NCBI GenBank assembly: GCA_020723405.1
Contig: DYIY01000028.1
Span: forward strand, 1 to 34,052
DNA: 34,052 nucleotides
Direction: 5' to 3'
From: Thiobacillus denitrificans
GTDB taxonomy: Bacteria; Pseudomonadota; Gammaproteobacteria; Burkholderiales; Thiobacillaceae
Both the position numbers and the translations under genes were made by a program. Each line of letters opens with the position of its first letter. Positions within the stretch are counted from its first letter, which is position 1. Below the pieces are notes generated by a model that saw nothing but the letters and a program-made list of their open reading frames with translations, was not told the origin of the DNA and did no database searches. Of the stretch, positions 1-34,052 are shown one piece after another.

Positions 1-7
1 GGCGTAA

Positions 8-448
8 ATACCTGATCCTGGGCGTTGGGGGGAGGTGGGTGGGCTGGACGCTTACTTCCCCGCAGACTATCTCGGCGACCCGGCACGGTTGCGCCAGGCT
101 CTGGGCAATTACGCCGCCAACGCGGCCAAATTCACCGAACGCGGGACCGTATCCCTGCGCGCCCAACTGCTGGAGGATGGGATGGACGACAGCCTGATTC
201 GTTTCGAGGTGGTGGACACCGGCCCTGGCATTTTGCCGGAGCATCGATCAGGTATCTTCAGTCTCCAGGAACCGACCGGTCATCCTGCCTGGCAACGAAC
301 CCAGGGCGACGGCCTGGGGCTTGCACTGGGGCTCGCCGTCACCCAACGGCTGGCGGGTTTGATGGAGGGCAAAGTGGGTGTGGAAAGCACACCCGGTGTA
401 GGCAGCACCTTCTGGTTCACCGCCCGGCTGAAAAAAGCCGGACGGTGA
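8..448 (+). pseudogene. Histidine kinase ATPase-domain remnant (C-terminal fragment)
   Basis: The frame is open from base 8, just after a TAA at 5-7, and has only a GTG at 35 as a candidate start. The product looks like the C-terminal HATPase_c domain of a sensor kinase: an N-box-like stretch (ALGNYAANAAKFTE), a G1 box (DTGPGI), a G2 box (GDGLGLAL) and a typical ending (GVESTPGVGSTFWFTARL). The dimerisation/phosphoacceptor domain is missing. Compared with ordinary hybrid kinases, such as the two intact ones later in this window, residues are missing before the GDPARLRQ motif and the segment between G1 and G2 is scrambled. I infer decay of a kinase gene whose 5' part lay to the left or was lost. 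A frameshift near the G-run at 27-34 is possible. It converges on the Slam-like gene with a 16-base gap. Activity as a stand-alone ATPase is unlikely. Confidence 0.6.
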
Positions 449-464
449 GGCCCTTCAGCCCGGA

Positions 465-1817
465 TCAGAAGCGACTGGACAGCATGACCGTCAGCATGGC
501 CTTGTGGTAGTCGGTCAGGGCAACGGTGGAATCGTTGCGGGTCAGGGTGGCGCCGACGGACAGGTTGGTACCCTTCTTGTCCAGGGGCTTGTTCAGGTTG
601 GCCGTCAATTGGTACTGCCAGTCCATCTGGGAGTTGTCGCAGCCCGAGCACAGGCCGGCATACAAGGGATCGGGCTCGGTCTTGACGATGCGGCCGATGG
701 AAGGCTGCACGTAAAGGCTCATATCCCAGGGCAACCTGGTGAACCAGCCCAGGCTCACCGCCGCACTGTTCGTGTCGAACCAGTTGACCTGGGTCACTTC
801 CCGGCCCAGGCGTAGGCCGGGTTGCAGGAAGGAACCGTTGCCCAACTGCTGGCGGAAGGCCAGGTTCAAACCGAAGGCATAGCCATCCCGATCCGGGGAT
901 AGGGATCTGTGCTGCCTGCGCGAGACGGTGACCGTCCCGTTAATACTCTGGTCACGGTTCAGGTTGTAGCGCACCTGGGGAGCCAGACCGTAGGTATGGC
1001 TGTAGTAGTCGTGGCCGACTTCGGTATGGTCCAGGATGGCCGGCAGGGAGACGACAAAATCATCCACCTTCCAGGTGGGCCCGGCGGACACGGAAGCAAC
1101 CAGTTGATCGCTGTCGTTTTCGCTCTGGTAATCCAGGCTGAAGGCGTTGAATTCGAATTGCAGGGCCATGTTCTGATTGAGGGCATGGGTGTAGGAGAAT
1201 CCGCCATTCATACCCCAAGCTGTATCTCGACGTCCTGTAACCCCCTGAAATGTTGGACAACCAACCTGCTCACAACTGGGGCCTGTGTTGACGTTGGTGT
1301 CCACCACGTAACTCAAAGCCAGGCGGGCCTGCCAGGGCCGCTGGGCGGCGATGCTGTCCAGGAAGCGCTGGATGTTCTCGCCCACCACCGGGGGCGGGTT
1401 GGTGGCCTGGACCGCCTCGAAGGCTTCCCGGGCCTTATCGTTCTGGCCCAGAGCCATGTAGGCCCGGGCCATTTCCAGGCGCACCCGGGGCAGGTCGGCA
1501 TTCTCGGCCAGGATGCCCTGATACAGGGCCAGGGCCTCATCCGGTTTGTTGATGCGGGAGGCGCACTGGCCCAGCATGAAGCGGGTGTCGATGTCCCCCT
1601 GGTTGGCCTCCAGGTTGGCCTTGAGGATGTCGTAGGCCTCCTGGAAGCGGCCGGCATTCATGTGGCCGATGGCCTGGCGCTTGTAGGCGGGGATGGCGGG
1701 CTTCGCACCGGGTTTGAAAACTACCGAGGGGGTTTGCTGCGCTTGAACAGGAAAAGCCATCAAGAGGCAAGCCAACAATTGAACTGCCAATATTGCGGGT
1801 CGAATGTATCGGTTCAT
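465..1817 (-). CDS. Slam-like (DUF560) outer-membrane translocator with N-terminal TPRs
   Basis: The 450-residue product begins with a signal peptide (hydrophobic stretch ending VQA-QQ at about residues 25-27). TPR-like helical repeats follow over about residues 45-155 (GRFQEAYDILKANLEAN, KPDEALALYQGILAEN, GQNDKAREAFEAVQ). The rest, about 165-450, alternates polar and aromatic residues and ends in Phe (VMLSSRF), as expected for an outer-membrane beta-barrel. This TPR-plus-barrel layout and the junction RPWQARLALSYVVDTNVN match the surface lipoprotein assembly modifier (Slam, DUF560) family, which moves TbpB-like proteins across the outer membrane. It lies 21 bases after the TbpB-like gene on the same strand and is probably co-transcribed, so the two TbpB-like proteins upstream are its likely clients. 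An AGGTGG Shine-Dalgarno precedes the ATG at 1817. The family call is strong; the clients are inferred from context. Confidence 0.8.
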   Translation of the reverse strand: MNRYIRPAILAVQLLACLLMAFPVQAQQTPSVVFKPGAKPAIPAYKRQAIGHMNAGRFQEAYDILKANLEANQGDIDTRFMLGQCASRINKPDEALALYQGILAENADLPRVRLEMARAYMALGQNDKAREAFEAVQATNPPPVVGENIQRFLDSIAAQRPWQARLALSYVVDTNVNTGPSCEQVGCPTFQGVTGRRDTAWGMNGGFSYTHALNQNMALQFEFNAFSLDYQSENDSDQLVASVSAGPTWKVDDFVVSLPAILDHTEVGHDYYSHTYGLAPQVRYNLNRDQSINGTVTVSRRQHRSLSPDRDGYAFGLNLAFRQQLGNGSFLQPGLRLGREVTQVNWFDTNSAAVSLGWFTRLPWDMSLYVQPSIGRIVKTEPDPLYAGLCSGCDNSQMDWQYQLTANLNKPLDKKGTNLSVGATLTRNDSTVALTDYHKAMLTVMLSSRF

Positions 1818-1838
1818 GGACTATCCACCTGATTGGGT

Positions 1839-3515
1839 TTATTTCGATTTTACCGTTCTGCTTGAGGACAGATCCCCACCAACATATTGATCAAAGGGTA
1901 CACCGCCATGCTTTCCAAGGAATATACCAGCGCCGGTATCTTCACCGTGATTTATTCGCCAACTACCTCCCAGTTCCTGGGCACTCGGCCCGAAGAAAAC
2001 CCCCTTTGCCACCCCTGTCACCGAGCTTCCATTGCCCAAATCGGCAGAAACTAGATTATGGCCAGCACTCCAGCCACCGTTGACTGTTACGGAACTCAGC
2101 CAAGTCAAACCATTTTTCATTATATTATCAAACGATCCGGTAACGGTCCGGCTCCCGAAGTTGACATTCCAATTCATTTCCCCCAACAGCAAGGACTTGT
2201 CCTGGGTATAGCCAATCATTCCGCCAGTGTAACTGACAACACCAGATAGCGGCATCTGGGCTGGGCTGGTTAACTCGCCGGCAACCCAGAAACCCTCATC
2301 ATCATATTCCATGTCGGTACTCTCACCAACACTCTGGTATCCGTAGGAAACCCAAGACCCCCAAGTAGAATAGGAAAACTGGTTCACAGAATCATAATAT
2401 CCTTCCAGCGAATATCCCACCCCGTGGTAATCATCAATTCCATCTGAAGTCGTACTCTGGTGTGTATAAAAATACTCTGTCCCATCGTAATAACTTACGC
2501 TATAGTCCGAGCCATAGCATGACTCGGTAAAAGCATCACATGTTGATATGTTCACCATATCAACAATGGGGCCCGCCCCCCCTGCAAACATATCACCATC
2601 TATGAAAATGGATGCGTCTATGTAAACCTTGGTGAGCCCCTCATCTTCCATCACTCTGAAGCCAAGTTGTGCACTGGTTGGACTATCCGATGCAATGACT
2701 TGCTGGATACAGGAATCCTGGTAATAGTCACACCTGTCCACATATCCCGCCGCGAAGCCACTGAGCGAAGCCACGATATCGTGGCCGGCAATTTCGTCGA
2801 TTATGTCGCGTTGTACATCTTCGATAGACTTCTTGGAGTCACCCACCCCGGTGTTCTCCCTTGCACTTTCAAGCAAATCAGATCTCCCGGAATCTGTCTC
2901 ATCGACAACCAACTCCACCGGATCCATCCGGGCTTCCTTGTCCTTGCCGCCCCGGCCGTCGCTCAGGCCCAGGTCCTTCATCCGGCCGCCGCCCTGGTTC
3001 ATCCGCTGCAACTGCCGGTCCGCGTGCCGCTGCCCTTCCTCCCGGGCCGTCCGGCGCATGGCCCGCAGCTCGTTGCCGCCGCCGCCGGCTCCCACGTTCA
3101 CGTTCGGCATCAGCCGCGCCATCCCCGCCGCCAGGCCGAAGCCCGGGTCATGCCGCGCGGCTTCCTTGAAGGCCGCCGCCGCATCCTTGAACTGACCCTT
3201 GTCCGCCAGGTCCAGGCCCTTCGCAAAAGCCTGCAAGGCCTGGGGATTGCTCGTCTGGGGCTTCTCGATCTGCCCCCGCACGGCCGGCGGCAGGGTCTCC
3301 AGGTCAATCCCCAATTGCTTGATCACCGTCAGCACCAGTTCCTTTTGCAGCTTCGTGAATTCGTCCATGCCCCCCTGGCTGCTCAGGGTCCCCAGCGTCT
3401 TGCCCGTCCCCGTCTCGATGGTCAGGCCGTTGATGTTCAGGTTCGGCGCGCCTTGCACGGCGCTTGCCGCCAGCGCCAGGGTGCCGGCCAGCAGGGAGAT
3501 TCGCGTTGCGCTCAT
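1839..3515 (-). CDS. TbpB-like putative Slam client, paralog 1 (CsgG half-domain + barrel)
   Basis: The 558-residue exported protein has three parts. A type I signal peptide ends about residue 24 (AVQGAP) and has no lipobox Cys. Residues about 25-150 resemble the second half of a CsgG/TolB-like domain and its helical tail (NINGLTIETGTGKTLG, then ALQAFAKGLDLADKGQF and ARHDPGF). After a Gly/Arg/Gln-rich linker, the C-terminal half has a TbpB-like barrel signature: GMIGYTQDKS, MNWNVNFGSRTVTGSFDN and GVAKGVFFGPSAQELGGSW. Four Cys occur as two close pairs. I chose ATG 3515 over the GTG at 3530 because AAGGA lies 7 bases upstream and the signal peptide then starts normally; the GTG overlaps the stop of the FecR gene. 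The half-domain DNA is identical to paralog 2, while the barrel region is divergent and AT-richer. The bound ligand is unknown. Confidence 0.75.
   Translation of the reverse strand: MSATRISLLAGTLALAASAVQGAPNLNINGLTIETGTGKTLGTLSSQGGMDEFTKLQKELVLTVIKQLGIDLETLPPAVRGQIEKPQTSNPQALQAFAKGLDLADKGQFKDAAAAFKEAARHDPGFGLAAGMARLMPNVNVGAGGGGNELRAMRRTAREEGQRHADRQLQRMNQGGGRMKDLGLSDGRGGKDKEARMDPVELVVDETDSGRSDLLESARENTGVGDSKKSIEDVQRDIIDEIAGHDIVASLSGFAAGYVDRCDYYQDSCIQQVIASDSPTSAQLGFRVMEDEGLTKVYIDASIFIDGDMFAGGAGPIVDMVNISTCDAFTESCYGSDYSVSYYDGTEYFYTHQSTTSDGIDDYHGVGYSLEGYYDSVNQFSYSTWGSWVSYGYQSVGESTDMEYDDEGFWVAGELTSPAQMPLSGVVSYTGGMIGYTQDKSLLLGEMNWNVNFGSRTVTGSFDNIMKNGLTWLSSVTVNGGWSAGHNLVSADLGNGSSVTGVAKGVFFGPSAQELGGSWRINHGEDTGAGIFLGKHGGVPFDQYVGGDLSSSRTVKSK
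2923..3449. repeat. 527-bp perfect direct repeat, copy 1
   Basis: Reading the two paralogous genes base by base, this segment is identical to 5991-6517 (constant offset of 3068). It covers the CsgG-like half-domain and the Arg/Gln-rich linker of paralog 1. Identity breaks at both ends: within the signal-peptide cleavage region on one side and just after the RMDP codons on the other. Both copies are in the same orientation, so recombination between them would delete the FecR gene and one barrel. Confidence 0.95.
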
Positions 3516-3526
3516 GATCCGGTCCT

Positions 3527-4810
3527 TCACTTGTCAGTCTTGAGCTGGTAGTCGCCCAGCATGATCTTTTCCGCCTTCATCAGCTTGCCGGCCCGGATGG
3601 CGCTCTTTTCGTCCACCAGGCCGCTTTCGGAAAGTTGCATTTCCTCGATCAGCTTTTGCAGCTTGGCCCGCTCCAGCACCTTGATGCCGGGCACCTTGGA
3701 CAGGTCCGAGATCACCATGGCGGTCAGGCCCTTGGACAGCACCGCCTGGGCCGCATCCCCCCGGTTGACGAAGGGCAGCACCGCCACCGTGCCCGGCTCG
3801 GGGGGAGCGGCGGAGAGAGCCGCTTCGGCCGCCACCGCACGCTTGATCTCGTCCTTCAGGGTTTCGTGGATCAGCAGGGTCATCTTGGGGCCCACCTGCA
3901 GGGCTTCCGCGCCAGCAGGGTCCAGACGGCTGAACAATTGCCACTGGCGCAGGGCTTCCACGTTGTCTTCCGCATCCAGGGCGATGCGCCCCAGGTGGTA
4001 GGCGGCCTGGGCATTGCCGGGGAAGGCGTTCTGCAGCCGGGTCAACAGGGGCTTGGCCTGGGCGTCACCCTGGGCCAGGGCGCCCAACGCCGCCTTCATG
4101 GCCGGGGCTTCCGGGCTGGTGGCCAGGGTGAAGTCCACTTCCTCGCCATTGCGGATTGCGTTCAGCGGACCGCTGCTGTGCTTGAGGCCCGCCGCCAGGG
4201 GAATCGCCTTCCCCCCCTCCGCTTGCCAGCGGGCCAGCATCCGCCAGTCCCGGGTGGCATCACCCGCGTCGTAGCGGTCGCTGTCCCGCCAGGCGTCCCA
4301 GTTGTTGAAGGCCATGACCGTGCTGCCCGTGCTCCGGGCTTCAAGGCCCAGCTTGCCGCCCGTGGCTTCCAGTTCGCCGCCGGGGGCTTCCACCATCAGG
4401 GCGGTCCGATTGCCTTCGACCGGTTGGACGTAGATGGCCGCCTGGCCGGTCCAGACGCGGAACCGCTCCACGCTGACCACCTGGGCCACCACCCCTGCCC
4501 CCAGGTGCAGGGCATCTCCGTTCTTCAGTTGGATGCGCAGCCGGGTGTCGGGTCCGGTGGCCAGCACATCACCGGCCCGGATGGCCAGGCCGTCATCCAC
4601 CTTCCAGAGTCCTTCGCCATCCTTCACCGCCGCCTGACCGACCAGCAATTCCACCGCCCCCAGGCCTTCGCCTCCGCTCCGGGCCGCCTTGGCCTGGCCC
4701 AGATCCACACCCTGGGGTTGCTCGGGGAGCCCGCCATGGGCCAACCCACTCAGGATCAGGGTGAGCAGGGACAGGGCGGGGATGCGCCGGGGTAGGTGAT
4801 AGACCTTCAT
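3527..4810 (-). CDS. Exported FecR-domain protein ending in a half CsgG-like domain
   Basis: The 427-residue protein has a signal peptide (about residues 1-27, LSGLAHG). A FecR-type domain follows at about 50-160 (WKVDDGLAIRAGDVLATG, LRIQLKNGDALHLG). A TPR-like segment lies at about 245-305 (AAYHLGRIALDAEDNVEAL), and the C-terminal region from about 342 is CsgG/TolB-like (TVAVLPFVNRG, LSKGLTAMVISDLSKV, VLERAKLQKLIEEMQL, AEKIMLGDYQL). The protein then stops at LKTDK, where related domains would continue with further strands and helices. Those apparent missing elements begin the next gene, whose GTG at 3530 overlaps this stop codon. The ATG at 4810 has AGAGG 7 bases upstream. FecR domains occur both in anti-sigma regulators and in secreted scaffolds; with a signal peptide and no inner-membrane anchor apparent, a periplasmic or surface role beside the Slam-like gene is more likely. 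Confidence 0.75.
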   Translation of the reverse strand: MKVYHLPRRIPALSLLTLILSGLAHGGLPEQPQGVDLGQAKAARSGGEGLGAVELLVGQAAVKDGEGLWKVDDGLAIRAGDVLATGPDTRLRIQLKNGDALHLGAGVVAQVVSVERFRVWTGQAAIYVQPVEGNRTALMVEAPGGELEATGGKLGLEARSTGSTVMAFNNWDAWRDSDRYDAGDATRDWRMLARWQAEGGKAIPLAAGLKHSSGPLNAIRNGEEVDFTLATSPEAPAMKAALGALAQGDAQAKPLLTRLQNAFPGNAQAAYHLGRIALDAEDNVEALRQWQLFSRLDPAGAEALQVGPKMTLLIHETLKDEIKRAVAAEAALSAAPPEPGTVAVLPFVNRGDAAQAVLSKGLTAMVISDLSKVPGIKVLERAKLQKLIEEMQLSESGLVDEKSAIRAGKLMKAEKIMLGDYQLKTDK

Positions 4811-4921
4811 GGTTAACCTCTACATTGCCAAGTTGTCGATTGGGTTATATCGATTTTCATCCCACCACACCACCATTCTGGATCGGCAAATGGAAGTTGG
4901 CATGGATGAAATGCAAAAAAA

Positions 4922-6586
4922 CTAGCGGGCTGATTGCCGGCCATAGCAACCGCGCGCATTGCAATCATAAAACGCCGTGCCCCCTGGCTTGCTGAGAAAA
5001 ATTCCGGCGGCATTTTCGTAGCCGTCGCCGCTGGACTTCTTGATTTGCCACGCCCCCCCAAATTCTTCGGCGTTGGGGCCATAGAATGCCCCCTTGGCCG
5101 TGCCCGAGACGACGTTGGCTCCGCTCAGGGTGGCCGACACGGCATTGCTGCCCGCCGACCATCCTCCGTTGGCGTCCACCTGGGAGAGCCAGACGGAGTC
5201 GGTTCCGGCATAGACCAGATTGTCAAAGGTGCCGGAAACGGTCCTGCTGGCGAAATTCACGGTCCAGTTCATGGAGCCTTCCAGATAGGCGAAATTCTCG
5301 GTGATGCCGACGACTCCGCCCGTATAGGCGGCCGATCCGCTGGCGGGTATGTTGGCGGCCGGGGTCAACTGCCCGGCGACCCAGTACCCCTCGAAATACT
5401 CCCCGGTGTCGCCGTTGAAGTCATACCAGTAGCCCCAGGCGCTGTAGTCGAACTGACTGGAATCCGTCTCGAGCTCGGAGGTCCAGAAAAACCGGAAGAC
5501 GCCATTGTTCCAGTCATCCAGGAAGACCGCGAAGTTGTTCTTGTCGAGATATTCGCTGTACACCCCGACTTCTTCCGTGTAATAGCTGCATCCTTCGTCA
5601 GAAATGCTGCATGCGGAGGTCAAACTGAAGGCCGTGCCGGGCTCCGAATTGCCGAACAACATGTCGCCAAAGAGGTTCAACGCGGCATCGACCTGGAATT
5701 CGCTCGGGCGAAAATGGAGCAACACGCTGTCGCTGCTGCCTTCCACCATGATTTCCTGTGCCAGACAGCCATCCGGACACCACTCGAAGATGCCGGCGGA
5801 AAATCCCTGGTAGTCCTCCGGCAAGGGCTCGCCGCCCCCAGAATCCGGTATGACCTCTTCAATGTCCCGGCGCTGAGTGTCCTCCTGGTTGTTCGGGACT
5901 TGGTTGAGGGCCAGCAGATTCTGCTCGCCGTTGCCATTGCCCGGATTCCCGCCGCTGCCGTCCGTCAGGTCATCGGCCAGTTCCACCGGGTCCATCCGGG
6001 CTTCCTTGTCCTTGCCGCCCCGGCCGTCGCTCAGGCCCAGGTCCTTCATCCGGCCGCCGCCCTGGTTCATCCGCTGCAACTGCCGGTCCGCGTGCCGCTG
6101 CCCTTCCTCCCGGGCCGTCCGGCGCATGGCCCGCAGCTCGTTGCCGCCGCCGCCGGCTCCCACGTTCACGTTCGGCATCAGCCGCGCCATCCCCGCCGCC
6201 AGGCCGAAGCCCGGGTCATGCCGCGCGGCTTCCTTGAAGGCCGCCGCCGCATCCTTGAACTGACCCTTGTCCGCCAGGTCCAGGCCCTTCGCAAAAGCCT
6301 GCAAGGCCTGGGGATTGCTCGTCTGGGGCTTCTCGATCTGCCCCCGCACGGCCGGCGGCAGGGTCTCCAGGTCAATCCCCAATTGCTTGATCACCGTCAG
6401 CACCAGTTCCTTTTGCAGCTTCGTGAATTCGTCCATGCCCCCCTGGCTGCTCAGGGTCCCCAGCGTCTTGCCCGTCCCCGTCTCGATGGTCAGGCCGTTG
6501 ATGTTCAGGTTCGGCGCTCCGTGGGCCACAACCGGACCCGCCAGCGCCAGGGCCGTCAGAACGGCTGATAATGTTTTGTCTCGCAT
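4922..6586 (-). CDS. TbpB-like putative Slam client, paralog 2 (CsgG half-domain + barrel)
   Basis: The 554-residue paralog of the 1839-3515 gene is first in the cluster. It has a signal peptide (about residues 1-24, VVAHGAP, no lipobox Cys) and then the CsgG-like half-domain and linker, identical to paralog 1 in DNA. The C-terminal region is TbpB-like, with AYTGGVVG, MNWTVNFASRTVSGTFDN and GTAKGAFYGPNAEEFGGAW. Cys pairs (WCPDGC, ACSISDEGC) sit where paralog 1 has its own. The C-terminal region matches paralog 1 only in scattered motifs, including F-YSxWGxW and VAGxLTPA. A very strong AAGGAGG lies 5 bases before the ATG at 6586, which suggests high expression. After its stop, a 111-base gap with a T-run leads to the FecR gene. 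The protein is probably secreted or surface-exposed through the Slam-like barrel; its ligand is unknown. Confidence 0.75.
   Translation of the reverse strand: MRDKTLSAVLTALALAGPVVAHGAPNLNINGLTIETGTGKTLGTLSSQGGMDEFTKLQKELVLTVIKQLGIDLETLPPAVRGQIEKPQTSNPQALQAFAKGLDLADKGQFKDAAAAFKEAARHDPGFGLAAGMARLMPNVNVGAGGGGNELRAMRRTAREEGQRHADRQLQRMNQGGGRMKDLGLSDGRGGKDKEARMDPVELADDLTDGSGGNPGNGNGEQNLLALNQVPNNQEDTQRRDIEEVIPDSGGGEPLPEDYQGFSAGIFEWCPDGCLAQEIMVEGSSDSVLLHFRPSEFQVDAALNLFGDMLFGNSEPGTAFSLTSACSISDEGCSYYTEEVGVYSEYLDKNNFAVFLDDWNNGVFRFFWTSELETDSSQFDYSAWGYWYDFNGDTGEYFEGYWVAGQLTPAANIPASGSAAYTGGVVGITENFAYLEGSMNWTVNFASRTVSGTFDNLVYAGTDSVWLSQVDANGGWSAGSNAVSATLSGANVVSGTAKGAFYGPNAEEFGGAWQIKKSSGDGYENAAGIFLSKPGGTAFYDCNARGCYGRQSAR
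5991..6517. repeat. 527-bp perfect direct repeat, copy 2
   Basis: This segment is identical to 2923-3449 and codes for the CsgG-like half-domain and linker of paralog 2. Perfect identity next to strongly divergent 3' halves suggests recent duplication or gene conversion. Confidence 0.95.
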
Positions 6587-6696
6587 GACAACCTCCTTGA
6601 TGTTTGCCTTCTTGTCTGGGTCTGCCCGGTTGACCAGGCCAGTAAATGAATGTCCGGCAGCCGACCCTGATGCAAGCGAAATGAAAAATTATGTAA

Positions 6697-6745
6697 AGAC
6701 CGGTCTATGTTTACTGCCCACCCCCCCAGTGTCAAGTTTTTGACA
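6697..6745. promoter_or_regulatory. Candidate divergent control region with two dyads
   Basis: The 212-bp gap between the divergent genes starting at 6586 and 6799 holds a perfect dyad TGTCAA-GTTT-TTGACA at 6730-6745. Each half contains a TTGACA -35-like hexamer, one per strand. It also holds a 10-bp palindrome AGACCGGTCT at 6697-6706. For the minus-strand cluster, TTGACA (6735-6730) is followed 16 bases on by TAAACA, and the stretch TACATAATTT lies further down. Possible promoters and an operator are inferred; no known regulator consensus was matched. Confidence 0.35.
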
Positions 6746-6798
6746 GCCCGGCGGCGTGGGTTCCCGTTCTGGCCCAACCGGGAGCATCCCGGCCCAGT

Positions 6799-7986
6799 TT
6801 GAATGATCTTCATCAAGGCTTCTCCTGGCAGACCGGGGATGATGCCCACAGTCTGAAAGCGCCACGTTCCGCGTCCATGCTGATTGCCCTCATCGCTGCC
6901 ACCCTGCTTGCTTTCCTGGCCGGCCAGACCCTGCCCCGGGTGTTTGCCGCCGCACCGGCTTTCTGGGCCCACGTCCCCCTGGCCCTGGGGGTCATGACGT
7001 TGATCACGGCCGCCATGCAGCACTTCGCTCCCGTTCTCACCCGGGGCAGATCGCCAGGCCCATGGATCGCCCGCCTGCCCGGGCTGATGTTCCTGGCCGG
7101 GACGCTGGCCGTGGCGGTGTTCGCGGGCGGGCCAGGATATGCTTGGCTTTCCGTGGCTGCGGGCCTGGCCCTGGCGGTCGGGTTGGCCATGCTGGCATGG
7201 ATGGTGAATCTGGGTCGCCGGACCCTGGGCACCCCCCATCCCGGCCTGCACTGGTACGTGGCGGCCATGGGCTGCCTGGCTCTGGGACTGTTCGCCGCCC
7301 TTCTCCTGCCCTTTTTTCCCCAATGGCATGGGCCCCTGCGGGCTTTTCACCTGCACATCAATCTCTATGGTTTCGTGGGCCTCACCGCCGTGGGTACCTT
7401 GCAGGTCCTGATGCCCACGGCTGCCGGCCAGGCGGACCCGGACGCTGCTTCGCGTCTGCGCCAGGATCTGAAGTGGGCCCTGGCTGGCAGCCTGCTGCTG
7501 GCCGGCGGACAGGCTTCCGGCCTGCCGCTCCTGGCCTGGTTGGGTGCCCTGGGCTGGGGCTGGACCCTGTTGCGCCTTCTCACCGCCTGGTGGCGCCGGC
7601 ACCGCAAGCGCATCCTGGCCTGGCATGGGGCGGAACCCCTGCTGGCCGTGGCCACCCTGGGTTTCGCCGCCGCCCTCACCGCCCATCTGGGTGGTTGGGT
7701 GGAGGGGGGCCCCCTGGCCTTGTTCCTGCCCGGCTTTCTCATGCCCCTGGTCAGTGGCGCCGCCGGCCAACTGGCACCGGTATGGGTGGGCACGGGCCGT
7801 CCGGCACTTCGCCATGCCCAGGACCGGGCCCGCCTGACCCGCTGGAACGGCCTGCGCGCCCTGCTCTTCCTGGCCGCCATTCTCCTGCCCCTGCTGGGCT
7901 ACCGCTGTGCCGGCATGCCCGCCTTGACCGCTCTGGCCTGGTTCGGCATCGTGTTCGGCTTCTGGCTCTACCGCGATACCGACTGA
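6799..7986 (+). CDS. Polytopic membrane protein, heme-copper-oxidase-subunit-I-like
   Basis: The 395-residue, very hydrophobic protein has about 11-12 predicted membrane segments. Several His residues sit in or near helices: MQHFAPVL, LHWYVAAMG, FHLHINLYGFVGLTAVG and AWHGAEPLL. The HLHINLYGF helix followed by a PTAAG loop recalls heme-binding subunits related to cbb3 oxidase subunit I and NnrS-like proteins, but the full set of oxidase His ligands was not identified. I would call it only a possible heme membrane protein. The start is uncertain: TTG 6799 gives the full frame, but no convincing Shine-Dalgarno was seen; the first ATG is at 6877. Its stop is immediately followed by the yhcC-like start at 7987, so it probably heads the operon with yhcC and ubiUVT, which would fit low-oxygen respiration. 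Confidence 0.6.
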   Translation: MNDLHQGFSWQTGDDAHSLKAPRSASMLIALIAATLLAFLAGQTLPRVFAAAPAFWAHVPLALGVMTLITAAMQHFAPVLTRGRSPGPWIARLPGLMFLAGTLAVAVFAGGPGYAWLSVAAGLALAVGLAMLAWMVNLGRRTLGTPHPGLHWYVAAMGCLALGLFAALLLPFFPQWHGPLRAFHLHINLYGFVGLTAVGTLQVLMPTAAGQADPDAASRLRQDLKWALAGSLLLAGGQASGLPLLAWLGALGWGWTLLRLLTAWWRRHRKRILAWHGAEPLLAVATLGFAAALTAHLGGWVEGGPLALFLPGFLMPLVSGAAGQLAPVWVGTGRPALRHAQDRARLTRWNGLRALLFLAAILLPLLGYRCAGMPALTALAWFGIVFGFWLYRDTD

Positions 7987-8946
7987 ATGCTCTCCCAACG
8001 GGTCCACACCTTCGGCCAATACCTGCTGAACAAACACGGCGAGCGGGTACACAAGATCGCCCTGGACGCCGGCTTCACCTGTCCCAACCGGGACGGCAGC
8101 AAAGGCATCGGCGGCTGTACCTTCTGCAACAACCACTCCTTCAGCCCCAACGACCGGAAATCGGCTCCCCTGGCCGAACAGCTTGCTTCCGGCCGCCGGG
8201 GCATCGCCCGGCGGACCCGGGCCAGCAAGTACCTGGCCTACTTCCAGGCCTATACCAACACCTATGCCCAGGTGGACCAACTGCGGGCCCTCTATGACCA
8301 GGCCCTGGCCGTGGACGGCATGGTGGGCCTGTCGGTGGGCACCCGGCCGGACTGCGTACCGGACCGGGTGCTGGATCTGCTGGCCGAGTACCGGGACCGG
8401 GGCATGGAAGTCTGGCTGGAACTGGGCTTGCAATCGGCCTTCGACGCCAGCCTGGCACGGGTCAACCGGGGCCACGGCCTGAAGGAATACATCACCGCCA
8501 CCCTGGCCGCCCGCCAACGGGGCCTGCCGGTCTGCACCCACCTGATCGTCGGCCTGCCCGGCGAAGATCCAGGCGAAGCGCTGAACAGCCTGGACATCGT
8601 GCTGGACATCGGCACCGACGGGTTGAAACTGCATCCCCTCCACGTGGTCAAGGGCACCCAACTGGCCAACCAGTGGCGGAAGGGCGAGTACCAGCCCCTG
8701 GCCCTGACCGACTACGTGGCCGTGGCCGCCGACATGATCGAACGCACTCCCTGGGACATCGTCTACCACCGGATCACCGGCACCGCCCCCGCCAACCTGC
8801 TGCTGGCACCCGGCTGGTGCGCCGGCAAGTGGCCGGTGGTCAACGCCATCGTCGCCGAACTGAAGAAGCGCGGCAGCCGACAGGGGCAGGTATTTTTACG
8901 GCATAATTCCGGACAAGAAGGTGTGTTTAACTCCGATGAATCCTGA
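7987..8946 (+). CDS. YhcC-type radical SAM protein (TIGR01212 family)
   Basis: The 319-residue protein has three Cys in CPNRDGSKGIGGCTFC (residues 32, 44 and 47, spacing CX11CX2C), the arrangement expected for the SAM-binding 4Fe-4S cluster of this family. Further family features are KYLAYFQAYTNTYA, GLSVGTRPDC, VWLELGLQSA and HLIVGLPGE. The length matches E. coli YhcC. Radical SAM proteins cleave S-adenosylmethionine to start radical chemistry; the substrate of this family is not firmly known to me. The ATG directly follows the stop of the membrane protein gene, and the 3' end overlaps ubiU by 11 bases, so translational coupling is likely. Confidence 0.88.
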   Translation: MLSQRVHTFGQYLLNKHGERVHKIALDAGFTCPNRDGSKGIGGCTFCNNHSFSPNDRKSAPLAEQLASGRRGIARRTRASKYLAYFQAYTNTYAQVDQLRALYDQALAVDGMVGLSVGTRPDCVPDRVLDLLAEYRDRGMEVWLELGLQSAFDASLARVNRGHGLKEYITATLAARQRGLPVCTHLIVGLPGEDPGEALNSLDIVLDIGTDGLKLHPLHVVKGTQLANQWRKGEYQPLALTDYVAVAADMIERTPWDIVYHRITGTAPANLLLAPGWCAGKWPVVNAIVAELKKRGSRQGQVFLRHNSGQEGVFNSDES

Positions 8947-9952
8947 CACCCCCCTCCTGGAACTGATCTGTCCCGCCGGCAGCCTGCCCGCCCTGAAAAC
9001 CGCCGTGGACCAGGGCGCCGACGGCGTTTACCTGGGCCTCAAGGACAACACCAACGCCCGCAACTTCGCCGGCCTCAATTTCGACGAGAAGAGCCTCAAG
9101 GAAGGCATCCGTTACGCCCAGGGCAAGCGGCGCAAGGTGCTGATGGCCCTCAACACCTACCCCCAGCCCGACACCTTGCCGCGCTGGCACCGGGCGGTGG
9201 ACACCGCCGCCAGCCTGGGGGTGGACGCGGTCATCCTGGCCGATCCCGGGCTCATGGCCTACGCCCGCAAGACCCATCCGGAACTCCGCTTGCACCTGTC
9301 GGTACAGGGTTCCGCCACCAGCTACGAAGCCATCAATTTCTACCGGGAACGCTTCGGCATCCAGCGGGCGGTGCTGCCCCGGGTGCTGTCCCTGGCCCAG
9401 GTGGAAAACGTGGTGGCCAACACCCCGGTGGAAATCGAACTGTTCGGCTTCGGCGGCCTGTGCGTCATGGTGGAAGGCCGCTGCCTGCTCTCCTCCTACG
9501 CCTGCGGCGACTCCCCCAACACCTTCGGCGCTTGCTCCCCGGGCCACGCGGTGCGCTGGGACCAGACGCCCCAGGGCATGGAAACCCGCCTGAACGGCGT
9601 GCTCATCGACCGCTACGCCGACGACGAAAAGGCCGGTTACCCCACGTTGTGCAAAGGCCGCTTCGAAGTCCAGGGCGAGACTTACTACGCCCTGGAAGAA
9701 CCCACCAGCCTGAACAGTCTGGAAATGCTGCCCGACATGGCCCGTCTGGGCATCGCCGCCATCAAGATCGAAGGCCGCCAGCGCAGCCCCGCCTACGTGG
9801 CCCAGGTGACCCGGGTCTGGCGCGCCGCCATCGACGCCGTCAAAGCCCACCCCGACACCTTCCGCCCCAACCCCGCCTGGATGGCCGAACTGGCCAAGGT
9901 CTCGGAAGGCAGCATGAACACCTTGGGAGCCTATTACCGCCCGTGGAAGTGA
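8936..9952 (+). CDS. ubiU: UbiU, O2-independent ubiquinone hydroxylation protein (U32 family)
   Basis: The 338-residue peptidase-U32-like protein aligns along its length with E. coli UbiU (formerly YhbU): ELICPAGSLPALKTAV, GVYLGLKDNTNARNFAGLNF, TLCKGRFEVQGE and IEGRQRSPAYVAQV. The four expected 4Fe-4S ligands are present as Cys176, Cys183, Cys200 and Cys239 (LCVMVEGRC, GACSPG, TLCKG). UbiU works with UbiV in the three anaerobic hydroxylations of ubiquinone synthesis, with prephenate as the oxygen donor in the E. coli system. I chose ATG 8936 because family members begin a few residues before the LLELICPAG-type motif; a GTG at 8921 would add five residues. ubiV follows after two bases. Confidence 0.95.
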   Translation: MNPDTPLLELICPAGSLPALKTAVDQGADGVYLGLKDNTNARNFAGLNFDEKSLKEGIRYAQGKRRKVLMALNTYPQPDTLPRWHRAVDTAASLGVDAVILADPGLMAYARKTHPELRLHLSVQGSATSYEAINFYRERFGIQRAVLPRVLSLAQVENVVANTPVEIELFGFGGLCVMVEGRCLLSSYACGDSPNTFGACSPGHAVRWDQTPQGMETRLNGVLIDRYADDEKAGYPTLCKGRFEVQGETYYALEEPTSLNSLEMLPDMARLGIAAIKIEGRQRSPAYVAQVTRVWRAAIDAVKAHPDTFRPNPAWMAELAKVSEGSMNTLGAYYRPWK

Positions 9953-9954
9953 AG

Positions 9955-10944
9955 ATGCGGGTAGTCGGCAGCAAGAGCCGCCACCAGCTACCGACTAACG
10001 ACCAACGACTACCAGCTACCGACTCAACAATGCTCCTCGCCCTCGGCCCCCTCCTCTACTACTGGTCCCGGGAAGACACCCTGGACTTCTACGGCCAAGC
10101 CGCCAACTGGCCGGTGGACAGCGTCTACCTGGGGGAGACGGTCTGTTCCCGGCGGCATCTGCTGCGCCTGCCCGACTGGCTGGAACTGGCCGGGAAACTG
10201 GCCGACGCCGGCAAGCAGGTGGTGCTGTCCAGCCAGACCCTCATCGAATCGGAATCGGACCTGAAGGCTTTGCGCAAGCTGGTGTCCTGGGCCGGGGCGG
10301 AGGCGGGCCGCTCCCACCGGTTCCTGGTGGAAGCCAATGAGTGGGGTGCGGTACGCCTGCTGGCAGAAGCTGGATTGCCCTTCGTGGCCGGGCCCACCCT
10401 CAACGTCTACAACCCGGACACCCTGGCCCTGCTGGCGGAAATGGGGGCCGTGCGCTGGGTGCCGCCGGTGGAGATGCCCCGTACCATGCTGGGCCCCATG
10501 GCCGTGCCGGCCGGCATGGAGACCGAAGTCTTCGCCTGGGGCCGCCTGCCCCTGGCCTTCTCGGCCCGCTGTTTCACCGCCCGCCACTACAACCTGCAGA
10601 AGGACGACTGCCAGTTCCGCTGCCTGGACCATCCCGACGGCCTGGTGCTGCGCTCCAGGGAAGGCGAGGATTTCCTGGCCATCAACGGCATCCAGACCCA
10701 GTCCGCCAAGGTGATGCAATTGGCCCACCGGCTCGACGAACTGCACCACGCCGGGGTGACGGGCCTGCGCCTGTCCCCCCAGTCCCGGCACATGGCGCGC
10801 GTGGTGGCCATCCACCGGGCCCTGCTGGACGGTCACCTGGCCCCCGCCGACTCCCCCGCCAGCCTGGCCGCCTGCCGCGCCGCCCCGTCCTGCGACGGTT
10901 ACTGGTCCGGCCAGGCCGGCATGGCTTCCTCCCTTTCCGCCTGA
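9955..10944 (+). CDS. ubiV: UbiV, O2-independent ubiquinone hydroxylation protein (U32 family)
   Basis: The core matches E. coli UbiV (YhbV): LALGPLLYYWSRED, VYLGETVCSRRHLL, PFVAGPTLNVYN, LAFSARCFTARHYN and KDDCQFRC. It keeps the four Cys that hold the 4Fe-4S cluster, and it forms the hydroxylation partner of UbiU. The start is ambiguous. ATG 9955 has a good GGAAG Shine-Dalgarno, but its first 25 codons are made of short repeated DNA (9960-10026). ATG 10030 begins at the position where E. coli UbiV begins but lacks a Shine-Dalgarno. A repeat inserted just after the original start codon would explain both facts. ubiT follows after 19 bases. Confidence 0.93.
   Translation: MRVVGSKSRHQLPTNDQRLPATDSTMLLALGPLLYYWSREDTLDFYGQAANWPVDSVYLGETVCSRRHLLRLPDWLELAGKLADAGKQVVLSSQTLIESESDLKALRKLVSWAGAEAGRSHRFLVEANEWGAVRLLAEAGLPFVAGPTLNVYNPDTLALLAEMGAVRWVPPVEMPRTMLGPMAVPAGMETEVFAWGRLPLAFSARCFTARHYNLQKDDCQFRCLDHPDGLVLRSREGEDFLAINGIQTQSAKVMQLAHRLDELHHAGVTGLRLSPQSRHMARVVAIHRALLDGHLAPADSPASLAACRAAPSCDGYWSGQAGMASSLSA
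9960..10026. repeat. Short repeat cluster between ubiU and the ubiV core
   Basis: The 14-mer ACCAGCTACCGACT occurs at 9983-9996 and again at 10011-10024. Related pieces (CGACTAACGACCAACGACTACC) lie between, and an inverted relative (GTAGTCGGCAGC) is at 9961-9972. The low-complexity pattern of CTACC/CGACT words differs from the flanking codons and looks like a small intergenic repeat element that has landed at the 5' end of ubiV. Confidence 0.7.
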
Positions 10945-10963
10945 CACCTTGACCGGAGCCCCC

Positions 10964-11452
10964 ATGATCGCCCTGCCCCTGCCCCAGTCCTTCCCCCGCC
11001 CCCTGGCCCGGCTGGTGGCCCGCCTGCCCGCCCTGCCCCCCTCACTGGCCTTCGCCGCCGCCTGCAACCGCACGGCCTGGCCCACCCTGCGGGAACTGGA
11101 CTGGAGCCCGGCCCGGGGCCGGCGTTTCCGCGTCCACGTGCGGGACATGGGCCTGTCCATTTATCTGTCGGTGGGCGACCGGGGACTGAAGGCGGAACGG
11201 GCCGGTCCGGTGGACGTGAGCTACACCGCCAGCGCCGAGGATTTCCTGCGCCTGGCCCTGCGCCTGGAGGATCCGGACACCCTGTTCTTCAACCGCCGCC
11301 TGGCCATCGAGGGGGACACCAACCTGGGCCTCACCATGAAGAACCTGCTGGATGCGGTGGACTGGGACGAACTGGCCCGCAACATGCCCCTGGGCCTGGG
11401 CCGGCTGTTGCAATCCGCCCGCCAGCACATCCGGTTGCCCGCCGTCGCCTGA
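10964..11452 (+). CDS. ubiT: UbiT, SCP2-domain ubiquinone accessory protein
   Basis: The 162-residue protein with an SCP2 sterol-carrier-like domain matches the YhbT/UbiT family: FRVHVRDMGLSIYLSVGD, DVSYTASAEDFLRLALRLEDPDTLFFNRRLAIEGDTNLGL and MKNLLDAVDW. In E. coli UbiT is a lipid-binding accessory factor required for anaerobic ubiquinone synthesis, probably presenting the hydrophobic intermediates. It completes the ubiUVT set in this operon. I chose ATG 10964, which has GGAG five bases upstream; an in-frame TTG at 10949 is less likely. mutL starts 24 bases after the stop. Confidence 0.92.
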   Translation: MIALPLPQSFPRPLARLVARLPALPPSLAFAAACNRTAWPTLRELDWSPARGRRFRVHVRDMGLSIYLSVGDRGLKAERAGPVDVSYTASAEDFLRLALRLEDPDTLFFNRRLAIEGDTNLGLTMKNLLDAVDWDELARNMPLGLGRLLQSARQHIRLPAVA

Positions 11453-11476
11453 GCCGGCGGACCCGGGCCGGGTAAA

Positions 11477-13279
11477 ATGCCGGCCATGTCCGCCATCCGC
11501 CCCCTTCCCGACCTCCTCGTCTCCCAGATCGCCGCCGGCGAGGTGGTGGAGCGCCCCGCCTCGGCCCTCAAGGAATTGCTGGAAAACAGCCTGGACGCCG
11601 GGGCCCGGGACATCCGCGTGGACCTGGAAGAAGGCGGCATCAAGCTGATCCGGGTGGCCGACGATGGCGCCGGCATGGCCCCGGATGACCTGCCCCTGGC
11701 CCTCACCCGCCACGCCACCAGCAAGATCGCCAGCCTGGAGGATCTGGAGCGGGTGGCCAGCCTGGGCTTTCGCGGCGAGGCCCTGGCCAGCATCGCCAGC
11801 GTGGCCCGGGTCAGCCTGGTGAGCCGCCGTGCGGCCCTGCCCCACGCCTGGAAGATCGGCGCCCTGGACGGCCGGCTGGGCGGGGTGGAGCCGGCGGCCC
11901 TGGGACGGGGCACGGTCATCGAGGCCCGGGACCTGTTCTTCAACACCCCGGCCCGGCGCAAGTTCCTCAAGACCCCGGCCACGGAATACGGCCATTGCGA
12001 CGAGAGCCTCATCCGCCTGGCCCTGGCCCATCCCGCCTGTGCCTTCACCCTGGGCCACAACGGCCGGACCGCCCGCCGCTTCAACGCCGGAGACTGGCAG
12101 GCCCGGGCCCTGGAAGTGCTGGGGGAGGAATTCGCCGGGGCCGCCCGCACCCTGGACGAGCAGGCCGGCCCCCTGCGCCTGTACGGACTGGCAGGCCTGC
12201 CGGCCTACTCCCGGGCAGGACGGGATGCCCAGTACCTGTTCGTCAACGGCCGCTTCGTCAGGGACAAATTGCTGGGCCACGCCATCCGCGAAGCCTACCG
12301 GGACGTGCTGCACCACGAGCGGCACCCGGCCTATGTGCTGTTCCTGGAACTGCCCCCGGAAGGGGTGGACGTGAACGTGCACCCGGCCAAGACCGAGGTG
12401 CGTTTCCGGGAAGGGCGGTCGGTGCACCAGTTCGTGTTCCACGCCCTGGAACGGAACCTGGCCGGGGGACGGCGGGAAGCAGCCCCCCCGTTTGCCCCGG
12501 CACAGGAATCCGCCCCGCCTGTACCCGGGACCACGCCTTTTCCCAGATCCGGCTTCGCTCCCCGGGGGGAGACCTGGCGCCAGTCGGGCCTGGCCCTGGC
12601 GGAACAGCCGGCCCGCTACTTCGGCATGGTGGCTGAAGCCCTGGACAGCGCCACGGACATTCCAGCCCCCCGTTCCTCACCGGCGCAGCAGGAATCGCCG
12701 CCCCTGGGCTACGCCCTGGGCCAGGTGGCCGGCATCTATGTGCTGGCGGAAAACAGCACAGGCCTGGTGGTGGTGGACATGCACGCCGCCCACGAGCGCA
12801 TCCTTTACGAGGGCCTCAAGACCGCCCTGGCGGAACGGCGCCTGGCCAGCCAGCCCCTGTTGATTCCCGTGGTGTTCCAGGCCACAGCCCTGGAAATGGC
12901 CACGGCGGAGGAGGCCCGGGAGGGCCTGGCCGAGATGGGCTTCGAACTGGCCCCCGTCTCCCCCACCCACCTGGCCCTGCGGGCCCTGCCCGCCCTGCTC
13001 AAGGACGCCGACGGGGAAACCCTGGCCCGGCAGGTGTTGAAAGACATCCGGGAATACGGCATAAGCGGGGCCATGACCGCCCGCCGGGACCAGTTGCTGG
13101 CCACCCTGGCCTGCCACGGCGCGGTACGCGCCCACCGCCGCCTGACCCTGCCGGAAATGAACGCCCTGTTGCGCGACATGGAACGCACCGAGCGGGCGGA
13201 CCAATGCAACCATGGCCGGCCCACCTGGTTCCAGCTCACCCTGGCCGACCTGGACAAATTCTTCATGCGAGGCAAGTGA
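11477..13279 (+). CDS. mutL: DNA mismatch repair protein MutL
   Basis: The protein is 600 residues from ATG 11477; a second in-frame ATG at 11486 is an equally good start. The N-terminal GHKL ATPase motifs are intact: [24 protein letters not shown] and the transducer [13 protein letters not shown]. After a Pro-rich linker (about 335-415), the C-terminal dimerisation domain keeps the endonuclease-type motif [12 protein letters not shown], matching DQHA(X)2E(X)4E except for Met in place of Gln, and QCNHGRPTW. This points to a nicking MutL, as in MutH-less bacteria, unlike the E. coli protein. It follows ubiT closely, and the next gene overlaps its stop codon by one base. Confidence 0.96.
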
Positions 13280-13667
13280 TGACCCAGAAACCCTTTCCCA
13301 TCCCGGTAGTCCCGGCGGCCGATGACGCGCCGGAGCAGGACCTGGCCACCTCCGCCTGCGCCAGCGGCGAGCCCTATGCCCTGATGGTGCTGGGGGATTC
13401 CATGCTGCCCGAGTTCGAGGAGGGGGAGATCATCGTCATCGAACCCGAGGGCCTGGCCCGGGACGGCTCCTTCGTCATCGCCTACCTGGAGGAAATCGAC
13501 AACGAGGCTGAGCGGCATATCTTCCGGCAATTGGTGCAGCATCCGGATGGCTGGATGCTCAAACCCCTCAATCCCCTCTACCCCAATGTGGCCATCCGGG
13601 GCCTGGAGGTGGTGAAGGGGGTGGTCATCATGAAGAAGAAACCGGGCCGGCGGCGGGCCATGAAGAC

Positions 13668-13677
<10 letters not shown>
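13279..13677 (+). CDS. S24 (LexA/UmuD-like) domain protein without DNA-binding domain
   Basis: The 132-residue protein consists of little but an S24 peptidase-like fold: a short N-terminus, then [20 protein letters not shown] with the nucleophile-type Ser in GDSM, and a downstream strand region ([31 protein letters not shown]). The Lys expected in the TVKR-like position appears replaced (HIFR), so the catalytic dyad may be incomplete. There is no helix-turn-helix, unlike LexA. It is translationally coupled to mutL (TGATG overlap), and its 3' end overlaps the convergent kinase gene by 10 bases. Its function is unknown; a link to DNA damage is suggested only by the family and the neighbour. Confidence 0.7.
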
Positions 13678-15832
<2,155 letters not shown>

Positions 15833-15836
<4 letters not shown>

Positions 15837-16371
15837 GGTGCCTCCCCGGCTTCGACCACGAACCGGGCCTGGGCCCCGGATCCCGGGGGAAGGTCTTCCA
15901 GATGCACGGCCGCGCCATCGTTGAAGTGGGCCAGACAGCCCTCGATGAGCCCCAGGGCCAGATCCGGCTGGGGATGGCGGGAGTAGTAGGTCATGACCAG
16001 CCGGCCGGGCTGGCGCTCCACCTCGAAGCTGGGCAGTTCCGCATCGGGGTAGAGTTTGCGCACTTCGGCATGGATGATGTCCTCGATGCCGGCGAGGAAG
16101 GTCAGGCTGTCCGGCACCCCTTCGAAAAAGCGGCCGTAGGCCTGCACGAACCGGCCGAACAGGTGTCTGCCGAAGACCTGGAGGAGGACGGGGGGGGGCT
16201 GCCCCGTTATCTCTGCCAGAGCCGTCACCAGCGCAACCAGTTCGGCGTGGGGATAGGTGCCTACGGCGGTGTAGGCACCGCCTACGCCGGCCCGGGCAAT
16301 GACTCCATCGACCATGTCCAGGGACCAGGTGGCTTCCACCATTTCGAGAAATTCGGTGAACACCATGCCTT

Positions 16372-16375
<4 letters not shown>
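15833..16375 (-). CDS. H-NOX heme-based NO sensor
   Basis: The 180-residue protein matches the bacterial H-NOX (HNOB) family: [14 protein letters not shown] at the N-terminus, [12 protein letters not shown], and the proximal heme ligand His102 in [16 protein letters not shown]. The heme-propionate motif YxSxR reads Y-Y-S-R-H at residues 130-134, with His where Arg is normal. Compared with the Thermoanaerobacter H-NOX sequence as I recall it, the distal Tyr140 position is Leu, which favours NO over O2 binding. It overlaps both kinase genes by 4 bases, consistent with coupled translation and physical partnership. The likely role is cytoplasmic NO sensing that controls one or both kinases. Confidence 0.92.
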
Positions 16376-18708
<2,333 letters not shown>

Positions 18709-18710
18709 GC

Positions 18711-19544
18711 CTACTTTCCGTCCAGCACCAGGTAGCGATCCAGGCGCAAAGCTTGCAGGGGTTGGTAGTCCCGGACGAAATCAGCCGGGGTGACCTCATC
18801 CAGCTCCACGGCCGCCAGCAGTTGCCGGCCCGCAGGCTCCCGGTTCAACGCCAGCAGGGCACCCGCAAGCTTCTCCCGATCAGCCCCGGGTACCCGGGGA
18901 TGGGCGGCCAGGGGATGGGAGGGTGTCTGGGGAGTGCGATACAGGATGCGCAAGCGGCTGCGCACGCTGGACGGTTCCCGGTCCAGGGTGGCCGACACCC
19001 CGCCACCGGCCGCTGCCTGGGCCAGCAGCACGTGGCGATATACGTTCTGGTGGGTGCCCACGTACAGTGGGGAAAACGGGATGCCTTCCTTTTCGGTCAA
19101 CAAGGCGCGAAGGTACAGGGAGGCCCCGAAGGCATTGGGCGAGGGGAAGGCCAGCCGGGCATCGCGCAGGTCCGCCAGGGATTTCACCGGCCCCTGCGCA
19201 TCCACCACCAGGATGCCGGACAGATTCTGGCCACCCCGGACCAGGGGGACATAGCCCTGACGCCTTGCCGCCAGCACCATGTGATAGGGGTTCAGATAGA
19301 CGAAATCGGGGCCGCCGCGCAGGAAATCCTCCTCAAAAGCCGGCATGCGCTCCATGACGCGCAACTGGAGCACCAGGCCCGTGTCCCGCTGCAGCCGTTT
19401 GAGCAAGGGTGTCCAGCGCAGACCGAGGTCCACCGGGGTGAACTGGGGCACCACAGCCAGGGTGTACACGCCCCCTGCCCGCGTGCCGGTCGGTCCAGAC
19501 AGGGCCAGGACGGCCAGCAGCAGGAAAGCGGCAACGCGGCCCAT
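18711..19544 (-). CDS. PhnD-like periplasmic substrate-binding protein
   Basis: The protein of about 277 residues has a signal peptide (hydrophobic stretch ending GTRAGG at about residue 23-25). Its fold signature is that of phosphate/phosphonate ABC-type binding proteins: YTLAVVPQFTPVDLGLRWTPLL, FVYLNPYHMVLAARRQGYVPL, DLRDARLAFPSPNAFGASLYLRALL and YVGTHQNVYRHVLLAQAAAGGGV. No permease or ATPase gene is nearby. Lying between a response regulator and a membrane kinase gene, it is more likely a periplasmic sensor subunit for the kinase than a transporter part. The start may be ATG 19544 or GTG 19550; the GTG overlaps the stop of the HD-GYP gene (GTGA). The ligand cannot be told from sequence. 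Confidence 0.82.
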   Translation of the reverse strand: MGRVAAFLLLAVLALSGPTGTRAGGVYTLAVVPQFTPVDLGLRWTPLLKRLQRDTGLVLQLRVMERMPAFEEDFLRGGPDFVYLNPYHMVLAARRQGYVPLVRGGQNLSGILVVDAQGPVKSLADLRDARLAFPSPNAFGASLYLRALLTEKEGIPFSPLYVGTHQNVYRHVLLAQAAAGGGVSATLDREPSSVRSRLRILYRTPQTPSHPLAAHPRVPGADREKLAGALLALNREPAGRQLLAAVELDEVTPADFVRDYQPLQALRLDRYLVLDGK

Positions 19545-19546
19545 GG

Positions 19547-20602
19547 TCACAGGTGGGCATTGGACGGCACCGCGTCCTGGAAGCGGGCCTGGATTGCCAG
19601 GGCGGCATCCAGGCGGGCCAGGAAGGCCTCCACACAGTCCGGATCGAAATGGCTGCCCCGTCCCTCGCGCAACAGGTCCAGGGCCCTGTCCAGCTCCCAA
19701 GCCTTCTTGTAAGGCCGCTCGGTGGTAAGCGCATCGAATACGTCGGCCACTGCCACGATGCGCCCGGCCAGGGGGATGTCGGCTCCCGCCAGACCCCGGG
19801 GATAGCCGGTGCCATCGTATTTCTCGTGGTGGGTCCAGGCGATCAGGGCCGCCAGATCCAGCATGCGCGATTTGCTGTCACGCAGGATTTCGTAGCCCTT
19901 TTCGGCGTGGGTGCGCATCACCGCCAGTTCGGCATCGTCCAGCCGGCCCGGTTTGAGAAGGATGTGGTCGGGAATGGCAATCTTGCCCACGTCGTGCATG
20001 GGGGCTGCGGCCAACAGCATGTCCCGGTCTTCCCTGGGCAAGTCCAGGTGCTCGGCGATGAGCAGGGAATAATGGGCCATGCGCTGGATGTGGGCACCGG
20101 TTTCCGGGTCGCGAAACTCCGCCGCCCGGGACAGGCGGGTGACCATTTCCCGTTCCCGCTCCAGGATCTCGTGGGTGGCTTCGGCCACTTTCTCCGCCAG
20201 CCAGGCAGCCCGGTCGGCCAGGGCCTTCTGGCTGCGCCGCAGGGATAGGATGTTGCGCAGCCGGGCGCGGAACTCGGCGTTGTCGATGGGCTTGGTCAGG
20301 AAATCGTTGGCCCCGGCCTCCAAGGCCGCGTAGCGGGTCTCCTTCTCATGGTCTGCCGTGATCATGAGCATGGGCACATCGACATTGGCCTCCACCGCCC
20401 GGTAACGGCGAATGAATTCCAGACCGTCGGGTGGCGGCATCATGAAATCGACGATGATCAGATCCGGCTCGTTGGCCAGACACCACGCGAGACCCGCAGC
20501 GGAATCCTGGAACAGGTGGGGGGTGAAGTCCCCGGCCCGCTTGACCAGACTCTCCATGAGCTTCAGGTTCACGGCATTGTCGTCAACGATCGCGATCCGC
20601 AT
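19547..20602 (-). CDS. Response regulator with HD-GYP c-di-GMP phosphodiesterase domain
   Basis: The 351-residue protein has a receiver at about 1-120 (acidic pair DD at 7-8, phosphoacceptor Asp52 in LIIVDFMMPPPDG, Lys in FLTKP). After a helical linker comes an HD-GYP domain at about 150-345: EFRDPETGAH, metal-binding His203-Asp204 in MHDVGKIAIPD, HHEKYDGTGYP at 258-268, and DVFDALTTERPYK. Such proteins hydrolyse cyclic di-GMP to pGpG or GMP in response to phosphorylation. It is the first gene of the H-NOX operon and the natural output of the two kinases. A GAGAGGA Shine-Dalgarno precedes the ATG. H-NOX systems controlling an HD-GYP regulator are known from Shewanella and relatives; this gene order with a binding protein is different. 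Confidence 0.93.
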   Translation of the reverse strand: MRIAIVDDNAVNLKLMESLVKRAGDFTPHLFQDSAAGLAWCLANEPDLIIVDFMMPPPDGLEFIRRYRAVEANVDVPMLMITADHEKETRYAALEAGANDFLTKPIDNAEFRARLRNILSLRRSQKALADRAAWLAEKVAEATHEILEREREMVTRLSRAAEFRDPETGAHIQRMAHYSLLIAEHLDLPREDRDMLLAAAPMHDVGKIAIPDHILLKPGRLDDAELAVMRTHAEKGYEILRDSKSRMLDLAALIAWTHHEKYDGTGYPRGLAGADIPLAGRIVAVADVFDALTTERPYKKAWELDRALDLLREGRGSHFDPDCVEAFLARLDAALAIQARFQDAVPSNAHL

Positions 20603-20669
20603 GGATTCCTCTCGGCATCATGGGGCGGATAACGGTGCCCACCGGGGAAAACTTTAACAGCCAGGCGGT

Positions 20670-21833
<1,164 letters not shown>

Positions 21834-21930
21834 GCGTGAGTTGGTTAACGAAACGCTTGAATTCTATCCCACTGGCCTTTTCTGAAATCCATGTTCAGAC
21901 CAAGGCTTTAAGTCTGCGACATTTTGTCTG

Positions 21931-21936
21931 TAGAAT
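21931..21936 (+). promoter_or_regulatory. petA: Candidate -10 element for petABC
   Basis: In the 206-bp gap between the divergent DegS-type gene and petA, TAGAAT matches the sigma-70 -10 hexamer in five of six bases. The upstream hexamer at the right distance is only weakly -35-like (TTAAGT, spacer 17). The rest of the gap shows no hairpin or repeat of note; a second TAGAAT faces the protease gene on the minus strand near 21862. Confidence 0.3.
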
Positions 21937-22039
21937 GCGGGGATTTTGTAGCCGGCAAACTGCGCATATCCGATCGGAATAACCGATTTGATGTGGCAGC
22001 GGCGGGCGCCCCATCCTTCTCTCAGGCAGGAAAGACGTT

Positions 22040-22636
22040 ATGAGCGATACAAGCGTGGACACTTCCAAACGCCGCTTTCTGGTAACCGTGAGTTCCGCCG
22101 TGGGAGGCGTAGCCGCCCTGGGCGTGACGGTGCCCTTCGTGTTGAGCATGAACCCCAGCGCCCGGGCCAAGGCTGCGGGCGCCCCCGTGGAAGTCGATCT
22201 TTCCAAGGTGGAACCGGGCATGCTGATGGCCGTGGAATGGCGTGGCAAGCCGGTGTGGGTGGTGAACCGCACCAAGGAAATGCTGGACATGCTGACCAAG
22301 AACGACGACAAGCTGACCGATCCGGCATCCGACACCACGAGCCAGCAGCCCGAGTACTGCAAGAACGCCACCCGCTCCATCAAGCCGGAATACCTGATCG
22401 TGGTGGGTATCTGCACCCACCTGGGCTGCTCCCCCACCTTCCGCAAGGAGATCGGCCCCGCCGACTTGGGCGCCGACTGGCCCGGCGGCTGGTTCTGCCC
22501 CTGCCACGGTTCCCGTTTCGACCTGGCTGCACGGGTGTTCAACGGCTCTCCCGCTCCCACCAACCTGGAAATTCCGCCCCACAAGTACCTGTCCGAGACC
22601 AAGGTACTGATCGGCGAAGACCAGGGCGCGGCCTGA
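22040..22636 (+). CDS. petA: Ubiquinol-cytochrome c reductase Rieske iron-sulfur subunit
   Basis: The 198-residue protein has an N-terminal twin-arginine-type signal anchor (SKRRFLVTV followed by a hydrophobic stretch to about residue 35). The two cluster-binding boxes are CTHLGC (Cys125, His127, Cys130) and CPCHGS (Cys153, Cys155, His156), which together hold the 2Fe-2S centre. It is part of the cytochrome bc1 complex that oxidises ubiquinol and passes electrons to cytochrome c. It is first in petABC, with AGGAAAG upstream of the ATG. The bc1 complex would connect the quinone pool to cytochrome c, the pool that also accepts electrons from Sox proteins. Confidence 0.97.
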   Translation: MSDTSVDTSKRRFLVTVSSAVGGVAALGVTVPFVLSMNPSARAKAAGAPVEVDLSKVEPGMLMAVEWRGKPVWVVNRTKEMLDMLTKNDDKLTDPASDTTSQQPEYCKNATRSIKPEYLIVVGICTHLGCSPTFRKEIGPADLGADWPGGWFCPCHGSRFDLAARVFNGSPAPTNLEIPPHKYLSETKVLIGEDQGAA

Positions 22637-22658
22637 TTTCGAAGAGGGGACAACAAGC

Positions 22659-23885
22659 ATGGAAAAACTGCTGAACTGGGTTGATGAGCGCTTCCCGCTC
22701 ACGGCCTCCTACAAGGCGCACCTGTCCGAGTACTTCGCGCCCAGAAACTTCAACTTCTGGTACTTCTTTGGCTCCCTGGCCTTGCTGGTGCTGGTGATCC
22801 AGATCGTCTCCGGCATCTTCCTCACCATGCACTACAAACCGGATGCGGCCCTGGCCTTCGCCTCCGTCGAGTACATCATGCGCGACGTGGACTACGGCTG
22901 GCTGATCCGCTACATCCACTCCACCGGCGCCTCCATGTTCTTCGTGGTGGTCTACCTGCACATGTTCCGCGGCCTCATCTACGGCTCCTACCGGCAGCCC
23001 CGGGAACTGATCTGGCTGTTCGGCGTGATCATCTACCTGGTGCTGATGGGCGAAGCCTTCATGGGCTACCTGCTGCCCTGGGGCCAGATGTCCTACTGGG
23101 GTGCCCAGGTGATCGTCAACCTGTTCGCCACCGTCCCCTTCATCGGCGGCGACCTGTCCGAGTGGATCCGCGGCGACTACGTCATCGGCGACGCCACCCT
23201 GAACCGCTTCTTCGCCTTCCACGTCATCGCCCTGCCCCTGGTTCTCCTGGGCCTGGTGGCGGCCCACCTGGTGGCCCTCCATGAAGTGGGTTCCAACAAC
23301 CCGGACGGCGTGGAGATCAAGAAGCTCAAGGGCGAAGACGGCCACCCCCTGGACGGCATCCCCTTCCACCCCTACTACACCGTCAAGGACATCCTGGGCG
23401 TGGTGGTCTTCCTTATGGTGTTCTCCGCCATCGTCTTCTTTGCACCGGAGATGGGCGGCTATTTCCTTGAAGCCAACAACTTCATTCCCGCCGACCCCCT
23501 GAAGACCCCCGAACACATCGCCCCGGTGTGGTACTTCACCCCCTACTACGCCATCCTGCGCGCCGTCCCCCCCATCCTGGGCTCCCAGTTCCCCGGCGTG
23601 GCCGCCATGGGCGTGGCCGTGCTGATCTTCTTCGCCCTGCCCTGGCTGGACAAATCCCCGGTCAAATCCATCCGCTACCGGGGCCCCAAGTTCAAGATCG
23701 CCCTGGCGCTGTTCGTCATCGCCTTCATCGGCCTGGGCATTCTGGGCGTGCTCCCGGTGACCATCCTGTACACCTGGATCGCCCGGGTCCTGTCGGTGGT
23801 GTATTTCGCCTTCTTCTTCCTGATGCCCTGGTATACCAGTAACGATTCCGTCAAGCCGGTTCCGGAAAGGGTGACTGACAAATGA
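22659..23885 (+). CDS. petB: Ubiquinol-cytochrome c reductase cytochrome b
   Basis: The 408-residue protein has about eight membrane helices. Characteristic stretches include GIFLTMHYKPDAALAF, the first heme-ligand helix (IRYIHSTGASMFFVVVYLHMFRG), GYLLPWGQMSYWGAQVI and a second His pair (FAFHVIALPL, AAHLVALHEVG). The quinol-site motif PEH is present in KTPEHIAPVWYF. It carries both b hemes and the quinol-oxidising and quinone-reducing sites. The length is usual for a full-length bacterial cytochrome b. Its stop overlaps the petC ATG (ATGA). Confidence 0.97.
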   Translation: MEKLLNWVDERFPLTASYKAHLSEYFAPRNFNFWYFFGSLALLVLVIQIVSGIFLTMHYKPDAALAFASVEYIMRDVDYGWLIRYIHSTGASMFFVVVYLHMFRGLIYGSYRQPRELIWLFGVIIYLVLMGEAFMGYLLPWGQMSYWGAQVIVNLFATVPFIGGDLSEWIRGDYVIGDATLNRFFAFHVIALPLVLLGLVAAHLVALHEVGSNNPDGVEIKKLKGEDGHPLDGIPFHPYYTVKDILGVVVFLMVFSAIVFFAPEMGGYFLEANNFIPADPLKTPEHIAPVWYFTPYYAILRAVPPILGSQFPGVAAMGVAVLIFFALPWLDKSPVKSIRYRGPKFKIALALFVIAFIGLGILGVLPVTILYTWIARVLSVVYFAFFFLMPWYTSNDSVKPVPERVTDK

Positions 23886-24610
23886 AAAAGCTGCTTCTCC
23901 TGCTCCTAGCCCTGCCCACCGTCACCCTGGCCTCCACCGCCGTCCACCTGGACAAGGCACCGGTCAATCCGGATGACCAGGAATCCCTGCAACGGGGCGC
24001 CCGGGTGTTCGTCAACTACTGCCTGAACTGCCACGGCGCCGGCTACATGCGCTACAACCGCATGCAGGATTTCGGCCTCTCCGAGCAGCAGATCAAGGAC
24101 AACCTCCTGTTCGCCGCCGAAAAGCCCGGTGAACTCATGAAGGTCGCCATGCAGACCAGGGATGCAAAAAACTGGTTTGGCGCCCCCCCGCCCGATCTGT
24201 CCGTCATCACCCGCTCCCGGGGGGCCGACTGGGTCTATACCTACCTGCGCAGCTTCTACCGGGACGACACCCGCCCCACCGGCTGGAACAACACCGTCTT
24301 CGACAAGGTGGGCATGCCCCACGTCCTGCACGAATTGCAAGGCCACCTGGCCCCCGTCTTCCGGATGGAAAAAACCGCCGAAGGGCATGATCACCAGGTG
24401 CTGGAAAAGCTGGAACTGGTGAAGCCCGGCAAGATCACCCAGGCTGAATTCGATGCCTTGGTGGGCGATCTGGTAAACTACTTGGCTTGGATGGGCGAGC
24501 CCGCCAAGACCCAGCGCATGGGCATCGGCCTGGCCGTGCTCCTGTTTCTGGGAATTTTCTACATCGTCGCCTTCTACCTGAAGAAGGAATTCTGGAAGGA
24601 CGTGCACTGA
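23882..24610 (+). CDS. petC: Ubiquinol-cytochrome c reductase cytochrome c1
   Basis: The 242-residue protein has a signal peptide (about 1-19), one heme c site CLNCH (Cys47, Cys50, His51) within VNYCLNCHGAGYMRYNRM, and a C-terminal membrane anchor (about 213-233) that ends in a charged tail. The stretches APPPDLSVITRSRGADWVYTYLRSFYRD and GMPHVLHELQG are typical of beta- and gammaproteobacterial c1. It completes the bc1 complex and passes electrons to soluble cytochrome c. It is translationally coupled to petB. Confidence 0.97.
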   Translation: MKKLLLLLLALPTVTLASTAVHLDKAPVNPDDQESLQRGARVFVNYCLNCHGAGYMRYNRMQDFGLSEQQIKDNLLFAAEKPGELMKVAMQTRDAKNWFGAPPPDLSVITRSRGADWVYTYLRSFYRDDTRPTGWNNTVFDKVGMPHVLHELQGHLAPVFRMEKTAEGHDHQVLEKLELVKPGKITQAEFDALVGDLVNYLAWMGEPAKTQRMGIGLAVLLFLGIFYIVAFYLKKEFWKDVH

Positions 24611-24631
24611 AGCACGAGGGTCAAACGTTAA

Positions 24632-25231
24632 ATGATGATTTTGTATTCGGGGACTTCCTGCCCCTTTAGCCAGCGCTGCCGCATCGTCCTGCATGAAAAA
24701 GGCATGGACTTCGAGATCAAGGACGTGGACCTCCAGGAAAAGTCCGACGAAATCGCCGCCATGAACCCCTACAACCGGGTGCCCATCCTGGTTGAGCGGG
24801 ACCTGACCCTGTATGAATCCAACATCATCAACGAGTACATCGACGAACGGTTCCCCCATCCCCAGTTGATGCCCGCCGACCCGGTCATGCGTGCCCGGGC
24901 CCGGCTGTTCCTGCACAACTTCGAGATCGACCTGTTCTCCCATTTGGGAGACATCGTCCACGGCAACGCGAAAGCTGCCGAGAAAGCCCGGGGCAGCGTG
25001 CGTGACAACCTGACCCAGATCGCCCCCATCTTCGCCAAGCAGAAATACATGTTGGGCGACGACTACTCCATGTTGGACGTGGCCATCGCCCCTCTGCTCT
25101 GGCGGCTCGATCACTTTGGCATCCAGTTGCCCAAGCAGGCTACGCCCCTGTTGAAGTACGCGGAACGCCTGTTCTCCCGCCCGGCTTTCATCGAGGCCCT
25201 GACCCCGATCGAAAAAGCCATGCGCAAGTGA
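24632..25231 (+). CDS. sspA: Stringent starvation protein A homolog (GST-fold)
   Basis: The 199-residue GST-like protein has MILYSGTSCPFSQRCRIVLHEKGM at the thioredoxin-fold N-terminus, ESNIINEYIDERFPHPQLMPADP and a helical C-terminal half. In E. coli SspA binds RNA polymerase and supports stationary-phase and acid-stress transcription. The petABC-sspA-sspB order is common in betaproteobacteria, which supports the call. Two adjacent ATG codons (24632 and 24635) could each serve as the start. The stop overlaps the GTG start of sspB. Confidence 0.93.
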   Translation: MMILYSGTSCPFSQRCRIVLHEKGMDFEIKDVDLQEKSDEIAAMNPYNRVPILVERDLTLYESNIINEYIDERFPHPQLMPADPVMRARARLFLHNFEIDLFSHLGDIVHGNAKAAEKARGSVRDNLTQIAPIFAKQKYMLGDDYSMLDVAIAPLLWRLDHFGIQLPKQATPLLKYAERLFSRPAFIEALTPIEKAMRK

Positions 25232-25674
25232 GTCCAACGGTGCGCGGGCCCACCCAGCAACCGTATTTCCTGCGCGCCCTCTACGAGTGGTGCGTGGACA
25301 GCAGCCTGACTCCCTACATCACCGTCCGTGTGGATAACCACACCCGGGTGCCCCAGGGTTACGTCAAAAACGGGCAGATCGTGCTCAACGTTGGCCCCAG
25401 TGCGGTACGCAGCCTGCACATGGACAACGAATGGGTCACTTTCTCCGCCCGCTTTGGCGGCCAGTCCCAGGACATCGTCATCCCCGTCGGCAACGTACTG
25501 GCCATCTACGCCAAGGAGACCGGGGAAGGCATGAGCTTCGAGGGCCTGCTTCCCATGCAGGAAGAAGAACTGGATGAGGCAAGCGGGGACCAGGACGCTC
25601 CCGAGCCTGCCGAAAACCGTACCGACCCTCCCCAGCCCCCCCGGGGCAAGCCCCAACTCCGGGTCGTCAAGTAA
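25228..25674 (+). CDS. sspB: ClpXP protease specificity-enhancing factor SspB
   Basis: The 148-residue protein carries the SspB fold signatures: QPYFLRALYEWCVDSSLTPYI, VPQGYVKNGQIVLNVGPSAV and ARFGGQSQDIVIPVGNVLAIYA. It has an acidic, Pro-rich flexible tail ending in the basic RGKPQLRVVK, the type of C-terminal ClpX-binding tail found in SspB. SspB tethers ssrA-tagged proteins to ClpXP. The GTG start at 25228 overlaps the sspA stop; a GTG at 25240 is an alternative. A tRNA gene starts 7 bases after its stop codon. Confidence 0.94.
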   Translation: MSPTVRGPTQQPYFLRALYEWCVDSSLTPYITVRVDNHTRVPQGYVKNGQIVLNVGPSAVRSLHMDNEWVTFSARFGGQSQDIVIPVGNVLAIYAKETGEGMSFEGLLPMQEEELDEASGDQDAPEPAENRTDPPQPPRGKPQLRVVK

Positions 25675-25681
25675 CCTCCCT

Positions 25682-25757
<76 letters not shown>

Positions 25758-25793
25758 ACATAAACAACAAGTTGCAATAACGGCAAAGGGGCA

Positions 25794-25961
25794 TCAAACC
25801 AACCCGGCAAATTGTGCAGGCGTCATGTAAGCGCATGGAGGAAAACATGAATCCGCATGCCTTCCTTGACTGCCTGGAAACATTGCTCTGGCGTCCGGAT
25901 ACGCTGCCATGTCTTGCTGCGATTTCAGGTGTTCGGCGCCGTCCCATTGGTACAGCTTCAT
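25794..25961 (-). pseudogene. Possible decayed addiction-module antidote fragment
   Basis: A 55-codon frame starts at ATG 25961, 12 bases after the stop of the HTH antitoxin gene. Its first residues, MKLYQWDGAEHLKSQQDMA, resemble the N-terminus of addiction-module antidote proteins (pattern wD.AehLk..eDma.Yl.A). The rest (AYPDARAMFPGSQG onward) does not continue the family and ends in a Cys/Pro-rich run, as expected after a frameshift. I infer a broken second antitoxin. A short plus-strand frame from ATG 25850, with a good GGAGG site, overlaps it and is not recognised. Confidence 0.35.
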
Positions 25962-25973
25962 TTCCGTCTCAGC

Positions 25974-26288
25974 TCATATCGTGGCCAGCCGTTTCACGGT
26001 GTCCCGATTGCGTTCCACCAGGCGAATCAGCAACCCGGCTTGGGCATCAGGCTTGGCGCGGCCCTGCTCCCAATTCTCCAGGGTACGCGGATCGGTGCAC
26101 AGGTAATGGGCCAGCACAGGGCGGGACAGGTGCAAGCGTTCCCGCAGGGCAGCAATTTCCTCTGCCGTGACTTCTGGCACAGGTCTGGTCCCCACTTCCT
26201 GGGTGCGCTGGGTCCGCTTCCCTTCCCGCTCGTTGGCCAGGGCATCGAAACCCTCGACAAGCTCGGCAAACAGGTTCCGATATTTCAT
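25974..26288 (-). CDS. XRE-family HTH antitoxin (HigA/NadS-like)
   Basis: The 104-residue protein has a helix-turn-helix at about 55-95: EEIAALRERLHLSRPVLAHYL followed by the recognition segment DPRTLENWEQGRAKPDAQA. The layout, with an N-terminal dimer region and a C-terminal XRE domain, is typical of antitoxins paired with RelE/HigB-type toxins encoded just upstream. The ATG overlaps the toxin stop by 4 bases. The frame is intact even though the toxin gene is broken, so it may persist as a regulator or as an orphan antitoxin. Confidence 0.82.
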   Translation of the reverse strand: MKYRNLFAELVEGFDALANEREGKRTQRTQEVGTRPVPEVTAEEIAALRERLHLSRPVLAHYLCTDPRTLENWEQGRAKPDAQAGLLIRLVERNRDTVKRLATI

Positions 26289-26627
26289 CGTCTCAGGACC
26301 AGTTCACGTTTCAGCATGTCCCTGGGCAAGCCCTTTTCCTTGGCGCTCAGGTCGTCCATTTCAGCCTTGTCGTACAGGGTGAATAGACAGAACCGCCGGC
26401 CCGCTTCCCACGAGAAATCAATCAGCCGGAGTCCACCCCGCTTGCCCTTGCCTGGCCTCGGGTCCGGGCGTTGAAGCTTACGCAGGCCCCCGGTGCCCTC
26501 GATAACCTCCCCTTTCTCCGCTTGTGCCATCAGTTCGGATACAGGGCGCGGTAGCTTTCATCCAGATAACGGTGCGGTAGCGGGAGAAGGCAGGCAGTTT
26601 CACGAACAAAGCTCCCATGGCATGCAT
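26285..26627 (-). pseudogene. RelE/ParE-family toxin disrupted by two frameshifts
   Basis: The intact C-terminal part (frame from ATG 26530, 81 residues) carries the family core GEVIEGTGGLRKLQRPD, GKGKRGGLRLIDF and LFTLYDKAEMDDLSAKE. The N-terminal part expected for this family is present upstream but in other frames: LFVKLPAFSRYRT in one frame (from ATG 26627), YLDESYRAL in the second, then ELMAQAEKG in the frame of the C-terminal part. Each switch fits loss of one base, near 26562 and near 26537. Joined, they give a normal-length toxin of about 110 residues. The toxin is therefore probably inactive. The antitoxin gene follows with an ATGA overlap. Confidence 0.7.
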
Positions 26628-26663
26628 ATACGCAAGTTGCGTTGATTTAGGCCGCCTGAGTGT

Positions 26664-27893
26664 TCACCCAGTGCAAGCCCTGGGTGCCCCCCCTTCCTTC
26701 TGCCCATGTCGGCGAAACGATCGCCAGAGCAACAAATCGTAGGCAATCTTCAGCAACCCGCAGGCTACCAGGGGTGCTGCCAGCCAGCCAGCCGCGAACA
26801 ATGCCCCTCCCAGAGAGGGACTGACAGCCGCCGCCAGACTGCGCGGCACAGCGGTGTAACTGGCTGCTGCCGTCCTTTCCGCCGGGGTCACCACCGCCAT
26901 GACGAAGGCCGACCGGGTCGGCACATCCATCTGGGACAGGGCCGCCCGAGCCAGCAGAAGCCCGATGGCCCAGCCAAGGCTGTCGGCCAGCGCGGCCAGG
27001 ATGAGGAACAGGCTGGCGGGGATGTGGGTGAACACCATGGTGTTGATGAGCCCGATACGCCTGGCGACCAGGGGAGCGGCCAACTGGGAGAAGGCGGACA
27101 GCAACCCCGCCCAGAAGAAAAAGCTGCCGGCCGCGGCCAGTGACAGGCCAAACCGTTCAAACAGCCACAGGGCCAGCAGGGCATTGAGCACCAGGCCCCC
27201 GGCAAAGGCATCCAGGGAAAAGAGGGCCGCCAGGCGCAACACCACCCCCCGGGAGGCGGCCAGGGGTGCGGAGGGGGTCGTTGCAGTCCGGACGGCAGGC
27301 TCGGGCAGACGCAGGTAGAACAGCCAGACCCCCAGTCCTGCCAGGGCATAGAGCAGGAACATGGCACGCAGGGATGCCAGCCGGTCCCAGCCCAGACCGG
27401 CCAATATCTCCGGCAGGCCCGCCACCAGGGCGCCCAGGGCGGCGAACAGGCTGCCCACCAGGGTGTAGCGGGCAAATAGATGGGTGCGGGCTTCGCCCTG
27501 GGCCGCTTCGGCAAGCCGGGCATGCTCCAGGGGCAGGAACACGCTCACGTCGCCGGAACTGGGGTTGAGGGTGCCGATGAAGGCCACCAACAACAGGGGC
27601 CAGAATCCGGACAGCCCGGCGAACAGCAGGCCGGTGGCGACCATGAGCAGGGCCCCGCCCAGCAGCAGGGGACGATGGTGAAAGCGATGGCCCTGGGCAC
27701 CCAGCAGCAGGGTCAGACCGGCCGAACCCAACAGGGTGACGGCGCTGAGCACTCCCACCTCCCAGGCTCCCAGCCCGAGCGCCAGCAGATAGGCCGGCAG
27801 CAGGATGCAGATGAACCCGTCCACGAAGGCCCGCAACGCCCTGGCCATGAGCAGAAGGCGGGCCTCGGGGGCCGCACCGGCCGGCAGGATCAT
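26664..27893 (-). CDS. MFS transporter of the chromate-resistance operon
   Basis: The 409-residue protein has about 12 hydrophobic segments with the two-half layout of the major facilitator superfamily. Segments include LLLMARALRAFVDGFICILLPAYLLALG at the N-terminus, and a second half starting about residue 215 (LAALFSLDAFAGGLVLNALLALWLFERFG). Its ATG overlaps the stop of the short ChrB-domain gene (ATGA), so it belongs to the chr operon and is probably its last gene. The substrate is unknown; efflux of a toxic anion or metal is suggested only by context. A GC-rich inverted repeat (CACCCAG/CTGGGTG) sits at the stop codon, without a U-run. Confidence 0.8.
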   Translation of the reverse strand: MILPAGAAPEARLLLMARALRAFVDGFICILLPAYLLALGLGAWEVGVLSAVTLLGSAGLTLLLGAQGHRFHHRPLLLGGALLMVATGLLFAGLSGFWPLLLVAFIGTLNPSSGDVSVFLPLEHARLAEAAQGEARTHLFARYTLVGSLFAALGALVAGLPEILAGLGWDRLASLRAMFLLYALAGLGVWLFYLRLPEPAVRTATTPSAPLAASRGVVLRLAALFSLDAFAGGLVLNALLALWLFERFGLSLAAAGSFFFWAGLLSAFSQLAAPLVARRIGLINTMVFTHIPASLFLILAALADSLGWAIGLLLARAALSQMDVPTRSAFVMAVVTPAERTAAASYTAVPRSLAAAVSPSLGGALFAAGWLAAPLVACGLLKIAYDLLLWRSFRRHGQKEGGAPRACTG

Positions 27894-28345
27894 TGCCCGC
27901 CCAGCAGGCGCCCCAACTTCTTCAGCGGCGTATCAGCGCACCAGGCGTAGAGGGCGTCATAGATCACCATGCCGTGCCTGAGCATCTCATGGTCATCCTC
28001 GAAGTTGAGGGACAAACCCCGGGAGATGGCCAGCAGACCCGCCGCTTCCCGGGCCAGGTGGGGGGCGTCGCAGTCGGCACCGCGCACGATGAGGGCCAGC
28101 TTGTGCAAGGCTGGATCGGTCAGCCCGTGGCGGTCGATGAAGGCGTCGAAACTGCACCGGTCGCCATGGTGACCGTAATCCACCCCGGGGATGTCATAGG
28201 GCGTGGCGCCGGTCTCCCCAGCCACCCGCAACACCTCACGACCGGGCACGTACAAAAATTCCGGCGCCGGGTCGATGAAACGGGCGATGAGCCAGGGGCA
28301 GGCGATGCGGTCGATCTTGGGACGTTCCCGGGTGACCCATTTCAT
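27890..28345 (-). CDS. Short ChrB-domain protein (chromate resistance)
   Basis: The 151-residue protein consists almost only of the ChrB C-terminal domain: RPKIDRIACPWLIARFIDPAPEFLYVP, a His/Asp-rich middle (DYGHHGDRCSFDAFIDRHGL) and a helical end. The same motif, in the form RRPWVDRLASAWLIHRFIDPAG, is in the full ChrB encoded earlier in this operon, so the operon holds two versions. I chose ATG 28345 because the domain starts there; the frame upstream runs through the rhodanese gene. The biochemical role is not established; it may help sense or reduce chromate. Confidence 0.85.
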   Translation of the reverse strand: MKWVTRERPKIDRIACPWLIARFIDPAPEFLYVPGREVLRVAGETGATPYDIPGVDYGHHGDRCSFDAFIDRHGLTDPALHKLALIVRGADCDAPHLAREAAGLLAISRGLSLNFEDDHEMLRHGMVIYDALYAWCADTPLKKLGRLLGGQ

Positions 28346-28367
28346 AACCGGCTCCGGATCGTTGCGT

Positions 28368-28676
28368 TCACTTGGCCACCACCGCACCGCCGGCCACCTT
28401 CCAGCCCTCGATGCCGCCTTCGATGAAGCGGGCATTGAGGCCCTTGGCCTGGAGCGCATCCACCACGCTGTTGGACACCCCGCCGCCGCGCACGCAGTAG
28501 AGGACGATCTCCCGGTCCCGGGGCAGGTTGTCAGCCCACTCGGACAGGAGGGCCGGGTCCTTCCATTCGGCGCCGGCCAATTGTTCGGGGGAAGCATTGC
28601 GGTCGTCGGCACGCCGCACGTCCAGCACATATTTGTCGCGTAGGTTGAGGTTCTCGGGTTTGACGGTGCGTTCCAT
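28368..28676 (-). CDS. Single-domain rhodanese-like sulfurtransferase
   Basis: The 102-residue protein forms one rhodanese domain: YVLDVRRADDR, the active-site loop YCVRGGGVSNSVVDAL with Cys at the catalytic position, and a C-terminal FIEGGIEGWKVAGG. These proteins carry sulfur as a Cys persulfide. The ATG at 28676 has AGGAG 8 bases upstream. It lies between chrA and the second ChrB-domain gene and so probably belongs to the chromate operon, a link between sulfur handling and chromate stress that makes sense because chromate mimics sulfate (inference). Confidence 0.9.
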   Translation of the reverse strand: MERTVKPENLNLRDKYVLDVRRADDRNASPEQLAGAEWKDPALLSEWADNLPRDREIVLYCVRGGGVSNSVVDALQAKGLNARFIEGGIEGWKVAGGAVVAK

Positions 28677-28697
28677 GCTCTGACTCCTGCTTGCTTG

Positions 28698-28720
28698 CAG
28701 GCCACGCCAACCGTGGCCTG
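28698..28720 (-). other. Intercistronic hairpin between chrA and the rhodanese gene
   Basis: A perfect 9-bp inverted repeat, CAGGCCACG and CGTGGCCTG around a 5-base loop, fills the short gap after chrA. A further 7-bp palindrome GCGTGAC-CGG-GTCACGC (28737-28753) spans the chrA stop. Neither is followed by a U-run, so RNA processing or stabilisation is more likely than full termination. Confidence 0.55.
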
Positions 28721-28747
28721 GAATGGTCAATTCAGCGCGTGACCGGG

Positions 28748-30085
28748 TCACGCAACGTAGATATGAACAAGGCCCACGGCCGCGCAGGCGGCGATCACCT
28801 TCATGATGTCCTGCTTGTACTTCCACAGGGCGACGAAGGCGGCCACGGAGATCAGGGCGTAGAACCACTCGAAGCCCCCGGAGAAGGGGGCGGCTTCCGT
28901 GGCCCGGGGCCAGATCACGTGCCAACCGAAGAAGATGGCCAGGTTGAGGATCACCCCCACCACGGCAGCGGTGATGCCGGTGAGGGGCGCGGTGAACTTC
29001 AGGTCCCCGTGGGTGGATTCCACCAGGGGGGCACCGGCCAGGATGAACACGAAGCTGGGCAGGAAAGTGAAGAAGGTAGCCACCGAGGCCCCGGCAAAAC
29101 CCGCCAGCAGCAGGGCCTCGGGACCGAAGACCTCCTTGGTCCAGGCGCCCACGAAGCCCACGAAGGCCACCACCATGATCAGGGGTCCGGGGGTGGTCTC
29201 CCCCAGAGCCAGACCGTCGATCATCTGGGTGCCGGTGAGCCAGCCGTAGGTTTCCACCCCGCCCTGGTACACGTAGGGCAGCACCGCATAGGCGCCGCCG
29301 AAGGTCACCAGGGCCGCCTTGGTGAAGAACTCGCCCATGTCCGCCAACACCGGGTGGCCCAGGGTCTGCATGGCCAGGGCCCAGAGAACCAGCGCCACGA
29401 GCAGAAGCACCACCAGATAGCCGGGCCGGAAGCGGGTATGGGCCAGGGGCGGGGTATCGTCGTCGATGAGGGCCGGGCCGTAATCCTTGTCGGACGCGCC
29501 GTGGCCACCGCCCACCTTGAACTTGTCAGGCCAGACCTTGCCCCCCAGGAAACCCAGTACACCCGCGCCCAACACGATGTAGGGGAAGGGAATCTTCAGG
29601 GCGAAGATGGCGATGAAGGACAGGGCCGCCAGGGCCCACAGCAGGTTGTTCTTCAGGGCCCGGGAGCCGATGCGCCAGGCGGCGAACACCACGATGGCCA
29701 CCACCGCCGGCTTGATGCCGTTGAAGAGGCCCTGCACGAAGGTCACGTCGCCGAAGGCCAGATAGACGTAGGTCAGGGCCGAGAGGATGAACAGGGAAGG
29801 CAGCACGAACAGGGTGCCGGCCACGATGCCGCCCCAGGTCCGGTGCAGCAGCCAGCCGATGTAGATGGCCAGTTGCTGGGCCTCGGGGCCGGGCAGCACC
29901 ATGCAATAGTTGAGGGCGTGCAGGAAGCGGTGTTCGGAGATCCAGCGGCGCTTCTCCACCAGCTCCTGGTGCATGATGGCAATCTGCCCGGCCGGGCCGC
30001 CGAAGCTGATGAAACCCAGCTTCAACCAATAGACGAAGGCCTCCCAGAAGGAAGGATGGGGGGGACGTTGGGTTGGCTCACTCAC
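28748..30085 (-). CDS. chrA: Chromate transporter ChrA
   Basis: The 445-residue membrane protein is a full-length, two-domain CHR transporter. The first half has FWEAFVYWLKLGFISFGGPAGQIAIMHQE and LPGPEAQQLAIYIGWLLH. The second repeats the pattern with VTFGGAYAVLPYVYQGGVE and LALGETTPGPLIMVVAFVGF. ChrA exports chromate, driven by the proton gradient. The GTG start at 30085 overlaps the chrB stop by 8 bases, so translation is coupled to the regulator gene. A His/Gly-rich loop joins the halves (about 205-225). Confidence 0.95.
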   Translation of the reverse strand: MSEPTQRPPHPSFWEAFVYWLKLGFISFGGPAGQIAIMHQELVEKRRWISEHRFLHALNYCMVLPGPEAQQLAIYIGWLLHRTWGGIVAGTLFVLPSLFILSALTYVYLAFGDVTFVQGLFNGIKPAVVAIVVFAAWRIGSRALKNNLLWALAALSFIAIFALKIPFPYIVLGAGVLGFLGGKVWPDKFKVGGGHGASDKDYGPALIDDDTPPLAHTRFRPGYLVVLLLVALVLWALAMQTLGHPVLADMGEFFTKAALVTFGGAYAVLPYVYQGGVETYGWLTGTQMIDGLALGETTPGPLIMVVAFVGFVGAWTKEVFGPEALLLAGFAGASVATFFTFLPSFVFILAGAPLVESTHGDLKFTAPLTGITAAVVGVILNLAIFFGWHVIWPRATEAAPFSGGFEWFYALISVAAFVALWKYKQDIMKVIAACAAVGLVHIYVA

Positions 30086-31019
30086 TGCCTGTCACTCCGT
30101 TCAGAAAATTCGCATAGAGAAAATCGAAGGCCCCGCTGGCCGCCGCCAGCAAGGCATCGTCGTCGGTCAGGCTGTTGCGCATGCCCGCCAGCAGGGTTTC
30201 TACGCCCGGCGCCTCGGCCACCGGCAGGCCGCCCACGTCCAGGAAATGCACCAGCCGGGCCATCCTGGCCAGACCCGGGTCCGCCTCCAGCGCAAAGCTG
30301 TGCACCAGGGTCTCGAAGGTGACGAGCTCGGCGGTGTGGCTGAAAGCGGCCCCATCGAAGTCGAAGCCCAGGGCATCCTCGGGGCAATCTGCCGGGGCCG
30401 CCAGCCAAAGGAAGCGGCCCGCCGGGTCGATGAAGCGGTGGATCAGCCAGGCACTGGCCAAACGATCCACCCAGGGCCGCCGCCGGGTGGCCCAGGTCCT
30501 GCCCTGGTACTCGGCCCGATCCAGGCGGACCGGGGTCCGGGCCCGGGGGCCGGGTTCGTCAGGCGCATCCTTGGCGCGCAACACCCGTTCCAGATCCTCC
30601 AGGCGACCGGCCACCTGACGCTGGGCCTCGCCGGGGAAGAAATCGATGGCCACCAGGGCCTCGAAGGCCTTGCGCAACTTGCGAACCAACCGGGCCAGAT
30701 CGGCTGCCGCCGTGGCCGGGGCGTCGGCCAGGCAGGCGTCCATGTCCTGGCTCAGGCGCTGGAAATCCGCCGTCCGGTCGAACAGCGCCATCAGCGCCGG
30801 ATCCTCGGACGCCGATTCCAGCAGGTGGGCCTGCCCCCCAGCCAGGGTGACGTCCTCGGCCACCTGAGACAGGATCTCCTGGTTGGCCTCGCTCTGGGGC
30901 AACAGGTACACCCCGTCCCGTAACACGGCGGCACCGCTGGCCTTGAGGGCCCGCCAGGCGCGCATGCGGGCGGTGGCGTTTTCAGTAGGCAGGGAAAGGA
31001 TGAGTAGCAACATCTGCAT
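30078..31019 (-). CDS. chrB: Chromate resistance regulator ChrB
   Basis: The 313-residue protein has an N-terminal PaaX-like segment (MLLLILSLPTENATARMRAWRALKASGAAVLRDGVYLLP), a helical middle (about 85-165) and a C-terminal ChrB domain (WATRRRPWVDRLASAWLIHRFIDPAGRFLW, FDFDGAAFSHTAELVTFETL). ChrB proteins act as chromate-responsive regulators of chrA in other bacteria. I chose ATG 31019, with ATG 31013 as an alternative; no Shine-Dalgarno is visible, so a very short leader or leaderless start is possible. A perfect dyad 23 bases upstream may be its operator. Confidence 0.92.
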   Translation of the reverse strand: MQMLLLILSLPTENATARMRAWRALKASGAAVLRDGVYLLPQSEANQEILSQVAEDVTLAGGQAHLLESASEDPALMALFDRTADFQRLSQDMDACLADAPATAAADLARLVRKLRKAFEALVAIDFFPGEAQRQVAGRLEDLERVLRAKDAPDEPGPRARTPVRLDRAEYQGRTWATRRRPWVDRLASAWLIHRFIDPAGRFLWLAAPADCPEDALGFDFDGAAFSHTAELVTFETLVHSFALEADPGLARMARLVHFLDVGGLPVAEAPGVETLLAGMRNSLTDDDALLAAASGAFDFLYANFLNGVTGSE

Positions 31020-31041
31020 ATGTGTAGATATTACTACTATT

Positions 31042-31058
31042 TTGTTCAGAGTGAACAA
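31042..31058. promoter_or_regulatory. Candidate ChrB operator/promoter
   Basis: A perfect inverted repeat TTGTTCA-GAG-TGAACAA lies in the gap between soxB and chrB, just upstream of chrB. On the minus strand it covers a -35-like TTCACT, followed 16 bases on by a -10-like TAATAT, so a protein bound here would block the chr promoter. The assignment to ChrB rests on position only. Confidence 0.45.
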
Positions 31059-31081
31059 CTTCCCATATAGGCACCCCCTTT

Positions 31082-31107
31082 CTTCCCCCTTTTGCAAAGG
31101 GGGGAAG
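31082..31107. repeat. C-run/G-run hairpin
   Basis: CTTCCCCCTTT and AAAGGGGGGAAG pair with one bulged G around a TGC loop. This resembles the small intergenic CCCCTTTGCAAAGGGG-type repeats found in many proteobacterial genomes. It lies between the soxB terminator and the chrB promoter and could insulate them. Confidence 0.55.
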
Positions 31108-31139
31108 CCTGGAAGTCAGCGTCTCCTTGAGCCCGCCAT

Positions 31140-31164
31140 AAAAAATGGGGGCCGAAGCCCCCTT
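31140..31164 (-). terminator. Rho-independent terminator after soxB
   Basis: On the minus strand a GGGGGC stem, TTCG tetraloop and GCCCCC are followed by A and a run of six T. It starts about 20 bases after the soxB stop codon, the classical place for intrinsic termination of the sox transcript. Confidence 0.88.
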
Positions 31165-31184
31165 CTTCCGGGTGAGGAAGACTG

Positions 31185-32906
31185 TTACAGCACCATCCCC
31201 GGGTTGCCTTCCATGCCCACCACCTTGGGTTGGTTGAGCTTCACGGGCTTGACCACCTTCACGTCGCGCAGATATTCGGCCACCACATCCCAGATGGGGG
31301 CGCCCTGGGCGCCTTCGGCCACCGGAGCCCAGCCGGCCACCTTGTAGGTCTTGCCGGCTTCCACGGGCTTGCCGTTCAGCACCATGTTGGTGATGCGCTT
31401 GCCGATGGTCTTGTTGGGGTCGATGGTGTACTGGATGCCGCCCACCCGCACCATGTCGCCGCCCTGCTGGTAGTAGGGGTCGGAGTTGAACAGGTTGTCG
31501 CAGACATCCTCCATGATGGTGTGGATGGTCTCGCCGGTCATGTTGTTCAGGCTGGTCTGGGGATAGGTGATGGCCACCTGGTCCATCAGCTTTTCCATGG
31601 TGATCACGTCGCCGGACAGCAGGCTGGTACCCCAGCGGAAGCCCGGGGAGAAGGCGGCGTCGGCGCCTTTCACCTTCATCAGGGCATCGCAGATCATCTG
31701 GTCGTAGGTGCCGTTGAAGTTGCCGCGCCGGTACAGCACGCCCTCGGTGATGGCCAGTTTCTCGTTGAGCTTGGCTTCGAAGGGGGCGCGAATCTTCTTG
31801 ATCAGTGTCTCCATCTTGGCGTCGGCCTTGATCAGGTTGGAGAACACGGGGACCAGACGATACTTCCAGCCCTTGACCTTGCCGCCCTTCACGTCGAAGT
31901 CCATGACGCCCAGGTACTTGCCGTTGGAGCCGGCGTTGGTCACCAGGGTGACGCCGCCAGCGTTCTTCACTTCCACCGGATGGGGCACGCCGTCGTGGGT
32001 GTGGCCGCCGAAGATGGCGTCGATGCCGGTGACCCGGCTGGCCATCTTCAGGTCCACATCCATGCCGTTGTGGGACAGCACCACCACCACCTGGGCGCCC
32101 TTGGTCCGGGCCTCGTCCACCCACTTCTGCATGGAGTCGTCACGGATGCCGAAGGACCAGTCGGGGATCATCCAGCGGGGGTTGGCCACCGGGGTGTAGG
32201 GGAAGGCCTGGCCGATGATGGCCACCTGGATGCCGTTGATGGTGCGGATGACATAGGGCTTGAAAACCTGGTCGCCGAAATCGTTGGTCACCACGTTCTG
32301 GGCCACGAAATCCACGCCGGCCTTCTTGAAGTCGCCTTCGACGATTTCCTGGACCCGCTTGGCACCGTAGGTCATTTCCCAGTGGGGGCACATGACGTCC
32401 ACACCCAGGGCGATACAGGCGTCCACCATGTCCTGGGCATTGGTCCACAGGGCGGTGGCGGAGCCTTGCCAGGTGTCGCCGCCGTCCAGCAGCAGGGAGC
32501 CGGGACGGGAGGCGCGCACCTTGTCCACCAGGGTCTTCAGGTGGGCGAAGCCCCCCACCTTGCCGTAGGTGCGGGAGGCCGCTTCAAAGTCGATGTAGCT
32601 GAAGGCGTGGGCATCGATGGAGCCCGGCTTGATCTTGAAGTGCTTGAGCAGGTGCTCGCCCACCAGATGGGGCACCTTGCCCACGGCTTCGGCCACACCC
32701 AGGTTCACGTTGGGCTCACGGAAGTAGATGGGCAGCAGTTGGGCGTGGCAGTCGGTCATGTGCATGAGCGACACGTTGCCGAAGGTGGGCAGGTCGTAAT
32801 AGTTGCTCGGTGCATTGCCGGCCAGGGCCTGGCGGCTGTCCAGGGCGAAGCCGGCGGCGCTGGCGGCGGCAAGTATCTGGAGGAATTCGCGGCGGTTCAT
32901 GGACAT
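31185..32906 (-). CDS. soxB: Thiosulfohydrolase SoxB
   Basis: The 573-residue protein has a twin-arginine signal (MNRREFLQILAAASAAGFAL). The metallophosphoesterase-like dimanganese site is marked by MHMTDCHAQ, LLDGGDTWQGS, VLSHNGMDVD and FGGHTHDGVPHP. A 5'-nucleotidase-type C-terminal domain follows (RRGNFNGTYDQMICDAL, YTIDPNKTIGKRI). SoxB releases sulfate from the thiosulfonate bound to SoxYZ in the periplasm. I chose ATG 32906, with AGGAGA 9 bases upstream; ATG 32900 is also possible. It is downstream of soxA but separated by a 191-base gap that contains a terminator, so it may have a separate or attenuated transcript. Confidence 0.96.
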   Translation of the reverse strand: MSMNRREFLQILAAASAAGFALDSRQALAGNAPSNYYDLPTFGNVSLMHMTDCHAQLLPIYFREPNVNLGVAEAVGKVPHLVGEHLLKHFKIKPGSIDAHAFSYIDFEAASRTYGKVGGFAHLKTLVDKVRASRPGSLLLDGGDTWQGSATALWTNAQDMVDACIALGVDVMCPHWEMTYGAKRVQEIVEGDFKKAGVDFVAQNVVTNDFGDQVFKPYVIRTINGIQVAIIGQAFPYTPVANPRWMIPDWSFGIRDDSMQKWVDEARTKGAQVVVVLSHNGMDVDLKMASRVTGIDAIFGGHTHDGVPHPVEVKNAGGVTLVTNAGSNGKYLGVMDFDVKGGKVKGWKYRLVPVFSNLIKADAKMETLIKKIRAPFEAKLNEKLAITEGVLYRRGNFNGTYDQMICDALMKVKGADAAFSPGFRWGTSLLSGDVITMEKLMDQVAITYPQTSLNNMTGETIHTIMEDVCDNLFNSDPYYQQGGDMVRVGGIQYTIDPNKTIGKRITNMVLNGKPVEAGKTYKVAGWAPVAEGAQGAPIWDVVAEYLRDVKVVKPVKLNQPKVVGMEGNPGMVL

Positions 32907-33047
32907 CTCGTTGGTCTCCTGGAGTAGGCACGGGGTAGGCGGCATTCTTGCGGCCGCATCGAGGCCGGTAAATGGTAACGATGGCCCAAACGGTCGGGCT
33001 TATCGGACTAGTCGATCTGGTTGATGGAACAGGGGCCCCAAACGAAA

Positions 33048-33069
33048 ATCCGGGCTTGGACGCCCGGAT
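33048..33069 (-). terminator. Intrinsic terminator or attenuator between soxA and soxB
   Basis: A perfect 8-bp stem ATCCGGGC/GCCCGGAT with a 6-base loop is followed on the minus strand by TTTCGTTT. It lies about 30 bases after the soxA stop and upstream of soxB. It may end part of the soxA transcripts and lower soxB expression. The rest of the gap (32907-33047) shows no clear promoter. Confidence 0.7.
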
Positions 33070-33097
33070 CTCCGTTGTGCTTGCGGGGCCTGCTGCC

Positions 33098-33928
33098 TTA
33101 CTTGCGGAACACGGTGGACTGCATTTCCAGGCCGTTGCTCAGATAGGAGTGGAAATACTCCAGATTGTTGAAGCGGGTGGAACCGGGCTTGTCCGGCACG
33201 TGGCGCACGTTGCGATAGCAGCCTTCGTAGCGCTTTTGCAGGGTGACCAGGGTGTCGCCGCCGCGGAACACGGGCCAGTGGGTCGCCTGGCCCACCACCG
33301 GGGACAGGATCTCGGAACGCAGCCGGTTGCCGGCGGCGTCCACGTGGCAGGAGGCGCAGGAGAAGTTGAACTGGCCGGCGCGCTGGTAGTAGGTCTTCTT
33401 GCCGTCCTCGAAGGCCTTCATGGCCCCCTCGCCTTCCACCTTGATGTTCATCTTCATGCCGTCGGACAGGGTGCGCATGTAGGCGGTCAGCAGGCCCATG
33501 GTCTTGGCATCGCCGTATTCCCAGGCAGTCTCACCGTTGGCCACACGGCAATCGTTGATGGCGTCTTCCAGGGTCACCACCTTGTTCTTGGCGTTGTCGA
33601 ACATGGGGTAGTTGCCGGCGATCATCTTGCCGCCGTTGGGCAGGCAGTCGGCATAGGTCTTGCCGCTCTTCATGGGGGTCTTCCAGAGCTTCTCGCCCTT
33701 GTCCACCTCACCGGAGTAAGGGGGGAATTCCATGATGCTCTTGTACTGGCTCATGGAATCGGGGTCGAAGGCCAGGGCGCCGTAGACGTAGTCCTCGATC
33801 TTCACGTCCGGGTACTTGGACTTGAAGGTGTTCACCATTTTCGTGCGATCGTCCTCGGGGGCGGCATTGACGGTGGCCGCACCCATGAGAACCCCCAGAC
33901 CAGCCAGGGCAACAAGCAGTTTCTTCAT
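33098..33928 (-). CDS. soxA: Sulfur oxidation c-type cytochrome SoxA (one CxxCH)
   Basis: The 276-residue protein has a signal peptide (about 1-22, ATVNAAPED). Only one heme site is seen, CASCH in FNFSCASCHVDAAGNRL; the position of the first heme in diheme SoxA has unpaired-motif Cys residues instead (YADCLPNGGK, INDCRVANG). The catalytic Cys, which is both a heme ligand and the thiosulfate attachment site, is in YEGCYRNVR. With SoxX, SoxA joins thiosulfate to the carrier SoxYZ. I chose ATG 33928 with GGAGG 5 bases upstream; the TTG at 33940 is unlikely. soxX is not in the window; it may lie further upstream. Confidence 0.95.
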   Translation of the reverse strand: MKKLLVALAGLGVLMGAATVNAAPEDDRTKMVNTFKSKYPDVKIEDYVYGALAFDPDSMSQYKSIMEFPPYSGEVDKGEKLWKTPMKSGKTYADCLPNGGKMIAGNYPMFDNAKNKVVTLEDAINDCRVANGETAWEYGDAKTMGLLTAYMRTLSDGMKMNIKVEGEGAMKAFEDGKKTYYQRAGQFNFSCASCHVDAAGNRLRSEILSPVVGQATHWPVFRGGDTLVTLQKRYEGCYRNVRHVPDKPGSTRFNNLEYFHSYLSNGLEMQSTVFRK

Positions 33929-33954
33929 GCCGTCCTCCAAAAAGGGATAACGCG

Positions 33955-33983
33955 GGCCGGAAACCCTGCACCGGTTTCCGGCC
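33955..33983 (-). other. Strong hairpin between soxZ and soxA
   Basis: GGCCGGAAACC and GGTTTCCGGCC form an 11-bp perfect stem around a 7-base loop in the 70-base soxZ-soxA gap. The following sequence on the minus strand is not U-rich enough for clear termination. It may stabilise the upstream soxYZ message and set unequal carrier and enzyme levels (inference). Confidence 0.6.
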
Positions 33984-33998
33984 GTTCAGTGCTGATGA

Positions 33999-34052
33999 TC
34001 AGCCGATGGTGGCTTCGGCGGAGTTCTTGTCGCCGGTGTTGTCCACCCAGTT
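33999..34052 (-). CDS. soxZ: SoxZ, C-terminal end (partial)
   Basis: The last 17 codons before a TGA read NWVDNTGDKNSAEATIG. This fits the C-terminus of SoxZ, where a W-x-D-N-x-G-D motif is typical. SoxZ pairs with SoxY to form the sulfur-carrier complex. The gene continues beyond the right edge. The position upstream of soxA supports the call. Confidence 0.75.
   Translation of the reverse strand, partial: NWVDNTGDKNSAEATIG

What the first reader, a model, noticed from the sequence alone, without database searches (positions are those of the whole stretch)
1839..4810. A CsgG/TolB-like domain appears split between a FecR protein and TbpB-like Slam clients
The FecR protein ends abruptly after AEKIMLGDYQLKTDK, which is where a CsgG-like domain would be about half complete. 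The next gene begins, after a new signal peptide, with NINGLTIETGTGKTLG and a tail (ALQAFAKGLDLADKGQF, DPGF) that look like the missing strands and helices. The two genes overlap at GTGA. The same second half also heads paralog 2. This suggests that a formerly single domain was split by a signal-peptide insertion, and that the FecR protein could dock secreted TbpB-like proteins by fold complementation. I know of no described system of this kind.
Basis: partly seen in the sequence, partly recalled or inferred. Interest (0 to 1): 0.85.

Follow-up and report, generated by a model that had tools for sequence, protein, structure and literature searches.

The report
Secreted domain split between two genes
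One folded protein domain is encoded as two halves in two neighbouring genes, each half exported on its own, and this split is old and conserved, which suggests that the two proteins snap together outside the inner membrane to hold a surface protein.

Summary
The FecR-like/TPR protein (3527-4810, -) stops just after strand 3 of a CsgG/TolB-N-type domain. The next gene (1839-3530, GTGA overlap) has a new signal peptide, then the missing strands, helix and TPR, then a TbpB-type barrel. Paralog 2 (4922-6586) shares the head; 527 nt are identical. The same genome and two congeners also carry whole-domain relatives with both halves in one ORF. One Desulfonema MAG has TPR, whole domain, TPR and a weak slam_lipo barrel in one chain beside a SlipAM gene. 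I found 18 first-half-only ORFs in 14 genomes; all 18 have an adjacent head-bearing ORF, split at the same turn. Trees fit one old split. In 398 genomes searched with each half, both halves occur in the same five genomes, with no orphan seen. A one-chain read-through of both halves folds as one domain (pTM 0.78) resembling CadC, TolB, CsgG and PelC. Most likely the two secreted proteins form a composite CsgG-fold dimer that docks the client in the periplasm while its barrel leaves through the Slam-like channel. Pairing, docking and tethering are inferred. Five of 18 pairs have no barrel match; three of these sit beside TolC-like genes.

The parts
3527..4810 (-). FecR-like / TPR protein (427 aa) with a signal peptide; ends with the first half of a CsgG/TolB-N-type domain
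   Evidence: Pfam CsgG 338-419 (profile 8-96 of 210); FecR and TPR matches sub-threshold
3530..3802 (-). first half of the split domain (residues 337-427: strands 1-3, two helices)
   Evidence: ORF stops 5 residues after the half-domain profile ends
3527..3530 (-). GTGA stop/start overlap of the two genes
1839..3530 (-). client 1 (563 aa): signal peptide, second half of the split domain, TPR, middle region, TbpB-type barrel
3099..3446 (-). client 1 head: second half of the domain (strands 4-5, helix) plus TPR
1911..2255 (-). client 1 TbpB_B_D barrel (residues 426-540)
   Evidence: E 1.4e-8, 35.7 bits against cut-off 26
4922..6586 (-). client 2 (554 aa): same head, different tail
6167..6514 (-). 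client 2 head (second half of the domain plus TPR)
5033..5350 (-). client 2 TbpB_B_D / FHBP_C barrel (residues 413-518)
2923..3449 (-). 527-nt block identical to 5991-6517; starts at the mature N-terminus of client 1
5991..6517 (-). 527-nt block identical to 2923-3449
465..1817 (-). Slam-like outer-membrane protein (TPR + SlipAM barrel)
   Evidence: PF04575 E 4e-12, 46.7 bits against cut-off 22

Best explanation
A CsgG/TolB-N-type domain that is one chain in relatives has been cut at the strand 3 to strand 4 turn by a gene break plus a new signal peptide. The FecR-like/TPR protein carries strands 1-3 and two helices at its C-terminus. The client carries strands 4-5, a helix and a TPR at its mature N-terminus. 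Both go through Sec separately and then complete each other's sheet in the periplasm as a composite heterodimer. The client's disordered middle leads to its C-terminal TbpB-type barrel, which leaves through the neighbouring Slam-like TPR-barrel channel (type 11 secretion). The composite domain therefore docks the client at the channel, and may hold its N-terminus in the periplasm in place of the lipid anchor it lacks. Shown here: the halves belong to one domain; the split is conserved; wherever I found one half alone the other was adjacent; the predicted composite fold. Inferred: physical pairing in the cell, docking, export through the Slam-like protein, tethering. My odds: split domain about 0.95, pairing of the two proteins about 0.85, docking or tethering at the channel about 0.4.
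For: Own-genome and congener proteins hold both halves in one ORF. 18 first-half-only ORFs in 14 genomes, 18 of 18 with an adjacent head ORF; residues left after strand 3 are 3-18 in these, and at least 51 in the other first-half ORFs (profile E<1e-6) of the loci scanned, except one cut by a contig end. All 18 first-half proteins match Pfam CsgG (8 of 8; 10 of 10), and in the 12 whose range I saw the match stops at profile position 94-98 of 210. Heads begin 0-8 residues after a loose signal-peptidase-like motif in 19 of 19 clients. Trees: split first halves form one side of a branch (99/98, all 200 bootstrap trees); second halves also need one change but with less support (74/85, 75% of bootstrap trees). 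Two searches of 398 genomes: first halves alone in G000, G870, G911, G961, G1006; strong head hits in the same five. Desulfonema MAG L048: whole domain and weak slam_lipo match in one 691-aa chain beside a SlipAM gene. Composite model: strands 85-96, 149-158 and 163-173, pTM 0.78; Foldseek hits CadC periplasmic domain, TolB, GNA1162, CsgG, PelC. One FecR-like gene stands between two clients whose mature heads are identical in DNA while tails and signal peptides differ. Mirror-tree r 0.75 over 17 pairs, 0 of 2000 permutations as high (confounded by shared descent).
Against: No two-chain prediction or experiment. The composite model is one read-through chain from a relative (L070), and its alignment held 25 whole-domain rows, so assembly is partly built in; part of the first half (residues 51-80) is at pLDDT 58-75; Foldseek TM-scores are modest (query-normalised 0.24-0.49) and no aligned ranges are given. 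Type 11 membership thins out beyond the window: the neighbouring TPR-barrel gene matches SlipAM in 6 of 11 such loci scanned (not in L035, L037, L039, L040, L070), and the clients of L035, L036, L037, L039, L040, L070 and L084 have no Pfam barrel hit. Five of 18 pairs have no barrel match and four of these no FecR match, so the pair cannot be only a TbpB dock. L048 lacks FecR by sequence reading and its slam_lipo match is weak (E 5e-4, 20.3 bits against 80). Clients lack a lipobox, and the FecR label is sub-threshold in the window. The client-2 model is poor (pLDDT 51, 12 rows), so the state of the head alone is not settled. The system is patchy: of 149 relatives only G003 and G012 besides the own genome had head matches.
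Confidence: 0.62

Rival explanations
1. The composite domains assemble into a CsgG/PelC-like ring at the periplasmic mouth of the outer-membrane channel (Slam-like in type A, TolC-like in type B); the pair is a channel part, and the barrel-bearing client is only one variant.
For: Foldseek matches include the ring-formers CsgG (4uv2, E 2.8e-4) and PelC (5t0z, E 9.8e-4) and the PelBC complex 9h80 (E 4.1e-3). In PelBC a ring of twelve PelC is mounted on the barrel PelB (abstract of PMC12141448; that PelB has TPRs is recalled). Type B pairs have no barrel match but stand beside OEP/TolC genes in L085, L086 and L087 and DUF4347 giant proteins in L085 and L086.
Against: TolB, CadC and LpoB share the fold without such rings (recalled). 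No oligomer interface was tested.
Confidence: 0.25
2. The first-half protein is a periplasmic holding chaperone: strand complementation keeps the client export-competent and is undone when the Slam-like channel takes the whole client out.
For: The head is not a complete fold: two strands, helices and TPR in the client-2 model. Overlapping or near-abutting genes suit co-translation. Donor-strand chaperones are a known principle (recalled).
Against: The head keeps 11 invariant columns of 117 in 17 rows, many of them in the TPR part; type B clients have no barrel match, so nothing obvious to export that way.
Confidence: 0.2
3. The halves have become independent small domains that no longer meet; adjacency reflects operon descent only.
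For: No direct interaction data; the client head alone reaches pLDDT 58-74.
Against: No orphan half seen in two searches of 398 genomes; same break point in 18 of 18; identical heads under divergent tails; composite fold.
Confidence: 0.1
4. Assembly error, frameshift or decayed gene: the domain is really one gene here.
For: Stop and start overlap at GTGA.
Against: Every client has its own signal-peptide-like start at the junction; 18 pairs in 14 genomes; a second copy of the head sits in a separate gene on the other side of the FecR-like gene.
Confidence: 0.01

Closest known systems
Type 11 secretion (Slam / TXISS) with TbpB-barrel cargo
   Same: SlipAM TPR-barrel gene next to proteins with a C-terminal TbpB_B_D barrel; soluble cargo (HrpC, a hemophilin homologue) is known for this system (PMC8406197, passages)
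   Different: The cargo starts with half of a CsgG-fold domain whose other half is in a separate FecR-like protein. FecR and CsgG are not mentioned in the main text of PMC8406197 or PMC12282271 (term counts 0; supplements not read)
CsgG / TolB N-domain / PelC / LpoB / CadC periplasmic fold
   Same: Composite model matches these solved structures; the first half passes the Pfam CsgG cut-off
   Different: There the domain is one chain (recalled); here it is two chains with two signal peptides
PelBC exopolysaccharide exporter
   Same: A ring of PelC mounted on an outer-membrane barrel (abstract); PelC is among the Foldseek hits
   Different: PelC is a whole-domain lipoprotein and the cargo is a polysaccharide
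LapA-type retention module of T1SS giant adhesins
   Same: A folded N-terminal module that holds a surface protein at its channel (recalled); FecR-like residues 52-113 match NF033682 retention_LapA weakly (E 6.7e-4, 19.9 bits against 50); three type B pairs stand beside TolC-like genes, two of them with DUF4347 giant proteins
   Different: Here the module would be made of two proteins, and in the window the channel is Slam-like
Donor-strand complementation (chaperone-usher pili)
   Same: An incomplete sheet completed by a strand from another secreted protein (recalled)
   Different: Different fold; here about half a domain, two strands and a helix, is supplied

Membership tests
Type 11 secretion locus | SlipAM (DUF560) outer-membrane barrel with N-terminal TPR | tested here: met
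   window: PF04575 46.7 bits against 22, TPR_19 56.8 against 25. Across type A loci SlipAM in 6 of 11 scanned
Type 11 secretion cargo | C-terminal TbpB_B_D or lipoprotein-C barrel | tested here: met
   window clients: 35.7 and 33.9 bits against 26; Foldseek of the client-2 model hits TbpB, NHBA, fHbp and hemophilin. Elsewhere weaker or absent
Slam-dependent surface lipoprotein (NF041636) | score above the curated cut-off (80) | tested here: not met
   60.7 and 56.9 bits
Slam-dependent surface lipoprotein (NF041636) | lipobox cysteine | tested here: not met
   no lipobox-like motif in 19 of 19 client starts (simple pattern, no SignalP run)
Type 11 secretion cargo | export depends on the Slam-like protein | not testable with these tools
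   needs experiment
CsgG-fold domain | complete alpha/beta domain in one chain | tested here: not met
   Neither window protein holds it alone: Pfam CsgG 8-96 of 210 in the FecR-like protein; clients match only the second-half profile
CsgG-fold domain | fold restored by the two halves together | tested here: inconclusive
   One-chain model from relative L070 is confident and matches CadC, TolB, CsgG and PelC, but its alignment included whole-domain rows and no two-chain run was possible
FecR family (PF04773) | score above cut-off (24) | tested here: not met
   window 15.4 bits. Homologues: 7 of 8 at E<=0.05; L081 27.0, L070 21.1, L083 19.9, none in L082 and L084

The most novel reading that the evidence does not exclude
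A split, two-protein CsgG-fold domain is a general lipid-free docking and retention device at outer-membrane export channels: the first-half protein waits in the periplasm, any client that bears the second half is captured by fold complementation, and the tail is swappable (TbpB-type barrel with Slam-like channels, other tails with TolC-like channels and giant proteins).
Probability: 0.3. Interest if true: 0.9.

Novelty: new variant of a known kind. Interest (0 to 1): 0.74.

Why it matters
If the halves do pair, this is a conserved natural case of one domain divided between two separately exported proteins, so that partner choice is written into half a fold. It would give type 11 secretion a cognate periplasmic partner, explain how cargo without a lipid anchor could be kept at the surface, and offer a ready-made split-domain tool for surface display. 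The identical heads with divergent tails in the window point to tail exchange on a fixed docking half.

Tried and rejected
Frameshift or assembly artefact: rejected on conservation and separate signal-peptide-like starts.

Halves from different families: rejected, since both align to the same single-ORF relatives.

Orphan halves: none seen in two searches of 398 genomes drawn the same way, at the E cut-offs used (1e-22 and 1e-10); only the best few first-look candidates per genome were scored there (4, up to 11), so weak orphans could be missed. Five weak head hits (E about 1e-11) lie deep inside 572-840-aa ORFs; four of them also hold a first-half match, and one (L094) has none with my profile.

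More fused relatives: of 10 further whole-domain proteins scanned with NCBIfam none matched slam_lipo at E<=0.01, nor did L023; L048 is the only one (12 of 29 whole ORFs were scanned).

First-half profile hits without a second-half hit, or with a weak one, also occur in caspase/TPR/FlgO-type and CsgG/LpoB-type ORFs; these run on for 51-146 residues after the half and were not counted as split. L046 ORF 7659 is cut by the contig end, and the L045 second half is found in pieces; both were left out of the split count. The L071 first-half ORF starts at a contig edge, so whether it has a FecR region is unknown.

Split-only alignments for the co-fold misaligned client rows onto TPR or first-half columns, so the whole-guided alignment A7 was used. 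I used longest ORFs, so the large gene overlaps of L082, L083 and L085 are probably start-codon choices.

Literature: searches; no title or abstract start listed describes a split CsgG-fold domain or a FecR/CsgG partner of Slam. Papers seen: PMC12282271 and PMC8406197 (passages by term), PMC12141448 (abstract and outline); others as listings only. Subscription papers and preprints are largely not held.
Full report
WHAT IS THERE. The window is a whole 34,052-base contig (C33) of a 4.15-Mb genome. On the minus strand the order is client 2 (4922-6586), FecR-like protein (3527-4810), client 1 (1839-3530), Slam-like protein (465-1817). The FecR-like protein has a signal peptide (by eye), FecR and TPR matches below Pfam's cut-offs, and a match to positions 8-96 of 210 of Pfam CsgG, and then stops. 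The clients have a signal peptide (by eye), a head with a sub-threshold TPR match, and a C-terminal TbpB_B_D barrel above cut-off.

THE HALVES BELONG TOGETHER. A search of the own genome with client 2 and with the FecR-like protein hit the same 405-codon open frame on contig C27: FecR-like 239-419 and then client 35-132, in order. Relatives of it occur in the two congeners that carry the split pair. A pattern scan of genome contigs (84,980 species; 189 pattern matches, 25 confirmed loci) gave seven betaproteobacterial loci with the split (L035-L041) and 18 loci from other groups, each with at least one ORF holding both halves (in L045 and L046 the matched ORF itself is in pieces or cut). Profile searches of 399, 369, 2 and 398 genomes added ten split pairs in six genomes. 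In total: 18 first-half-only ORFs in 14 genomes, each with an adjacent second-half ORF (the L038 client is truncated by the contig end but its first 40 profile positions match). The system is rare and patchy: 3 of 399 genomes of the order and, of 149 relatives, only G003 and G012 besides the own genome had head matches.

THE BREAK IS ALWAYS AT THE SAME PLACE. First-half ORFs end 3-7 residues after the half-domain profile (one: 18). Other first-half ORFs (profile E<1e-6) in the loci scanned run on for at least 51 residues, except one cut by a contig end. All 18 first-half proteins match Pfam CsgG, and in the 12 whose range I saw the match stops at position 94-98 of 210. 29 whole relatives have a loop of at most 17 positions there. 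The head starts 0-8 residues after a loose signal-peptidase-like motif in 19 of 19 clients, so the mature client begins close to strand 4. By trees of the halves (43 and 42 rows) the split first halves are one side of a branch (99/98); the second halves also need a single change, with weaker support (74/85, 75% of bootstrap trees).

A ONE-CHAIN RELATIVE. L048 (Desulfonema limicola MAG) encodes 691 residues with TPR, whole domain, TPR and a weak slam_lipo match (20.3 bits against 80), next to a SlipAM gene. Eleven other whole-domain proteins scanned had no slam_lipo match.

TWO-WAY CO-OCCURRENCE. In 398 genomes of the phylum, first-half profile matches occur in G000, G870, G911, G961, G1006 and G965; G965 holds only a whole form. 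In 398 genomes drawn the same way, strong head matches (E below 1e-40) occur in G000, G870, G911, G961 and G1006 only. All nine such heads lie beside a first-half ORF. Only the best few candidates per genome were scored in these searches.

STRUCTURE. A read-through chain of relative L070, in which one TAG separates the two in-frame genes, was folded with 25 whole-domain and 16 first-half rows: mean pLDDT 85, pTM 0.78, three strands from the first half and two from the second; residues 51-80 of the first half are at 58-75 and the signal-peptide linker is low. Foldseek: CadC periplasmic domain (E 6e-5), TolB, GNA1162, CsgG, PelC (E below 1e-3), FlgT and LpoB (E 1.6e-3 and 3.7e-3), with query TM-scores of 0.24-0.49. 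That these alignments span both halves is inferred from their length (about 160-275 columns, gaps included). Because whole-domain rows were in the alignment this shows that the halves fit together, not that AF2 finds the pairing unaided. Client 2 alone: mean pLDDT 51; residues 31-140 at 58-74 with two strands and helices, residues 169-376 below 50, residues 411-540 at 72-89; Foldseek hits TbpB, NHBA, fHbp and hemophilin.

SHARED DOCK, DIFFERENT TAILS. The mature heads of clients 1 and 2 are identical over 527 nt, starting at the mature N-terminus; tails are 43.5% and signal peptides 32% identical; G+C is 0.69 in the head block, 0.49 in the client 1 tail and 0.60 in the client 2 tail. A fixed head with different tails is what one shared FecR-like partner for two clients would require.

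TWO KINDS OF LOCUS. Type A (13 of 18 pairs): a longer first-half protein, with a FecR match at E<=0.05 in 10 of 13, in most of those seen below cut-off, and a TPR-barrel gene alongside. That gene matches SlipAM in the window, L041, L081, L082, L083 and L084, and not in L035, L037, L039, L040 and L070; L036 and L038 were not scanned. The client tail has a TbpB_B_D or slam_lipo match in the window (both clients), L041, L081, L082 and L083 (below cut-off outside the window); in L035-L037, L039 and L040 it aligns with the window barrels but has no Pfam barrel hit; in L070 and L084 I have no match; the L038 client is cut. In L037 a YDG/MBG giant protein stands upstream. Type B (L069, L071, L085, L086, L087): a short TPR first-half protein with no FecR match (L071 is cut by the contig edge) and a client with no barrel match. 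TolC-like OEP genes stand beside L085, L086 and L087 (the last divergently), DUF4347 giant proteins beside L085 and L086, and a divergent Calx-beta/FG-GAP/RTX giant protein beside L069. So the split pair travels with surface-protein export genes in two guises.

HOW IT MOST LIKELY WORKS. Sec export of both chains, completion of the sheet in the periplasm, and docking of the client beside its channel through the FecR/TPR part; in the window the barrel would be exported by the Slam-like protein, in line with type 11 secretion. The composite domain may then act as a periplasmic stop that keeps the lipid-free client attached. Only the domain split, its conservation, its co-occurrence and the predicted fold are shown; the rest is inference.

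NOVELTY. I found no description of a split CsgG-fold domain or of a FecR/CsgG partner of Slam in the searches named in Tried and rejected; two type 11 secretion papers do not use the words FecR or CsgG in their main text. Cargo and channel belong to a known kind; the divided docking domain is the new part.

Noticed in passing
L036 3002-6645, L037 9054-10061, L039 9916-12770, L040 4850-8594: Next to the split pair stands a large TPR/FlgO-CsgG-type gene (in L036 with a caspase domain and AhpC-like part by Pfam) and, except in L037 where the contig ends, a small gene with a CsgG-type first-half match.
   Followed up: partly
L041 112-5368, L081 420-5970, L084 13637-19597; own genome C9 (L024 4934-7565): A recurrent cluster near split pairs, judged from ORF sequences except L024 4934-6880 (Pfam: AhpC, TPR, FlgT_C, weak CsgG): kinase-like, protease-like, AhpC/TPR-type and CsgG-type genes. 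In the window's genome a related pair lies on another contig.
   Followed up: no
L037 1-5172; also upstream in L035, L038, L039, L040: Giant or long open frame upstream of the TPR-barrel gene; in L037 it has 17 YDG and 2 MBG_2 stretches by Pfam. The others were judged by ORF only.
   Followed up: partly
L041 9307-13992: A 1561-residue client with three slam_lipo stretches by NCBIfam, so perhaps several barrels on one head.
   Followed up: no
window 1839-2922: The client 1 tail has much lower G+C (0.49) than its head (0.69), which suggests a tail acquired from elsewhere.
   Followed up: no
L045 7863-9070: The second half of this whole-type domain is found in pieces in two overlapping ORFs; described only.
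   Followed up: no
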